A stretch of DNA of 64,000 bases, from the NCBI RefSeq assembly GCF_022818495.1, contig NZ_CP089291.1, positions 1,847,001 to 1,911,000 of the forward strand, given 5' to 3'. Below are positions 1 to 64,000 of this stretch, piece by piece (within the stretch, counting starts at the first letter, position 1; each line of letters starts with the position of its first letter). The notes beneath the pieces were generated by a model. The model did no database searches and was not told the origin of the DNA. It saw only the letters and a list, made by a program, of their open reading frames with translations. This stretch comes from Fodinisporobacter ferrooxydans. GTDB lineage: Bacteria > Bacillota > Bacilli > Tumebacillales > MYW30-H2. Both the position numbers and the translations under genes were made by a program.

Positions 1-2
1 GA

Positions 3-1040
3 AAGTGCGGTCGCCGCATGTCTGTTCGTTATACAGGAAATGGCGGGATCGCTCCACGGTATGAATGTAAAGCAAGATGGGAAAATGGCGATCGTGCCAC
101 TTGTTCTTCCCTTCGCTCTGAACCGGTAGATCAAGCCATTGCCGCCAGAGTTCTAGAGGCTGTACAACCTGCTCAACTTGAACTCGCCTTACGCTCATTC
201 GACAAGGTTCTAAGCGAAGAAGATAAAGTGGAAACAAGTTGGAAACTTTCCTTGGAAAGAGCCCAGTATGAGGTGGATCGTGCACAACGCCAGTACGACC
301 TTGCTGAACCGGAAAACCGATTAGTGACACGTGCCCTGGAAGCGAGGTGGAATGAAAAAATGGCGACACTCAACCAAATTCGTGAAGAATACGAGCATTA
401 CTGCTCAAGTCGTGCATGGCGACCGACAGAGCAAGATAAGCAAGATATTCTATCTTTAGCGGAAAACTTGCCACGTATTTGGCGTGCGACAACAACCGAG
501 ATAAAGGACCGTAAAAGAATCCTACGTCTATTAATCGAGGATGTCACTGTTTTTTGTGAGCCTGGTCAAGCGGATATTCGTTTAGGGATCCGCTGGCGCA
601 ATCAATGCCATGAGGTTGTTCACACGACCAAGCCCTTGCCGCATCACTTGGCGCGCAAGCATTCGATGGAGACGATTGATCGTATTCGAGAATTAGCCCG
701 CGATATGACAGACACTCAAATTGCAGCACATTTCAACCAATCCGGATACCGAACTCCTGAAGGTAAGCCATTTACCACTGACTCTATTCAGTGGCTACGA
801 TATCGCTACCGCATTCCTGGGCCTTCAAAACAAAGCAATGAATGGACCGTAAAAGAAGTAGCTCTTCACTTTGGTGTAAGCACTCATGTGGTCTATTATT
901 GGCTGAATAAAGGTTTATTAAAGGCAACCAAAATAGCACCGGGATGGCCATGGAAAATTAAACTTGATGAACACACTAAGAGGACTCTGTCGGATTGGAT
1001 TTCTCATTCAGGCCATATTTCAAAACGTTCAAAAACATAA
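3..1040 (+). CDS. Large serine recombinase, C-terminal part (partial at window edge)
   Basis: The frame is open to the left edge, so the gene begins upstream. The first codons read Lys-Cys-Gly-Arg-Arg, the second half of a recombinase zinc-ribbon, followed by a long charged helix (about 90-150) and C-terminal helical segments. This order (zinc ribbon, coiled coil, C-terminal helices) is that of large serine integrases that excise phages or integrative elements; the catalytic Ser domain lies outside the window. A spacer with a good ribosome binding site and an ATG (1091-1105) follows, but that next gene is cut off by an intron fragment. Family assignment is from architecture; the target site cannot be inferred. 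Confidence 0.75.
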   Translation, partial: KCGRRMSVRYTGNGGIAPRYECKARWENGDRATCSSLRSEPVDQAIAARVLEAVQPAQLELALRSFDKVLSEEDKVETSWKLSLERAQYEVDRAQRQYDLAEPENRLVTRALEARWNEKMATLNQIREEYEHYCSSRAWRPTEQDKQDILSLAENLPRIWRATTTEIKDRKRILRLLIEDVTVFCEPGQADIRLGIRWRNQCHEVVHTTKPLPHHLARKHSMETIDRIRELARDMTDTQIAAHFNQSGYRTPEGKPFTTDSIQWLRYRYRIPGPSKQSNEWTVKEVALHFGVSTHVVYYWLNKGLLKATKIAPGWPWKIKLDEHTKRTLSDWISHSGHISKRSKT

Positions 1041-1067
1041 GATTTACATACCCTAATTCTTTTTTCA

Positions 1068-1490
1068 CTACAAATCCAAAACATATTTGAGGAGTGTGCA
1101 GTATGAATAAACCGTCGGAATCCCCAGCGGGCGTTTCTCCGATTTTCCGGGTTTCGGGATATACTTCCTCCGAATGGGATGCGGTTCGTGTCTGGTTAGG
1201 CTGGCTTGTACCCGTGCAATGATCTCGGGGTAGTCCTTTTCCAGAATATGCTCGCGCATCGTTTCCCCGTCGCTGCCCGGTGTTTCGCTGCCTTTGTTGC
1301 TCTTGATGTTATGAATGGCGGTGAGAATGGTTATTTCCGATTTCATGTATTCCAGCAGTCCTTTGAACCGGGGTTTTCCTCCCCGATTCAGGGCGGCTTT
1401 GGTTTCGATATACAGGAAATCCAGCAGATTTCTCAGATCGATTTCGGATGATAGATTCTTGTGTTCAGATAAGTTAGATGGTTGAGCCAA
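1068..1490 (-). pseudogene. ltrA: Group II intron reverse transcriptase/maturase, N-terminal fragment
   Basis: 140 codons encode the start of a group II intron-encoded protein: the N-terminal RT-0 region with PGSDGET and the RT-1 motif KRPLGIPTV. Right after PTV (about position 1110) similarity stops and the frame runs into unrelated DNA, so the palm catalytic YADD block, maturase and endonuclease domains are missing. The protein is therefore non-functional. It is encoded in the intron RNA that begins at 2268 on the same strand. At the breakpoint the + strand shows a ribosome binding site and ATG (1103) of another gene, which suggests the truncation coincided with disruption of that gene. Confidence 0.8.
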
Positions 1491-2268
1491 AGCATCACCC
1501 CCCTTGTAGAGGATTTTACTTTGGGTTGAGTCAGGTATGCGCAGCGGCTTCCCTAACGGTTGAATGATTCATGTAAAAAAAAAACTTCAGTCATGACTAT
1601 GCCCCTTCGCTCGGGGTCGTTTTCTCCTCCTTCGCATATCGCTATGCGTAGTGACTAACGGCGACCAGTCATCACTACTACGGGCTGATGTCCCCTGAAT
1701 GCGGCAGCCATTTCCTTCTGCTTAGAAGCATTAGAGTTCTCTCTCCTTGACATCCTCTTTCAGGGTTCCGCTGTTTCCTGTATTCTAGTCTTGTAGGATT
1801 CCCTTAGGTCTCTCTTATAGCCCGCCAGCCGTCCTTTTATCCAGGGTTGGGGGATGCAGGACTTCTATCCTTTATGGGATAGAGATCGTGGTCGGCATTT
1901 TCTATTACCGTCCCGATGACTGAGCCCCTTATCAGGGGCGTGCAACTTCATTTTGTTGTCACTGGTTCTTTCGAGCCGTACACTCAGAGATTCGTCGGTG
2001 TCGATGGACACATTCTAACCATAGAATTCCATGACCCCCCGTCTACTTTACTTGCCATCTCAGGCTCGTGTTTCGCCGTCCTCAGCGAGCTCTCATACGG
2101 GACAAGAGAGAACTTGACCGCATGTCGCGGGGCTTAGGGTAGGAACGCCAACCTTCGTTCTAAGCAGGTACTTCCCCTGCCTATTTGAATACAGAATTCG
2201 ATTGCCGGAGGCAATCGCTCGCTTTTATTGAGCGTTTCCGCTCAGGTTGTGGCGAGAACAGCGCGCAC
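1107..2268 (-). mobile_element. Truncated group II intron (5' part)
   Basis: Read on the minus strand, the sequence begins with GTGCGCGC at 2268, matching the conserved 5' end (GUGYG) of group II introns, and continues for about 780 nt of structured, GC-rich, non-coding sequence before the reverse transcriptase start at 1490. The 3' half, including domains V and VI, is absent, so it cannot splice. It lies antisense, immediately upstream of the transposase gene at 2296. I assigned the 5' end by motif only; no secondary structure was computed. Confidence 0.65.
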
Positions 2269-2295
2269 AGAAAAATAACCCAATCAGGCGATCTC

Positions 2296-3762
2296 ATGAT
2301 ATCCTTAAGGTTTCCAAGCCAGAAAGGAGATCAGATCGCTGAAAGGGTTCCATTTGCTAGTTTACCCGATTTCGTAGCGATTGACCATACGATGTTAAAA
2401 TTCATGAATGAAGTTTTATCTGCGTTCCGATCCTGTTTTTCACGAACGGCTACCTTTGAGTGGTTCATTATCATCATTGTCGGTCTGATGTTACGCACCG
2501 ATCGTCTGGGGGTGACGACCCTAATCCGGGATCTCTCCTTGCATCCCCGTAGCTACGAGACCTTGATTCATTTCTTCCGTTCCTCTGCTTGGTCGCTGGA
2601 ATCTCTTCGGTTGACGTGGCTTCAGGTGATTCGGCGTGTAGCGCCCCTGTTCTCCCTTAACGGAGCAGTGGTGCTTGTCGGTGACGGTATGAAGCAGGCC
2701 AAGGAAGCCCGCCGGATGCCGGGTGTCAAGAAACTCCATCAGGAATCCGAGAATTCTTCCAAGGCACAGTACATCTTCGGACATCTTTTTGGCGCTATCG
2801 GCATTCTCATGGGAACGCCGCAGAAGTGGTTTTGTCTGCCCTTGTTCATGAACCTGCAAGATGGCGTGAAAACTATGTTCGGCTGGAGCGGCTCCTCTGA
2901 ACGGCAAGATTCCCATGTGGTGCAGATGATGGATCAGGGCTTTGCGGCTGCCAAGCCATTCGGGAAAGCCTTGCTTCTGCTGGATCGTTATTTTCTGTCT
3001 GTTCCTGCGCTGAAGCGCTTGAACGAGTGGAACGCGCCAGGAACAACTCGGATGCACATCATCACGAAAGCCAAGTCGAATACTGTGGCGTATGAGTATC
3101 CTTCCGCGACGAAGAAGAGACGAGGACGTCCACGAAAAAAGGGAGCGGAAGTGAAACGGAAGTCCCTGTTCCAAAGCCGTGCGGATGCGTTTCAAACGGC
3201 CCAAGTGGCGATTTACGGCAAGGATGAAGCGGTTCCGTACCTGTGTCTGGATTTACTGTGGGGACAGGGGCTGTACCAAAAGTTGCGTTTTGTCCTGGTT
3301 CAGCTTGGCGACCAGTTGTCCATCCTGGTGAGCACCGACCTGACGTTGGAAGCAACGGACATCATCCGCTTGTATGGGTACCGTTTCAAGATCGAATGTA
3401 CCTTCCGTGAAATGAAGCAAGCCATCGGTGGATTCAGTTACCATTACTGTAGCAAGTCCATGTCGAAGCTCAAGCGCTACCTGAAGAAGGGAGAGATCCA
3501 TCCACTGGAGCAAGTCACCAATGAAAAAGATCAAACGAACATTCGTCTGACCGTCAAGGCTATCGAAGGCTATGTGATGTGCAGTTGCATCGCGATGGGC
3601 TTGCTGCAACTGCTCGCAGTGAAGTATTCCCATCGGGTTCCCGCCCGTTTCTTTCGTTACTTGAGAACACCATCGTTTCTGAAGATACGGTTATGGTCTA
3701 TTTGCGCAAATCTATTTTTCGCATGTTCGCTCACAACCCGCATGTATCCATATCGAAAATAA
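2296..3762 (+). CDS. IS4-superfamily DDE transposase
   Basis: About 488 residues from the ATG at 2296 (an alternative in-frame ATG is at 2392). Catalytic residues are visible: the first Asp in LVGDGMKQ, the second in LLLLDRYFLS, and the Glu in a Y-(2)-R-(3)-E-(6)-K signature (YGYRFKIECTFREMK), which defines IS4-type transposases. A basic insertion (KKRRGRPRKK) sits between the second Asp and Glu. The gene appears full length and could be active. I could not define convincing terminal inverted repeats; the left side abuts the group II intron 5' end at 2268, and the right end must lie before about 3820. Confidence 0.8.
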   Translation: MISLRFPSQKGDQIAERVPFASLPDFVAIDHTMLKFMNEVLSAFRSCFSRTATFEWFIIIIVGLMLRTDRLGVTTLIRDLSLHPRSYETLIHFFRSSAWSLESLRLTWLQVIRRVAPLFSLNGAVVLVGDGMKQAKEARRMPGVKKLHQESENSSKAQYIFGHLFGAIGILMGTPQKWFCLPLFMNLQDGVKTMFGWSGSSERQDSHVVQMMDQGFAAAKPFGKALLLLDRYFLSVPALKRLNEWNAPGTTRMHIITKAKSNTVAYEYPSATKKRRGRPRKKGAEVKRKSLFQSRADAFQTAQVAIYGKDEAVPYLCLDLLWGQGLYQKLRFVLVQLGDQLSILVSTDLTLEATDIIRLYGYRFKIECTFREMKQAIGGFSYHYCSKSMSKLKRYLKKGEIHPLEQVTNEKDQTNIRLTVKAIEGYVMCSCIAMGLLQLLAVKYSHRVPARFFRYLRTPSFLKIRLWSICANLFFACSLTTRMYPYRK

Positions 3763-3823
3763 TCCAGTCCAAGCAAATTCCGGCTGATTCCGATAGCGAT
3801 TTGCTGGCTTTTTAAAGGTGTGA

Positions 3824-3937
3824 ACTTTTCACTGTTCAGTGGATTACAAGCCAAAAAAAACAGTATCCAATATTATTGAATCTTTAAAGCCATTGGAAGA
3901 AAAGTTAGGTTATGAGAATTGCTCGTATTTATTTTGA
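3824..3937 (+). pseudogene. Unidentified coding remnant
   Basis: Just right of the IS4-like element a 37-codon open stretch ends at 3937. Its residues (SVDYKPKKTVSN, then SLKPLEEKLGYENC) have the composition of a genuine protein C-terminus, but it has no start signal. It is probably the 3' end of a gene cut by the insertion. I do not recognise the family. Confidence 0.3.
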
Positions 3938-4158
3938 ATGGCTCCTCATTGGCAATTCCCTCGGTTCATCTTTATCCTTCACAATCTTTCTCAACATTTC
4001 TTCTTCCTTTGGTAGATCTTTTGGCTTACTTCCAGCTTTGAATCTTGAAACATCCATTTGATCCATTATATTCGGTATCTTAATTCCCCTTTTAGTTGGT
4101 TTATTTGTAGATTCGTGTGCCTTATATTTTCTTAGCCATACCCATAGAAGCCTTCGAA
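3929..4158 (-). pseudogene. C-terminal remnant of an unknown basic protein
   Basis: The minus strand is open from about 4158 to a TAA at 3929. It encodes a Trp/Arg-rich start (RRLLWVWLRKYKAHES) followed by a Lys/Glu-rich tail, resembling the cytosolic tail of a membrane protein. There is an in-frame TGA just upstream and no ATG or ribosome binding site, so it is likely a broken gene end. The stretch 4159-4255 up to the cytochrome operon terminator holds nothing I can identify. Confidence 0.3.
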
Positions 4159-4255
4159 GTACACAACATCATTCACAATATAACGGCCTAAGAGAAACGA
4201 TGCCGTCATGTATCTTTGCAAATGATGTTTATCGTCACTGATACAGAAAACACAT

Positions 4256-4288
4256 AAGGTGTCCCACTCTCAGCTGGCAGGACACCTT
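4256..4288 (-). terminator. Terminator of the cytochrome b operon
   Basis: A 9-bp perfect stem, AAGGTGTCC paired with GGACACCTT, encloses a 15-nt loop. It lies 36 nt past the last small gene of the leftward cytochrome operon. The T-tract on the minus side is weak, so termination may be partial. Confidence 0.6.
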
Positions 4289-4323
4289 ATATCATCACAA
4301 GCAATAACAGGAAGATTTGACTC

Positions 4324-4431
4324 TCACTTTACTTGTGCAACTAACGCCATGATCCACCACAATACGCCCGCAAAAAGGATCATGAAGACTGACATCGACA
4401 AGGCATCCTTATGCCGAATATACCATTTCAT
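4324..4431 (-). CDS. 35-residue single-span membrane protein of cytochrome b operon
   Basis: A short frame whose ATG overlaps the stop of the preceding gene as ATGA (4428-4431), implying translational coupling. The product begins MKWYIRHKDALSM and then has one hydrophobic span (FMILFAGVLWWIMALVAQ). Small single-helix subunits of this kind are common in respiratory complexes, and its place as last gene of the cytochrome b operon supports a structural or assembly role. Function is inferred only from context. Confidence 0.6.
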   Translation of the reverse strand: MKWYIRHKDALSMSVFMILFAGVLWWIMALVAQVK

Positions 4432-4667
4432 GATAACCTCATCCTTTCGCGCTCTTCTTGAATGTCCTTCTCAGCCCAGCGCATGATGACGCTAAGCAAT
4501 AGCACCACGACAATAAACACGATACTGTAGAGCCAAGTCAACGGTGAAAACATGTTGTTGAAGAAATCTCCCATAGCCCAAATTCCAATGACGGACAACA
4601 GCAAAAACAAGGTACTGGCAATTTTGGGATGATTCTTGAATCTAGGCATGGATGCCATGCCTCCCAT
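4428..4667 (-). CDS. Small two-span membrane protein of cytochrome b operon
   Basis: 79 residues with two hydrophobic spans (about 17-33 and 43-61) and a charged C-terminus rich in Glu and Arg. Its start codon lies inside the 3' end of the upstream subunit IV-like gene (overlap of 26 nt), and its own stop overlaps the start of the next small gene. Such tight overlap suggests stoichiometric co-translation. No recognised family; probably an accessory subunit of the same membrane complex. Confidence 0.65.
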   Translation of the reverse strand: MGGMASMPRFKNHPKIASTLFLLLSVIGIWAMGDFFNNMFSPLTWLYSIVFIVVVLLLSVIMRWAEKDIQEERERMRLS

Positions 4668-5661
4668 CCATCGGTCGTTTCACATTCGAATCATCAAATC
4701 TTTGCTGATCCTCTTCCGAAACAGGGAAAGGCGGACGGCCATTTGGCTGCAAATCTTTCGGATCTACCGCATAAACCAGTTTATACAGCTTCAAATATTT
4801 TGGGATATCACGGAATCCCGGCACCAACGGGAACAAGACAACGAACACAAATGCTATCAACCCGTTCCAGAAAATAAACCCGGGTCCATTCGATCCTCCA
4901 GGCAACAATACGTGGGCAACAGCAGGAATAATGAGATACCAAGGCCCGACAAAGAACCCTCGTTCTTTGATCATCCCCCACTGGTCGTCTGTCAACCCGT
5001 TCTTGATCGCCGTGTTGAGCAGATACGGTTGGTCATACAGCCAAATGTTTGTATATTGATAAATATGTTCCGGACTTGTTCCTTGAAAGTACGTTTCCAG
5101 ATATCCGTTTTGGGCCAATTGCAGAATTGATTGTGCGATTTCTGGTACGGGTCCAAAGTTTCCTTTCAAATGTGCGATTTTTGCCATTTGTGGGACAGGC
5201 GTTAATCCCATACTGTCTCCACCCATGCTGTTCATACCCATCGCTTTTTGAATTGCTTTGTCATAATTCATCGCCCATTGTTTTTGTTCAGACGGTTTGG
5301 CTTTCATATACTGATCGAGCGCTGCCTTTTGTTGACTATTAAGTGCCCACTTGGCGCTTTTCAGCGGATTAATGACCAAGCTGCTTACCGGATCGGACAT
5401 TCCGTACTCATGCACATTTGTATACGATGCAGAAGTTCCGTCCAGCTCTTGTGCCACAGCCAAGATCGTTCCACCTGGCTGGTTCGTGGAGATTTTTTGA
5501 ATCGTCGCCACCGGCCAGTCAGGACTACCTGCGGAAACACCTAATATTACGACTCCTAGAATCACTAGAATTCCAACAATCGGATAACGCCAGAAGCAGT
5601 GCGTCACAATACTAAACCTTGTTTGCCCATTTTTTTCTGACTCGCGTCTCATAGCTCTCAC
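4642..5661 (-). CDS. Subunit IV-like membrane protein with extracytoplasmic domain
   Basis: 339 residues: an N-terminal span (about 28-46), a roughly 180-residue extracytoplasmic region rich in Met, Gln and Ala, two further spans (about 240-285), and a cytoplasmic tail ending in a short His-containing sequence. The topology and position directly after cytochrome b match the C-terminal cytochrome b/subunit IV half of bc-type complexes, but I see no CxxCH haem-c motif and no clear PEWY quinol-site motif. It is a divergent partner whose function is inferred from gene order. It starts 3 nt after the cytochrome b stop. Confidence 0.6.
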   Translation of the reverse strand: MRAMRRESEKNGQTRFSIVTHCFWRYPIVGILVILGVVILGVSAGSPDWPVATIQKISTNQPGGTILAVAQELDGTSASYTNVHEYGMSDPVSSLVINPLKSAKWALNSQQKAALDQYMKAKPSEQKQWAMNYDKAIQKAMGMNSMGGDSMGLTPVPQMAKIAHLKGNFGPVPEIAQSILQLAQNGYLETYFQGTSPEHIYQYTNIWLYDQPYLLNTAIKNGLTDDQWGMIKERGFFVGPWYLIIPAVAHVLLPGGSNGPGFIFWNGLIAFVFVVLFPLVPGFRDIPKYLKLYKLVYAVDPKDLQPNGRPPFPVSEEDQQRFDDSNVKRPMDGRHGIHA

Positions 5662-5664
5662 CCC

Positions 5665-6324
5665 TTATAGCGGACGGGCAATGCCTTGAAGTTTTACTAG
5701 CGCAACGTGCACACCAATTAATACGACGAGAACAAACGGTATCAATGCAACATGAATAATCAACGCAGATGTAAAATTCTCCGGTGAAATAAGTTTTAAA
5801 ATTGGAACGGTAAACAGCATGTCGTCCGAGTGCATGGAGACGAATTGCGACTCCCAGTCACCTCGTGCCAACAGCCCAAACAAATTTTCTCCCAAGGACA
5901 AGAAAAATGTTACAAACCCGATCATGTAGTTGATCGAGCGTTTGCCCCGATAAGCACCTGTGATCCAAACGCGAATAATGTGCAGAAAGAGGAAGAAAAA
6001 GAATGCCTGTGCCGACCAATAATGTATGGATTTGACGATATATCCTGCATTTGAACCTGACCACCAAGTAGGACCGAAAAATGTGAGAATCAATCCTGTC
6101 AGTATCAAAAGCAAAAATGAGAAAAATGTAAGGCCACCCATACAGTACCAATAGGATTCGGCATATGACGGAGATACTTTCCCGAACATCCGGTTAAACG
6201 GCGGCAGATATGCAAAACTTTCTAAAAACGCTCGCCAAAATCCACGTTTTTCCTTTCGCTCTTTCCAATGAAAAGGTTCGCTCGTGTGGTGTTCAAAATA
6301 CGCTTCATTTCGATTGGCTGACAT
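5665..6324 (-). CDS. Divergent cytochrome b (b6-type) subunit of a quinol oxidising complex
   Basis: 219 residues with four predicted spans. The two bis-His pairs that bind haem b can be traced: H in SIHYWSAQ with H in FLFLHIIRVW on one helix, and H in LIIHVALIP with H in LIGVHVALV on another. The second-helix motif usually seen in b6 (GYLLPWDQ type) is replaced by a GENLFGLLARGDWE sequence, so the quinol site is atypical. The family moves electrons from menaquinol across the membrane. The start has a good GAGGTGA ribosome binding site. No Rieske or cytochrome c gene is present in the window. Confidence 0.8.
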   Translation of the reverse strand: MSANRNEAYFEHHTSEPFHWKERKEKRGFWRAFLESFAYLPPFNRMFGKVSPSYAESYWYCMGGLTFFSFLLLILTGLILTFFGPTWWSGSNAGYIVKSIHYWSAQAFFFFLFLHIIRVWITGAYRGKRSINYMIGFVTFFLSLGENLFGLLARGDWESQFVSMHSDDMLFTVPILKLISPENFTSALIIHVALIPFVLVVLIGVHVALVKLQGIARPL

Positions 6325-6330
6325 CGTTCA

Positions 6331-6387
6331 TCACCTCAACTCCGTGTGATCTTGATATTGCACCAATATTTTTGCGACGTCTAACAC
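6331..6387 (-). CDS. Possible 18-residue leader peptide before cytochrome b
   Basis: A GGAGGTGG ribosome binding site (6395-6402) lies 10 nt before a GTG that opens an 18-codon frame ending 6 nt before the cytochrome b ATG. The peptide (MLDVAKILVQYQDHTELR) has no known relatives that I recall. It could be a coupling leader, or the Shine-Dalgarno match may be fortuitous. Confidence 0.3.
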   Translation of the reverse strand: MLDVAKILVQYQDHTELR

Positions 6388-6414
6388 ATATGTACCACCT
6401 CCGATAAAAATAGA

Positions 6415-6431
6415 ATACCATTGTATGGTAT
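6415..6431. promoter_or_regulatory. Palindrome in the cytochrome b promoter region
   Basis: ATACCAT-TGT-ATGGTAT is a perfect 7-3-7 inverted repeat about 90 bp upstream of the cytochrome b start and about 30 bp upstream of the leader peptide. It is the size of a helix-turn-helix operator. No matching second copy was noticed in the window, so the regulator is unknown. Confidence 0.4.
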
Positions 6432-6489
6432 ATAATCGCATGACTCGTTCGGACTATATATAACTAATGGTATTTGATCGTTTTCCTCA

Positions 6490-6644
6490 GATGAAAAAAG
6501 GGAGTGGCAGACATTTGTGGACAAGGGGTTATTATATAAGTACAGTTGGAATTAATAAAGATGTGATCGATCCGAGAGTACATTCAAAAGCAAGAAGAAG
6601 CGGATATCACCGAAGATAAGGCAGTCAAACCGATAACCTCTTAA
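6490..6644 (+). pseudogene. tnpA: IS200/IS605 Y1 transposase (tnpA) remnant
   Basis: The reading frame gives RHLWTRGYYISTVGINKDVI and, after a 1-nt frame change near 6570, YIQKQEEADITED and a stop at 6644. This is the C-terminal part of an IS200-type HUH transposase, including the helix that carries the catalytic Tyr (the Tyr of YIQKQ). The N-terminal HUH half is missing and a frameshift is present, so it is dead. The stretch 6645-6989 is AT-rich and shows no gene. Confidence 0.6.
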
Positions 6645-6989
6645 CCCAACTTTCGATTTACCATTATTAAATTTGGGTAGAAAAAATTTTTTGAAGTAAA
6701 ATTCTTTGATTTTCGCTTATTTTTGCCGTTTTATGATGCCCGATGTGCTTCGATTTGTAAATGTAGTGACCTAAATCTAGTTTCCAAGGAAATGATTTAC
6801 ATTGAAAATTCTGAGTAATGCGTTCATCCTATCTTTGATGGAGAGAAAATGTTGCTTATTGGAAATAAATTAACTTGTATTGATTAACAATGACTTGAAT
6901 ACTGTTTTATCAGATTTTTCCGGCATTTAAAAGGTTGTAGTGACCGACAAAATTTAAAAAATCCAGTCAGGTCAAGGATTCGCGCGATT

Positions 6990-7294
6990 AAGTGCGGAAA
7001 GTTGGGTTAGGTTTTGATGGATATAAAGTTCGTTCCATTCGTTCGATCGAACGATTTTGGATACTACTTTCGCTTACACATTTATATTGCACCATCGGTT
7101 TAGGGCAATCTTCAAAATTCGTCGATGGACTCAGAATTGTGCGAAAGCGAGTAAAAGTGGACTACGTCCAATGGATTTATGAATCTGCACAAAATCATGT
7201 ATCGATCGAATCCGGTTTACAACAATTAAAACTGGCCTAGCAGCAATCCATACTGTTTACTTTATATATTTGTAAATATTTTGTTCATTTATAG
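6990..7294 (+). mobile_element. 3' remnant of the 1.36-kb IS found intact at 13258-14621
   Basis: The last 77 or so codons of the transposase (LGFDGYKVRSIRS through LQQLKLA, stop at 7240) and the IS terminus ending TTTGTTCATTTATAG at 7294 correspond closely to the intact copy at 13.3-14.6 kb, with scattered substitutions. The first three quarters are missing. This is an older, decayed copy of the same insertion sequence in the opposite orientation. Confidence 0.8.
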
Positions 7295-7387
7295 TTCATA
7301 TGTTGAATCTTCTGCACAAAACCTCATATTTTTCGACACAAGAAAAAAAGAAAACGAGATAACTTGATAGAATAGGTGATTTTTGCT

Positions 7388-9235
7388 ATGAGCTTCTTAA
7401 AGAAAGAACAGCAACAAGATTCAACAGTGAAAACTTTGACAATTCGAATGAATTTATTGTTTTTTCTGTTGTTTTTGATGTTATCAGCTTTGGTTGTTCG
7501 TCTAAGCTTTATACAGCTTACGAAAGGAGAATCCTATCGGACACTTGCTGCCGAGAGCCATTTGGATCAGATGCCCATCCCGGCGCCACGGGGATTTATC
7601 TATGATAGAAACAAAACATTGCTTGTATCGGATACGCCTTCCTTTACTTTGATGTACAGCGGAACCTTTCATAAAACGGATCCGAAGTTTCAAACATTAG
7701 TAAACAAGATCCATCAGTTGATTCCGCAAATTTCAACAACGGAAATTGAAAAACGCATGACAGCAAATCCGTGGGTGAGTGTAAGTCACCGCATTGCCAC
7801 AGGTCTTACTGATCAACAGGTATCCTTTATTCGGGAACACCAGGATCAATTTCCAGGCTGTAATATTATTATTGAGCCTGTCAGGAAGTATATATATGGA
7901 GATTTGGCAGGACATGTGATTGGCTATTTAAACTCTATACCGGCAAGCCAAGTGGGAAATTATAAGAAACTCGGCTATCAAGTGGATGATAAAGTGGGTC
8001 TTGCTGGCGTGGAAATGCAGTATGAATCGTATTTGCATTGACAAAACGGCAAATTGACAGTAGAAGTCGACAATCAGAATCACATCATCAAAAATTTAGG
8101 TTTAGATCCCCCGCCAACGAAAGGTGATGATCTGGTTCTCAACATTGATGCAGGTTTGCAACAAACGATGCAAGATGCAATAAGTACTCAGGTGTTGGCA
8201 TTGCAAAAAATGGGGAAACCTGCAAAAAATGCGGCTGCGGTTGCGATGAATCTAAATACCGGCGAAGTATATGCCATGGCCAGCTATCCAAGCTTCAATC
8301 CCCAATGGTTTATTGATGGAATTGGTAAACACATTAACCAATGGCAGCAATCGCAAAACAACTGGACGATTCAAGGACTCTTCCCACCAGGATCAACCGA
8401 AAAACCGTTAACGGCAATGGCAGCTTTGCAAGACGGCGTCATTAACGCTTCCACCATCTTTTTTGATCCTGGATATTTTATGTGGGATGGGCAGCGATTT
8501 AACAACTGGTGGCTGTAAGGGAATGGAAAAGTAAATCTGACACGAGCGCTCACCCTTTCCAATGACACCTATTTTTATAATGTTGCTTACCAGTTTGCAA
8601 AAGGTATGGATGGACCGACTGCACATAAACACGTCATGGATCGATTACGTTATTACCAACAAGCATTCGGTCTCGGCGTTTCAAAGACGGGAACAGGTGT
8701 TGATCTTCCATACGAAGCTTCCGGTTTTATGTTTGATAATGGAAATCCTGGGGAGCTGCTATTTGCGGCGATTGGTCAGGAGGAAGAATTTACGCCAATT
8801 TCTCTTATGCAATACGTAAGTACGATCGCCAATGGCGGAAAACGGATAGAACCGCATATTGTAAAAGAAATCGTGGATCCGAATGGACATATTGTAAAAA
8901 CATTCCCACCGAAAGTATTAAATACGGTGCCTGTTTCACAAGCAAACATCAAGCTCGTACAACAAGGGATGGAACAAGTGGTCGCTTCCACAGAAGGAAC
9001 GGCACATTCGATATTCGTAGGTGCGAAATATACGGTTGCCGCCAAAACAGGTACAGCCGAAGTCGGAACAACACCAAACAATAATGATACCTCTGTCTTT
9101 ATTGGTTATGCACCGGTCGATCATCCGCAGATTGCCATTGCTGTCGTCATTCCAAGCGGTGGAGAAAGCTGGACAGGAATCGGTCCAGTCTCTAGAAAAA
9201 TTATGGATTATTATTTTGCGCACCCGATCAAATAA
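7388..9235 (+). pseudogene. Penicillin-binding protein 2-like transpeptidase with two in-frame stops
   Basis: One continuous frame of about 615 codons encodes a class B PBP: N-terminal membrane anchor (about 20-42), dimerisation domain with APRGFIYDRN, and a transpeptidase domain with the SxxK motif STEK in PPGSTEKP, SND in TLSNDTYFY and KTG in AAKTGTAE. It is interrupted by TGA at 8039-8041 and TAA at 8516-8518 without any frame change; everything between and after is well preserved. The second stop separates STEK from the SND and KTG motifs, so no fragment is catalytically complete. The start ATG at 7388 has AGGTGA 8 nt upstream; GTG 7376 is an alternative. Either a recent pseudogene or a readthrough case. 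Confidence 0.75.
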
Positions 9236-9393
9236 AAATATGGAATGTGTGATCAAATTGGCAGTCTTGATCAACACGAAAATACTCGCAATTTCCTCAC
9301 AAGCATGTTGATGAGCAAAGCCAGCATCCTTAAGAGGATTTACGAGTATTTTCAATTTTTTCTAAAGCAATACTTTTTTAAGCATATCTTGTT

Positions 9394-9624
9394 TTAATGG
9401 AGTTTAAAAAACTCTTGGTACGGCGCCACGACTGCATCGTCCACATCTTTTGCCTGAACCCCAAACATGATACGCACTTCCGATGATCCCTGATTGTTCA
9501 TTTCAATATTGATTTTTTCTTTTGCTAGCGCGGTGGTTTCACGGGCTGTTGTACCAACAGAATTCCGCATTCCTTCACCGACAATCATGACAGGTTCCAA
9601 CTTGTGAACTTGCCGTTTCAACAA
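9394..9624 (-). pseudogene. Aspartokinase C-terminal ACT-domain fragment
   Basis: 76 residues match the end of aspartate kinase: VGEGMRNSVGTTARETTALA and INIEMNNQGSSEVRIMFGV are the hallmark regulatory ACT-domain sequences. The kinase domain is absent and no gene start signal precedes it, so it is a leftover of a lysC-like gene whose functional copy must be elsewhere. Between the PBP gene and this fragment a long imperfect inverted repeat (arms around 9282-9292 and 9343-9353, GAAAATACTCG and complement) could act as a convergent terminator. Confidence 0.75.
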
Positions 9625-9719
9625 TGTTGAATTGGAATTTTCAGCACCAAGATATAAATAATGGAAAATCTGATTCCAAATAAGTTGGGCATACTAAGAA
9701 TACGATAGGAGGTTAAAAA

Positions 9720-10382
9720 TTGATTACGTTAATCTATAGTGCAATTATCCCTACCATACTCTTGATGTTTTGGATTTATAGCCGAGACAAAATCAACCCA
9801 GAACCAAAACAAGATGTATTGCGTTTATATATCTTGGGAGCGATTATCGTATTTCCGGCAGGAATTATTGAACGGCATTTATTGATCAGCAAAGCGCTCA
9901 ACCCCAATAACGATGGGCTTATCCCAATTTTAATCACAGCATTTTTTATTGCTGGAATGGTAGAAGAATTTTTAAAGGCCGGGATCTTCCAGCGTGGAAT
10001 CTATCACCATAAAGAATTTGACGAACCAATTGACGGAATTGTGTACGGGGTTGCCATCGCATTAGGGTTCGCTATGGTGGAAAATGTCATGTATGTAACC
10101 AGCTATGGATTGTCTGTTGCTTTTTTGCGATCTGTTACAGCTATACCGGCTCATATGTTCTTTGGAATAACCATGGGATATTATTTCGCGCGTGCAAAAT
10201 TTGGTTTAAGCTCGGTCTATCGAGCATACTTAATCCCGGCATTTTATCATGGGATTTATGATTCATTTGCTATGATTGATGGGTTTTTGGGAAATGTGGG
10301 TCTGACGATTTTCCTGATCTATTTGATCTTTTTAAGCACTCGGTATATTCAACAATTGCGCCACCAAGCTATCTTATATTAG
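9720..10382 (+). CDS. prsW: PrsW-type intramembrane protease family protein
   Basis: 220 residues with about seven hydrophobic spans. PrsW-family signatures are visible: the EE pair in MVEEFLKAG, the DGIVYGVAIALGFAMVEN segment, and conserved His residues in IPAHMFFG and FYHGIYDS. In Bacillus, PrsW cleaves the anti-sigma factor RsiW; no sigma/anti-sigma pair is visible here, so the substrate is unknown. The start is TTG at 9720 with a strong AGGAGG 6 nt upstream. The gene stands alone and ends at a strong hairpin. Confidence 0.85.
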   Translation: MITLIYSAIIPTILLMFWIYSRDKINPEPKQDVLRLYILGAIIVFPAGIIERHLLISKALNPNNDGLIPILITAFFIAGMVEEFLKAGIFQRGIYHHKEFDEPIDGIVYGVAIALGFAMVENVMYVTSYGLSVAFLRSVTAIPAHMFFGITMGYYFARAKFGLSSVYRAYLIPAFYHGIYDSFAMIDGFLGNVGLTIFLIYLIFLSTRYIQQLRHQAILY

Positions 10383-10392
10383 GCGAAGACAT

Positions 10393-10441
10393 ACTGAATA
10401 TATCCCCTTGATGATTGAACCAATCAAGGGTTATATTCAGT
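10393..10441. terminator. Bidirectional terminator between prsW and the chemotaxis receptor
   Basis: A long interrupted stem: ACTGAATATA and CCCTTGAT on the left pair with ATCAAGGG and TATATTCAGT on the right around a 10-nt loop. It follows the prsW stop and lies downstream of the convergent receptor gene, so it can serve both. Confidence 0.7.
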
Positions 10442-10597
10442 GATTGATTCTGCTGCTACTCGGTGGCGGTATGCTTTTTCCACTGACCTTGGTCAACGTC
10501 AAATTCAGCTCAGACGCTAAATCGGTTACATTGGTATATGATTCTGAGCATTCCTTAATATTCGGTATAGTTACTGATAGTACATAGTGATTAAATA

Positions 10598-12304
10598 TTA
10601 CATTTTAAATTGATTGACTAATTTTTGTAACGCATCTGCCATTGTAGATAAAGAGTCGGAAGATGTTGCAATTTCTTCCATCGTAGCCAATTGTTCCTCT
10701 GTAGAGGCTGATATGGTTTGTGCCATTGAAGAAGTTACTTCGGACATTTTCTCAATATGCTCCATCGCTAGTACGATTCCTTCTGTTCCTACCGACATTT
10801 CTTTTGTCGCAGCAGTGACTTCTTGAATTTGCGTGGATACTTCATCTATGGATTTCCGAATTTTTTCAAATGAAACTTTTGCTAAATTCACTACATCTAT
10901 TCCATGCTCGACTTCTTTTGTTCCCGCATCCATTGCTTGAACAGCCTTATTGATTCCGTCTTGAATACTGGCGATATAATTTGTAATTTGTTTCGCCGAA
11001 TTCGAGGATTCTTCTGCAAGTTTGTGAACTTCGTCGGCCACAACGGCGAATCCTCGTCCATGTTCACCAGCTCTGGCAGCCTCAATTGCCGCATTTAAAG
11101 CGAGCAAATTTGTCTGATTTGCAATCCCGGAAATAACTTCTACGATTTTTCCGATACTTTGTGCATGTTTTCCTAGTTCTTGTATTGAATCAGCAGCCTC
11201 TAATACAGTTTTGTTGATAAAATGCATTTGATCGATAGTATTATGAATCGCTTGATTACCTTGTATCGATGCTTCGGATGCTTTTACAGAGGATTCAGAA
11301 ACAAATTGTGCGTTGGCGGTAATTGACTGAAAACTAGAAGCCATTTCATGAATCGTGTGTGATGCCTTTTCTATATCCATAGACTGCTGTTGGGTTCCAA
11401 TTGTAACTTCTTGAACAGAAGCTGCAATCTGTTCAGTCGCCCGACTTGTTTGTTCGGTACGATCCATTAACTCTTGTGAAGAAGCAGCAACTTGTGTAGA
11501 ACTGACTTCCACTTGTTGGATTACGTCACGAAGATTACGAATCAACCGATTAAAAGAATTCGCAAGATTACCGATTTCATCGCGATTTTTGATGGTAATT
11601 TCATTTATGGTCAAGTTTCCGGAAGCAAGTTGTTCAATAGATGACGTTAGAGCCTTGATAGGTTTTGAAACCATCCGTGTAATAAAATACCCGAGAAATA
11701 CAGCAAATCCTAGAGCGACAAGACTCGAAATGATCGTAATTAAAATGATTCTATTGACCATTAACTTCGTTAATTGTATGTCTTCATCTGCATGTTTTTG
11801 GGCTAGTGTTTGAACTGAATTCGCTTTCGAGATCATTTGACGGTCAATTGGGTCGATTTCTTTGATGAAATAATGTGTGGCTTGGCTTTTATCATTTTTG
11901 TATAACAATAAAAGTTTATCCATTTTAGTCATGTTTTCTTGATTCAGTTTTTTGATTTGGGTCAGAGCATCAATTTGTTCAAGAGAACCGTTTGCATTTT
12001 CTAATTGAATGGTTTTGATAGTTTGATCGACTATTTTGTTTATGGCTTTATGCGCCTGATCGTAGTTAATTAAGTCAGTTTCATTTGAATTTAATAAATA
12101 ACTTTGTAAACTATTTGATTGTTCTTCAGTTTTTTCCATAATATCTTTGGCGTATTCACGAACTTGAATTTTTCCATTTAAGAGAAAAGAATAATCTTGT
12201 TCAATGGTTTTTGTTGAATACATCGATAATCCACCAATTATACCAAGAGTCAATGCTATACATAGGAATCCGAACGTTAATTTTTTCCCAATACTTAACT
12301 GCAT
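10598..12304 (-). CDS. Methyl-accepting chemotaxis protein
   Basis: 568 residues in the standard order: signal-anchor span (about 10-30), a four-helix sensor region (about 40-180), second span (about 190-212), HAMP linker (about 213-265) and a long cytoplasmic signalling domain with the hairpin tip [20 protein letters not shown]. It transmits an external signal to CheA/CheW. The ligand cannot be read from sequence. The start has AAAGGAAGTG upstream. Its promoter carries the same TCATAA direct repeats as the copper two-component locus 28 kb away, suggesting that this receptor is made under the same stress. Confidence 0.9.
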
Positions 12305-12388
12305 TTTGACACTTCCTTTATAAATAGTAGGGATAAAGTTGAGACATATAAACTATTATCTTTTTTGAATTTTTCTATCTTCTGTTTC

Positions 12389-12419
12389 ATAATAATGGAT
12401 ACTTATGAAAAACTTATGT
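12389..12419 (-). promoter_or_regulatory. Repeat-type promoter of the chemotaxis receptor (site 8)
   Basis: Read on the minus strand: ACATAA (12419-12414), N5, TCATAA (12408-12403), N8, TATTAT as -10 (12394-12389). The 11-bp repeat phase and the 8-bp gap to the -10 are identical to the other seven sites listed in this window. Confidence 0.65.
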
Positions 12420-12429
12420 AGAACCAAAA

Positions 12430-12640
12430 TTTTTACGTTTCCTATGGATTACCTAACCGAGTATCAAAGTATCATCCAGTTCATTTGCTCGATCTCGGGT
12501 TCGACAGTCAAGAGTGAAGGGTTTGAAAAATTTAAAGAATTGCAAGAGGAAAAGGGCCTGTTCATTTGAGACAGCCCCATTTTCCTAGAAAAATATAGAA
12601 ATCTTATTGAATACTCAAGGATTTTTAAATATTATTTCAG
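12430..12640. other. Gap without a clear gene; orphan hairpin
   Basis: No convincing gene. A terminator-like hairpin at about 12555-12577 (GGG-C-CTGT paired with ACAG-CCC, then ATTTT) has no obvious transcript feeding it from the left. Confidence 0.3.
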
Positions 12641-13257
12641 AAACTTAGCGAAAAAGCCCGCGGATTTATTCGTGGGATGAATCGCACAAAGTATTGCGAC
12701 AACATGCAATTTCTCCTACAGTTGATGTAGGGGGTGAACTCGTGCAAGCCATCACAATTAAGATTCGGATCAATCCAACCGATAGCGCCTTATTAAAACA
12801 ACTGGCATTGGAATACATCCAAGTAGTCAATCGTTTAACGGAAGAAGCCGAACAGAATGGTGCATTTCCAAAAGTCACAACAAAAGATGTAACGTCAAAC
12901 CTTCCATCTGCTGTGTTGAACCAAGCGATACGGGATGCCAAAAGTGTCTATCGTAAAGGAAAAAAACTTGGTAAACGACCAATTTTGAAGAAACCTGTGT
13001 ACTATGTGAACAATCAAAACTACACAATTGGAGATTCAACGATTTCATTTCCAATCATCATTGACGGAAAAGTAAAGAAAACATCTTTTCCTGCAACCAT
13101 CACCGAACGAGACAGGGAACTACTTAACAATGCCAAGTTTGGACTCATGCGTGTGGTTGTGAGATCCAGCAAATGGTACGCACAAGTTTCCTTGGAAGTA
13201 CCTACAGAACAAGAATCTTTTTCTACAGTGGAAATGGGTGTGGATCTAGGCTTAAAA

Positions 13258-14621
13258 CTATAAATGAGCAAAAATACTTACAAATTTATACAACAAAAAA
13301 GTATAGACTGCCTCTAGGCCAGCTTTAATTGTTGCAAAACAGCTTCAATAGGTACTTGATTCTTTGCAGATTCATAAATCCATTGGACGTAGTCCACTTT
13401 TACTTGCTTTCGTACCATTATAAGTCCATCTCCAAATTTTGAAGGCTGACCTAAACCGATGGTGCAATATAAATGTGTCAGCGAAAGTAGTATCCAAAGT
13501 CGTTCTATTGCACGAATGGAACGAACTTGATATCCATCAAAACCTAGATTTTGTTTAGTTTGCCGAAAGAAAATCTCGATCGGCCAACGGCGACTATAAT
13601 AATCAAGGATGGTTTGTGTCTCTAAGGATACATCTGTACACAGAAAAGCATGTAATACTTTCGAATTTTGAAACGCATCCAATGGCCAGCAAAGGAGTAC
13701 CACCGCATTCTCAATGCCATTTAAAGCTCCTTCATATCGATACACCCAATAGGTTGATCCGTTTACGGTCACGAGGCAAACGTCCTGTTTGGTCACATAC
13801 GATGCGAAGGTACTAAGTGAAACTCGAATCCCTTTGGGATAGAGAATACGGTTTGTTTTGAGTGCACCAATCAGATGGTATCCTCGCTCTGCATAAGTAT
13901 TCATAAGTTTTGGGCATGTATACCATGAATCGACCAATGCATATCCAGAATAAGGTGGAATCGGCATGGTTTTGGCCAAATCACAAGCGTCATCAATTTT
14001 GCTTTGGCTCGATTTATCATAACGGTGAATATCATGAATGAGAGAATGTTCTCCACATTGAACAATCGTAGCCTGAACTTGATGACCCCAAACGGTTTTT
14101 CCTTTTAAGTGGGAATGATGGTAGTCTGTTTGTTCGATTGGGTGTTTTGCCTGTGACGAAGGCTTTGTCTTCTCACTAACCGTATCATCATGAATCACAA
14201 AAATAGGCTGTTCTGTTTGTTTGGCATGAGACAAAACAAATGAAAGCGATTCTTGTTTTACAAGTCTTTGGATATACGATTCGTCCCAAACACCATCCGA
14301 GAGAAAGTGTCCAATGGATGTTCGATGACATGAACTCCATTCCGCTATATCTACCACTTTACCACGATACCCTTTAGCGGTAGCTGCAATAAAAAATTCT
14401 TGAATATGCCGCAAGGCAGGCTTTGAAACATATAAGGATAGCCTACGGCTTTTTAAGAAATTGATTATTGCTTCGTGGTTTGGTATGGTAGTATTATGAG
14501 ACATTTGTGAATCCTCCAGGTATGGTTTTGTGTGGTAACTTAATCTATACCACAGGAGAGGACAAATGTCTCTATTGTTTTTAATTGGTAAAGAAATGGA
14601 AGCGAATTTGCTCATTTATAG
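13258..14621 (-). mobile_element. Intact 1364-bp insertion sequence (IS4/IS701-like)
   Basis: Perfect 15-bp terminal inverted repeats, CTATAAATGAGCAAA at 13258 and its complement ending at 14621, bound one transposase gene on the minus strand. It is flanked by a 7-bp target duplication CTTAAAA (13251-13257 and 14622-14628) inside tnpB. Complete ends, open transposase and clean duplication indicate a recent and probably active element. A decayed relative lies at 6990-7294. Confidence 0.92.
13314..14504 (-). CDS. DDE transposase of the intact IS
   Basis: 396 residues. Start taken at 14504 because GGAGG precedes it by 9 nt; an upstream in-frame ATG at 14615 falls inside the terminal repeat. Catalytic residues: first Asp in FVIHDDTVSEK, second in YALVDSWYTC, and Glu in the Y-(2)-R-(3)-E-(6)-K signature (YSRRWPIEIFFRQTK). 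The order and signature place it with IS4/IS701-type transposases that move by cut-and-paste. The gene fills most of the element. Confidence 0.88.
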   Translation of the reverse strand: MSHNTTIPNHEAIINFLKSRRLSLYVSKPALRHIQEFFIAATAKGYRGKVVDIAEWSSCHRTSIGHFLSDGVWDESYIQRLVKQESLSFVLSHAKQTEQPIFVIHDDTVSEKTKPSSQAKHPIEQTDYHHSHLKGKTVWGHQVQATIVQCGEHSLIHDIHRYDKSSQSKIDDACDLAKTMPIPPYSGYALVDSWYTCPKLMNTYAERGYHLIGALKTNRILYPKGIRVSLSTFASYVTKQDVCLVTVNGSTYWVYRYEGALNGIENAVVLLCWPLDAFQNSKVLHAFLCTDVSLETQTILDYYSRRWPIEIFFRQTKQNLGFDGYQVRSIRAIERLWILLSLTHLYCTIGLGQPSKFGDGLIMVRKQVKVDYVQWIYESAKNQVPIEAVLQQLKLA

Positions 14622-15171
14622 CTTAAAAGTTCCTGCGGTTGCTGTTACGTCCACAGGTAAAACGAAATTCTTTGGCAATGGCAGACAGACCAAGTATATC
14701 CGGCGTAAATATAAATCTCGCAGACGCAAACTTGGCAAACTGAAAAAGCTAAAAGCTATAAAGAAACTCGGCAACAAAGAGCAACGTTGGATGAATGATC
14801 AAAACCACAAAATCAGTCGCAAAATCGTCAATCTGGCAAAGCAGGAAGGTGTGTCCGTCATCAAATTGGAACGCCTTGCAAACATTCGCCAGACGGCAAG
14901 AACAAGCCGTAAACACGCAAAGAATCTGCATAACTGGTCGTTCTATCAATTGCAGCAGTTTATCACATACAAAGCAAACTTGGCTGGTATTCATGTGGTA
15001 GAAGTAGATCCAGCCTATACTTCGCAAACTTGCCCTAAATGCAACAAACGAAACCATGCAAACGATAGAAAGTACCAATGTACCTGCGGATTCTATACGC
15101 ACCGGGATCGGGTTGGCGCGATCAACATTTTTCGTCAACCTGTGGCAGATGGTAACAGTCTGTCAGCCTAA

Positions 15172-15313
15172 GATGCTAAACGCACTGTCTTAGGACGGAC
15201 TGATGACACAGCCCTGAACTTTCGGGAACTACGGCTACGAGAAATCGACTGCCGACTACCACGAAAGAATCCCACTCCGACAGGGGCTTGCGGCTTTAGC
15301 CGTGGGAGTGTCA
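15172..15313 (+). ncRNA. Probable omega RNA (reRNA) scaffold of the tnpB element
   Basis: Between the tnpB stop and the element's right end lies about 140 nt of GC-rich, hairpin-prone sequence ending in the right-end stem. In IS605-family elements this zone, with the 3' flank as guide, forms the guide RNA of TnpB. The guide here would be the reverse complement side of the lgt 3' end (15314 onward). Assigned by position; the fold was not computed. Confidence 0.55.
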
Positions 15314-16105
15314 AACTGTATTGCTTTTCAAAGATACATTCCTGTCATTCTTTTTTAATACCAACAAAGCAGCTATGCTGATGAAAACAATAACTGCGCT
15401 GGTCCATTGGGCAGCCGTCCAATAGAATAGATACCGAGGACTATCTCCACGGAGGAACTCAAGACCAAACCTCGCGAGTGCATATAGGATATTGTAAAGC
15501 AAGAACATCGTGCCAGTAGGCAGCTTTTTTCTTAATAGTGCAAACAGGATTGCAAAAATGACAAAATCGATCTGGCCTTCCCATACTTCCGCAGGCCAGA
15601 GCGGTTTTGAGCCGTACGTATCATAAGCAAATGTGCCAGGCGGATATACAAGTCCATAGCCCTTTCCTGTCGGCGAACCAAACGCATCCCCATTGAGCAG
15701 ACAAGCAATGCGCCCGATTCCTTGCCCCAATATAATGGATGGTGCCAAAAGATCCGCAACTTTCCAGAAAGATAGACCTTTTCTTTTGCAATACCAGAAA
15801 CCAGTCAGGATTCCGCCTACGATGCCCCCTTGAATCGATAACCCGCCATTCCAAAATGCGATCATTTCCAGCGGGTGTGCCAAATAATAGTTGGGCTCAA
15901 AGAAAAACACTTGCCAAATCCGCGCTCCGATGACTGCTCCGATTACAGAGGTATATACCAAAGGTACGATATGCTCTTCATATTGTTTCATCGTATAACG
16001 GGCTAATGTGATCCCAACTTGCGTCCCCAGGACGATCGCCAACAAGACCACCAAACCGTATGTGTGTACTGCAAAATTGCCGATATGAAACAAAATAGGT
16101 AACAA
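15311..16105 (-). CDS. lgt: Prolipoprotein diacylglyceryl transferase
   Basis: About 264 residues with seven spans. It carries the Lgt signature GQGIGRIACLLNGDAFGSPT (catalytic-site Arg and Asn), the NGGLSIQGGIVGG segment and the late R in EFLRGDSPRYL. Lgt transfers diacylglycerol from phosphatidylglycerol to the lipobox Cys of lipoproteins; several lipobox proteins occur in this window (19141, 25268, 63414). TTG at 16105 has AAGGAG at 8-nt spacing; GTG at 16114 is an alternative. The C-terminus ends at the tnpB element boundary, so its last residues may differ from the ancestral protein. Confidence 0.9.
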   Translation of the reverse strand: MLPILFHIGNFAVHTYGLVVLLAIVLGTQVGITLARYTMKQYEEHIVPLVYTSVIGAVIGARIWQVFFFEPNYYLAHPLEMIAFWNGGLSIQGGIVGGILTGFWYCKRKGLSFWKVADLLAPSIILGQGIGRIACLLNGDAFGSPTGKGYGLVYPPGTFAYDTYGSKPLWPAEVWEGQIDFVIFAILFALLRKKLPTGTMFLLYNILYALARFGLEFLRGDSPRYLFYWTAAQWTSAVIVFISIAALLVLKKNDRNVSLKSNTV

Positions 16106-16191
16106 TCCATTCACTCCTTATCTTTTTTGTTTCCAATGGTATCAAATTGATGTGAAGAAAGTATGAAGTCGTGCAATCCATGCATGTCTCC

Positions 16192-16824
16192 TCATAATAT
16201 ATTAGAAAAAATATCAACTTGCTCAGATTTTAACCTATCAAACCCATATCGCTGGACAAATCGGCTAAATCGTTCTCTCTTTTTCCCATGGAGTTGATAC
16301 AGTGTGATTACCTTTAAAACAACGGTAATTAGGTCGTGTTCAGGAATATCCTGCAAGAGAAGTTGTCCGACATCTGCTTGTGTAGTTTTTGTTTCCCCGC
16401 CGATATATACTTCGAATCTGTCTTTCCGTTTAATAACTCCGATATCTTTAACCAAAGGCTCACCGCACGCATTGGGACAGCCAGTATATCCTACACGTAA
16501 AGGGAATGGAACCTTTAAACCAGCGATTGCGTGATTTAGTTTTTTGGCGACATCTAATCCTTCTTCTTCAGCGCCTTTACAAAAATTACAAACTGATACA
16601 TTTTTGACTACAAATCCAACTTCATATACTTTCAGCCCATATGCCAGCAATTCACTCTTTGCATGTTCCGCTTGCTCATCATCTTTCATTTCAACAATTA
16701 GCTGTTGAAAAGTTGTTATCTCAATTTTTGCTTCTTCGCCAACTATTTCCGAAATTTTTGCTAAATCACGTGCAGTCAGCATTGGTCCCCCAACTTGAAT
16801 TTCAGGACTTACAGCAAATTTCAT
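16192..16824 (-). CDS. Siroheme/4Fe-4S nitrite-sulfite reductase-like single-domain protein
   Basis: 210 residues. An N-terminal ferredoxin-like half-domain (about 1-75) is followed by the cluster-binding Cys set: CNFCKGAEEEG and GYTGCPNACG, the motif that holds the 4Fe-4S centre coupled to siroheme. It is under half the length of typical sulfite or nitrite reductases, so it resembles the small one-repeat proteins related to the AsrC/NirD-like group. The start has AGGAGGAACG upstream. No partner flavoprotein is adjacent. Reductase family membership is clear; the substrate is not. Confidence 0.75.
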   Translation of the reverse strand: MKFAVSPEIQVGGPMLTARDLAKISEIVGEEAKIEITTFQQLIVEMKDDEQAEHAKSELLAYGLKVYEVGFVVKNVSVCNFCKGAEEEGLDVAKKLNHAIAGLKVPFPLRVGYTGCPNACGEPLVKDIGVIKRKDRFEVYIGGETKTTQADVGQLLLQDIPEHDLITVVLKVITLYQLHGKKRERFSRFVQRYGFDRLKSEQVDIFSNIL

Positions 16825-16984
16825 GGTGCGTTCCTCCTACCATACATAGGTTTTTTCCGATTCTCTCATTTAAAGAAAATTTTTTCTATCAAACTAGAAA
16901 TCTATGAATAAACAATTCATTTTCAGTACAAACTTTTTATCAAGGGTTTTGATAGTATTTGTATAGGAAAAAGGGGAATCAGCC

Positions 16985-17764
16985 ATGAAATTCAATCAAG
17001 TATCGTTTATAAAAAAAACACGCCTATTTGCAATCTTTCTGGGTATAAGCATGATTTTGTTTCAAATATACAATTTGAAAAATACAAAGGCAGTTGCAGA
17101 ATCCTTTGATGTTTACAAACAGACCTTTCAAACTTCCCAAGCAAACTTAGAGCAAATTCAACTGCATCAATGGTCAATTTTGAATCATGCTTGGATTTCG
17201 TCTTCTGAAGTTTCGCAACTGACAAATAAAGTGGCAACCAGTTTATCCCTGCAAAATCCAAAACGATTCTCTGATTTTACAGAATTGCATCGGTCATTCA
17301 CAATACAGGGTCAGCTCGACCCCGGAACCAACGTACAAATCACCGTCACCAGCATTCATCATTCCGGAATTCCGACAGAGACATATTTAAGTTTAAGTTT
17401 GCGAAAAGATACAAACAACTTGAACCAACTGGCAATCCTTAAAAAACGTCTGGAACAAGTTTTGATAGCAAACAAAATACAACCGCAACTTAACGTAAAT
17501 TTGGTCGGTTCGGTTCCTGGAAAGATCGAAGGAAATGCAGCAAAGGAAAAAATTCAAACGATGTTTCGTTCTGTCGGTGCAAATACGATAGAAGGCCTTT
17601 ATTCAAATCTAGAAACCAGTATAACTGGATTCACACCTTACATTCATTCGTATTTATATACAAATGAAAAAAAGATGAATGTACAAATTGCGCTCCACTA
17701 TAACAATTTGCAGAAAAATACTCGTTTGGTTATCGGAACACCAATTATCACTATTGAATATTAA
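16985..17764 (+). CDS. ywmB: YwmB-like protein (TATA-box-binding-like fold)
   Basis: 259 residues: an N-terminal span (about 13-30), an exported region with two related alpha/beta halves, and the characteristic C-terminal GTPIITIEY of the YwmB family. YwmB proteins are conserved in spore-formers but have no firm function. The start has AAGGGGAATC upstream. It is monocistronic. The following 17765-18035 is AT-rich and shows no gene. Confidence 0.75.
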   Translation: MKFNQVSFIKKTRLFAIFLGISMILFQIYNLKNTKAVAESFDVYKQTFQTSQANLEQIQLHQWSILNHAWISSSEVSQLTNKVATSLSLQNPKRFSDFTELHRSFTIQGQLDPGTNVQITVTSIHHSGIPTETYLSLSLRKDTNNLNQLAILKKRLEQVLIANKIQPQLNVNLVGSVPGKIEGNAAKEKIQTMFRSVGANTIEGLYSNLETSITGFTPYIHSYLYTNEKKMNVQIALHYNNLQKNTRLVIGTPIITIEY

Positions 17765-18035
17765 AGTAGGCAATTGCATTAGCTAATTTTAAGAAAAATA
17801 GTAGATAAGCTTCACAGACTTATATTACTATACCATCGTATCGTATTTCAATGCGTGCATTGAAAAATTATGAACCAATATTTCCAAGAATTATAGAATT
17901 ACAAACATGTATTGTGGGATGTCGAAAATGATGCGGTAATCACATAGGGGATCACATCAACAAAATACGGAAAACGTACGTTAAAGAGTTTCGGCTTCAG
18001 TTTTTTATAGGTAAAATGGTAAAATCTTTTTGTTG

Positions 18036-18512
18036 AACAACTTGGTCGCATCCCTATATGACGCTCACGATAACGGCATTTCCGAAAACGATCCGGATTA
18101 CGACAAATTTATGAATCGGGTCGCCAAACGACGACCTCGACTGGTACAAGCAGATGAAGACACCGCTTATCATCCGTTTGTCGCATAGGAAAAATCGCGG
18201 CGTTTATACACAAGCGGGGCCGGGCGGCTCGACTTGACTTCAATACTGCTGCACTTGCTGGGAATTGATACGAGCGCATATCCGATGATGGGAGCGGATG
18301 TGACGCTCGCCAGCAATCAATTGGTCTTGTTTCGCGGCCATTCCTTTACGAACGGCAAGTATTTTTTCATTACCAAAGACGGCACATTTGATCATGGCAC
18401 CGCGTACGATTTGAAAACAGAAAAATCCGTTGACCGCTCACATGTCAAAGATTTGTATCAGGAAGCCAATCGTAAACTCGAGATTTCCGACGACATTTTT
18501 TCGGCAATTTAA
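18036..18512 (+). pseudogene. Lipoteichoic acid synthase-like sulfatase fragment
   Basis: Three stretches in changing frames correspond to the end of an LtaS-type enzyme: YDAHDNGISEND (metal-site region), DLDWYKQMKTPLIIRL, and ILLHLLGIDTSAYPMMGAD followed by VLFRGHSFTNGKYFF. A frameshift near 18130 and a TGA near 18235 separate them, and the membrane and catalytic Thr parts are missing. It is a decayed 3' remnant. A further short open stretch to 18606 (VVEPYDDVLLLPVDQLNWL) is unassigned. Confidence 0.6.
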
Positions 18513-18646
18513 TCCCGTATTTGCGGAAGCAATTAAGTGGCATGGGTGGTTGAACCATACGATGACGTACTTCTCTTACCTGTTGATCAATTGAATTGGC
18601 TGTAAAGTAAAAAAAGAAGGCAATTTGGCCTCACCCATTATTGTCT

Positions 18647-18699
18647 TCATAACTTTCTCATAAGTACTACATCGTCCCTTCACTTTTTCCGGCTAACCT
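18647..18699 (+). promoter_or_regulatory. Repeat-type promoter of the zinc-ribbon gene (site 1)
   Basis: Four hexamers in 11-bp phase, TCATAA (18647), TCATAA (18658), ACATCG (18669) and TCACTT (18680), then an 8-bp gap and TAACCT as -10 (18694-18699). Site 2 at 29955-30007 has the same four-repeat layout (TCATAA, TCATAA, ACACTA, TCATTT, N8, TATCCT). Confidence 0.6.
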
Positions 18700-18727
18700 A
18701 AAGTCACACAAGGGAGGTGGCAAAAAC

Positions 18728-18892
18728 ATGGAAGAATATATTTGCACCACATGTAGCAAGGAGTGGGAAATGTTACCCTCAGGATGCTTGTTTGAAGAAA
18801 ATTGGATATGGAAAAAGCGAACGGATCATCCGGATCATTGCCCAAATTGTCAAACCGAAATGCTTGAGGAATGGGAATTGTTCGAAATTTAA
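18728..18892 (+). CDS. 54-residue zinc-ribbon protein
   Basis: Starts at ATG 18728 after a strong GGGAGGTGG. Two Cys pairs, CTTC near the start and CPNC near residue 40, form a rubredoxin/zinc-ribbon knuckle; the rest is acidic and Trp-rich. Proteins of this size with two CxxC knuckles bind Zn or Fe. It lies under a repeat-type promoter of the putative copper two-component regulon, which suggests a metal-handling or stress role. Another frame over the same bases is longer but lacks a ribosome binding site and sensible composition. Confidence 0.65.
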   Translation: MEEYICTTCSKEWEMLPSGCLFEENWIWKKRTDHPDHCPNCQTEMLEEWELFEI

Positions 18893-18901
18893 TTCTTAGT
18901 C

Positions 18902-18928
18902 AAAAAAGGATCTGTATTTCCTTTTTTA
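18902..18928 (+). terminator. Terminator after the zinc-ribbon gene
   Basis: AAAAAAGGA pairs with TCCTTTTTT around a short loop, ending in a T-run; it lies 10 nt past the stop. Confidence 0.75.
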
Positions 18929-19140
18929 AACGTCGATGAACAAGTGTCGGCGTTTCTTTATTGTGTGCGATGCAAAAGGAAAACGAACCAATAGTGGAAT
19001 TGGCTTTTCAATCACAGTCGTTATTTTGCTGTGCGTGAGGATTTCTCCGTTTTTCTTATCTTATTTTCAAGTTAGATTTATATTGCTTTCATGAATCCTA
19101 GGTAAGGTAAAGATGAGATTTGAAAATCTAGGTGGGCATT

Positions 19141-19266
19141 ATGAAAATTAAACCTGTACTCGTTGTCATGTCTCTAACTGCAGCTTTTGCATTGACTGCA
19201 TGCGGAACATCAAGTACCAGTTCGACATTGCCGAGCAGTTCCAAAACTACTGCAACTTCAGGGTAA
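19141..19266 (+). CDS. 41-residue lipoprotein
   Basis: MKIKPVLVVMSLTAAFALTAC is a complete lipoprotein signal peptide with lipobox LTAC (Cys21), followed by only 20 mature residues, nearly all Ser and Thr. AGGTGGG precedes the ATG. After Lgt and signal peptidase II processing this would be a very small surface peptide. Its function is unknown. Confidence 0.6.
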   Translation: MKIKPVLVVMSLTAAFALTACGTSSTSSTLPSSSKTTATSG

Positions 19267-19315
19267 AACGTTTTGTTTTGAAAAAAATAGTCCATTTTAC
19301 CTATTTTCATAAATA

Positions 19316-19335
19316 CGATACCTATGTATAGTATA
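19316..19335 (+). promoter_or_regulatory. Putative CsoR-controlled promoter of the copA1 cluster
   Basis: ATACGATACC followed by GTATAGTATA (19326-19335) lies 20 bp before the ribosome binding site of the first His-rich gene. The same GTATAGTATA occurs at 56546-56555 in front of csoR. A shared promoter with flanking ATAC/GTAT half-sites suggests both clusters answer to the same copper repressor; CsoR binding itself is inferred. Confidence 0.45.
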
Positions 19336-19356
19336 TAGAAAAGGAGGTGTTGAAAA

Positions 19357-19575
19357 ATGGGATGCTGTGGAGGCGGACATCACGGAGGAAACCATGGTCG
19401 AAGTGAGAGTGGACATGGTTATGGAACGCGTCATCAGGAGACAAATGCATATCAAACGGAACGCGTACACGGAAATCAGTCTGGTTCTGGACAAATGGCG
19501 GAACATGGGAATGGCAAGCGCAAAAGCAACATCTGGTCTCTGTTTTCCTTTGCCAAACCATCCAATCATCACTAG
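19357..19575 (+). CDS. His/Gly-rich small metal-binding protein
   Basis: 72 residues starting MGCCGGGHHGGNHG, with a vicinal Cys pair and 11 His, but no signal peptide, so it is cytoplasmic. AAGGAGGTG precedes the ATG. It is the first gene of the copA1 cluster and probably a copper or zinc buffer. The family is not recognised; the role is inferred from composition and context. Confidence 0.6.
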   Translation: MGCCGGGHHGGNHGRSESGHGYGTRHQETNAYQTERVHGNQSGSGQMAEHGNGKRKSNIWSLFSFAKPSNHH

Positions 19576-19629
19576 CGAACGTTTGAAAAACCAAATCGTT
19601 CCTTGTACAAGTAAGGGAGGTGGAACAAA

Positions 19630-19797
19630 ATGAGTTGCTGCGGTGGAAAACATGCACATGATTCCCATCACAATCATCAACACGCACATGAACACAACCA
19701 TGACTGCTGCCAAAACGAACACAAAACCGAACATGGCCGCGCGCATGACCGACAAGAGCAAACGAAAACGACTGAGAAAGCCGAGAAACCCGAATAA
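19630..19797 (+). CDS. His-rich small metal-binding protein
   Basis: 55 residues beginning MSCCGGKHAHDSHHNHQHAH, with two CC pairs and a His-x cluster, then a charged tail. GGAGGTGG lies 5 nt upstream of the ATG. It resembles the preceding protein at the N-terminus (M-x-CCGG), so the pair probably arose by duplication. It lies directly upstream of copA and may act as a metal sponge or donor. Confidence 0.6.
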   Translation: MSCCGGKHAHDSHHNHQHAHEHNHDCCQNEHKTEHGRAHDRQEQTKTTEKAEKPE

Positions 19798-19819
19798 GCG
19801 CATTCCATCTCGAAGTTCC

Positions 19820-19870
19820 GATGGGCACCAACCGGTTGGCCGCGCGTTTGCCGACCGGTTGGTGCCCATC
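19820..19870 (+). promoter_or_regulatory. 17-bp perfect hairpin in the copA1 leader
   Basis: GATGGGCACCAACCGGT (19820-19836) and its exact complement (19854-19870) flank a 17-nt loop, just 21 nt before the copA ATG. No T-run follows, so it is not a canonical terminator. It may limit read-through or control copA translation relative to the small His-rich genes. Confidence 0.55.
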
Positions 19871-19890
19871 ATCCAATTGGGGGTGAAACG

Positions 19891-22284
19891 ATGGCAAATG
19901 TTGCGGAAATCACATTGCCTGTGGAAGGAATGACTTGTGCTTCGTGCGCGTCCCGGATCGAAAAGAACGTGGCAAAACTTCCGGGCGTAAAAGAAGTGAA
20001 TGTAAACCTGGCTTCCGAACGGGCAAGGGTTGTGCTCGATCCGCAGACTTCCTGGAAAGACGTCGTGGAACGGATCGAGAAAACCGGTTACAGCGTCCCG
20101 GGTCGGGAGGCTGAATGTAACGTGATTGGCATGACTTGCGCTACCTGTGCCGCCAGAATTGAAAAGGCCGTCGGAAAACTGGATGCCGTCAAATCAGTAC
20201 ATGTGAATCTTGCATCCGAAAAAGCTCGCATTTCCTTTATTCCGGGCATTATCCAAGAATCGGATCTCATCAAGGCGATCGAAAATGCCGGGTATGGCGC
20301 AAAGCTGGCCTCCCCGTCGGCGGCGGAGGAAGAAAAATTGCGGAAACAAAGGGAGTATAAACGGGATATACGAATTTTGTGGTTTTCCATTATTCTGAAC
20401 TTGCCGCTTGTGATTCAATTGCTTTACCAAATGGCAGGCGGTGCATTGATACTTCCTGTCTGGGCGAGTTTTCTCCTCGCCACGCCCATTCAGTTGTATG
20501 TGGGCGGGCGGTTTTATAAAGGCGCATATCATGCGGTTCGCGGCGGATCAGCAAATATGGACGTATTGGTGGCGTTGGGAACGTCTGTCGCTTTCCTCTA
20601 CAGCGTCTATTTATGGTTGACGGGAAGCGTGGATACGTATTTTGATACATCTGCAACGATCGTAACGCTGATTTTCATGGGAAAGCTGTTGGAAACCCGA
20701 GCCAAGGCAAAATCCAGTTCTGCCATTGAAGCACTGGTCAAGCTTAGAGCGAAAGTGGCGCACGTGCTGCGGGATGGGGTGGAAACGGATCTTCCGGTCG
20801 AAGATTTGCTGGTGGGGGATATAGTCCGGGTACGCCCCGGCGAAAAAGTTCCCACCGATGGTGTCATCATCGAAGGCAGCACAGCCGTGGATGAATCGTT
20901 CCTGACAGGTGAGTCGATGCCAGTAACGAAAGAATCGGGGGATCCGGTAGTTGGAGCGTCGGTGAACCAGACAAGAGCATTTGCGATGGAAGTGACCAAA
21001 GTCGGATCCGAAACGGCGCTTGCCCAAATTATCCGTCTGGTCGACCAGGCGCAAGGATCGAAAGCGCCTGTGCAGCGCCTTGCCGATCAGATTTCCGGAA
21101 TCTTCGTACCGATTGTGCTTTTGATCGCATTGGTGACTTTCATTGCATGGGGGATCTTCGGAGGCTGGTCGACGGCAATCATTGCAGCCGTAGCGGTGCT
21201 CGTCATCGCTTGTCCCTGCGCGCTTGGTCTTGCGACACCGACAGCGATCATGGTCGGCACAGGTTTAGGAGCAGAGTCAGGGATTTTGATCAAAGGCGGT
21301 GAACACCTTGAGCGTGCACATAAGGTACATGCGGTCATCTTTGACAAAACGGGTACGATTACAGCCGGAAAACCACAAGTGACTGATGTCTGGACGGTCG
21401 ATGGCGTATCGGAACAAGTGTTGTTGAAGCTGGCGGCGGCGCTCGAAGAACAAAGTGAGCACCCGCTAGGTGCTGCGGTTGTCAAGCAAGTGAAAGAGCA
21501 AGGGATGGTATATGAGACGGCCACTGATATACAGGCGCTTCCGGGCAAAGGGATCGAAGGATTGGCGGGAGGTCGGATGATCCGTATTGGGAATCGCCGC
21601 TGGCTGTCCGAGACAGGCATTCAAACGTTCCCGGACGAGGTTCTGTCCGAATTTGAAAGCGCCGGGAAGACGGCTGTGATGGTCGCTTCCGATCGACAAT
21701 TGCTTGGCATAATCGCGATCGCTGACAGGGTTAAAGCGGATTCCCAAAACACGGTCAGACAACTGAAAGAAATGGGAATCGAAGTGTGGATGATCACTGG
21801 CGACAACGAACGAACGGCAAAAGCGGTTGCCCGCCAAGTCGGGATTGACAATGTGATCGCAGGCGTGCTTCCCGGCAATAAGGCGGAAAAAGTCGAAGAA
21901 CTCAGAAAGCAGGGCAAAACGGTAGCAATGGTCGGCGATGGCATCAACGACGCGCCGGCGCTTGCAGCGGCTGATGTCGGCATTGCCATGGGAACAGGTG
22001 CAGACGTGGCGCTGGAAGCGGCAGATATTGCCTTGATGCACGGTCATACACAAGGAGTAGTCGACGCAATCCGCCTGTCCAAAGCGACGATGCGGAAAAT
22101 CCGACAAAATCTTTTCTGGGCGTTTATTTACAACGTTCTCGGGGTTCCGCTTGCAGCCGCGGCCATTTTGAATCCAATTATTGCAGGTGCGGCTATGGCA
22201 CTAAGTTCGGTTAGCGTAGTTTCCAATACGCTTCTGTTAAAACGTATACGGCTTGGCGGGAAAACTGGGGCAGCCAACCTTTAG
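19891..22284 (+). CDS. copA: Copper-exporting P1B-type ATPase
   Basis: 797 residues. Two N-terminal metal-binding domains carry GMTCASC (Cys16/19) and GMTCATC (Cys83/86). Eight membrane spans follow, with the Cu-binding CPC at 441-443, the TGES dephosphorylation loop, the phosphorylated Asp485 in DKTGT, the HP motif in SEHPLG, and the GDGINDAP hinge. It pumps Cu(I) out of the cytoplasm. GGGGGTGA precedes the ATG. It ends the small His-rich protein cluster. A second CopA is encoded at 57247; the coding GC here is higher than in neighbouring genes, so this copy may be acquired. Confidence 0.95.
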
Positions 22285-22349
22285 GAACCACGTGGGAGAT
22301 TGTCTGTTTAAAATGTAATTTTGAAAGTATGAACGTTTAAAGACGGCAC

Positions 22350-22393
22350 AAAAAAGTCGGTTATCCTTGAATTTTGGAGAACTGACTTTTTTT
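22350..22393 (+). terminator. Terminator of the copA1 cluster
   Basis: AAAAAGTC-G-GTT pairs with AAC-T-GACTTTTT and continues into a T-run; about 65 nt after the copA stop. Confidence 0.75.
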
Positions 22394-22652
22394 AATGATT
22401 GAATGAACTTGGCAACTTAGAGTACTTGGATCTACAAGGAATTACTTGGGGAAAAGTGCATAAGAATTCTAGAGCCTGATATCACATTAAAACCATGCGT
22501 TTTTTGAGGAAATCATTTATGTAAATACATGCATAATTTCACTACTCAAGGAAATCTTAAAACTGTTATTCCTGAAAAATTATGGAATGACCTAGAGCAA
22601 AAATTAATTCATTCATATAGGCTTATACCTTCAAAAATGTCAAGAAGGTTAT
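22394..22652. other. Gap before the gerA operon
   Basis: AT-rich and without a supported gene; expected to hold the germination operon promoter. CATAATTT near 22530 could be a forespore sigma-G type -10, but I would not assert it. Confidence 0.25.
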
Positions 22653-22697
22653 TTGGGGAGGTGGTCGATCATAATAGTTCAATCATTGGGTTGGGAC

Positions 22698-24155
22698 ATG
22701 GATTACATTCAAGACCAAATCAAGCGGATTAAAGTATGCTTGGGAAACCCTCCGGATTTGGAAGTCAGGGAAATTGTTCTATACGTAGGACAGGAGCAAA
22801 CGAGAAAAGGGAGCGTTCTATATTGTTCAAGTCTTGTTAATGAGGAACGGATCGCGAATGAAGTGATTCGGCCCTTAACTCAATTAGCATCATTCTGGTA
22901 TGATGCTTCCCAACCGTTTCCTGGGTTTCAGAATATTATAACGTCTGCACAGGTTGAAGAAACAAATAATTTCGTTGAACAAATAGTTTCTTCCATTCTT
23001 CAAGGGTATGTTTTGTTGTATATTGAGCAAACCGCAAGCTGGCGCATTCAGTTAAAAAAAGGAGAAAAAAGATCCATAACAGAACCAGAAAATGAAAAAG
23101 CGGTACGAGGACCAAAAGACTGTTTTACTGAGAATTTGTCTACAAATATGACCCTAGTTCGTCAGCGGCTGCAATACCAAAATTTACGTATTGAAGAACC
23201 TCAATTGGGCACCAAATTACCCACCAAAGTCGTTATGTTTTATGTGAAAGATTCGGTGAAAGAAGGTGTGTTGAAGGAGGTTCGTCAAAGACTGCAGGGG
23301 ATCCATATTGAAGCCCTGATTGATGCCTCTTATATTGAGGAAATCATTAGTGATTTTCGATGGTCTCCTTTTCCGACCATTGAATATACCGAACGTCCTG
23401 ACAAGATGGCCGCAAGCATTATAGAAGGGCGAATCGCAATCATGGTAGATGGTTCTCCCACCTGTCTATTGGCACCTACTATATTTGCCCATTTTTTAAT
23501 GGCGACTGAAGATCAATATATACTGCCTTATGCAGCTACCGCTATTCGTTGGCTCCGCTTTCTCGCTCTATTTCTTGCGTTTTCCTTACCGTCAATTTTT
23601 ATTGCATTGACGACAATTCACCATGGGATGATTCCACCGTTTTTAGGAGTAACATTGGCTAAAGCAAGAACGGGTATGCCCTTTCCGATTGCGCTGGAAA
23701 TTTTGTTGATGGAAAGTTTAATGGAAATCGTTAGAGAGGCGGGATTGCGAATGCCAGGACCTCTCGGCCAGTCTGTAACGATTGTCGGTACGTTGGTCAT
23801 TGGCGAAGCTGCTGTATCTGCCGGGTTGATTTCGGCTCCTGTGGTGGTTGTTGTTGCCCTGACAACGTTGGCTTCTTTTGCTATTCCTGCCTATTATATG
23901 GGATTATCGATACGTCTGATGCGGTTCCCCATGATGGCATTTTCCACCGTACTCGGTTTGGTAGGAGTAACTTGGTATTTAATGGTTATTTTGATCCATT
24001 TGGTAGGTATCCGCTCGTTTGGGATCCCCTATTTAACTCCATTGGGACCGTGGCAGGGAAAGAATGTGAAGGACACCATTTTACGATTTCCCCGCTGGCG
24101 AATGGATGGCGCTTCTTCCTATGGCCGTAAAAAGTTAAAGAAAAGGGAAGGATGA
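22698..24155 (+). CDS. gerAA: Spore germination receptor subunit A (GerAA family)
   Basis: About 485 residues. An N-terminal cytosolic domain contains GNPPDLEVREI and EGRIAIMVDGSP, followed by a C-terminal block of four to five spans and a basic tail. GerA-family receptors sit in the inner spore membrane and sense germinants. The ATG at 22698 fits the family's N-terminus, yet the strong GGGGAGGTGG at 22655 is 34 nt away and the codons at proper spacing are ATC/ATA, so the start is uncertain. The gerAB start follows 4 nt after the stop. Confidence 0.88.
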   Translation: MDYIQDQIKRIKVCLGNPPDLEVREIVLYVGQEQTRKGSVLYCSSLVNEERIANEVIRPLTQLASFWYDASQPFPGFQNIITSAQVEETNNFVEQIVSSILQGYVLLYIEQTASWRIQLKKGEKRSITEPENEKAVRGPKDCFTENLSTNMTLVRQRLQYQNLRIEEPQLGTKLPTKVVMFYVKDSVKEGVLKEVRQRLQGIHIEALIDASYIEEIISDFRWSPFPTIEYTERPDKMAASIIEGRIAIMVDGSPTCLLAPTIFAHFLMATEDQYILPYAATAIRWLRFLALFLAFSLPSIFIALTTIHHGMIPPFLGVTLAKARTGMPFPIALEILLMESLMEIVREAGLRMPGPLGQSVTIVGTLVIGEAAVSAGLISAPVVVVVALTTLASFAIPAYYMGLSIRLMRFPMMAFSTVLGLVGVTWYLMVILIHLVGIRSFGIPYLTPLGPWQGKNVKDTILRFPRWRMDGASSYGRKKLKKREG

Positions 24156-24159
24156 CAGA

Positions 24160-25260
24160 ATGCGAACCTTTGACCAAATCTCTCCGGCTCAATTAACTTC
24201 TCTGTTAATGATGACCATTTTCCCAACAATCATTTTGATGGTTCCCAGTGATCTTCTACGGGTAAATGGCAAGGATGCCGGATGGGTAGTCATTATAGCA
24301 ACACTCTGGGGAGTGGGCATTGGTTGGTTCTCCATTGCCGTCTATAAAAAGTTCCCCTCACAACGGATCACTCAAATTTTTGTTACAGTATTCGGGCGGT
24401 GGATTGGTGAACTGTTTTGTTTGGTTTATCTAGGCGCATTGATGGTAATCCTAGTTGCAGTTTTTAGGGAATTTGGAGAAATGGCGGAATGGGCGTTCGC
24501 TTTCGGGGATATTCCTATTGAGCTTCTCATGGTGATGGGAGGGATTCTTTCGTTTTACCTTAGTGCTTCTGGATTGGAAGTCATTGCCCGGACAAGTCAA
24601 ATCTTACTTCCGGGATCCATCGGTATCATCGCTATCATTCTGATTTCAGCCACACCCTGGATGAACTGGAGTTTTCTTTGGCCTCCTTTCCCCGAAATTA
24701 GAAAAGAAATTTTAATCTCGGCCATTACTCCTTCTGCGTTTTTTACGGAAGGATTAATAATAGGGATTTTTTTGCCTCATATTCAGTTACAGGATCGAAT
24801 TTTTCGTGCGATAATACTTGGCATGCTCTTCAATGGAATCATCTTATTTCTTATTACGGTAGGTCTTCTTGCCTTTTTTGGGGGAAGTCGAGGAGGCAAC
24901 ATTATTTTTCCGCTTCTGCATCTTAGTAAAGAGATCCGGTACAGCACTTATCTTAGTCATTTACAAGTTCTTATGGTACCCTTCTTGGTCTCCGTAATTA
25001 CCATCAAGTTGTCTGTTTTTTTGCATGCGGCTTCCCTGGGGTGTCAGGATATGTTTCGGCTCAAGGGTTATCGCTTTATCGCACTTGGTTTAACAGTGTT
25101 CAGTATAGTTGTTGCTTCTGTATTATTCGATAATCCTATCGATTTAAGAAAGTTTATTATTCGTTATTTCGGTCATTTAGCCGCTCCCATATTATTGATC
25201 CTTACGTTGTGTGCATATTTTTTTGCCATGCAGTTTTATAAAAGGAGGGCAAAGACCTGA
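24160..25260 (+). CDS. gerAB: Spore germination permease-like subunit B (GerAB family)
   Basis: 366 residues, ten predicted spans, resembling amino-acid permeases of the APC superfamily that serve as the germinant-binding subunit. It starts with MRTFDQISPAQL, typical of GerAB. GGAAGG precedes the ATG, which lies 4 nt after gerAA. Full length for the family. Confidence 0.9.
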   Translation: MRTFDQISPAQLTSLLMMTIFPTIILMVPSDLLRVNGKDAGWVVIIATLWGVGIGWFSIAVYKKFPSQRITQIFVTVFGRWIGELFCLVYLGALMVILVAVFREFGEMAEWAFAFGDIPIELLMVMGGILSFYLSASGLEVIARTSQILLPGSIGIIAIILISATPWMNWSFLWPPFPEIRKEILISAITPSAFFTEGLIIGIFLPHIQLQDRIFRAIILGMLFNGIILFLITVGLLAFFGGSRGGNIIFPLLHLSKEIRYSTYLSHLQVLMVPFLVSVITIKLSVFLHAASLGCQDMFRLKGYRFIALGLTVFSIVVASVLFDNPIDLRKFIIRYFGHLAAPILLILTLCAYFFAMQFYKRRAKT

Positions 25261-25267
25261 TCTCAGC

Positions 25268-26452
25268 ATGAATAAATCTGGATATTATTTCGTAAAGTTG
25301 TCAGTATTTCTATTTTTTGTATCGATTTGTCTTTCTGGATGTTGGCATATTATTCAACCTGAAGATCTTGCGACTATTTCACTTTTAGGGTTCGACAAAC
25401 AAAAGGACAATTATGTGATTACCGCTCAAATACTCAATCCAGGCGGTATTCCATCAGGAGCCGCAAAAGGAAGCACCGCAGAGAAACCGGTCCGTATCTT
25501 GGTCGCCCGCGGAAAAACCATACCAGAAGCTCTTCACCAAGCCAATCGTTATAATCCCGGACACTATTTCGTGGGACATCTTGGCGCTATTGTGATCGGT
25601 GAAGATATTGTCCGCGGCGGAATGGAGAATTTGATTGATGCGCTGACTCGCAGTACAGAATTTATGGAAACGGCAGATATTTATATTGCACGTGGTCTGA
25701 CAGCGGAACAATTGCTAAAAAAAACAGCCAATCTAACCCCTTATCCTGCCGAAGCACTGCGAAAGACGGCAGTCTACAGTTCATTGCATACTTGGATCAG
25801 ACCCATCCGATTGAATCAGGTGCTGCAAACCATTTCCTTTAATTCCGGAACGCTTGTGATACCTGGAATACAGACAGGAGATTCAGAAAATCCATCTTCC
25901 CAGAAAGGGGATGCTTTTCGCTTAAAGGGAATGGCTGTTCTATCTGATTGGAAGTTAAAAGGCTGGATGGATGGAAAAGCCGCATTGGGATATATGTGGA
26001 TCATGGAACAAATCCGGCATCATGGGTTCAGTGTTTCTTACCATGGAGGAATGATCGGTGTGGAGTCACTGCCAAACCGTACTCAAATTAAAGTCCATGT
26101 CCAAGGCAAACAGATAAAAGAAATCGTGATTCAAATAAAAGACATCTTTCGCATCAGTGAATTAAAGAATCTTAAACTTGATCCGCGTCAGGGATATGAG
26201 GAAACGAAAGTAGAAATGACAGAAACCGTGAACAAGGAAGTTAAAAAAATGGCCAAAGCCTCTGTTAGCAAGGCTCAATTATTTAAAGCTGATGTGTTTA
26301 CATTGGGGGAACGAGTAAGAATGGAATATCCAACGTTATGGAAGCAGTTATCCGGCAAATGGGATGAAAAAGTTTTCCCCGATATTCCAATTCGGGTTGA
26401 GGTTGATACAACCATACGAGACACAGGCGAAACGTATCAAACTTTGCAGTAA
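25268..26452 (+). CDS. gerAC: Spore germination lipoprotein subunit C (GerAC family)
   Basis: 394 residues with a signal peptide ending in lipobox LSGC, then the Ger(x)C domain (ISLLGFDKQ near the start; EYPTLWKQLSGKWDE near the end). It completes the A-B-C receptor. The AAGGAGGG lies 21 nt from this ATG, wider than usual; the only upstream in-frame ATG (25211) would add a tail overlapping gerAB, so 25268 is preferred because it makes a proper signal peptide. Lgt from 15.3 kb would lipidate it. Confidence 0.88.
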   Translation: MNKSGYYFVKLSVFLFFVSICLSGCWHIIQPEDLATISLLGFDKQKDNYVITAQILNPGGIPSGAAKGSTAEKPVRILVARGKTIPEALHQANRYNPGHYFVGHLGAIVIGEDIVRGGMENLIDALTRSTEFMETADIYIARGLTAEQLLKKTANLTPYPAEALRKTAVYSSLHTWIRPIRLNQVLQTISFNSGTLVIPGIQTGDSENPSSQKGDAFRLKGMAVLSDWKLKGWMDGKAALGYMWIMEQIRHHGFSVSYHGGMIGVESLPNRTQIKVHVQGKQIKEIVIQIKDIFRISELKNLKLDPRQGYEETKVEMTETVNKEVKKMAKASVSKAQLFKADVFTLGERVRMEYPTLWKQLSGKWDEKVFPDIPIRVEVDTTIRDTGETYQTLQ

Positions 26453-26825
26453 AAAAGATATCTCGATAAACGTTCCTTTCGGAAGTCCTATGAATTCTAC
26501 GACGGTAGCAATTACAAGATCGATGAGACATTCGACCTTGGACTTTAGCAGAATCCAAGCAATTTATAGTCTTAAATAACTATATAAATAGTCAATATGA
26601 TTCATTTCTAAAATAAGAATTTTTATTAAAATTGAATCAATGGATCAAAGAAAAATTGTGAATCAATCATGTAACAAAATAATGAATAATATTCGAACGG
26701 CTTGTTAGGTCATATTACCAGCCAGCTGTCCTATTTGAACTCAAACAGCTCGTTTAGTCAAGGAACAAGCGGGCCGTTTGAGTGTTAAATTATAGAACAT
26801 GTTTCAATGATTCTTTATCATTAGG
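26453..26825. other. Gap with convergent terminator-like hairpin
   Basis: No gene seen. At about 26739-26783 ACTCAAAC pairs with GTTTGAGT, with a second pairing block inside; it sits between the gerA operon and the convergent carbonic anhydrase gene. Confidence 0.5.
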
Positions 26826-27614
26826 CTATTTCCATACTCCTTTGGAAAACATTTCGCGAGCTGTATTCACTTTATCTGCCACACGATGATGTGGGAATCG
26901 TAATACATCCGATTCCACTTCATAAACATATCCATGTATGGGGATATCCTTCCGGATCAATGGGTGATTTCGTAGCATTTCTACTTGTGCTAAGCACGCA
27001 TTATCCGCATCATCGAACATTCGAATCCATTTAACAAAGAACGAATGAATATCTCCCTTTAATTCAAGTTCGTGCATCGATGGATCCAATAGTATTGAGT
27101 CAAGATCAATCTTTGATCCCAGATGAAATTCTAAATTCTTCAGAATGATATCGGCACCACTATGGAAAAAATGGCTCATCATTCCACATTCTGTATGAGT
27201 TACTACGATTATTTCATGTGAACCGAAAAAGTTACAGGATAAAGCGGCAGATCGAATTACATCATCTGTCACGACACCACCTGCATTTCGATAAATGTGA
27301 GCATCACCAGTTTGTAATCCTAAAGTCTGTTCAATCGGAACACGTTCGTCCATACATGTAAGTACGAATAAACGGCGATTGTTAGGTAATTCTTTTTGCC
27401 TTCGCAGGGCCCATTCTTCTCGTTGTAACACCGTTTTATTTACTTCTTGATATGTGTAGATAGAGTTCAAATCTTTTTCATTTTTTGGTCTTTCAAGATT
27501 TAACATGTCTTGATAATCGTTTGATTTTTCATATTGATTTGGATATACAGGCAGATGAATATGATTTAAATACACCAGATAGGGATATTCCCAATACGGG
27601 TACAATGTTTTCAC
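26826..27614 (-). CDS. Beta-class carbonic anhydrase
   Basis: 262 residues. Zinc ligands are visible as C87 in LTCMDERVP, H140 and C143 in VVTHTECGM; the CMDER Asp-Arg dyad is present. The enzyme interconverts CO2 and bicarbonate in the cytoplasm. The N-terminal 50 residues are unusual, Tyr/Pro-rich and unlike the family; since the GTG start at 27614 has only a poor ribosome binding site, translation may begin further in, for instance near MLNLERP (27503). No partner transporter is adjacent. Confidence 0.85.
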   Translation of the reverse strand: MKTLYPYWEYPYLVYLNHIHLPVYPNQYEKSNDYQDMLNLERPKNEKDLNSIYTYQEVNKTVLQREEWALRRQKELPNNRRLFVLTCMDERVPIEQTLGLQTGDAHIYRNAGGVVTDDVIRSAALSCNFFGSHEIIVVTHTECGMMSHFFHSGADIILKNLEFHLGSKIDLDSILLDPSMHELELKGDIHSFFVKWIRMFDDADNACLAQVEMLRNHPLIRKDIPIHGYVYEVESDVLRFPHHRVADKVNTAREMFSKGVWK

Positions 27615-27883
27615 CTTCTTGAAAACCTTGATTTAGAATTAAGTTGCCCACTGTTGCTTCTAGGCTATGAATGTATCTTCAATTTTGCTACTGAAAACCA
27701 AAATCATATTTCTTAGCGTATAGGGAGAAAGAATACGAATTGCATTATTAGTTTTTTCTCTTAATTTTGAAGGTATGTCCAAATAAACGGGGGTAATTCG
27801 ATATTCTGGTTTTTTTTCTCGTTGGCAGTCAACCATGGGGATAACCACTCTCGTACAGAGTAGCTAATTCTTCCCGATACGTA

Positions 27884-28915
27884 TCAGGTAGAAACATAAA
27901 ATGGGGCAGATTCCCAATAGTCTCGTACTAATCCCACCAATTGTGGATCAAATTGTGTGGCGCTTCTTTCTATTATATACTTCTTTATGTCCTGTAACGA
28001 CCAACTTTTTTTATAGGGTCGTTCGCTTTGCAAAGCATCAATAACATCTGCAAGTGCCGTAATACGGGCTGCGATTGGTATATTTTCACCTGCCAACCCA
28101 TCCGGGTATCCTTTGCCGTTCCACCACTCATGATGGCTTCTGGCTGCCTCGGAAGCAAGTTTAAACATTTTTGTTCGATATGAAAAGAGCGGGGAAATCT
28201 GTTTATAGACCCAGTCAATGAGTTCACTACCGGTTGGGGCATGTTCTCGCATATGAGCATGTTCGCCTGGAGTAAGTTTGTCAGGCTTAAATAAAATCTG
28301 TTTTGCAACCTGAATTTTACCTATATCATGCAGAGTACTTGCCAATGCCAGATCTTCGATTTGTTCCGCCTCGATCAAATTGGCTTTTGCCGCCAATTGA
28401 GCAATCCATCTGGAGTTTTGATACACGTTTTCAATATGTTTTTCAATGACGGGATCTCCCCATTCTGCAATTTTGGTCATAAGCATGACTAATCTAGATT
28501 CCAACGTTTTGGAGGCATCAATGTTTAAGGAAAATAGTACGTCCAGCGATTCGATGGGGGTACTTGTTGCAATATAAATGGATCTCCCAGTTGTTTGATT
28601 CCTGTAACTGAAAATACTTAAACAAATCGGAACGGGAGTTTTCGTACGCTTGTTAAAGTCAATCACCACACTTTGCCATGGTATAAAATTTTCTATAGAT
28701 TCCAATAATCCACAATATATAGACGGATTTGTATATTCGGTCTTAAGCAATCGAGTATTTTGACCAATAATGTTTTCTCTCGAAATCCCTATGAGTTCTT
28801 CCCAAGCATGGTTTACTTCGAGAACATCTCTGTTTTCATCCGCAATTAGAACTGCCGTTTTGGACTGTAAAAGTGGTTCTATTAAAAGTTCTAAACTCTC
28901 TTGCAATATGCTCAT
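27884..28915 (-). CDS. PAS/HD-GYP domain protein, putative c-di-GMP phosphodiesterase
   Basis: 343 residues: PAS domain (about 5-125), short linker, then HD-GYP domain with HDIGK, the HHEWWNGKGYPDGL block, ITALADVIDAL and a late helical cap. In this family the HD and GYP residues bind two or three metals and hydrolyse cyclic di-GMP. The PAS domain suggests redox or small-ligand sensing. The gene stands alone. The region 28940-29183 upstream is without a supported gene. Confidence 0.88.
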   Translation of the reverse strand: MSILQESLELLIEPLLQSKTAVLIADENRDVLEVNHAWEELIGISRENIIGQNTRLLKTEYTNPSIYCGLLESIENFIPWQSVVIDFNKRTKTPVPICLSIFSYRNQTTGRSIYIATSTPIESLDVLFSLNIDASKTLESRLVMLMTKIAEWGDPVIEKHIENVYQNSRWIAQLAAKANLIEAEQIEDLALASTLHDIGKIQVAKQILFKPDKLTPGEHAHMREHAPTGSELIDWVYKQISPLFSYRTKMFKLASEAARSHHEWWNGKGYPDGLAGENIPIAARITALADVIDALQSERPYKKSWSLQDIKKYIIERSATQFDPQLVGLVRDYWESAPFYVST

Positions 28916-29183
28916 TAGAGTTCCTCATTTCGACATAGATGATCTGTACTCGAATTTTAAAAGTTAAAAATAGTTTTGCCGTACAAAAACAGTACCCAAA
29001 CTATCAATTGCGAAACTTTCCGCAAGTGATCCCAAGTACCCACATGAAGGTCATGCTACATTACGTTCATTATCTTATTACTTTCAACTTTATTTTAGAT
29101 GATTTTCCATTCTTTGTGAAGAAATTTTCACGTTGTTCATCACATAATTATCGCGAGGTCGTTTAAAGAATGGACAATTACGA

Positions 29184-29330
29184 ATGGTATTTCGTATCCT
29201 TGCGGAGGTAATAGATGCACCTGAGTACTTGTCATCCGTAAAAAAACGGTGGTCAGAAATCGAACGAAAACGGCTCGAACAAACGCGTGAAGACTGGATT
29301 ATAGAAATTTTGTACGATTTAAAAACATGA
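29184..29330 (+). CDS. Possible small ORF or gene fragment
   Basis: 48 codons with natural-looking composition (MVFRILAEVIDAPEYLSSV then a basic-acidic helix KKRWSEIERKRLEQTRED). The open frame extends about 13 codons further upstream without a start, and no ribosome binding site is clear. It may be the end of a lost gene. I do not recognise it. Confidence 0.3.
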   Translation: MVFRILAEVIDAPEYLSSVKKRWSEIERKRLEQTREDWIIEILYDLKT

Positions 29331-29373
29331 GTATCGTCCATCGCTATAAAATAAGGATGTTTTGTACTTGCCT

Positions 29374-29529
29374 ATGATTCCATTGCCGGTGTTTCGAATA
29401 CTAGGTGATATGTTTACTCATATCCAAAAAACCTCCTCCATAAATCCGATCACGGAAGAAGTTTTGGTCCATTCTATAAAAACACGTTTGTCAGTCGGTT
29501 TGTTATTGACTTTTCTGTGGAAGGAATGA
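29374..29529 (+). CDS. Possible 51-residue protein
   Basis: MIPLPVFRILGDMFTHIQK opens a 51-codon frame that ends with a hydrophobic segment (SVGLLLTFLW). AAGGATG lies about 17 nt upstream, too far to be convincing. It follows the previous small ORF on the same strand and shares its orientation against both flanking genes. Function unknown. Confidence 0.25.
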   Translation: MIPLPVFRILGDMFTHIQKTSSINPITEEVLVHSIKTRLSVGLLLTFLWKE

Positions 29530-29539
29530 GACTACGCAA

Positions 29540-29923
29540 TTACTTGCTGTTTGGTACTTGCGGTGTTTGCGGCGTCCAATTCCCCATCATGCCGCCTGAA
29601 CCGTTCTGCCCATAATTCCCGCCCATCATTTGGCCGTTGGAGCCGTTCATCATGGATTGCATCGCAGCATACATAGCTTTGAATTGTTGATCGGTAATGT
29701 TCGGATGCATTTGTTTCATATACGGCAACATTTGTTCAAATGACGGAAACGCATTCGTTGCTCCCGGACCGGTTGGAGCATTTTGTGTAACGGGCTCTGG
29801 ACTGAACTGCTGCATCGCATTGTTCTGAATAGAATCGTTCGATGGGGGTGTTTCTGCATATGCTGCTGTTCCAAGTCCCGTAATCAATCCTGCCGCAACC
29901 AAGCCAATCATTAATTTTTTCAT
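29540..29923 (-). CDS. Exported Met-rich protein
   Basis: 127 residues: signal peptide (cleavage after AAYA, about residue 23), a middle domain with a helical segment, then a Met/Gly/Asn-rich C-terminus (SMMNGSNGQMMGGNYGQ). Met-rich exported proteins often bind Cu(I). AAGGAGGCG precedes the ATG. The promoter carries four 11-bp-phased repeats (site 2), linking it to the copper two-component regulon. No family recognised. Confidence 0.7.
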   Translation of the reverse strand: MKKLMIGLVAAGLITGLGTAAYAETPPSNDSIQNNAMQQFSPEPVTQNAPTGPGATNAFPSFEQMLPYMKQMHPNITDQQFKAMYAAMQSMMNGSNGQMMGGNYGQNGSGGMMGNWTPQTPQVPNSK

Positions 29924-29954
29924 ACATGTAACGCCTCCTTATTTGTTTGTCTTT

Positions 29955-30007
29955 AGGATAGCTGGAAAAAATGAAGAAATAGTGTGGAGATTATGAGGAA
30001 GTTATGA
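29955..30007 (-). promoter_or_regulatory. Repeat-type promoter of the Met-rich exported protein (site 2)
   Basis: On the minus strand TCATAA (30007-30002), TCATAA (29996-29991), ACACTA (29985-29980), TCATTT (29974-29969), N8, TATCCT as -10 (29960-29955). Spacing is identical to site 1. Confidence 0.7.
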
Positions 30008-30026
30008 AGGCAGGAGCGCCTGCCAT

Positions 30027-31304
30027 TTAAACAACCTTTGCGATTTTTTCCAATACGGTCATGTTTTGTCCAAACTTGCACATGGCATCACAATCACAGC
30101 GCAAATCAGAAAATAAAATGTAAAAGATTTTTATGGAGTTATTTTGTTGAAAAGAAGGGCGCAATAACTGTGCCTTTATTTCCTTTTCCCGTTTATCTGG
30201 AGCCACTAAATATAGATGGTATACGTCATGTTCAAGAGAAAGGCTTAAATCATGAAGCCGCAAAATTCCAGAATAAATAGATGTGCTTTTTTCTACTTCG
30301 AAAGCGCTGATGATTCGATTGGAAGAATCCAGCCAAAGTACATCAATCAAAGAAATCGTATCATGGGCAGGTTTTGGAATGTTTGGCAAACGCAAAGACG
30401 GCAAAGAAAACTCGCCTAATTTTTTTCCGGCCCATTCTCTCTTATGGTCATTTTGGGCGATCCACACGTTATATCCAAGAGATTCGCCAAGCCTTGCCAA
30501 GTGGTACTGCATTTCACTATGCGCCTGTTGTTCAAGAAGATCTTCTTCAATTTCCAAATGTCGTTTCTTATGATTCTTTTTCTGTTTTTCTTGTTTTTCC
30601 TGCTCCAATTGAATGACTTTATTTGCATTTGACGGGATAACATATCTTTGCATGCCGATTTCAAAGAGAAGTCCGGCAAGCGCTCCTAAATCTTTGGAAA
30701 ATTGCGCTCGATTTTGTTCATTAAAGTCTAATATGCCTTCACGCATGTCAAGATAAGCTTTCCATGAACCCAATTTGATCTTTTGCTGAAAGAACGTATG
30801 AAAGCCATTCGCAATCGTCGTATTGAATGGAGGAAAGAGTGTGGGATGCAAAAAATATAAAATATTAGCCACAGCCGGTCCCAGGCCTTTGATTTTGCAT
30901 TGGTCCAATTTCAATACTTCTTCTAGCAATTGTTTCTCATTTGTCGTACTAGAACATGCTTTCAGAAATCGTCCAAAAGCCAGTTGATTTTCATCATTTT
31001 CGTAGATATCGGGGATACGAAGTTTGGGTTTCCAGAAGAAAGCATGTGCGGCTCCTTCAAAGATTTGTTTTTGTTCAGAAATAGCTGTAATCACAATTTC
31101 CAAACTGGAACCTTTAAAATCATTTCCAAATTGCCGGGATTCGATATCAGAAATTACTTGTACCAAACCGTTCTTGATGGTACGAAACGCTTTTAATCGA
31201 TCAGGGTTGTTTAAAAACCAAGTGTTGTAAACAGATTCCGGATCATTCCGGTAATCCATGATCAGTTTCATGCAGTCTGTTGTATCCATAGTTAACACCC
31301 TCAT
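30027..31304 (-). CDS. Orphan restriction-endonuclease-like protein (HhH plus PD-(D/E)XK)
   Basis: About 425 residues (ATG options at 31304 and slightly inside). The N-terminal half includes a helix-hairpin-helix-like segment, CKIKGLGPAVANILYFLHP, as in DNA glycosylases; a Lys/Glu-rich coiled linker (about 225-255) follows; the C-terminal half contains IDVLWLDSSNRIISAFEVEK, which fits a PD-(D/E)XK nuclease core (Asp ... Glu-x-Glu/Lys). A Cys-rich tail (RCDCDAMCKFG) ends it. No methylase or other defence gene is adjacent. Nuclease function is inferred from motifs. A short copy of its 3' end lies at 34324. Confidence 0.55.
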   Translation of the reverse strand: MRVLTMDTTDCMKLIMDYRNDPESVYNTWFLNNPDRLKAFRTIKNGLVQVISDIESRQFGNDFKGSSLEIVITAISEQKQIFEGAAHAFFWKPKLRIPDIYENDENQLAFGRFLKACSSTTNEKQLLEEVLKLDQCKIKGLGPAVANILYFLHPTLFPPFNTTIANGFHTFFQQKIKLGSWKAYLDMREGILDFNEQNRAQFSKDLGALAGLLFEIGMQRYVIPSNANKVIQLEQEKQEKQKKNHKKRHLEIEEDLLEQQAHSEMQYHLARLGESLGYNVWIAQNDHKREWAGKKLGEFSLPSLRLPNIPKPAHDTISLIDVLWLDSSNRIISAFEVEKSTSIYSGILRLHDLSLSLEHDVYHLYLVAPDKREKEIKAQLLRPSFQQNNSIKIFYILFSDLRCDCDAMCKFGQNMTVLEKIAKVV

Positions 31305-31446
31305 ATGTATGGTTCATATTCTATGTAATGATTATAATCGATATTTTGAAAATTTTACTATGAAGCTACTCTTATTTTCATTTAAGGTTTGCTTCATATT
31401 CTTTTTATCATTTCGTAGAATTTAATGATAAGTCGTATTTTCGCAG

Positions 31447-31479
31447 GAAGGAATCATTTCTTCGATTCCTTCTTTTTTA
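31447..31479 (+). terminator. Strong orphan terminator
   Basis: GAAGGAATC pairs with GATTCCTTC followed by six T. It faces right, but the only gene to its left (30027-31304) runs left, so it ends either an unseen small RNA from 31305-31446 or read-through. No gene is seen in 31305-31618. Confidence 0.7.
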
Positions 31480-31618
31480 TGCCGGAAAGTATAAATGGCA
31501 GGGGGCGGTAGTAGTCACAAGCGATAAATTAGTACGTCCAGACTATTGTCGTACATACACTACATACGTATAGTACTATGTAAAGAAAACAAATTTGATT
31601 GGGAGAAATGAATGAGAT

Positions 31619-32284
31619 ATGAACGGATACAATTGTGATGGGATTCGGATATTGGTTGCAGGTGATTCGATGTCATTGACTCGGGATGTTCATTTTCTTC
31701 ACTTGCAAAAGGATCCATGCTTACAATCGGATACGTGTAAAATTGTTGCAAATGTAGTGAATGATCAGGAAGTGGTGACAAAATGCCGGGAATGTTTGCC
31801 GGATGTGGTGTTGATGGCGATTCGCAATCTGTCATGTTTTCAGAAGGAAATGATCCAAGCGATGAAGAGCGAACATTCCAATCTTCGAATCTTGGTTTTG
31901 AGCAATAAAGATCAAGTATTGATTCAAGCGATGCGCATGGGTGTATACGGCTATTATTTGCGGCTCATGACATCTGCCAAACTACTGGACCTGATAGAAC
32001 GCATCAGAAAAGGGGAATGTGTTTTGCCAGGTCCCTTGTTAAAGAAAATTCTCGTGGAGTACAAAAAGAAAGATAGTTCCAAATGGATGAACATGAAGTT
32101 GACACAACGGGAATTGGAGATTTTACGTCTGATTTTCGCAAAAAAATCGACTTGGGAAATTGCCCGTATACTGCAAATCTCAAAAAGTACAGTCAGTTTT
32201 CATATCAGCAAAATTTTGAAAAAGTTCAATTGCTTGAATCGCTATGAAGCAATTGAGTATGCCATTCGTCAACATATTATTTGA
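31619..32284 (+). CDS. LuxR-type regulator with a degenerate receiver domain
   Basis: 221 residues: receiver-like domain (about 8-135) and a LuxR/NarL helix-turn-helix (about 155-215; LTQRELEILRLIF, ISKSTVSFHISKIL). The phospho-acceptor position in the PDVVLM-x-IRN motif is Ala instead of Asp, the acidic pair near the start is GD, and the conserved Lys is Arg (YYLRLM). It therefore cannot be phosphorylated in the usual way and may act as a ligand- or partner-controlled activator. No kinase is adjacent, apart from the small DHp-like protein downstream. Confidence 0.8.
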   Translation: MNGYNCDGIRILVAGDSMSLTRDVHFLHLQKDPCLQSDTCKIVANVVNDQEVVTKCRECLPDVVLMAIRNLSCFQKEMIQAMKSEHSNLRILVLSNKDQVLIQAMRMGVYGYYLRLMTSAKLLDLIERIRKGECVLPGPLLKKILVEYKKKDSSKWMNMKLTQRELEILRLIFAKKSTWEIARILQISKSTVSFHISKILKKFNCLNRYEAIEYAIRQHII

Positions 32285-32390
32285 TTGATCCTGTTTCCGG
32301 CAAATCGAATTCGATTTTGACAACCATACAGTAAGTATTGAACAAAGCAAAAGGTTTGCATTCTGAAAAATAGGCAGAAACCGATGGTGA

Positions 32391-32418
32391 AAGGGGCAAC
32401 TGTTTGCCTCTTTCTTTT
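32391..32418 (+). terminator. Terminator after the atypical regulator
   Basis: AAGGGGCAA pairs with TTGCCTCTT around a short loop, then TCTTTTC. Confidence 0.65.
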
Positions 32419-32516
32419 CTCAAGTACGCGACATGGTTTTTGCACGCAAACAGGTAATATGCCGCAATGATGCCTACTGAGTCATTGAAGTTCTTGTATC
32501 TGGAGTGATCGGTTAA

Positions 32517-32732
32517 ATGGAAGAAAATCAATCCCTTTCCCATATCATTTCCCGGTCTCAGGTGAATGAAGTGCGAAATTCTTTGCTGGCTATACGGTTG
32601 CTTTTATTTCAACACAGCAAAATACATTTGGTACAGGATGAGTTAAAGATCGTGGAAGACGAGTTATTGCGTTTGGAATTGCTTTTGGCTTCTTTATTGA
32701 AAAGTGACGGGCATAAGGAACCTTCCGGGTAA
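32517..32732 (+). CDS. Small protein resembling a histidine-kinase dimerisation helix pair
   Basis: 71 residues, largely two predicted helices. VNEVRNSLLAIRLLLFQHS resembles the H-box of sporulation-type kinases (HEIRNPLTAI) with Asn in place of the phosphorylated His; the second helix (VEDELLRLELLLASLL) matches the DHp return helix. There is no ATPase domain. It could be an anti-kinase or dimerisation decoy. GGAG precedes the ATG by about 11 nt. The similarity is by eye only. Confidence 0.5.
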   Translation: MEENQSLSHIISRSQVNEVRNSLLAIRLLLFQHSKIHLVQDELKIVEDELLRLELLLASLLKSDGHKEPSG

Positions 32733-32753
32733 ATGTAAAAGATAGACTCTTCT

Positions 32754-32805
32754 TCATAATTGTTCAGAAGTTCTACTCAAGATCTTCACAAGTTGAGGGT
32801 ATGAT
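32754..32805 (+). promoter_or_regulatory. Repeat-type promoter of the His-rich membrane operon (site 3)
   Basis: TCATAA (32754), TCAGAA (32764), ACTCAA (32775), TCACAA (32786-32791), N8, TATGAT as -10 (32800-32805). The two hexamers nearest the -10 keep the exact 11-bp phase seen at the other sites. Confidence 0.6.
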
Positions 32806-32903
32806 TAAAAACAACGAGATAAAAGGTAATGGATTATATTTTACCGTTTTGGATTTTTTATAGCAAAAAGTAATGGATGGCAAAGACAGGGGAGGAAAAA
32901 ACA

Positions 32904-33329
32904 ATGGAACGAGGCAATGCAATTCATGGCCATGCAATGGACCAACACGGAAAAACAAAAAAGGGGAAAGGGATTCGAGGCTCGATTTTGTCTATCTTAT
33001 TTGCATTTATCGCATCCTCCCACCATTGGCTGCACACATTGTTGATCGCTTTTGGCCTCACCAGCTTGGGTGCGAGTTTGATATCGATGCCGCCAGCGAT
33101 TCGAACCGGATTCATGATCCTTTCTCTCATCATCTCTTTTTGGATGCTATTCGTCGCATGGAGAAAACGAATCACCAACCGGCCGGCAGCATGGGTATAT
33201 TTGATTTCTTCTTTGATTTCCATCATTGTCGTCGTTACATCGTTTTCACAGTTTACAGGAACACCTTCATCGGTCCCGATGTCTCCGAATGCGACAGTGG
33301 ATCATGCGAGCCATCATATGGGCAATTAA
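32904..33329 (+). CDS. His-rich three-span membrane protein
   Basis: 141 residues from ATG 32904, chosen because GGGGAGG lies 7 nt upstream (an ATG at 32877 has none). N-terminal His-containing basic segment, three hydrophobic spans (about 27-55, 60-82, 95-115) and a C-terminal tail ending DHASHHMGN. The family is not recognised. It leads a three-gene operon with the DUF2933-like and ICMT-like genes under a copper-regulon promoter, so a metal-related membrane role is likely. Confidence 0.65.
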   Translation: MERGNAIHGHAMDQHGKTKKGKGIRGSILSILFAFIASSHHWLHTLLIAFGLTSLGASLISMPPAIRTGFMILSLIISFWMLFVAWRKRITNRPAAWVYLISSLISIIVVVTSFSQFTGTPSSVPMSPNATVDHASHHMGN

Positions 33330-33382
33330 CGGAGTGAGTCAGGGATCGGGCAACCATTTTCTACAGAAATGAGGAGATTGTC

Positions 33383-33571
33383 ATGTCGAATCGCGCGTAT
33401 CTTTTGATCATTGCCCTTCTTCTGGGGATGATTGCGCTTGTTGTATTTGGAAGTTGGAGTTGGCTTTTGTATGGATTGTTTTTTCTTTGTCCACTCATGC
33501 ACTTGTTTGGTCATAATCATCACGGGGGAGATGACAATGGTCAAGACCACCCTTCCGGACATAAACATTGA
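33383..33571 (+). CDS. DUF2933-like small membrane protein
   Basis: 62 residues: a double hydrophobic stretch (about 5-38), the motif FFLCPLMHLFGHNHHGG and a His/Asp/Gly-rich tail. This matches small DUF2933 proteins, often found beside heavy-metal resistance genes and isoprenylcysteine methyltransferase-like genes, as here. GAGGAGATTGTC precedes the ATG. Possibly a periplasm-facing metal ligand. Confidence 0.75.
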   Translation: MSNRAYLLIIALLLGMIALVVFGSWSWLLYGLFFLCPLMHLFGHNHHGGDDNGQDHPSGHKH

Positions 33572-33621
33572 AGCCTTCACATAAAGGATGTCCGCTGGAC
33601 TTGATTTAGGGGGAAGATAAC

Positions 33622-34272
33622 ATGCATGGTGTGAATCAATATGAGTATGGATTGTGGACGGCTGTTCTTTTCAACATCGTTATTTTTACTGTATTTGCTT
33701 ACACGGCATTCAAACCACAAACTAAAAGGGACTGGAGGACTTTGGGAGTTTTCACGGCATTTCTGGTGGCATTGTTTAGTGAAATGTTTGGGTTTCCCCT
33801 GACAATCTACATCCTTACATCCATTTTAGGCAAAAGGTATCCTGTACTTGATCCGTTTTCCCATGCAAATGGACATTTGTGGGTAGCTTTGGCGGGTGGT
33901 TCGCCGATTGTATTCAATATATTGCACCCTCTGAGCAATTTGCTGATTTTAAGTGGGTTAATTATCATCTCCATCGGTTGGAGAAGGATCCATTCCGGAA
34001 ACGGCCAATTCGTGACAAGCGGAATATACCGGTTCATGCGCCATCCGCAGTATAGCGGTTTTGCTCTAATGATTGTCGGGTTTCTTGTCCAATGGCCGAC
34101 AATCATCACATTACTCATGGCTCCCATGTTATTGGTTATGTATACAAAGCTGGCAAAGAAAGAAGAGAAAGTTATGATCGACACATTTGGGGACGAATAC
34201 ATTCAGTATATGAAAAAAGTACCCAGATTTGTTCCCAAGATGCGATCCCCTAGGATAAGGCAAGAGGTTTAG
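33622..34272 (+). CDS. Isoprenylcysteine carboxyl methyltransferase-like membrane protein
   Basis: 216 residues with about six spans. The C-terminal SAM-binding signature of the ICMT family is present: IYRFMRHPQYSGFALMIVGF and KEEKVMIDTFGDEYIQYMKKVPRF. Bacteria lack prenylated proteins, so the substrate is unknown; such genes are frequent in metal-resistance clusters. AGGGGGAAG precedes the ATG. Last gene of the operon. Confidence 0.85.
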   Translation: MHGVNQYEYGLWTAVLFNIVIFTVFAYTAFKPQTKRDWRTLGVFTAFLVALFSEMFGFPLTIYILTSILGKRYPVLDPFSHANGHLWVALAGGSPIVFNILHPLSNLLILSGLIIISIGWRRIHSGNGQFVTSGIYRFMRHPQYSGFALMIVGFLVQWPTIITLLMAPMLLVMYTKLAKKEEKVMIDTFGDEYIQYMKKVPRFVPKMRSPRIRQEV

Positions 34273-34323
34273 GCTTTTAGGCAATAATTGAAAAACGTTT
34301 CTAAACAGTTTCTAAAAAGGGGT

Positions 34324-34372
34324 GTTTTGTCCAAACTTGCACATGGCAGCACAGCCGCATCGCAAATCGGAA
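34324..34372 (-). pseudogene. Fragment of a second copy of the orphan nuclease gene (3' end)
   Basis: Minus-strand translation gives FSDLRCGCAAMCKFGQN, nearly the C-terminus of the nuclease at 30027 (FSDLRCDCDAMCKFGQN). 34324-34348 is identical to 30063-30087. No more of the gene is present. It records a partial duplication or recombination. The remaining 34273-34590 region has no gene. Confidence 0.65.
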
Positions 34373-34529
34373 AAGGGACGACTAAAGGAAGTCATTCCTC
34401 TTAAATATATAAAGTAGAAATCAGATCGCTTTTAGTATCTAATAATCAGGATCGACAGCTTCTAGCCATTTCAAACGGTGAAGAACCTTTTTATTCTTGC
34501 TCAAGGATCATTTTAAGTTGAACAACAGA

Positions 34530-34564
34530 AGATGGAGCAAGGAAACGGTCGCATTGCTCCATCT
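34530..34564. terminator. Terminator of the Lgt-like operon
   Basis: AGATGGAGCAA pairs perfectly with TTGCTCCATCT (11 bp) around a 13-nt loop, 28 nt past the leftward Lgt-like gene. Confidence 0.7.
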
Positions 34565-34591
34565 ATGTTTTTACGTACACAATCTGTGCAT

Positions 34592-35347
34592 TCAATCGTT
34601 CTTTGTATCGATCTGTGTTTTTGAAAACATTGTGGTTTGATAGAAAAGTAAAATTCCAATCACAAGAATGGCCAAATAGAGCCATTGAGCTTTCGTTAAA
34701 CCAAAATAGAGCTGACCAGGAACCAGGAAATACGTCGACAATTGCCAAGAAAAGCCGAAAGCGATCAAAGATTGGGCAGTACGTGAGCCGATTCGTATTG
34801 TATCTTTCCTGCGAATGATGATCCAATATGCCAGCAACAAACATATGGCAATATAGAAATTGACCGGGTGATAACCGTTTTGTCCGACATGAATGCCCCA
34901 AGGTACTTGGGTGGCAGTTCCCAATTGCAACGCCAACAATTCATAGACTCCAAAGCCGAGTACAAAAGCAGGCGAGAGAATATCGGTCATCTGGAATATG
35001 GAGATCTTGAGGCGGTATCTTTTATAGATAAAATATATCAGTACAACGATCCATGCGACGACATCGGCATTTGGAGCAGGTGTACTAAAAAATTCAAGAA
35101 TGGGATTTTGAAAAAAGGCAGCAGGTGCGACCACTACTTTCGCCATTTTAAAAGCAAGAAGCCAGATGACAACACCATTCCAATACATATCTAGCACTTT
35201 GTTCTGTAAGATTTTGCTTTCCTGACTGTCCTGAACGGAAAAACGACGAATATGAAATGACGCGATAAAAAAACCTAAAGCGGCTCCGATCCAGCTGTAT
35301 TTCAGTAAGAAAGGCCCGAGTTTGATGCCTCCAAGCAATGCTAACAT
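34592..35347 (-). CDS. Lgt-like membrane protein lacking the catalytic signature
   Basis: 251 residues, seven spans with the overall layout of Lgt, including a late HPVNFYIAI (Lgt has HPTQLYE). The essential GRxxNF/LNG signature is absent (GFGVYELLALQLGT instead) and the late Arg of true Lgt is not found, so diacylglyceryl transfer is unlikely. It is the third gene of a ResA-CcdA-Lgt-like operon and may serve in thiol-disulfide transfer or as a membrane partner of these. The true lgt is at 15.3 kb. Confidence 0.65.
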   Translation of the reverse strand: MLALLGGIKLGPFLLKYSWIGAALGFFIASFHIRRFSVQDSQESKILQNKVLDMYWNGVVIWLLAFKMAKVVVAPAAFFQNPILEFFSTPAPNADVVAWIVVLIYFIYKRYRLKISIFQMTDILSPAFVLGFGVYELLALQLGTATQVPWGIHVGQNGYHPVNFYIAICLLLAYWIIIRRKDTIRIGSRTAQSLIAFGFSWQLSTYFLVPGQLYFGLTKAQWLYLAILVIGILLFYQTTMFSKTQIDTKND

Positions 35348-35381
35348 TGATTTTCACCTCTTTTCATATGATAGTTGGCAG

Positions 35382-36161
35382 TTATAAGAACCAATATAGA
35401 AATGTATCATTGAGCCCAGCAAAGATCAGAATGACAGCCGCAACTTTTGAGATGACCGAGTTCAGGTGCCGAAGCCGTTTTAAATGATGTTTCACCAATT
35501 CTGCACTGGAAGCGAAGAGAACCGTCAGCAATAATAACGGGAATGTCGTTCCGAAAGCAAAAATGGCGGGAAAGACAACTCCTCCGGAAGAACTCATGCC
35601 AAGCGGAATCAGAGTTCCAAAGAACAATAGAAACAGTGTCGGGCAAAAAGCGAGAGAAAACACAATGCCAAGCAAAAAGGAACCGACAGTTCCTTCTTGT
35701 ATTCGTATTTTGTTTTTGAAACGTTCGCTCAGGGACTGGCCAATTTGCAGGCGTGAACGAAACAATCCCAAAAGATACAAACCCATAACGATCATTAAGG
35801 GACCCAGCAGTTTTCGAACGATTAAAATAAAGTGACTGGTGGAATTAAACTGAGCAACCTTTAAGCCGATGAATATGATGCTTCCACCCATTAGGGTGTA
35901 CATGATCAGCTTTCCGAATATAAAAGCTATGGTTTGCTTGTAGATTCGGTCAGAATGAAGTTTTCTGGAGACAAAAGCAAGAGCGCTTATATTGGTTGTC
36001 AGTTGACATGGCGCAAATGCGCCGATTAAACCAAGCAGGAATGCAACTAGGATCGGCAGATGTATGTAGAGTCGAATGTGATTGATCGGTTCCGAAAAAA
36101 CATTTGAAATTTGCGAGATCTCGGAATACCATTGAACTACGAACTGTTGTATTGTATTCAT
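35382..36161 (-). CDS. ccdA: CcdA/DsbD-type membrane thiol-disulfide transporter (first copy)
   Basis: 259 residues from ATG 36161 (GGAGG 9 nt upstream). Six spans; redox Cys in GAFAPCQLTTN and SLAFCPTLFLL, each in a transmembrane helix with Pro nearby, as in CcdA, which carries electrons from thioredoxin across the membrane. It differs from the classical copy at 55614 (SPCCLPLYPSY) by having one Cys at the first site. Between resA-like and Lgt-like genes in one operon. Confidence 0.75.
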   Translation of the reverse strand: MNTIQQFVVQWYSEISQISNVFSEPINHIRLYIHLPILVAFLLGLIGAFAPCQLTTNISALAFVSRKLHSDRIYKQTIAFIFGKLIMYTLMGGSIIFIGLKVAQFNSTSHFILIVRKLLGPLMIVMGLYLLGLFRSRLQIGQSLSERFKNKIRIQEGTVGSFLLGIVFSLAFCPTLFLLFFGTLIPLGMSSSGGVVFPAIFAFGTTFPLLLLTVLFASSAELVKHHLKRLRHLNSVISKVAAVILIFAGLNDTFLYWFL

Positions 36162-36201
36162 GAACAGGTACCTCCAGGATGATTGCAACTCGATCCTTTG
36201 A

Positions 36202-36756
36202 TTATTTGATCAGTTTTTGGAAATTGGCTTCCATTGTCGGGACATCCATCGCACCTGTAATACGAGCCACGATCACTCCTTTGTCATTAATAAATAAGCT
36301 GGTTGGCACTCCAACAATTTGATATTGAACGCCCACTTTTCCATCTGTGTCCATTAATGTTGGGAATGTCACATGGAAACGGTTAATGAAGTCTTTTGCA
36401 CCTGCTACACTATCGTTGTTTGTCGTCAGATTGATTCCGTAAAACTGAATCTTGTCTTTGTATTTGTCATATTCTTTTACGACATCCGGCATTTCTGCTT
36501 TACACGGAGGGCACCAGGAATTCCAAATGTTTATGAATACAGGCTTTCCGCGCAATTGACGTAACGTTACGGTTTTACCGTCTATGGTTTTCAAGGTGAA
36601 ATCCGGCGCTAAATAATTTTCCTGGGGAAGTGAAGGAATACCTTTACTAACCGTTTGTTCCGTCGATTTTTTCTGGCTCTGGTTGTTGTATACAATGCCT
36701 GCAACCATGATGAATAAAACAAGAATCGGGATGCCAAATCGAATCAATTTCTTCAT
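36202..36756 (-). CDS. resA: ResA/TlpA-type extracytoplasmic thioredoxin
   Basis: 184 residues: membrane anchor (about 7-25), then an AhpC/TlpA fold with active site NSWCPPCKAEMPD and the cis-Pro loop VGVPTSLFI. ResA-like proteins keep haem-binding or other exported Cys reduced. It starts the operon with the CcdA-like protein, which would recharge it. A TTGACA promoter and a BlaI/CopY-like palindrome lie immediately upstream. Confidence 0.9.
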   Translation of the reverse strand: MKKLIRFGIPILVLFIMVAGIVYNNQSQKKSTEQTVSKGIPSLPQENYLAPDFTLKTIDGKTVTLRQLRGKPVFINIWNSWCPPCKAEMPDVVKEYDKYKDKIQFYGINLTTNNDSVAGAKDFINRFHVTFPTLMDTDGKVGVQYQIVGVPTSLFINDKGVIVARITGAMDVPTMEANFQKLIK

Positions 36757-36769
36757 GATTCAAACCCCC

Positions 36770-36823
36770 ACTACAAATTGTAGTAATATTTTCAATGATA
36801 CGGTTCGTGGCACTACTTGTCAA
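36770..36823 (-). promoter_or_regulatory. resA operon promoter with ACTACA-N3-TGTAGT operator
   Basis: Minus strand: TTGACA (36823-36818), 17 bp, TATCAT (36800-36795), then the palindrome ACTACA-N3-TGTAGT (36770-36784) about 11 bp past the -10, over the likely transcription start. The TACA...TGTA core is that of BlaI/MecI/CopY operators, and a BlaI gene lies 0.2 kb away. Confidence 0.65.
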
Positions 36824-36876
36824 TTTACAAATCTTTGACGACTCTCGTAAAACTCAATGATTCGTATGGAAAGAAA

Positions 36877-36909
36877 AGGCTCTGCATCCCTGAAGAAGTA
36901 GCAGAACCT
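36877..36909 (-). terminator. Terminator of blaI
   Basis: Read leftwards, AGGTTCTGC pairs with GCAGAGCCT (one mismatch) and is followed by TTTTCTTT. Confidence 0.65.
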
Positions 36910-36937
36910 ATTTCTAATTGATTTCTATTTTGACTTT

Positions 36938-37354
36938 TTATTTATATTTCTCAATACGTTTTTCCAGTTCCCGAAGTAATGAAGGATCCACTTCATACAA
37001 AATATCAACAAACTGTGAAACGGCGAATTTCCCGAAATCCTTTATAAGAACGCTTGTTACATCATGGGATATTTCCGCAAGGAATGATTCCTTGGTTTTG
37101 GTAGGGATATAGGGGGATGATTTGTTTCTATCTTTTTTTTGCAAAAGTCCTTTTTCCGCAAGGCGATGGATGATTGTCATAACTGTATTGAATGAAATCT
37201 CACGTTTTTCCAAAAGGAGATCCTGGACATCTCGTATGGGTAATTCGCCGTTTTTCCAAAATATATGCATAATTTCCGTCTCTAACGGTCCTAACACGCG
37301 TTCAATTCCTTCGGCATTCAAATGAAAGGAACGTGCATCTTTTCTTCTTGCCAT
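36938..37354 (-). CDS. blaI: BlaI/MecI/CopY-family repressor
   Basis: 138 residues from ATG 37354 (GGAGGGG 6 nt upstream). Winged helix (LGPLETEIMHIFWKNGELPIRDVQ, ISFNTVMTIIHRLAEKGLL) and a C-terminal dimerisation helix region. Such repressors dimerise on TACA-N-TGTA palindromes and are inactivated by cleavage by a membrane M56 peptidase, which is encoded divergently next to it. The Cys/metal ligands of CopY (CxCx4CxC) are absent, so it is BlaI-like rather than a copper sensor. Likely target: the three palindromes noted in this window. Confidence 0.85.
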   Translation of the reverse strand: MARRKDARSFHLNAEGIERVLGPLETEIMHIFWKNGELPIRDVQDLLLEKREISFNTVMTIIHRLAEKGLLQKKDRNKSSPYIPTKTKESFLAEISHDVTSVLIKDFGKFAVSQFVDILYEVDPSLLRELEKRIEKYK

Positions 37355-37525
37355 TTTCATCCCCTCCATAGTGCAAATTGTCGCGTATCGAAGAGGAACT
37401 GTCAATAAACAAATTGAGAATGAAGCTGGTTTCCATTTTTAAGAATAGCAAACGAAAAGAAAGAGATATATGATGGAGGTGGCGAGATATGCGATAAAAT
37501 AAGCACTTAGGAGAACTCATAAAGT

Positions 37526-38395
37526 ATGGATGAAAAAACTCTTTTAAAGTTGGGAAATCAAGCATTTGCAAGGATTGTCATGAGTTTTCTCTTGCTCGTT
37601 TTCATTATGAGCGGACTTATTATACATGTTTTTTTGAATGATCCCATCAATCTCCTGCAAAGATGGATAAGGTTTTGTACAACGATTGGAACACATGGGA
37701 TATGGTGGAGTATTCTACTTGGAATTCCTGTTTGTGGGATATGTGGCATCATGACCATTCGATTGATTTCCGTGATTGTAAAAGAATATCGTTTTTATTC
37801 CTCGCTTCAGAACTATGAATGTATGGAAATGCCCTTGCATGCGAAAACCATCGTGAGATCCCATCAAGGACTTCATTCTCTTTGTATTATAAATGATGAT
37901 GCAGTATTTGCATTCTGTTATGGATTTATTCGCCCCAACATTTATATTTCAAAAGGATTTCTCAATCACTTGTCCCAGGCGGAATTGGAAGCGGTTTTGT
38001 TGCATGAACAAGCACATATCAAATACCACGATACGTGGAAAGTCTTTGTCGCAAAGATCATTATGCACGTGTTGTTCTTTGTGCCGACGGTTCAGCAGCT
38101 TGGATCAAACTATCTCATGTACAAGGAGTTGCTGGCGGATCAGTATGCGATCCGAATCATGAAGCGGATGGAGCCGCTAGGATCTGCTTTGGTAAAAATC
38201 ATTCATATGAATCAGACAAATCGGCAAAGACCCTATGGTGTAAACGGTTTTGATGACAGGATCAATATTCGAATACGGAATGTATTAGGACATGAAGCAG
38301 AGGAATCTCTCTTTTTCGCAAAAAGACATAAAACGTATTTACTGCTAATACTAGTTGTTTTGTTTTTTTATGTATTTGGAACCGGTTGTGTATAA
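37526..38395 (+). CDS. M56-family membrane metallopeptidase (BlaR1-like, without sensor domain)
   Basis: 289 residues: N-terminal spans (about 15-38 and 55-85), zinc site HEQAH in EAVLLHEQAHIKYHDTW (HExxH), a distal Glu in LYKELLADQYA, and a final C-terminal span. It lacks the extracellular penicillin-binding domain of BlaR1/MecR1, so the inducing signal is not an ordinary beta-lactam acylation. By analogy it would cleave the divergently encoded BlaI. AGGAG lies 12 nt upstream of the ATG. Confidence 0.82.
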   Translation: MDEKTLLKLGNQAFARIVMSFLLLVFIMSGLIIHVFLNDPINLLQRWIRFCTTIGTHGIWWSILLGIPVCGICGIMTIRLISVIVKEYRFYSSLQNYECMEMPLHAKTIVRSHQGLHSLCIINDDAVFAFCYGFIRPNIYISKGFLNHLSQAELEAVLLHEQAHIKYHDTWKVFVAKIIMHVLFFVPTVQQLGSNYLMYKELLADQYAIRIMKRMEPLGSALVKIIHMNQTNRQRPYGVNGFDDRINIRIRNVLGHEAEESLFFAKRHKTYLLLILVVLFFYVFGTGCV

Positions 38396-38452
38396 TGTTT
38401 TAGGTTTCTGATTAAAAGCAAAATCGGAATACCATTCAACTATGCATAGAGA

Positions 38453-38488
38453 GGCTGCTCCCTCAAGTAGTCAAGCGACTTTTGGAAC
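38453..38488. terminator. Convergent terminator
   Basis: GGCTG-C-TCC pairs with GGA-A-CAGCC around an 18-nt loop, between the M56 gene and the leftward multicopper oxidase. Confidence 0.6.
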
Positions 38489-38508
38489 AGCCCCAACAAC
38501 GCATGATA

Positions 38509-40161
38509 TTATTCAGGCTGATTGCCAGTTTTGCCTCCGATTGAATAGGGAGTTGAAATTCCTTTGTACGTCAGCATCGTATCCATCCCTGCCGCTGCAT
38601 GATGAAGATCATGGCAATGAATCATCCATAACCCTGGATTGTCAGCTTCAAACGCTACATCGTACGTTTCACCAGGTAATACATTGACTGTGTCGAGATA
38701 AATGGGGCTTCCTGCAAGCGGATTTCCATTTCGTGAAAGTACCTGGAATGTATGACCGTGCAGGTGCATGGGATGAATGAAATTGCTTTGATTGGTAAAT
38801 GTGATTTTTACTGTATCTCCTTTTTTTACTTGAAGGGTAGGGATATTTGGAAACACTTTTCCATTAATGGTGTACACCATTTGGTTCTTGCCTTCAAAGT
38901 ATCCCATGCCTGCACCTAGATTCATATCGTATGTTTTCGTGAAATTTGACTCGGGTGTAAATTTTCCCTTTTGTTTTTCACCATATTTTGAGAAATCAAA
39001 CCACGCATACTCTTTCGGATTCCCTGTTACATTACTTGGCTGGCCTTGTCCAAATGTTGCGGAAATCATTTTGTTTTCATCATTCGAAGGATCCGCGTCC
39101 ACCAATTTTACGCTACTGCGCTGTGGCATTTGAAAACGGATGTCATACCGTTGGCCAGCACCGATCGGCAATAACTGTTTTTCAATTGGGTTGCCATTTG
39201 TCAGATCATGGCCGTCAAGGGAAATCACTTGAAACGTAACGCCAAGTATAGTAAGAAGATGTGTCATATTACCCGCATTTACCAGGCGCAATCTTACGAG
39301 ATCGCCCGGTTTTGCATCAAAATGCAACCCTTCACTTGTACCATTTGCCGTGAATACATCATACATTGACATCATGTCAGTGAGTGCACTCATTTGATTT
39401 TTGGTCGGCATCATGGATGAGCCATTCCTGTCCGTGGTTCCCATGTTCATGCCGCCCATCGATTGACTTCCCGCAGCTGGATTCCTTCCTGAAGGATTCT
39501 TCATACCCGACATGTTCATGCTGCCCATGCCTTCATTCGTGCTCCCGGTTGTATTCCATTCATGAAGCGCAACAACATAGTCTCTATCAAATTTGACAGT
39601 AGGTGTTTTAGGATCCACAACGAGCACACCATACAATCCGCGCCCTACTTCATTTGAACTGTCCTGATGGGAATGATACCAATAGGTGCCTGGTTCAGAA
39701 GCGATAAATGAGTACGTGTATGTGCCATTTGGCGGAACAGCATTTTGGGTGACACCGGCAATTCCATCTTCCGCACCGGGTACGTTTACACCATGCCAGT
39801 GAATGGTTACTCCGGCGGGTAGATGATTTGTAAGATGTACGACCATTCGATCCCCTTGTGTCACGCGCAATTCTGGACCGGGAGATGTACCGTTATATGT
39901 CCAGGCATCCATTGTCTTTCCATTTCCCAAATTTAATTTTGCTACTTTGGCTGTCAGATTAAATGTTTTGGCAGGTGCGTACGAATTGGTTTCCACCAAG
40001 TTCGTAATGGGTGTTGTACCTGGCCCTTTGGCACCCATATTAAGCTGAGGGGGCATTTTGGAACTTTGGTATTGCCAAAAGGCATATCCCCCACCGAAAA
40101 GCAGAAGTACAAGCACAAATGAAAGTGTATATACGAAAATCCTCTTTGCATTTTTAGTCAT
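38509..40161 (-). CDS. Multicopper oxidase 1 (three-domain, Met-rich insert)
   Basis: 550 residues: N-terminal membrane anchor (about 7-28), cupredoxin domains with copper ligands in HWHG, YWYHSH, HPMHLHGH and HCHDLHHAAAGM (type 1 axial Met). A Met/Gly-rich insert (SMNMSGMKN, SMGGMNMG) lies in the middle domain, as in CueO-type oxidases where it binds Cu(I). It likely oxidises Cu(I) or metal substrates outside the membrane. Divergent from the two-component genes. AGAAAGGCGG precedes the ATG. Confidence 0.93.
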   Translation of the reverse strand: MTKNAKRIFVYTLSFVLVLLLFGGGYAFWQYQSSKMPPQLNMGAKGPGTTPITNLVETNSYAPAKTFNLTAKVAKLNLGNGKTMDAWTYNGTSPGPELRVTQGDRMVVHLTNHLPAGVTIHWHGVNVPGAEDGIAGVTQNAVPPNGTYTYSFIASEPGTYWYHSHQDSSNEVGRGLYGVLVVDPKTPTVKFDRDYVVALHEWNTTGSTNEGMGSMNMSGMKNPSGRNPAAGSQSMGGMNMGTTDRNGSSMMPTKNQMSALTDMMSMYDVFTANGTSEGLHFDAKPGDLVRLRLVNAGNMTHLLTILGVTFQVISLDGHDLTNGNPIEKQLLPIGAGQRYDIRFQMPQRSSVKLVDADPSNDENKMISATFGQGQPSNVTGNPKEYAWFDFSKYGEKQKGKFTPESNFTKTYDMNLGAGMGYFEGKNQMVYTINGKVFPNIPTLQVKKGDTVKITFTNQSNFIHPMHLHGHTFQVLSRNGNPLAGSPIYLDTVNVLPGETYDVAFEADNPGLWMIHCHDLHHAAAGMDTMLTYKGISTPYSIGGKTGNQPE

Positions 40162-40302
40162 AGGAACCGCCTTTCTGCCCGGTAAGAAACTGTGTGATAA
40201 AAATGTGGAGCGATATGTTCCAATTGCGTGATACTTCTTTTTATTTTTTATTGTTCTTGAAAATCTATGCTGGAAAATTTGGCATTTACACTTCCAAAAG
40301 GT

Positions 40303-40333
40303 TCATAAGTTCTTCACAATTTCTTGTTACGAT
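40303..40333 (+). promoter_or_regulatory. Repeat-type promoter of the two-component operon (site 4)
   Basis: TCATAA (40303), N5, TCACAA (40314-40319), N8, TACGAT as -10 (40328-40333), about 105 bp before the response-regulator start. It has the same spacing as the other seven sites and suggests autoregulation. Confidence 0.65.
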
Positions 40334-40440
40334 ACGATCAAGCAAGGGTATTTGGCTGCAATTGGATATACGGGGGTTTGAATTCCGCAGATCTTTCATG
40401 TGATAAAAGAAATAGTGGGGGAGAGTAGGGAGGATTCGAC

Positions 40441-41133
40441 ATGAAATCCATTTTAATCGTGGATGATGAAGAGAAAATTCGTGAAGTCATCGTATCCTAT
40501 TTGAATCATGAACGATATCAAGTGTTTCAAGCCGAATCGGGTACGGAAGCACTGCGTCAATTTAAAGAACGCAACATCGATCTGGTAATTTTGGATTTAA
40601 TGCTGCCGGATGTATCGGGTGAGGAGGTATGCCAAAAAATTCGGAATCTTTCACCCGTTCCGATTCTCATGCTCACCGCAAAAGTTGCTGAAAAAGATCG
40701 GGTCAACGGATTGGCAATCGGTGCGGATGACTATGTGGTAAAACCGTTTAGCCCGCGTGAATTGGTCGCTCGTGTTAAGGCGCTATTGCGTCGCTCTGCC
40801 GAGAATGAATTGCTTGCGGAACGAATCTCTTTCCAAGAAGGCCAATTGATGATTGACTCGGTACGCAACGAAGTATATAAAAACGGTGAGGCAATCAATG
40901 TAACACCAATCGAGTATAAGCTTCTTGTGACATTTGCAAGGTATCCGGGGCGAACATTTCATCGGAATGAATTGTTGGAGACCGCTCTTGGCCATGAATA
41001 TGAGGGGGATCTTCGGGTCATCGACCAGCATATTAAAAATTTGCGCCACAAAATTGAGGACAATCCAAAACAACCAGTGTATTTGATCACGGTTTTTGGC
41101 TTTGGTTATAAATTTCAGGGAGGGGACGTATGA
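40441..41133 (+). CDS. OmpR-family response regulator
   Basis: 230 residues. Receiver domain with the acidic pair in IVDDEEK, phospho-Asp in LVILDLMLPD and Lys in DDYVVKPFSPRE; winged-helix DNA-binding domain (about 130-227) with IEYKLLVTFARYPGR and VIDQHIKNLRHKI. It lies between two multicopper oxidases and is the best candidate for binding the 11-bp-phased direct repeats found at eight promoters here, since OmpR-type regulators bind such repeats. GGGAGGATTCGAC precedes the ATG. Confidence 0.93.
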   Translation: MKSILIVDDEEKIREVIVSYLNHERYQVFQAESGTEALRQFKERNIDLVILDLMLPDVSGEEVCQKIRNLSPVPILMLTAKVAEKDRVNGLAIGADDYVVKPFSPRELVARVKALLRRSAENELLAERISFQEGQLMIDSVRNEVYKNGEAINVTPIEYKLLVTFARYPGRTFHRNELLETALGHEYEGDLRVIDQHIKNLRHKIEDNPKQPVYLITVFGFGYKFQGGDV

Positions 41134-42227
41134 TTTCAAAATTGCGTACCCGTCTCTTTCTGGCGCTTGTCGGGATTACTTTCATAATTGTTCTCATCGC
41201 GAGTCTCCTAATCATTTGGCAAACCAATCGGCATTTTATGATTTATCAAATGCAAATGCCGTCATTCCACAAATACATCGTGCCGCTTGACTTGCATTTG
41301 AAAACAGCATTGATTCAGTCGATCCTGTTGACGATGATCGGGGCTATGGTACTCGCAATCGCAGTCAGTTTCTATATGGCAAAACGCATGACCAGACCGA
41401 TTGAAGATATGACACGCGTTGCCAAACGAATCGGTCACGGCGATTTGCATTCCCGTGTCGCGATACAAGGGAATGATGAATTGGCGAAATTGGCAACCAC
41501 GCTGAATCAGCTTGCGTCCCAACTACAAACCCAAGAGGAATTAAGAAGGAATTTAACAGCGGATGTGGCGCATGAATTGCGGACACCCCTTGCCACTCTG
41601 AAAGGCCACATGGAAGCGTTCGAGGATCGGATATGGGAACCAACGCCGGAACGAATCCATTCCTGCTATGAGGAAATTGAACGATTGATTGGTTTGGTAA
41701 GCGATTTGGAGCAGTTGTCATTTATTGAGTCTCCCGAGTTGGTGCTGGATTTGCAAGTGCACAGCCTGAGTGATATCATCCTTCAATGTGTTGATAGGAT
41801 CCATGTGGAATGTGTTCAAAAAGGGATTGAATGGAACGTTCGTGTAGAGGAATCGATCGAAGTTACGATCGATCGGGAGCGCATCATACAGGTTTTTACA
41901 AATATACTGGCAAACGCGCTGAAGTATACCCCGCCTGGTGGAAGCATCCGGATTCAAGTGCAAGAGGAAGAAGATACGATCGTCATTCAAATCGCAGATA
42001 CCGGCATCGGAATCCCTTCCGAAGATATTCCTTATGTATTTGAACGGTTTTATCGAGTGGATAAATCGAGGAGTCAGCAATATCGAGGAGCCGGAATCGG
42101 GTTAGCCATCTGCAAGAAGCTGGTAGAGCTGCATAATGGTTCGATTTGGATCACAAGTGAAGTTGGAAGGGGAACGCATGTGTTTATTCGTTTGCTGAAA
42201 TACAAAAAAAAAATAAAAATAACTTGA
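41130..42227 (+). CDS. Sensor histidine kinase of the copper-island two-component system
   Basis: 365 residues, ATGA overlap with the regulator. Two spans (about 7-28 and 60-82) flank a very short extracytoplasmic loop (about 30 residues with several Met and His: NRHFMIYQMQMPSFHKY), then HAMP, the H-box ADVAHELRTPLATL, and the ATPase domain with N, G1 (DTGIGIP) and G2 (GAGIGLA) boxes. The short His/Met-rich loop fits a copper or other soft-metal sensor, an inference. Confidence 0.92.
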   Translation: MISKLRTRLFLALVGITFIIVLIASLLIIWQTNRHFMIYQMQMPSFHKYIVPLDLHLKTALIQSILLTMIGAMVLAIAVSFYMAKRMTRPIEDMTRVAKRIGHGDLHSRVAIQGNDELAKLATTLNQLASQLQTQEELRRNLTADVAHELRTPLATLKGHMEAFEDRIWEPTPERIHSCYEEIERLIGLVSDLEQLSFIESPELVLDLQVHSLSDIILQCVDRIHVECVQKGIEWNVRVEESIEVTIDRERIIQVFTNILANALKYTPPGGSIRIQVQEEEDTIVIQIADTGIGIPSEDIPYVFERFYRVDKSRSQQYRGAGIGLAICKKLVELHNGSIWITSEVGRGTHVFIRLLKYKKKIKIT

Positions 42228-42242
42228 GAATCGCTACATTCC

Positions 42243-42273
42243 TCATAAGTTCTACATAACTGTCTGGTATCCT
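42243..42273 (+). promoter_or_regulatory. Repeat-type promoter of multicopper oxidase 2 (site 5)
   Basis: TCATAA (42243), N5, ACATAA (42254-42259), N8, TATCCT as -10 (42268-42273). The oxidase start is 40 nt further on. Confidence 0.75.
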
Positions 42274-42312
42274 ATGACCACGAGTTAGTTAAACTAGGAG
42301 GAGAGCTATCAA

Positions 42313-43509
42313 ATGTCAGGAATCACGAAAAAGAATTTCAAATTTTTCATTACGGCAGTCGTCGTACTGGTGTTGGTCGGATCCGGATGGGGAATATGGA
42401 AAGGTTCCTTCTTTTCCGCTCAGCGTGCAGATGCATCCGTCAATCCTGTTACACCGAATGTTCCCATAGCAAAATATGAAATGAAAAACGGTGTGAAAGT
42501 TTTTCATCTGACGGCGGAACAAGTGAAACAAGAAGTGTCAAAAGGAGTGTTCGTCAATGCCTGGGGATACAATGGGAGTACTCCTGGTCCCACCATTGTC
42601 GTTAATGAAGGTGATAAAATACAGGTTGTCGTCGACAACAAGTTGCCAGGGCCGACAACGGTACATTGGCATGGATTGATTGTTCCGAACAACATGGATG
42701 GTGTTCCAGGTGCGGAACCCAGTCCGGTCATCGAGCCCGGCAAAAGTTTTACGTATGAATTTACGGTAAAGCAGGTCGGTACATTCATGTACCATTCCCA
42801 TTACCAGCCATCCAAAGATGAAATGATGGGATTGGATGGCATGTTTATTTCTCTACCGAAAAATGGCGATACAGTCAACGGAAAACCGGTAAACCGCGAC
42901 TACTCGATTCTGCTGCAGGAATGGCAATTGCAAAAACCAGGTTCCGCCAATGGAATGGATATGAGTCAATTTGGTGAAGGACAAGTACCAGTAGGCACAT
43001 ATGATGTAAACCCGGAAGGTATGAGTTGGAATACGTTTACGTTGAATGGGAAGCAGTTTCCTTCGACAGATCCAATGGAAGTGAAACAAGGGGACAAAGT
43101 TTTGGTCAGATTGGCCAACTTGAGTATGCAGAGCCATCCTATGCATTTGCACGGACACAACTTTAAAGTGGTTGCAAAAGACGGCAATCCATTGCCGGTG
43201 TCTGCGCAATATATGGCAAACACAATCAATATCGCACCGGGAGAAACCTACGATATCGAATTTACCGCAGACAATCCGGGTACATGGGTATTCCATTGCC
43301 ATTTGCCGCATCATACGGCTGGCTTGAATGGCAAGGATGGCGGTATGCTAACAGCTTTCCACTATCAAGGCACACCATGGCCGCCGGCGTTTACGGCTAA
43401 AACAAATGCAAGCGATACTACAAGCAACATGAATAATACGAATCAATCATCCGATACGATGCAAATGTCCGGTTCTTCATCAAATACCATGAATATGCCA
43501 AGCAAATAA
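42313..43509 (+). CDS. Multicopper oxidase 2 (two-domain type)
   Basis: 398 residues: membrane anchor/signal (about 9-30), first cupredoxin domain with HWHGL and YHSHYQPS, second with HPMHLHGH and HCHLPHHTAGLNGKDGGM. The length and two-domain layout differ from oxidase 1 and resemble small laccases or nitrite-reductase-like oxidases that trimerise. The C-terminus is Asn/Ser/Met-rich (TMQMSGSSSNTMNMPSK). It likely handles extracytoplasmic copper. AGGAGGAGAGC precedes the ATG. Confidence 0.92.
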   Translation: MSGITKKNFKFFITAVVVLVLVGSGWGIWKGSFFSAQRADASVNPVTPNVPIAKYEMKNGVKVFHLTAEQVKQEVSKGVFVNAWGYNGSTPGPTIVVNEGDKIQVVVDNKLPGPTTVHWHGLIVPNNMDGVPGAEPSPVIEPGKSFTYEFTVKQVGTFMYHSHYQPSKDEMMGLDGMFISLPKNGDTVNGKPVNRDYSILLQEWQLQKPGSANGMDMSQFGEGQVPVGTYDVNPEGMSWNTFTLNGKQFPSTDPMEVKQGDKVLVRLANLSMQSHPMHLHGHNFKVVAKDGNPLPVSAQYMANTINIAPGETYDIEFTADNPGTWVFHCHLPHHTAGLNGKDGGMLTAFHYQGTPWPPAFTAKTNASDTTSNMNNTNQSSDTMQMSGSSSNTMNMPSK

Positions 43510-43526
43510 ATCTATGAATGAACAGG

Positions 43527-43556
43527 TGGACATCGAAGCGATGTCCTCTTTTTTTT
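43527..43556 (+). terminator. Terminator of multicopper oxidase 2
   Basis: GGACATCG pairs with CGATGTCC around AAG, then a run of eight T. Confidence 0.9.
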
Positions 43557-43667
43557 ACCTAAAAAAGGAATCGATCATCTTTCTTGAAAGGAGGATGAAC
43601 TCGTCCCAATATCCACTTTTCATCAGAATGCCCCCACCTCTTAATAAGGAAGTTCTTCAACGGAACT

Positions 43668-43698
43668 ACATAAGATTTTCATAATTCGGGATTATTAT
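43668..43698 (+). promoter_or_regulatory. Repeat-type promoter of the SHOCT protein (site 6)
   Basis: ACATAA (43668), N5, TCATAA (43679-43684), N8, TATTAT as -10 (43693-43698); a weaker TCAACG lies one phase upstream. Confidence 0.7.
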
Positions 43699-43722
43699 GA
43701 GAGTAAGAAAGGAGTGATTGAC

Positions 43723-43950
43723 ATGATGGGTGGATATGGATATGGATTTGGCGGGTTTGGATTGGGATGGATCTGGATGTTACTTCCACTGCTTCTGATA
43801 GTGGGCGTTGTTTATTTCATAATAAAAGGAACAAAAAGCGATAAAGCCGAGGCAGAGTTTCAATCCGTGGCAATTTTGAAAGAGCGCTTTGCCAGAGGTG
43901 AGATTTCAGAAGAAGAATACAAACGTATGAAGAATATTTTAGGGAAATAA
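43723..43950 (+). CDS. SHOCT-domain small membrane protein
   Basis: 75 residues from ATG 43723 (AAGGAGTG upstream). A Gly/Tyr/Met-rich start (MMGGYGYGFGGFG), one span (about 18-36) and a C-terminal SHOCT helix pair (ILKERFARGEISEEEYKRMKNIL). SHOCT proteins are membrane-tethered oligomerisation units of unclear function. Its promoter belongs to the repeat-type group. A truncated copy lies at 44769. Confidence 0.85.
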   Translation: MMGGYGYGFGGFGLGWIWMLLPLLLIVGVVYFIIKGTKSDKAEAEFQSVAILKERFARGEISEEEYKRMKNILGK

Positions 43951-44142
43951 GTGACTTAAGGGGGCTGTATTTTGGGGTAATCTAGACATTCGAGTAAACG
44001 TATCATCAACAGTCAATACAGTCATACGTAATTGCATCGGAACACTCCTGCTCATAGGAAGCGAGGGTGTTTCGATGTGATTAGCTTCTGGATCTTGAGA
44101 TTATATGGAGGTGGTCTGTTCAATGTGAAAGTTGATATTTCT
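43951..44142. other. Gap with an imperfect hairpin
   Basis: No gene. Around 44035-44078 CATCG-GAACAC pairs with GTGTTT-CGATG; it may end the SHOCT transcript but lacks a T-run. Confidence 0.35.
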
Positions 44143-44173
44143 TCATCAGTTCTTCATACATCTATTGTACAAT
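44143..44173 (+). promoter_or_regulatory. Repeat-type promoter of a hypothetical gene (site 7)
   Basis: TCATCA (44143), N5, TCATAC (44154-44159), N8, TACAAT as -10 (44168-44173). Confidence 0.6.
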
Positions 44174-44240
44174 AAAAGAAAATAATCAAAAGAATCCATG
44201 TGGAAAAGTGACCGACATATTCGGAAATGAGGCGATTGAT

Positions 44241-44579
44241 ATGGCTGTTGCCGAAGGGATTCAAAGCATAGCAAGATTTAATTATTACAATTATAACAAC
44301 TTTAACAAACATACCGATCTTTTTACAGTTCTTACTTCGAATACTCCTGAAAAACAATTGCCATCATCAGATACAACATTGACCAAACCAAATTTGAAAA
44401 TATCGTTCCAAACGTATACTCCACGATTGGTTCAACATACGTATCAGCTTTCTATGGATAAGAATCAAAATATGAACCAAGCATATGCCAACGGCACACA
44501 AACTGCGTCGATCCAACAAGTAGGATTGAATCCCTCTGTATCAAAACTGCTTGGTAATAGCATTGATGTATATGCATAA
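44241..44579 (+). CDS. Asn/Gln-rich hypothetical protein of the repeat-type regulon
   Basis: 112 residues from ATG 44241 (GAGGCG 5 nt upstream; a GTG at 44208 would add 11 residues but has no ribosome binding site). No signal peptide or span. It is rich in Asn, Tyr, Thr and Gln (FNYYNYNNFNKH; YQLSMDKNQNMNQAY). Not recognised. Its promoter and position downstream of the SHOCT gene tie it to the copper island. Confidence 0.5.
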   Translation: MAVAEGIQSIARFNYYNYNNFNKHTDLFTVLTSNTPEKQLPSSDTTLTKPNLKISFQTYTPRLVQHTYQLSMDKNQNMNQAYANGTQTASIQQVGLNPSVSKLLGNSIDVYA

Positions 44580-44583
44580 TTTA

Positions 44584-44616
44584 GGGAAACCTAGAGTGTG
44601 GTTTCCTCGTTTTTTA
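44584..44616 (+). terminator. Terminator after the Asn-rich gene
   Basis: GGAAACC pairs with GGTTTCC, followed by TCG and a T-run. Confidence 0.8.
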
Positions 44617-44659
44617 TGTTTCCCGAATTTGATTTCGTATGTTTTGGGACACATAGCCA

Positions 44660-44763
44660 AGTATCCTCATTAGAATCATCACAAATATTCTCTTCGATTT
44701 TGCTAGTCATTCCTGTGTATTTTCTTAACCATTTAGTTGAACCAAGTGAATAGGCAAGAATTA
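44660..44763 (-). pseudogene. Internal fragment of a ccdA gene
   Basis: This stretch corresponds to 55690-55786, inside the second ccdA gene, in the same orientation; the last 45 bases differ by only about two substitutions while the rest is more diverged. No start, stop or flanking gene parts are present. It is fused at 44763/44764 to a truncated SHOCT gene on the opposite strand. Confidence 0.65.
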
Positions 44764-44768
44764 TTTGG

Positions 44769-44942
44769 ATGATAATTCCACTTCTGCTGGTTGTGGGAGT
44801 TGTTTATTTCATTACAAAAGGGATAAAAAACGATAAAGCCGAGACAGAGTTTCAAACTGTGACAATTCTGAAAGAGCGATTTGCCAGAGGTGAGATTTCA
44901 GAAGAAGAATACAGACGTATGAGGAATATTTTAGGGGAATAA
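44769..44942 (+). pseudogene. Truncated second copy of the SHOCT protein
   Basis: 57 open codons encode the span and SHOCT part (IPLLLVVGVVYFITKG, ILKERFARGEISEEEYRRM), closely matching 43723-43950 but lacking the Gly/Tyr-rich N-terminus. An internal ATG exists at 44769, yet there is no ribosome binding site or repeat-type promoter because the upstream DNA is the ccdA fragment. Probably not expressed. Confidence 0.65.
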
Positions 44943-44949
44943 TTGATTT

Positions 44950-44986
44950 CAAGGGCTGTCTTTTCGATGACAGCCCTTGGTTTGTT
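44950..44986. terminator. Convergent terminator
   Basis: An 11-bp perfect stem, CAAGGGCTGTC and complement, with an 8-nt loop, ends both the truncated SHOCT gene and the leftward copper-protein gene. Confidence 0.85.
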
Positions 44987-45002
44987 ATAGACTGCTTGGG
45001 AT

Positions 45003-45356
45003 TTAAGCCATCGCAAAAGCTCGGCATTCTTGTGCGCAAGCCAAACACATTTGCCCACACATTTGTGATTCTCGATCAGGGAATTTCATACATTCATTTC
45101 CGCACGCTTCACAGACGTATGCACACAACTGACATAAAGATTTTGAATACATGCTATGACGTGTAAAAAACTTGGCGCATAAGCCGCAAATATCTGTACA
45201 ATCATGCAACAAAAGACGCTGAGTGGTTCTTGCCTGATAATCTGGTGCACCTTGCATAATAGTCAATGTATGCTCGCACATGATCGAACAGTCCTGAAGC
45301 GTTTTTAATAACCCCGAATGCATTTGATGAGTTACCATGTACATTGGATGATCCAT
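45003..45356 (-). CDS. Four-helix-bundle copper-binding protein (Csp-like)
   Basis: 117 residues from ATG 45356 (AGGAGGG 5 nt upstream). Fourteen Cys are arranged in CxxC/CxxxC spacing along predicted helices (DCTDICGLC, CQLCAYVCEACGNEC, CGQMCLACAQEC), as in Csp copper-storage proteins that pack Cu(I) in the core of a four-helix bundle. It has no signal peptide, so it is the cytosolic (Csp3-like) type. It would buffer copper beside the oxidases and the CopA pumps. Confidence 0.88.
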   Translation of the reverse strand: MDHPMYMVTHQMHSGLLKTLQDCSIMCEHTLTIMQGAPDYQARTTQRLLLHDCTDICGLCAKFFTRHSMYSKSLCQLCAYVCEACGNECMKFPDRESQMCGQMCLACAQECRAFAMA

Positions 45357-45540
45357 AAGTTCCCTCCTGAATAAGACTTCACACATAGGGTATGTGTATA
45401 AGCACTTGTACTGTGCAAATGTCTAACTCACTTATCAGCCCAATTTTTCAGCAGAAGTAAACTGAAATTAACGCATTGTGAAATAAAAAACGAAGGAAAG
45501 AGAAGCAAAGATGCATGAAAGGTAGTGACGTATTTTTAAG

Positions 45541-45588
45541 TTGACATATGTAGATTCTAAATGTAATATGTTATAGAAAATGATTTTC
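45541..45588 (+). promoter_or_regulatory. fur-family gene promoter with a Fur-box-like palindrome
   Basis: TTGACA (45541-45546), 17 bp, TAATAT (45564-45569), then GAAAAT-G-ATTTTC (45576-45588), a 6-1-6 palindrome like a Fur box at the start of transcription. Autorepression is likely. Confidence 0.6.
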
Positions 45589-45610
45589 CTTAAATGGGGT
45601 GCGTATAAAT

Positions 45611-46036
45611 ATGGATATAGATTCTGTAAAGGAGTTACTTCACCAAAACAACTTTCGAATCACATATGAGCGGGAATTAGTACTGGATACATTTTTGAAG
45701 ACTGAGAAAATTGTGACCCCTGCACAACTTTTTGAACTGGTTCAGCGGAAACATGTACGTGTCGGGCTTACCACAGTGTATCGATTGTTGGAAGTCCTTA
45801 CAAAACTAGATCTTACAACGCCTTTTTTGGTAAATGGAGAGATTTATTACACGTTTTGCACGCATCAACATCATCATCATTTTATCTGCTTGCACTGCCG
45901 CAGGGTACAGGATGTGTTTGAATGTCTGCCGTTTCAAAATATTTCACGATATGGAACGATGACAAGTCACAAAATCGATTTATTTGGATATTGCGTAACA
46001 TGTGAACGTGAACCATCACAAGAGGTGAAACATTGA
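45611..46036 (+). CDS. Fur-family metal-responsive repressor
   Basis: 141 residues. Winged helix (FRITYERELVLDTFL, VGLTTVYRLLEVL) and dimerisation domain with the structural-zinc and sensing residues: HQHHHHFICLHC and the final CVTCERE. The CxxC pairs are those of Zur/Fur/Nur proteins. The metal sensed cannot be decided. The stop overlaps the start of the transporter gene by 4 nt, so that transporter is the likely target, and its promoter has a Fur-like palindrome. Confidence 0.9.
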   Translation: MDIDSVKELLHQNNFRITYERELVLDTFLKTEKIVTPAQLFELVQRKHVRVGLTTVYRLLEVLTKLDLTTPFLVNGEIYYTFCTHQHHHHFICLHCRRVQDVFECLPFQNISRYGTMTSHKIDLFGYCVTCEREPSQEVKH

Positions 46037-46890
46037 TGCTCAATTTGTGGGATCCCCAGCATGTGTCAATTGGTGTAGGACTTATAACGGCTCTTATATT
46101 GGGAATGATTCATGGTGTTACGCCTGATGAACATACTTGGCCTATTACATTCAGTTATGCCATTGGCAGTTACAGTACAAAGGGGGGGATTCGTGCCGGA
46201 CTGTTTTTTTCAGCAGCATTCATGTTTCAACGTATGATTGCATCTCAATTGGCGTATTTTTCTTTGACCGATTTTTTAATGAAGCCAAACGAAGAAATGA
46301 TCATTTATCTTCTGGTCGGTTTGATTATGCTGTTGTCCGGATATTACATTTTGTATAAACAAAAAACGCTACATATGTTTCCTTGGCTGCAAAAGCTTCT
46401 GCCGAACCTCCCTGAGGATGGGAAGCCAGTACCTGTAAAACTTGCCTTGCTTCATGGATTTGTGGCCGGATGGGGAACCGGGGCGATGGCAACCATTTTG
46501 TATACGGTTATAACACCAACCATGCCGCATGCTTGGATGGGATTTATTCCAGGACTCCTTTTTGGGGCAGGAAGTACGATCATGCAAATACTAATCGGCG
46601 CACTTTTTGGTCGCTGGATGGAACGCAAAAAAATCGATCAAAGTGCGAAACAGATCATGGGCAGGTTTGTATCTGGCAACACCCTGCTTTATGGCGGTGC
46701 ATTGTTTATGATTGTTGGAATACTTGCTCTGGCCATTCCAAGTATAAATGATTGGGGCATATCGACCGGAATTCGTATTCACAATTTGGATTCCATTAAC
46801 ATCGGTCTGATACTTGTCATCGTAATCGTGGCGGGAATTGGCGGATGGTCTGTACGAAGGGCATTGAGGATGGTTAATACGAATATATAA
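46033..46890 (+). CDS. NiCoT-like membrane metal transporter
   Basis: 285 residues, six to seven spans. An early helix holds GMIHGVTPDEHTWPIT, comparable with the HAxDADH metal-selectivity motif of nickel/cobalt transporters, and a later GFVAGWGTGAMA. The motif variant (HGVTPDEH) is unusual, so the substrate may be nickel, cobalt or another divalent ion. Co-translated with the Fur-family gene. Alternative: a member of the UreH/sulfite-exporter-like fold. Confidence 0.7.
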   Translation: MMLNLWDPQHVSIGVGLITALILGMIHGVTPDEHTWPITFSYAIGSYSTKGGIRAGLFFSAAFMFQRMIASQLAYFSLTDFLMKPNEEMIIYLLVGLIMLLSGYYILYKQKTLHMFPWLQKLLPNLPEDGKPVPVKLALLHGFVAGWGTGAMATILYTVITPTMPHAWMGFIPGLLFGAGSTIMQILIGALFGRWMERKKIDQSAKQIMGRFVSGNTLLYGGALFMIVGILALAIPSINDWGISTGIRIHNLDSINIGLILVIVIVAGIGGWSVRRALRMVNTNI

Positions 46891-46959
46891 CCAAGATGTT
46901 CGACTGCATAATTTTTGAAAATTTTTAAAGATCTGAGGATTATTACGGAGGACAACAGT

Positions 46960-48411
46960 TTGAGAATCAAGTCGATAAAAAAACAAGAAGGTCTGCGACG
47001 TATTTTTTCGTTAACGGATTTGAGTAGTCTTTCAATTTCCAGCGTTGGCCCCGCGTTCAGTATTGCAGCTGCGGGTGGTGTCATGATAGGGTATAGCGGT
47101 TCATTTAGCTTGGTTGCCATTCTTCTCATAGCATTGCCTTCAGTACTTAATTCGTTGATTTTTCGATTATTGAATCAACACTTTCCGCAATCAGGGGCAT
47201 CCTATTATTGGTCTGCTAGGGTTTTAGGCGAAACGACTTCACGTTTTCAGGGATGGGTTATTATCTTGGCATATTTTACTTCTCTCCCACCCATTGTACT
47301 TCCAGCAGCACAATACACGATTGCCTTGATACATCCACAATGGGCAACGAATATTTGGGTGCAGTTTATAATTGGTACATTTTGGATTTTATTTGCTGCT
47401 ATCCCACTTTTATTTGGTGCACATTTGACTGCTCGTATTACCCAAATCTTCATGATTGTTGAATTCGTTTTCCTTCTTGTATTTGCTACACTAGGTATTG
47501 GAATGTTACCGTACGCGCATTTTTCTGTTTCGACTGGGTCAGTTCCTATATCAGGGATTTTGCTCACAATGGTAATTGCTACAACGATCCTTGATGGTTG
47601 GGAAATTGACAGCTATGCAACAGAAGAATCGATTCATCCGAGAAAGGATCCAGGAATCGGAGGGATTATAGGAGCTTTTTCGGCGCTCGGCATTTACATG
47701 CTCTTTTTTCCATTGATTTTGACGGAAACCCCAATTCATTTGTTGGAAAATTCCCCAGATGTCATGTTGGCATGGTCACAAAAAGTATCCACTCATTTTT
47801 CTATTTCCAATACCAAGTGGATCCTTGTTCCAATTTTAGCTTCGACTGTTGGCTCCCTTTGGTTAACCGGATACATATTGATTCGGAGCTTGTTTGTGAT
47901 GGGGAGGGATCGCTTGATTCCGTATCGGTTTGCCAAATTGAACCGGCACGGTGTACCATCCTATGCGACACTTGTTATTTTACTCACTGTTTGGCTCGTC
48001 ACACTATTACAATTGTTCATAAGCTCGTTTGCCTCATTTTTTAACGTGATTTTATCAACCGCCGGTTTCTTTTTGACACTTGAGTTTATGCTCGACAGCT
48101 TGACCGCAACGATTTTTCTGTGGCAGAAACATGACGAGAATAGAGCTCATACATTGAAACCTCATTCTCATTTCTGGATGCGCATTGGTTCATTATTTAC
48201 GACTGTGTATTTATCGGCTGTTATCGTTGGTTTTTTGATTTTAAGCCCGAAGATTATTTCTCCATGGATAGACAGAGTAATTCTCGTTTTGATTCTATTT
48301 GGATTCGTCTTTGTCATATTTCCGCGGAAAGTTCGTCCAACCATTCATATTTTTGAGTTTGAAGAAATCGATGTTTCCCTTGCCAAAACATCTCATCTTC
48401 CAGGAGAATAA
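46960..48411 (+). CDS. APC-family amino acid permease
   Basis: About 483 residues from TTG 46960 (CGGAGG 7 nt upstream), twelve spans. It begins with LRRIFSLTDLSSLSISSVGPAFSIAAAGG, the first-helix consensus of APC transporters, and has WEIDSYATEE in helix 6. The gene lies just ahead of a lysine 2,3-aminomutase gene, so lysine or a related amino acid is a plausible substrate, though a terminator separates them. Confidence 0.85.
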   Translation: MRIKSIKKQEGLRRIFSLTDLSSLSISSVGPAFSIAAAGGVMIGYSGSFSLVAILLIALPSVLNSLIFRLLNQHFPQSGASYYWSARVLGETTSRFQGWVIILAYFTSLPPIVLPAAQYTIALIHPQWATNIWVQFIIGTFWILFAAIPLLFGAHLTARITQIFMIVEFVFLLVFATLGIGMLPYAHFSVSTGSVPISGILLTMVIATTILDGWEIDSYATEESIHPRKDPGIGGIIGAFSALGIYMLFFPLILTETPIHLLENSPDVMLAWSQKVSTHFSISNTKWILVPILASTVGSLWLTGYILIRSLFVMGRDRLIPYRFAKLNRHGVPSYATLVILLTVWLVTLLQLFISSFASFFNVILSTAGFFLTLEFMLDSLTATIFLWQKHDENRAHTLKPHSHFWMRIGSLFTTVYLSAVIVGFLILSPKIISPWIDRVILVLILFGFVFVIFPRKVRPTIHIFEFEEIDVSLAKTSHLPGE

Positions 48412-48429
48412 TTGAATCAAATAAAGAAA

Positions 48430-48467
48430 ACTAAGACTTCGCCAAGCTTTCTTGGCGAAGTCTTAGT
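48430..48467 (+). terminator. Terminator after the permease
   Basis: A 17-bp perfect stem (ACTAAGACTTCGCCAAG and complement) with a CTTT loop. No T-run follows. Confidence 0.75.
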
Positions 48468-48586
48468 TGGTCTTACACGATTGACCTCTAAAATTTACAC
48501 TAAGATACTCCTTTAAAAACTTTCATTTTTTAAAGAATATTTTGAAATTGTTTGTTTTTCATCGTATTCTTTAGTGGGTGAGGTGT

Positions 48587-49708
48587 ATGAAGATGACCAA
48601 ATATATCACAAATATCAACCACATCCTAGACATACCTGAACAAGAACGCCTCATGCTGAAGGAGGTTACCGAAAAATACGCATTTCGTGTAAATGAGTAT
48701 TATTTGCAGTTGATCAACTGGCAAGATCCCGACGATCCGATTAAGAAGTTGATTATTCCTAGCATAAATGAATTGGATGAATACGGAGATTGGGATGCAT
48801 CCGATGAAGAGAGTAATTATGTTGCTCCCGGCTGCCAACACAAATATCAGACAACGGCGCTTTTGCTCGTTTCCGAGGTATGTGGAGCGTATTGCAGATA
48901 CTGCTTTCGCAAGCGGCTCTTTCAAGAGGATGTAACGGAAACGGTGTTGGATTGTAAAGAGGGGCTTGCGTATATTCATGAACATCCTGAAATCAACAAT
49001 GTGCTGTTAACAGGTGGAGATCCTTTACTCTTATCAACAGCGCGAATCAGGAACCTGATACAGAGTTTGAGGCAAATGGACCATGTGCGGATCATTCGGT
49101 TTGGATCGAAACTGCCGGTCTTTGATCCGATGCGAATTTATAACGACAAAGAATTACTGGAAACGTTTCAGGAGTATTCTCAATTGGATCGCAGAATCTA
49201 TGTTGTCACGCATGTGAGCCATCCCCGAGAGATCACAAATGAGGCTTTACAGTGTTTTGATGTTTTGCAAAAAGCCGGTGTAATTATGGTAAACCAAACC
49301 CCTATATTGCGTGGGATCAATGATGATGCGGATGTATTGGCAGAATTGTTAAATCGTCTTGCTTTTGCAGGAGTTACTCCTTACTATTTCTTTGTCAATC
49401 GTCCGGTCGTTGGCAATTCGGAATTTGTACTGCCTTTAAAGACAATATATCAACTAGTCGAACAAGCAAAAGCCAAGACATCCGGACTGGGCAAGAGAGT
49501 GCGGTTGGTTTTAAGCCATTCTTCCGGTAAAATAGAAATATTGGCGATGGAAGATGATACAGCGTATTTAAAATACCATCAAGCACGCAATGGGCAATAC
49601 GGGAAGTTTATGGTATTGCCATGCCCGGATGATGCTGCGTGGTTTGACGATCTCACTACCAATGGTGAATATTTGAAAAAGGAATGGATTGATGTTGAAG
49701 GAGTTTGA
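48587..49708 (+). CDS. kamA: KamA-family radical SAM aminomutase (lysine 2,3-aminomutase-like)
   Basis: 373 residues from ATG 48587 (GGGTGAGGTG upstream). The radical SAM cluster Cys are C99, C103 and C106 (CGAYCRYC); VLLTGGDPLLL is the GGE-type SAM loop; the PLP Lys lies in the late region around YFFVNRPVVGNSEF. Clostridial and Bacillus KamA are about 410-470 residues, so this is shorter and closer in length to EpmB-type enzymes. It would convert lysine to beta-lysine. Confidence 0.85.
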   Translation: MKMTKYITNINHILDIPEQERLMLKEVTEKYAFRVNEYYLQLINWQDPDDPIKKLIIPSINELDEYGDWDASDEESNYVAPGCQHKYQTTALLLVSEVCGAYCRYCFRKRLFQEDVTETVLDCKEGLAYIHEHPEINNVLLTGGDPLLLSTARIRNLIQSLRQMDHVRIIRFGSKLPVFDPMRIYNDKELLETFQEYSQLDRRIYVVTHVSHPREITNEALQCFDVLQKAGVIMVNQTPILRGINDDADVLAELLNRLAFAGVTPYYFFVNRPVVGNSEFVLPLKTIYQLVEQAKAKTSGLGKRVRLVLSHSSGKIEILAMEDDTAYLKYHQARNGQYGKFMVLPCPDDAAWFDDLTTNGEYLKKEWIDVEGV

Positions 49709-49726
49709 TCCTAAGGAGGATTTGAT

Positions 49727-50023
49727 CTGAATACAGTTTTATTGAAAGATGGAATGTATAGCAAAACACTCGCTGTTGTACGTTCTTCTGGCGCACCGAA
49801 TATACGTACAATTCTATTACTTGATTTTTAAACACTCATTGGAGGAGAAATCTCACGTACAGCTAGAATTCCCCCATTTTCTGATATAAAGGTAACGCCA
49901 ATTCTAAGTCGGGAGACCGACGTTTCTTGTATAATTGATGGTTCCACAAACACTCAATATATTTTAGGCAATCGCAATCTGGTTGTACAGTTTCGTATGT
50001 TGATCAGCATTCGTTTTTCTTGA
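49727..50023 (+). pseudogene. Unidentified gene remnant after kamA with an in-frame stop
   Basis: A perfect AAGGAGG (49713) lies 7 nt before CTG at 49727, from which a frame of 99 codons runs to TGA at 50023 with a single in-frame TAA at 49829. The start (NTVLLKDGMYSKTLAVVRS) resembles the first strand-helix of ATP-grasp enzymes, but this is a weak impression. Either the start (CTG for ATG) and the TAA are decay, or it was part of a larger gene. The rest of 50024-50169 is empty. Confidence 0.35.
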
Positions 50024-50169
50024 AGGATAATCTTTTTGCCCTTGAGTTCGGGGTTTGACTTGATGTAAATACTTTAAATAACATAGTTTTTATCAAGAAG
50101 TATAAATTCTCCTTTTGGTGAAAAACTATGTTTTAATAATGATCCCGATCTATCGTGAATGGGAGTGTA

Positions 50170-50883
50170 ATGCGGATAATGGAACTCATCGCTTCCTTGT
50201 GGGCACTGCTTTCGGTTTTTTGTGTAGTTTGGTTAGTGGATGATTTACGTCGTCAACCGGAAATTATGAATATGATGAAGGTGGCCTGGATACTGATTAC
50301 CTTTTATTTAGGCCCCATTGGGCTTATCATTTATGTAACAAGTTGCAGGGAGCCAGAACCAGGCACCCACGAATCATTCGTTGCACCTATGTGGAAGCAA
50401 GCGGTTGGGTCGTTGATCCATTGTGTTGCCGGAGATGCTTTAGGTATTGTTGCGGCTTCAGTTGTGACCGCCGAACTTGGCACACCGATGTATGTAGATA
50501 TGATTGTGGAGTATGTAATTGGTTTTTTGGTGGGGTGGCTTCTCTTTCAAACCATTCCTATTATGCACATGAACAAGATTTCTTTTCAGGAAGCCATTCA
50601 AACCGGTTTTTTGGCAGAATTTCTGTCGCTTACTTTCATGGTGATGGGGATGTTCCCAGCGATGTATTACTTGATGAATGTATGGTCAGTTATGTCTCCA
50701 TGGTCACCGGGATTTTGGTTTGTCATGTCCATCAGTATATTGATTGGTTCGATCATTGCATATCCAATCAATTGGTGGATGGTTAGTAAAGGAATGAAGC
50801 ATGGAATGGGCAGTTCCCATGTAATGGGGCATGGGGGAACCCATTCCACCCATTCTATGCAGCATGAACAATCGGATGATTGA
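50170..50883 (+). CDS. DUF4396-like membrane protein
   Basis: 237 residues from ATG 50170 (GGGAGTG 3-4 nt upstream). Six hydrophobic spans with conserved His in IHCVAGDALGIV and a Met-rich late segment, then a His/Ser/Gly-rich tail (MGHGGTHSTHSMQH). This layout matches DUF4396 membrane proteins, which occur near copper and heavy-metal genes. Function unknown; the tail suggests metal contact outside the membrane. Confidence 0.7.
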   Translation: MRIMELIASLWALLSVFCVVWLVDDLRRQPEIMNMMKVAWILITFYLGPIGLIIYVTSCREPEPGTHESFVAPMWKQAVGSLIHCVAGDALGIVAASVVTAELGTPMYVDMIVEYVIGFLVGWLLFQTIPIMHMNKISFQEAIQTGFLAEFLSLTFMVMGMFPAMYYLMNVWSVMSPWSPGFWFVMSISILIGSIIAYPINWWMVSKGMKHGMGSSHVMGHGGTHSTHSMQHEQSDD

Positions 50884-50939
50884 ATGAAACGTTTAGTCAA
50901 AATCACGTGAATTCGAATCTCAATTCTCTATTTAACAAA

Positions 50940-51371
50940 CTAGCCACGGAGCAAAGAAGATTTATTACAAATTACAAGGAACAGGAACTCTGTCGCCAGC
51001 AACCCTATTTGGATTACCAAAATGGTAAGATCAGACAACATCCCAATGAACATAATACCCATGGCTACTCCCATAACGACAGAGAGAATCACCTCCACCA
51101 TATCCAACATTTCCATCCGTTGAGTGATCCAGATGCTTGCGATTCCGATCGTCACTAAAGTAATGATCGCTCCAACTGTTTTGCTTCCGGTTGTCAATTC
51201 CACCAACATGGCAAAAGAGAATGACAGTGCCATGGAATTCCCCATACAAAGGCGCATCAAGGCATGGTTCGATGAATGTTTATTATTTTGTCCGTTCAAT
51301 AGGAGGTAACAAACAATAAATCCTATCACAGAAGCCAAAAACGGTGTCACAACAATCAGTATCGTCCTCAT
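50940..51371 (-). CDS. Hypothetical four-span membrane protein
   Basis: 143 residues, four hydrophobic spans, with Met-rich segments (RMEMLDMVEVIL, VAMGIMFIGMLSD). Convergent with the DUF4396 gene. GAGGGG directly abuts the ATG at 51371, so the true start may be slightly further in. No family recognised. Confidence 0.6.
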   Translation of the reverse strand: MRTILIVVTPFLASVIGFIVCYLLLNGQNNKHSSNHALMRLCMGNSMALSFSFAMLVELTTGSKTVGAIITLVTIGIASIWITQRMEMLDMVEVILSVVMGVAMGIMFIGMLSDLTILVIQIGLLATEFLFLVICNKSSLLRG

Positions 51372-51525
51372 CCCCTCATATAGAAGATAATACTATGTAT
51401 ATTCCGAACGAAAAGAAATTTGTCCATTCTGGCAGGCAAATCTAGTGAATTATTTTTAAATGTGAGTTTCTAGAGATAAAAAACGATTAGAAAATCGAAT
51501 TGGATGCTTGTTTATAAATGTGAAA

Positions 51526-51563
51526 GAAGCCAGAGTTTCTATGCAAACAAGAATTCTGGCTTC
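51526..51563 (-). terminator. Terminator of the NlpC/P60 gene
   Basis: GAAGCCAGA pairs with TCTGGCTTC around a 20-nt loop that itself can pair partly. Confidence 0.65.
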
Positions 51564-51665
51564 AGTGAAGAAATATAGATAACTTCTAGTTTAGCAATGT
51601 TTTACTGAGAAGTACTGGTTGTATTTCGACGGATTTTCTGGAAGCAATCCTCTTAGCTTGTCCAA

Positions 51666-52505
51666 TTAGTTCAATATTTGTTTTGCATATACTAAGTTTT
51701 TCGCAAACCAAGTACCTTCCATTGGTTCGTATGTAACTTTACCTCGTCCGCCACCTTCTTGAATAATATAATGTTTCCCATTTATTTCGCCAGCGTACAT
51801 ACCGAGATGTCCGCCACCGCCGCTCGTTGACTGATTGATGGAGCCATCCCCGGGGTCAGCAGGGTTCGTGAAAAATAACAAATCGCCGACTTGCAGATTT
51901 TTAAACTTGTCGTTTGGATCGAGAATGACCTGTCTGCCAATGTTTGTATCGTATCGTTGTTGGCGACTGGAGGAAGAGAACTTAATTCCCACAGCAGTTT
52001 TATAAACCCATGAGGTAAAATTTGAGCAGTCAAAAGCTACACCAGGGATCTGCTTTCCATATACCCACTTAACGCCAATTTGAGATTTTGCTATCTCCAA
52101 TACTTTTTGCTGCTGTTGGGTCAGCGTTAGGGATTGTTGGGAAGGCTGTGTTGCTGGAGGTTGGGCTTGCTGAACGACAGGATTTGTTGTGAGTGCTGGT
52201 GATACAGATCCACTAACTACCTTTGAATATTTCGGGTTTGTTGTGATATAAACATCTTTTCCGCCTACTCTTATGTCATACCACCAATTATTTACTTTCT
52301 TGACTAATGGTGCTTTTTCACCCAGTTCCAATCGTCCAACGACTGGACTCGATACACTTGGTTGTCTGTGATAGGAAACCCATCCAGTATTCGTTGCTAT
52401 GTATTGTGGCATGTCAGAATTGGCAAATGCCGGGCTTGCAATTGAAGCAGCCATTACAACCGCCATAGGTGTACCAAAAGCTAGCAATTTACTTTTTTTT
52501 AACAC
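51666..52505 (-). CDS. NlpC/P60 cell-wall endopeptidase with SH3 domain
   Basis: 279 residues: signal peptide (cleavage after AFA, about residue 28), bacterial SH3 domain (about 35-95), a Pro/Gln/Ser linker, and the NlpC/P60 domain with catalytic C160 (VAFDCSNFTSW), H233 (GGHLGMYAG) and H245. It cleaves peptidoglycan stem peptides. The start is GTG 52505 after AAAGGAGAG. A c-di-AMP riboswitch directly upstream ties its expression to c-di-AMP and thus to turgor and wall stress, as known for such hydrolases. Confidence 0.92.
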   Translation of the reverse strand: MLKKSKLLAFGTPMAVVMAASIASPAFANSDMPQYIATNTGWVSYHRQPSVSSPVVGRLELGEKAPLVKKVNNWWYDIRVGGKDVYITTNPKYSKVVSGSVSPALTTNPVVQQAQPPATQPSQQSLTLTQQQQKVLEIAKSQIGVKWVYGKQIPGVAFDCSNFTSWVYKTAVGIKFSSSSRQQRYDTNIGRQVILDPNDKFKNLQVGDLLFFTNPADPGDGSINQSTSGGGGHLGMYAGEINGKHYIIQEGGGRGKVTYEPMEGTWFAKNLVYAKQILN

Positions 52506-52520
52506 TGGATTCTCTCCTTT

Positions 52521-52650
52521 AGTAGCCTGCGAGGTTAGCTGACGGGTTCGGATAAAAGGTCCCCGATCACAAATGTGTGATTTTACCCCAAATATTGGTT
52601 CCCCCGTGTTCGTAAAGAACTTCGGCTTGGTTTTGTTGAAAGTCTACCAT
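52521..52650 (-). promoter_or_regulatory. c-di-AMP riboswitch (ydaO/yuaA type)
   Basis: Read on the minus strand the leader shows the conserved ydaO blocks in order: AAGCCGAAG, ACGGGGGAACCA, TTTGGGGT, GGGGACCTTTTATCCGAACC, CGTCAGCTAACCTCG and AGGCT, ending just before the NlpC/P60 ribosome binding site. This class switches expression off when c-di-AMP binds and commonly precedes wall hydrolases and K+ transporters. Confidence 0.92.
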
Positions 52651-52871
52651 AGGCAGTCAACCCGTTTCATTACACAAAGTTTGGCAATTGTAAAAACCAA
52701 GTAAAAGTAACCGGTTTTAAGTAACAGCATATAGGCAAGAGGAATGTTCTTGAAGAATGTGTGAGAGTGTATTGTGATGGACACTTTATTTGTACGGCTA
52801 CAATATTTAGCGAATGTAAATTAAAGTGAATGTCATAACTACAGGGATTGAAATCAATAAAAAACGTAAAA

Positions 52872-54140
52872 TTAGCTTAGTTTTAATTTTAATGGTAGGT
52901 TAATGAAAAAACTAGTTCCAATTCCCACTTCGCTCTCTACTCGAACTTTTCCGCCATGATTTTCTATAACCCAACGAGCGATAGACAAACCTAGACCTGT
53001 TCCTTCAGAAGTTCGATTTCGTGCTTTATCTCCCCTAAAAAAGCAATCAAATATATATGGTAAATCATCTTTTGGGATTCCAATTCCATTATCTTTGATT
53101 ACAATTTTGGCAGTTGCTCCAATATGTTCGCATGAAACTGTAACATGTCCTCCAACTTTTGTGTATTTTAAAGCGTTGTCCAACAAAATAACAAACATTT
53201 GGTGAAGGCGTTCCTTGTCTCCGTTAATTTTAATGGGACTCTCGATTGAGGTATAAATTTGAATATCCTTCATCCTTGACATTTCTTGAAAGTCTTGAAC
53301 CACTCGTTTCAAAATGTCATCTAAATACACTGTTTGTATCATGATTTGTAATCGGTTCGAATCGGTTCGAGCAAGAAGCAATAGTTCTTCAATTAGTTTA
53401 TGCATACGCCTTGTTTCCCCAATGATGTTTGCAATATGTTCACTTTCTTGTTCAATTGTATGATCTGGATGACGAAACAACCGTTCCAAGTATAATTTTA
53501 TCACTGTGAGTGGTGTACGTAATTCATGAGAAGCATCTGCAGCAAATTGTTGCTGTTTGTTCCAAGAGCGTTGTATAGGAATTAAAGCCCTGTTAGCTAA
53601 AAACAACCCTATAAAAAATGCAACCCCTATACTGATACTTCCGCTAACCAAGATAACAATGAGTAAGCTATCAAACATTTCCTCTAAAGGCTCGATATTC
53701 TCAATAATTTGAACGGCATTTATATGGGAGAGTGGCATATCAAGGCGATCCTCTTGATTGAAATGGATAGTAAATAAACGATACGTTTGCGAACTTAGAT
53801 CTACAGTTTGAATAGTTGATTTACCCAATTTTGATTTTAGTTTACGAATATCTTCTGGGTATATAGAATTTGATGGGAGTTGTAATAGAACTTGTCCTTT
53901 ATCATTCCAAAAAATATAGGAATATCTGCGATCGATACCCCTTTCCCCGCTCTTTGGATAAAATAGATCTCTGAAATGTATTTGTTTCAAATGCGAAGCG
54001 AAAGAACGCATCATCATATCACCTTGATTATACATTCGATGTTTCATATAAAAATAAGTTGTAGCACCAAAACCATTTAATATGATAAAAAAAACAATGG
54101 AATTTAATAGTATCAGCCGAATCCGAGTTTGTTTAAACAT
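52872..54140 (-). CDS. Orphan sensor histidine kinase
   Basis: 422 residues: span (about 10-30), an extracytoplasmic domain of about 125 residues, second span (about 157-180), short linker, H-box ADASHELRTPLTVIK, and ATPase domain with N, G1 (DNGIGIP) and G2 (GTGLGLS) boxes. Such kinases are normally encoded just after an OmpR-type regulator; here the upstream neighbour is a decayed tnpB element, so the partner is missing or elsewhere. AAAAAGGAAG precedes the ATG. Confidence 0.88.
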   Translation of the reverse strand: MFKQTRIRLILLNSIVFFIILNGFGATTYFYMKHRMYNQGDMMMRSFASHLKQIHFRDLFYPKSGERGIDRRYSYIFWNDKGQVLLQLPSNSIYPEDIRKLKSKLGKSTIQTVDLSSQTYRLFTIHFNQEDRLDMPLSHINAVQIIENIEPLEEMFDSLLIVILVSGSISIGVAFFIGLFLANRALIPIQRSWNKQQQFAADASHELRTPLTVIKLYLERLFRHPDHTIEQESEHIANIIGETRRMHKLIEELLLLARTDSNRLQIMIQTVYLDDILKRVVQDFQEMSRMKDIQIYTSIESPIKINGDKERLHQMFVILLDNALKYTKVGGHVTVSCEHIGATAKIVIKDNGIGIPKDDLPYIFDCFFRGDKARNRTSEGTGLGLSIARWVIENHGGKVRVESEVGIGTSFFINLPLKLKLS

Positions 54141-54187
54141 ATATATTCTTCCTTTTTGTAAGGGTAAATTGATTTCTTTGAAGGTGA

Positions 54188-55412
54188 CGACTCCCCATGC
54201 TTTAAGTAGGGGCTTCTCAGATCATCGGGGTTCGTAACCTCACCCCTCCTTGAAGGCTCCGTCCGAGCCTGTTGCTGTTTTGGTTACGATGCTTTTTGCA
54301 ATGCCAGATTCAAAATATTGATCGCCGCATTTTGGTCACGGTCTGCCACGTAGCCACAATGTGGGCACTCGTGAAGCGAACAGCCGGAGTTTTCTTTACA
54401 ATCTCATCGCAATTTGAGCATCGTTGGGATGTGTTGTATGGATTCACTTGCACCACTTGACGACCGGCACTTTCAGCCTTGTATGTCACGAATTGCACGA
54501 GTTGGTTCCATCCTGCATCCGAGATACTATTGGCAAGATGATGGTTCTTGACCATATCTTGCACGTTTAAGTCTTCAAAGGCAATGAGTTGGTATTGATT
54601 CACCAATTGCTTTGCTACCTTATGGGCGTAGTCTTTTCGTTGGTTCGCTACTTTCTCATGTTGCTTTGCTAAAACTCGAACGGCTTTCTTTCTACGTTTT
54701 GATCCCTTTTTCTTGCGGGATACTTGGCGTTGCAGATATTTCAATCGTTTTTCGTTTTTTCGCAGATACTTTGGCGAATCAGAAAACTGTCCATCTGATG
54801 TGATGGCAAGGTGCTTAACACCAAGATCAACGCCGATTTGCTTTTCTGTGGGTGGCAGTGGTTGGGCTTCGACTTCGCAAGATAGGCAAGCGTAGAACCT
54901 GCCATTTTTGACGATGATGGTGCAAGTTTTGATTTTGCCTTGCGGCTAGGCGGTGCAATTTGATTTTTATATCGCCAATCTTGGATAGTTTCAGTTTGTT
55001 TCCAACGATTGCATAGCCGCCTTGTGGATAGGTGAATGAATCATAGCGCGTTACAGGTTTGAAGCGTGGGAAGCCTGGTTTTTCTCCCGCTTTCACCCTG
55101 TGAAAGAACGCTTGAAACGCTTTATCCAGTCGTTTTGCAACATCTTGCAACATCTTGCAACATCTTGCAACATCTTGCAACATCTTGCAACACTTGCGAA
55201 TGCATTTGTTTGAGCGTCGGAATGTGTTGTTTGCGTTCATTAAAGGTATTTGCTTGGTCGTAGTAGTTGAGAGTTTTGCCTGTTTCTTTGTACGCAAGAA
55301 TTCGTTCTTCCAGCAATCGATTGTACAGGAGTCGGCAACGTTCCAAAATGTATAGAATCTTGGCTTGTTGTTCTTTAGTTGGATACAGGCGGTATTTGTA
55401 GGAAATCCGCAT
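54188..55412 (-). pseudogene. tnpB: Second TnpB (IS605 type), broken by three frameshifts
   Basis: The start MRISYKYRLYPTKEQQAK is a classic TnpB N-terminus, and downstream pieces carry DSFTYPQGGY, DLNVQDMVKNH and the zinc-ribbon CSNCDEIVKK. Frames change at the 10-bp tandem array (55137-55186), near 54945 and near 54395. The right end has a CCCC/GGGG hairpin (54192-54215, around ATGCTTTAAGTA), where the guide RNA end would lie. Non-functional. Distinct from the copy at 12.7 kb. Confidence 0.8.
55137..55186. repeat. Five tandem copies of a 10-bp unit inside tnpB
   Basis: GCAACATCTT occurs five times in direct succession with no mismatch. The intact protein would be expected to read QVLQDVAKRLDKAF across one unit; four extra units (+40 bp) shift the frame by one. 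This is slippage-type expansion. Confidence 0.85.
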
Positions 55413-55613
55413 TTACTTCTCTCCTTTTAACGAATTTTATCTGCTTTTATTCTAACAAGCATAGAAATTCGTCGCGAGAGGAGGAGCGAAAGTATATGAT
55501 TTTTTCACCCCGACAGGGGATCAAAAATCATTCACCTTATATCTCCATATCTAAAGAAAAGGGCTTTACGGCGTATCAGATAACAAGCAATCGTTGAATT
55601 TTTCCATTGGAAA

Positions 55614-56336
55614 TCAAAATCCCGTAAAGCCCCCATACAGTTTGATTAACCAAGAAGTAATTAAAGGCATTCTATTAAAATAAAGCAGTATTCCCATCAG
55701 GATCATAATCGCTCCACCGATTTTGCTGATACTGCCTGAGTATTTTCTTAACCATTTGGTGGAACCAAGTGAATAGGCAAGAATTAAAAATGGAATCGCA
55801 AAACCAAGTATGTAAAAGAACATCAATGTCATTCCACTCACGGGTTGGGAAGCAGCCAAAATCAATACGGATGCGAGAATAGGGCCAATACAAGGAGTCC
55901 AACCAGCTGCAAAGCTAATACCGACAAGGATAGCTCCAAGATAACTTGCTGGTTTGGATGGGATCATCCATTTCTTTTCTTTCATTAAAAAGTCAATTTT
56001 CAAAAAACCTAACATGAAGAGTCCCATAGCTACGACGATAACACCGCCTATTTGGCTGATTAGGATTCGATTTTGGGAAAATAATGTACCCACAAAATTG
56101 GCAGACATCCCTAACGCAATAAAAATAATCGAAAATCCAAGAACAAAAAATAATGAATGAAAAAGGGCTCTGCGCCGGATATCCGAAGTGATGAACTGAC
56201 AATCTGTCTGAAACGATATACCTGAAATGTAAGAGATATAGGAAGGATAAAGGGGCAAACAACAAGGTGAGACAAATGACAAAAGACCAGCTAAAAAGGC
56301 GAGCCAAATCGAAGGATTCGCAGTACTCATAGCCAT
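55614..56336 (-). CDS. ccdA: CcdA-type thiol-disulfide membrane transporter (second copy)
   Basis: 240 residues, six spans, with the redox Cys in LSFVSPCCLPLYPSY and AAGWTPCIGPILASV, the exact CcdA pattern. It moves reducing equivalents outward for cytochrome c or spore-wall maturation. No thioredoxin-like partner is adjacent; the ResA at 36202 could serve. Its promoter has the ACTACA-N3-TGTAG palindrome shared with the resA operon. An inverted repeat (GGGCTTTACGG and CCGTAAAGCCC at 55559 and 55621) spans its end. Confidence 0.92.
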   Translation of the reverse strand: MAMSTANPSIWLAFLAGLLSFVSPCCLPLYPSYISYISGISFQTDCQFITSDIRRRALFHSLFFVLGFSIIFIALGMSANFVGTLFSQNRILISQIGGVIVVAMGLFMLGFLKIDFLMKEKKWMIPSKPASYLGAILVGISFAAGWTPCIGPILASVLILAASQPVSGMTLMFFYILGFAIPFLILAYSLGSTKWLRKYSGSISKIGGAIMILMGILLYFNRMPLITSWLIKLYGGFTGF

Positions 56337-56342
56337 ACCCCC

Positions 56343-56396
56343 ACTACATTTTGTAGATATAAAAGTATCTTATAAAAGGATGGGGGAACTTGTCAA
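56343..56396 (-). promoter_or_regulatory. ccdA promoter with ACTACA-N3-TGTAGA operator
   Basis: Minus strand: TTGACA (56396-56391), 18 bp, TAAGAT (56372-56367), then the palindrome at 56343-56357 about 9 bp past the -10. The arrangement mirrors the resA operon promoter at 36770. Confidence 0.6.
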
Positions 56397-56529
56397 ACGT
56401 CGATTCAATGCGGTTTGAATTCTTGATTTCAATTAAAAGGTATTGAAAACATATTTTGGTCAATATTTATAAGAAGAAAGTTTCGAAAGAAAAATGACAG
56501 TTGATAAGAAATTTTCTAAAGCATTATGT

Positions 56530-56556
56530 TGCATACGGTATATGGGTATAGTATAC
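56530..56556 (+). promoter_or_regulatory. csoR promoter with shared GTATAGTATA -10
   Basis: GCATACGGTATATGG then GTATAGTATA (56546-56555), with ATAC/GTAT half-sites around a G-run, resembles CsoR operators overlapping the -10. The same -10 decamer is at 19326. Confidence 0.5.
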
Positions 56557-56582
56557 TGTCGTTGAGACCGAGGAGGAGTGAT

Positions 56583-56891
56583 ATGGAGAATACGATCGAA
56601 TTGCAAGGCTCAACAAGAAAAAGTCACCATTCCGATAAGGTCAAAACCAATCTGGTGAATCGCTTAAATCGGATTGAAGGTCAAATTCGCGGCGTAAAGG
56701 GTATGATTGAAAAAGATGTTTATTGTGATGATATTTTAAACCAAGTTTCAGCCATTCAATCGGCTCTCAATGCGGTGGGCAAACTCCTGTTGGAAGGCCA
56801 TATGAAATCATGCGTAATCGAGCGGATTCAGCAAGGAGACAATGAAGTCATCGATGAATTGTTAGCAACAATGAATAAACTAATAAAATAA
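56583..56891 (+). CDS. csoR: CsoR-type copper-sensing repressor
   Basis: 102 residues from ATG 56583 (GAGGAGGAG upstream). All-helical CsoR/RcnR fold: NRLNRIEGQIRGVKGMIEKD in helix 1, and the Cu(I) ligand set Cys in DVYCDDILNQ, His and Cys in LEGHMKSCVIE (the Cys-His-Cys pattern of CsoR). Cu(I) binding releases it from DNA. It heads the csoR-copZ cluster. Confidence 0.93.
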   Translation: MENTIELQGSTRKSHHSDKVKTNLVNRLNRIEGQIRGVKGMIEKDVYCDDILNQVSAIQSALNAVGKLLLEGHMKSCVIERIQQGDNEVIDELLATMNKLIK

Positions 56892-56916
56892 CATTTGCCA
56901 TGGAGGTTGAACAATC

Positions 56917-57123
56917 ATGCAACAAGTCGTATTACATGTTGAAGGCATGTCCTGTAATCATTGTGTCAATGCAATTGAAGGCGCATTAAAAAAAGCCGGA
57001 GCAACAGGCAAGGTCAGTTTGGAAAACAAAACGGTTGCTGTTGAATTCGATGCATCCAAAGTCACTTTGGATGCAATAAAAGAAGCAATTGAAGATCAAG
57101 GATATGATGTTGCTGAATCATAA
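56917..57123 (+). CDS. copZ: Copper chaperone
   Basis: 68 residues, one ferredoxin-like metal-binding domain with GMSCNHC and the Tyr near the C-terminus (DQGYDVAES). CopZ carries Cu(I) to CopA. GGAGGTTGAAC precedes the ATG. It is 25 nt after csoR, in the same transcript, but a strong terminator separates it from copA. Confidence 0.95.
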   Translation: MQQVVLHVEGMSCNHCVNAIEGALKKAGATGKVSLENKTVAVEFDASKVTLDAIKEAIEDQGYDVAES

Positions 57124-57146
57124 AAAACTGATTTGGAAATCATTTG

Positions 57147-57178
57147 AAAAGGAGTCATGATGGAATGACTCCTTTTTT
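57147..57178 (+). terminator. Terminator between copZ and copA
   Basis: AAAAGGAGTCAT pairs with ATGACTCCTTTT and runs into six T. copA thus needs read-through or its own promoter. Confidence 0.9.
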
Positions 57179-57246
57179 CAAAGATGCAAATGCGCAATCA
57201 AGTATGTATTTTAATAAAGATGTATCCTATTTGTGTGGTGATAACA

Positions 57247-59670
57247 ATGGATCAACAACTCGCATTAAAACAGTCAACTCTTAAGATTTCCGGCATGACT
57301 TGTGCCGCCTGTGCCAACCGGATTGAAAAAGGCCTGAAAAAGACGGAAGGAGTCACAGATGCAAATGTAAACTTTGCATTGGAACAGGCTTCTGTGACGT
57401 TTGACCCGAATCAAACAAGCTTCGAAAAAATGGAACAAAAAGTGGAGCAATTGGGATACAAAGTGGTCAAAGATACTGCAGAGCTGCAATTGTCCGGCAT
57501 GACTTGCGCAGCCTGCGCCAACCGGATTGAAAAAGGATTGAACAAATTGCCAGGTGTGACGAAAGCAACCGTTAACTTTGCGTTGGAAACGGCACATGTG
57601 GAATACAATTCGGCGGAAGTCACCATTTCCGATATGGTTCGAAAAGTTGAGGACCTTGGCTATCAAGCGGTTACGAAGGAAGAGCAGTCAGATGCGCAGC
57701 AAGACTACAGACAAAAAGAAATTACGCGGCAAAAAAGAAAATTTATTGTTTCTGTGATCCTATCCTTGCCACTGCTTTGGACGATGGTCAGTCATTTCTC
57801 ATTTACATCGTTTCTTTGGGTTCCGGCGTTTCTGATGTATCCATTCGTACAATTTTTGTTTGCGACACCTGTGCAATTCATTATTGGCAAACAGTTTTAT
57901 GTCGGGGCCTATAAAGCGCTCCGCAATAAAAGTGCAAATATGGATGTCTTGGTGGCACTCGGGACATCGGCCGCATACTTTTACAGCTTGTACATGACCG
58001 TGATTCATCTGAACGAGCCGTTCATGATGCAGGATACGTATTATGAAACAAGCGCAGTTCTCATCACCTTGATTATTCTCGGCAAGCTTTTTGAAGCGAT
58101 GGCAAAAGGACGATCTTCCGAAGCCATTAAGAAGCTGATGGGCTTGCAAGCCAAAACCGCAATCGTCATGAGAAATGGCGAAGAAGTCAACATACCGGTC
58201 GAAGAAGTAGTCGTGAGTGATATTGTGCTGGTTCGCCCGGGAGAGAAAGTGCCTGTTGACGGCGAGGTAATCGACGGCAGGACTGCGATCGATGAATCGA
58301 TGTTGACGGGAGAAAGCCTGCCGGTGGAGAAACAACCGGGCGATACGGTGATTGGGTCGACCGTCAACAAAAATGGCGTGATCAAAATCAAAGCAACAAA
58401 AGTTGGAAAAGAAACAGCATTGGCGCAAATCATTAAAGTGGTAGAAGAAGCGCAAGGATCCAAAGCTCCCATTCAGAGGGTTGCGGATGTCATTTCCGGC
58501 ATTTTTGTTCCGATTGTCGTTGGGATTGCACTGCTTACATTTTTGATCTGGTATTTTTGGGTCGATCCGTATGCCTTTGCGAATGCGTTGGAAAAAGCAA
58601 TTGCAGTCCTCGTTATCGCTTGCCCGTGTGCCCTTGGCCTTGCAACGCCCACATCGATCATGGCCGGGTCGGGAAGAGCCGCGGAACTTGGCATTTTGTT
58701 TAAAGGTGGAGAACATTTAGAGACAACACATAAGATCAATACCATTTTATTAGATAAAACAGGTACCATCACAAAAGGAAAGCCGGAACTGACAGATGTG
58801 ATGCCGGAATCGCTGGAAGAATCAACACTTTTGTCACTTGTGGCAAGTGCCGAAAAAAATTCTGAGCACCCCTTGGCGGAAGCGATAGTTGCAGGTGCTG
58901 CCGACCGTGGGATCATATGCAAAGACACCAACGACTTCGAAGCGATTCCAGGTTTCGGAGTTCGCGCTCAGATCGATGGGCAAGATGTGATAGTCGGAAC
59001 CACAAAATTAATGGAACGCTATCAAGTAGAAGTTTCGGAACATGCATCGGAACAAAAAACACAACTGGAGACGGCAGGGAAAACGGTCATGCTGGCTGCC
59101 GTTGACGGCAATTACGCCGGATTTGTGGCAGTCGCGGATACGGTCAAGGAAACATCCAAAGCGGCTATCCTGCGTCTGAAGCAGTTGGGAATTGACGTAT
59201 ATATGATTACGGGGGATAACGAACGAACCGCCAAGGCGATTGCAGAGCAGGTTGGCATTGACCATGTCCGGGCGGAAGTATTGCCGGAAGGAAAAGCGGC
59301 GGAAGTGGAAAAACTGCAGAAAGAAGGTAAGATCGTCGCGATGGTCGGGGACGGCATCAACGATGCGCCGGCACTTGCAAAAGCCGATATCGGGATTGCG
59401 ATCGGCACAGGTACGGATATCGCGATGGAAGCCGCCGATGTCACGATCATGCGCGGAGATTTGCAAAGCATTCCGGATGCGATTCGGATGAGCAAGAAAA
59501 CCATGACCAATATTCGCCAAAACCTGTTTTGGGCGCTGGTATATAATTCACTCGGGATTCCGGTTGCCGCGCTTGGATTTTTGGCGCCATGGATTGCCGG
59601 CGCCGCAATGGCATTCAGCTCCGTATCTGTCGTGTTAAATGCGCTGCGTTTGCAACGGGTTCGACTTTAG
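57247..59670 (+). CDS. copA: Copper-exporting P1B-type ATPase (second copy)
   Basis: 807 residues. Two metal-binding domains with GMTCAAC (Cys19/22 and Cys87/90), CPC at 459-461 in [13 protein letters not shown], phospho-Asp503 in DKTGT, SEHPLAE and GDGINDAP. The ATG at 57247 is chosen because it begins just before the first domain; its ribosome binding site (GTGGTGA) is weak, which together with the terminator upstream suggests modest expression. It shares the overall layout of the CopA at 19891 but differs clearly in sequence. Confidence 0.93.
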
Positions 59671-59794
59671 TTGTCGACCATGAATGGATACATCGAAATC
59701 CGAATATAGTAAATAACGGAATTTTTAAAGATCTACACTATGTGTGGAAGCGCGTCGGAAAATGGGTTTCCTAAAATTCAAGATTTGATAAAGA
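59671..59794. other. Short gap after copA
   Basis: No gene seen between the copA stop and the terminator at 59795; the stretch 59826-59910 should hold the promoter of the next gene (TAGTATACT near 59880). Confidence 0.3.
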
Positions 59795-59825
59795 AGCAGG
59801 CATCAGACAACACTGTTTGCCTGCT
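59795..59825 (+). terminator. Terminator of copA
   Basis: AGCAGGCA pairs with TGCCTGCT around a 15-nt loop. Confidence 0.75.
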
Positions 59826-59924
59826 GTTACTATTCGATCATGAGTATGAGTGTGTCGATAACGAGCCGTGTATTTTGTAGTATACTGTTAGAGAAATGCA
59901 ATATTTGAATATTGAGGAGTAGTT

Positions 59925-60809
59925 ATGAGGGTCTTCGCGAACATATGCATTCTCTTCCTTTTTTTTATTTTGCTGTTCAATGTATCAAGAAGTACATTGA
60001 ACAGTAAAAATACTACAGGCATTTCAGCCGATATGACCAAGCAAAGCGCAACGAAAGAAAATAAGAATCCTTTCACCTTCTTAAAGGGTGTTCCATCGAA
60101 AAGTGATAAAAATAAACCGGTAACTTTGGATAATGCTAATAAAAAGGAAAAAGATACAAAAGAAACAATCGATTCTATCCGTATATCGAACATCGACAGA
60201 ACAAATAAAAACGTTGATACATATGGTTACTTTCCAATTGATACGTATAAAGAATTCACAACAGAATCAAATGGCAATCGTTTTTTGAATCAATATATTG
60301 GAGAGAGGCTTGTTGAAGGTAACAATGTTTTTATTAAAAGTACCCAAATTGTAGTATCAAATCATACGTTAGATCATCAAGTAAGCTATGAATTATATAC
60401 GATTCACAACAATCATGATATTCTCAAGGTGGGTTTTATTGATACGGCAGGAGAGGTATCATGGAGTCGTCTTTCAGAACCTGTACTGATGGGACAAATG
60501 CAAATAGGAAAAGACTATGATTTTCATTTAGATCAACACTCCCTTCTAGAAATAATCCCAAAATGGTTTGCAGACCTTGAAATATCCGGAACGAAATTTA
60601 ATCGATGTTTAGCGGTTGATGAAGTTCGATTCATAAACTTTAATAGCAAAAAAACTCCGATTTTATTTAAAAGAACATATTACTGCAAGGGGATTGGCAG
60701 TGTATTGACCGTGATGAATCAGACGAATGGTCATGATTTAAATACTATTACAAAAAATGATAATTCCGTAGAATATTTTATTGGAATGGGAATCCAAGGC
60801 AATCAGTAA
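59925..60809 (+). CDS. Exported hypothetical protein
   Basis: 294 residues: an N-terminal span (about 5-20), a Lys/Asn/Thr-rich linker (about 25-95), then a globular domain containing QVSYELYTIHNNHDILKVGF and GKDYDFHLDQHSLLEIIP. GAGGAGTAG precedes the ATG. The tether plus flexible linker suggests a domain outside the membrane. Family not recognised. Confidence 0.65.
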   Translation: MRVFANICILFLFFILLFNVSRSTLNSKNTTGISADMTKQSATKENKNPFTFLKGVPSKSDKNKPVTLDNANKKEKDTKETIDSIRISNIDRTNKNVDTYGYFPIDTYKEFTTESNGNRFLNQYIGERLVEGNNVFIKSTQIVVSNHTLDHQVSYELYTIHNNHDILKVGFIDTAGEVSWSRLSEPVLMGQMQIGKDYDFHLDQHSLLEIIPKWFADLEISGTKFNRCLAVDEVRFINFNSKKTPILFKRTYYCKGIGSVLTVMNQTNGHDLNTITKNDNSVEYFIGMGIQGNQ

Positions 60810-60843
60810 GTACTGAATTTTTCATTTTTGAAAAAAGGGTGAA

Positions 60844-61846
60844 GTGATCGATTCGATAGAAAAATTAAAATTGGCTTTAACACCAACCTCGTTAGAATAT
60901 TTGAAAAATATAAGCGGAAAATTACATATTCATTTATGGGTAAAACGTGATGATTTAACGGTGATATCGTGACCGGCGGTAACAAAATTCGAAAATTAGA
61001 ATATATACTAGCGGATGCAAAGGAAAAAGGCGCGGATACCATTGTAACAACGGGTGGTTTGCAATCGAATCACACGAAAATTACTGCCGCATTCGCCATA
61101 AAATTAGGATTTAAACCTATTCTATTGTTAAATGGTAGGGAACCTGAAGTCAAAAAGGCAAATCTGTTTATTAATGATCTATTAGGTGTCGAAGTACGTT
61201 ATATACAAGTTGGAAACCAAAAAGAAATGAATCAGGCATTGGATATGGTGGCACGGAAATTAAAAGAAGAAGGGAAAAGACCATATGTCATCCCTGTAGG
61301 CGGTTCCAAAGGATTAGGTAGTCTGGGATATATCGATGCGTATCATGAGCTGGAATCGCAACGAAGGAAAATGAACCTGAACTTTGATTGGGAATTCATC
61401 ACGACTGGATCTGGTGGCACATTTGCAGGAATCTATATGGGGCATCTCATTCATGGATCGGAATCAAAATTGGTTGGCGTGAGTCCTTGGCTTCCTGCTG
61501 GTGAGATTAGAGACCAGATCATCGACTGCATCAACGAGGGAGCAAAGTACATGGATCACTCGTTTCTACGTTATAGTAGTAAGGTGGATCCTTTGACTAT
61601 ACATATAGACGATCAGTTTATTGGAGAAGGATATGGGAAACCTACTAGAGCGGGAATGCATGCTCTCAAATTAATTGCTTTTACCGAAGGTATATTACTT
61701 GATCATGTTTACACAGCTAAAACGATGGCCTGTCTTCTTCATTATGTAGAAACAGGAATCATTGAAAAAAAAAGTAAATATTATTTTGGCATACTGGTGC
61801 CGCAGCAGGGCTGTTTACTTTAGACGAACAATGGAGCAACCATTAA
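60844..61846 (+). pseudogene. D-cysteine desulfhydrase/ACC deaminase-like PLP enzyme, frameshifted
   Basis: Across three frames the sequence reads LHIHLWVKRDDLT, then TGGNKIRKLEYILADAKEKG (PLP Lys), GGLQSNHTKITAAFA, PVGGSKGLGSLGYI, and finally WHTGAAAGLFTLDEQWSNH with stop at 61846. A missing G near 60960 splits the N-terminus; indels in an A-run (near 61767) and a T-run (near 61784) alter the C-terminus. The central 284 codons are open. All three lesions are single-base, two of them in homopolymers, so sequencing error or recent decay are both possible. Confidence 0.75.
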
Positions 61847-61921
61847 TGATGGAACAGCAACATGAGAAATGTGTAGAAATCTTTTCGATTAAACATGGTT
61901 CATTAAATGGAAAGCAAAAAA

Positions 61922-61962
61922 TAAAAGCCGATGAATTCTTGAAGGAAACATCGGCTTCTTTT
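61922..61962. terminator. Convergent terminator
   Basis: AAAAGCCGATG pairs with CATCGGCTTCTTTT around a 15-nt loop, serving the PLP enzyme and the leftward M23 gene. Confidence 0.8.
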
Positions 61963-61964
61963 CA

Positions 61965-63149
61965 TCACTTCAAATAGTTCCAAGGATTCACATAATTCAT
62001 TTTTCCGTTAGTAATACCTGTTGCAACTGAAAAGTGCAAATGGGGACCGGTAGATTGCCCATCACTTCCAACAGCCGCAATTTTTTGCCCGGCCTTGACA
62101 CGTTCGCCTGGCTTGACGAATAATCCGTTCCCGTACATATGACCATAGACGGACATCACTCCGCCTGGGTGTTGAATTACGATCCAATGTCCAAAGCCAG
62201 CAGCTGATCCCGCAAACAGGACAACTCCATCAGCTACTGCTGTAATGGGTGTATTCATTGGGGCAGCAATATCGATTCCATTATGAAACTCGTTAGCGCC
62301 TCCAAAATCACGCCAGCCATACTCTGATGAAATAACATGAGAGGATGGCAATGGCCATTGCCATGTACCAGTCCCTTGTTGGGATTGCGTAGTGTTGGAA
62401 TCACCCTGGGATTGCTGTTGTATCGTTGTTTGGATCTGTGCAGCAATCTGATCGAGTGCGGCTTGGTCAGCAGCTAATGTTTTCTGTTCTTTTACACGCT
62501 CATTTTGAACCTGCACCAGGGCAGCTTGTTTCTGTTTTTTCTCTTGAACTTGCGTCTGCTTTAAAAGCATCAATTGTTGATATTGCTGTTGACGCTGTTG
62601 TTGATCGTTAGTCAACTGTACCTGTTGCTGGTTTAGTAATTGTCGTTTCTGCCTAACTTGATCCAGGATTTTCTTGTCCTGTTGTGCAATGATACTTAAA
62701 GTTGACAATCGATCCATAAAATCAGAAAAACTGGTGGAGGATACAATTACATCCAAATAGGAAATTGTTCCATTTTCATACATGACATGAATACGTTTTT
62801 TCAGCAAATCATTCTGCAATTCTAAGGCTTTTTGATTTTGTGCAATTTTATTTTTCATATCAGCAATATCCTGATCCATTTTTTTGAGATAATTTTCTGT
62901 ATCAGAAATTTTTTGTTTTATCGTTAACAAATTACTACCAATGGAAGAAATTTGGTTCTCTAAAGTGTTCTCCTGACCTTTTAATTCATTGATGTGTTGT
63001 TGACGTTGCGATTGATTTTGTTGGATTTGTTGATATTGCTGTTTTATATCTTGAAGTTGGTCAGCAGCTGAAATGGATGGGAAAAATACTTCGGTTGCCA
63101 AAAACGAAAATAGGACAGTACTTGTAATAGACTTATATAATTTTTTCAT
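61965..63149 (-). CDS. Coiled-coil M23 peptidase (EnvC/murein hydrolase activator type)
   Basis: 394 residues from ATG 63149, which opens a signal peptide (cleavage after ISA, about residue 28). A long Gln/Lys-rich coiled coil (about 30-260) precedes the M23 domain with zinc ligands in EFHNGIDIAAP and the HLHF motif in STGPHLHFSV. These enzymes or degenerate activators cut peptide cross-links. The HxxxD and HxH residues are intact, so it is probably catalytic. Ribosome binding site GGGG lies about 15 nt away. Confidence 0.9.
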   Translation of the reverse strand: MKKLYKSITSTVLFSFLATEVFFPSISAADQLQDIKQQYQQIQQNQSQRQQHINELKGQENTLENQISSIGSNLLTIKQKISDTENYLKKMDQDIADMKNKIAQNQKALELQNDLLKKRIHVMYENGTISYLDVIVSSTSFSDFMDRLSTLSIIAQQDKKILDQVRQKRQLLNQQQVQLTNDQQQRQQQYQQLMLLKQTQVQEKKQKQAALVQVQNERVKEQKTLAADQAALDQIAAQIQTTIQQQSQGDSNTTQSQQGTGTWQWPLPSSHVISSEYGWRDFGGANEFHNGIDIAAPMNTPITAVADGVVLFAGSAAGFGHWIVIQHPGGVMSVYGHMYGNGLFVKPGERVKAGQKIAAVGSDGQSTGPHLHFSVATGITNGKMNYVNPWNYLK

Positions 63150-63229
63150 TACAAAGCTTGTTTCCCCTTTCTTGTCAAAGTGCAGGTATATATTTCGACA
63201 AAAAATTCGCAACTCCTTTGAGATTTTTG

Positions 63230-63258
63230 TTGAATGACTACAAAATGTAGTTTAGAAT
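63230..63258 (+). promoter_or_regulatory. Promoter with ACTACA-N3-TGTAGT operator before the small lipoprotein
   Basis: TTGAAT (63230-63235), 17 bp, TAGAAT (63253-63258), with the perfect palindrome at 63237-63251 filling the spacer. It is the third copy of the palindrome in the window. Confidence 0.6.
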
Positions 63259-63413
63259 GGCTTTATTCGGATCAAAACTAGTAAGAATAGATTCATTCAT
63301 GGGAACTTTTGAGGGAATGGCAGATTAAGTTCGGGTTAATGAATAGAAATGACAAACAGGCTGAACATGATTTCTATTTTCATCAATTTAAGATAAAGTT
63401 GAGGGATTCAAGC

Positions 63414-63563
63414 ATGAAAAAGAAATTCACATTTGTATTGGTTGGAGCTATACTAGCAGGGTTTCTTACTGGCTGTGGAACTAAAAGTGATCAGAAAATG
63501 GATCCTAATATGAAAGGTATAAATCATAGCAATATGCAAATGGATAATGGAAATAAAAAGTAA
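63414..63563 (+). CDS. 49-residue Met-rich lipoprotein
   Basis: MKKKFTFVLVGAILAGFLTGC is a lipoprotein signal peptide with lipobox LTGC (Cys21); the 28-residue mature part is Met/Asn/Lys-rich (QKMDPNMKGINHSNMQMDNG), suited to Cu(I) binding. GAGGG lies 8-9 nt upstream of the ATG. It is controlled by the BlaI-like palindrome promoter. Confidence 0.65.
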   Translation: MKKKFTFVLVGAILAGFLTGCGTKSDQKMDPNMKGINHSNMQMDNGNKK

Positions 63564-63581
63564 ACAAAATTTTGTTTAAAT

Positions 63582-63606
63582 GACAGGGTGTAATCCCTGT
63601 CTTTTT
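63582..63606 (+). terminator. Terminator of the small lipoprotein
   Basis: GACAGGG pairs with CCCTGTC around a 6-nt loop, followed by five T. Confidence 0.9.
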
Positions 63607-63667
63607 GTAGAACTTTACAGAAATTTGTTTGTTGTTTACTAAAATCTATCATGAATCGGGATATTAA

Positions 63668-64000
63668 ATGGAACAGATTATTGAAACATGGGTTGTACAA
63701 TTTCAATACATTGGCATGTTTTTTATATTATCGCTTGGAATCGTCGGTCTTCCCCTACCTGATGAAATTCTGATAACATTTATTGGATATCAAGCATCGC
63801 TTGGAAAACTTTCATTACTCGTTTCATTTATGGTTACGTTCTTTGGTTCCGTTCTGGGGATTTGCGGCAGTTATGCATTAGGAGTAAAATATGGCCTTCC
63901 ATTGCTTCAAAAATATGGATCCAAATTCCGATTATCGGAAAGGAAAATCAAACAGACACAGCAGTTTTATATTCAATATGGTCCGTTTTTTGTAACTTTG
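63668..64000 (+). CDS. DedA-family membrane protein (N-terminal part, runs off the window)
   Basis: 111 codons are visible. The start MEQIIETWVVQFQYIG followed by a span containing GIVGLPLPDEILITFIGY matches the conserved DedA/SNARE-associated N-terminus, with the Pro-x-Pro-Asp-Glu variant. DedA proteins flip undecaprenyl phosphate or phospholipids. The gene continues past the window. The ribosome binding site is weak (GGGATATTAA). Confidence 0.85.
   Translation, partial: MEQIIETWVVQFQYIGMFFILSLGIVGLPLPDEILITFIGYQASLGKLSLLVSFMVTFFGSVLGICGSYALGVKYGLPLLQKYGSKFRLSERKIKQTQQFYIQYGPFFVTL

Follow-up and report, generated by a model that had tools for sequence, protein, structure and literature searches.

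The window analysed here, a stretch of 64,000 nucleotides, belongs to the complete genome of Fodinisporobacter ferrooxydans (one contig, 4,856,687 bases). Strain MYW30-H2 is motile and peritrichously flagellated and was isolated from a polymetallic mine (PMC11123200). The locus under study consists of a chemoreceptor gene and the promoter in front of it:

10598-12304, minus strand: methyl-accepting chemotaxis protein, 568 aa (4HB_MCP_1 sensor, HAMP, MCPsignal)
12389-12419, minus strand: direct-repeat promoter of the receptor, ACATAA-N5-TCATAA-N8-TATTAT (exact string ACATAAGTTTTTCATAAGTATCCATTATTAT)

The open reading frame is intact and its domain make-up is ordinary. The signalling domain (PF00015, E-value 1.7e-47), the HAMP domain (PF00672, 3.2e-14) and an outer 4HB sensor (PF12729, 8.6e-08) with hydrophobic helices on both sides place the product among the methyl-accepting chemotaxis proteins. 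The original prediction had announced a full repeat-type promoter ahead of this gene, 28 kb away from the two-component genes and with no other chemotaxis gene nearby. The exact repeat promoter was found at these positions and the distance is as claimed; in the part of the window's open reading frames that was scanned, no further chemotaxis gene was seen. The minus strand at 12389-12419 reads TCTACATAAGTTTTTCATAAGTATCCATTATTATG and is followed by the ribosome-binding site AAAGGAAGTG and the receptor ATG, which lies 85 bp past the -10 box TATTAT. If TATTAT is taken as -12 to -7, the repeats fall at about -37 to -21. No other sigma-70-like promoter was found on the minus strand between 12290 and 12700. 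The 456 bp upstream of the receptor occur only once in the genome, and the idea that a repeated element had brought in the promoter was rejected on this ground.

Eight further sites of the same class were detected in the window:

16136-16166, minus strand: ahead of the gene for an Lgt-like enzyme (15311-16114); detected with the matrix
18647-18699, plus strand: four-repeat form, ahead of a small Cys-pair protein (18729-18893)
29955-30007, minus strand: four-repeat form, ahead of a Met-rich secreted protein (29540-29923)
32775-32805, plus strand: upstream of a small membrane ORF (start 32873 or 32905); matrix
40303-40333, plus strand: upstream of the response regulator, with probable autoregulation
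42243-42273, plus strand: upstream of a multicopper oxidase; pattern and matrix
43668-43698, plus strand: upstream of the SHOCT protein, the closest match to the receptor site; pattern
44143-44173, plus strand: upstream of ORF 44208-44579; matrix

All nine window sites have a repeat period of 11 bp (seven with two repeats and two with four), and in each the last repeat is followed after exactly 8 nt by a -10 box, with no recognisable -35 box. The -10 boxes mostly match at 4-5 of 6 positions and the best -35 boxes at 3 of 6 at most. In promoters of PhoB/OmpR-type activators, repeats replace the -35 box at the activator position. The window sites, with 11-bp direct repeats in place of the -35 box and a fixed distance to the -10 box, are of this type; the exact 8-nt spacing, the -10 boxes with mostly 4-5 matching positions and the missing -35 box are what activator-dependent promoters would show. 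The receptor and SHOCT promoters are almost the same in their repeats and around the -10 box (CTACATAAG[T/A]TTTTCATAA-N6-ATTATTATGA): they differ in the linker, but agree almost completely in the repeats and in a stretch that starts shortly ahead of the -10 box and ends two bases past it. The receptor promoter shares its site with the regulator, oxidase and SHOCT promoters of the proposed copper two-component regulon of this genome. Of the other genes with such sites, the Lgt-like one (15311-16114) encodes a prolipoprotein diacylglyceryl transferase-like protein, and the small membrane ORF (32873-33337), whose site at 32775 is a good match to the matrix, gave no Pfam match.

The site is rare by several measures. 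The window contains five copies of WCATAA-N5-WCATAA where 0.10 would be expected, a number that was never reached in 100 shuffles. When N8 and TAnnnT are added, the 4.86-Mb genome as a whole has 4 exact matches, one each at the receptor and the multicopper oxidase and one at each of the two SHOCT gene copies; the backward control gives 1. Because testing the window with a pattern taken from it risks circularity, a weight matrix was trained solely on foreign sites, which lie around orthologous regulators, oxidases and a SHOCT gene in other genomes. With this matrix, whose independence is good but incomplete since its training sites were found via the window-derived pattern, the receptor site scored 26.5 against 21.7 for the best score in 25 Markov-resampled 64-kb sequences. 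It ranks fourth in the window, after the sites of the oxidase, the regulator and ORF 44208. In 398 genomes of the class, the bare pattern showed a modest excess (about 58 against about 44 for the backward control); there the exact pattern was dropped as a test for being too unspecific, and among the pattern-match loci that were read no other receptor lay downstream of such a site.

The genes from which the copper connection comes lie further along the window:

38509-40161, minus strand: second multicopper oxidase, divergent from the two-component operon
40441-41133, plus strand: OmpR/PhoB-type response regulator, the candidate activator
41130-42227, plus strand: sensor histidine kinase with a short outer loop
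42313-43509, plus strand: multicopper oxidase, 398 aa
43723-43950, plus strand: small membrane protein with a SHOCT domain, 75 aa

The regulator and the kinase form one operon adjoining the two multicopper oxidases, and the window also encodes two copper-type (CopA-type) P-ATPases. The outer loop of the kinase (NRHFMIYQMQMPSFHKY) contains several Met and His residues, and its short-loop orthologues mostly have an HF..Y core. Orthologous regulators in other families (about 55-63% identical) also have such sites nearby; at three of these loci the site lies just downstream of the kinase, as it does in the window. In other genera, exact matches precede genes for multicopper oxidases, for a SHOCT protein and for secreted proteins rich in Met. 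A near-identical second copper cluster with the same sites is present at 155000-187000 of the contig; it contains a regulator that is 99% identical, an oxidase, a SHOCT protein, a Met-rich protein and an Lgt-like gene.

A characterized site is available for comparison. In Corynebacterium glutamicum, the copper regulator CopR was shown by experimental mapping to bind TGAAGATTTnnTGAAGATTT (PMC3140484). The complement of TGAAGATTTnnTGAAGATTT is TCTTCA-N5-TCTTCA, with the same type of half-site and the same 11-bp period as the window sites, and 14 of 18 bases match between the CopR site and the regulator's own site at 40303-40333. By analogy, this likeness supports a copper role for the regulator. 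The site is not peculiar to one regulator, because similar sites lie near several other OmpR-type regulators of the genome: at 1,568,240, at 1,650,171 and, in a four-repeat form, near 1,925,406 and 164,320. Four-repeat sites at 1914259, 1923206 and 1928921 of the contig, which lie beside another two-component pair just past the right end of the window, precede, among others, genes for a peroxiredoxin and a trypsin-like protease.

About 20 loci in the complete genome match the signalling half of the receptor, and the repeat site is present at only one of them, 10598-12304. It is absent both from the closest paralogue (52%, at 448,256) and from a 4HB receptor that stands beside the duplicate copper cluster (188144-189838 of the contig). 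A search for relatives of the receptor in a collection of genome contigs and in 60 relatives yielded none above 52% identity, the 52% one being in the same genome, and the wiring therefore cannot be assessed by conservation. The sole CheA of the genome lies at 3,332,385, about 1.4 Mb away; since it is the only one, an induced receptor would feed the common pathway.

At the sequence level, the receptor's membership in the promoter class of the metal-stress genes is well supported. The favoured reading, given a probability of roughly two in three, is that the receptor belongs to the copper-type two-component regulon, is made mainly under copper or related stress and joins the single CheA array. 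Metal-inducible expression is likely, and the neighbouring multicopper oxidases and CopA-type ATPases point to copper as the inducer. The candidate regulator at 40441-41133 would be the most likely activator of the receptor, which may in turn alter behaviour under metal stress. In the proposed mechanism, this regulator, or its near-identical second copy, would bind the two head-to-tail half-sites, which lie 8 nt ahead of the -10 box and would take over the role of a -35 box, and would recruit housekeeping RNA polymerase. The partner kinase would respond to too much copper, or to a related condition of the envelope or the redox state, leading to synthesis of the receptor; the new receptor would then enter the existing array and change steering under metal stress. 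A further reading is put forward tentatively, at somewhat less than even odds: this would be a copper-inducible chemoreceptor in the Bacilli, a dedicated receptor switched on directly by the two-component system for copper detoxification, with a single regulator setting both fight and flight against the metal.

Control of the receptor by a paralogous OmpR-type regulator with overlapping site preference, such as the one at 1,925,406 / 164,320, appears rather unlikely; the trigger would then be envelope or oxidative stress and not copper. Regulators 44-54% identical are present in the genome, and similar repeats near those genes precede the peroxiredoxin and the trypsin-like protease. However, in the class at 1,925,406 and 164,320 four repeats precede the -10 box. 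The receptor site has two, as do those of the oxidase, the SHOCT gene and the regulator, and it most resembles the SHOCT site in the copper cluster. It is also conceivable, but improbable, that the site is a chance match and that the receptor is constitutive or expressed with the motility genes from another promoter. The modest enrichment of the bare degenerate pattern across the class leaves some room for chance, and sigma-D-type control probably exists in this genome because ACCGATAT at the flagellin gene resembles a sigma-D -10 box. Yet the matrix score, the position 85 bp before the start codon, the near identity to the SHOCT promoter and the location of the receptor in the same metal island all argue against coincidence, and no alternative sigma-70-like or sigma-D-like promoter rose above background. 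On this last point the scan of 20 receptor loci for sigma-D promoters, which gave background-level scores, is a weak test, as hardly any of the other receptors exceeded background. Finally, the regulator might bind the receptor promoter but repress it or have no effect. Architecture alone does not tell activation from repression, but the repeats occupy the place of the -35 box, where activators of the PhoB/OmpR type bind, and are arranged as at the oxidase promoter. This is the least probable of the alternatives, and very improbable in itself.

What the receptor would detect is a separate matter. The original prediction had suggested inducible taxis in relation to a metal or a redox condition, in either direction. 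Its first half, the wiring to the metal-stress promoter class, is well supported by sequence, spacing, the outside-trained matrix and comparative evidence; the second half, metal or redox taxis, is not. The sensor region contains three His and eight Met residues, numbers that fall inside the range of 14 related receptors or near it, and comparison with these showed no enrichment in His, Met or Cys, no Cys pattern and no metal-binding signature. Metal-ligand enrichment of the sensor was accordingly rejected. Copper or a redox signal as ligand, and taxis to a metal, are thus unsupported by the sequence, the His and Met content being ordinary and a Cys pattern absent. By analogy with AerB of Vibrio cholerae, a metal-regulated receptor can sense something else.

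AerB, which is under Zur and VerA, is linked to zinc starvation yet mediates energy taxis (PMC8248653). It is a chemoreceptor that is encoded on a genomic island and needs a metal-responsive regulator for its expression, as is predicted for the receptor described here, so that metal-dependent chemoreceptor expression is already known in principle. AerB is, however, a PAS-domain energy-taxis receptor of a Gram-negative bacterium, induced by zinc starvation and indirectly through an AraC-type activator, whereas the present case would involve metal excess, a predicted direct two-component site and a 4HB receptor in Bacilli. McpR of Caulobacter crescentus is another chemoreceptor tied to copper, but it is cytoplasmic and binds the metal through Cys75 and His99 (PMC10579534); the receptor studied here is membrane-bound, has no such signature and is linked to copper through its promoter, and it therefore falls outside the McpR type of copper-binding receptors. 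In Pseudomonas putida, copper resistance and chemotaxis are coupled as well, but through contact between the repressor CsoR and CheA and not through receptor transcription (PMC11978298). The CopRS system of C. glutamicum resembles the present one as a copper two-component system with an 11-bp direct repeat of TCTTCA half-sites and a multicopper oxidase target, and differs in that its site seems to be single in that genome and that no chemoreceptor is a target (PMC3140484). No receptor was found in a CopR/CusR regulon in the literature searched, and likewise no precedent for direct two-component wiring of a chemoreceptor in a copper regulon of Bacilli. For most chemoreceptor genes the ligands and the conditions of use are unknown; the sole metal-regulon receptor among about 20 offers a concrete condition for testing, and a case in which a single regulator may govern both detoxification and steering.

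Elsewhere in the window, at 7376-9235, the dimerisation and transpeptidase domains of a penicillin-binding protein lie in separate short open reading frames, and this gene looks broken.
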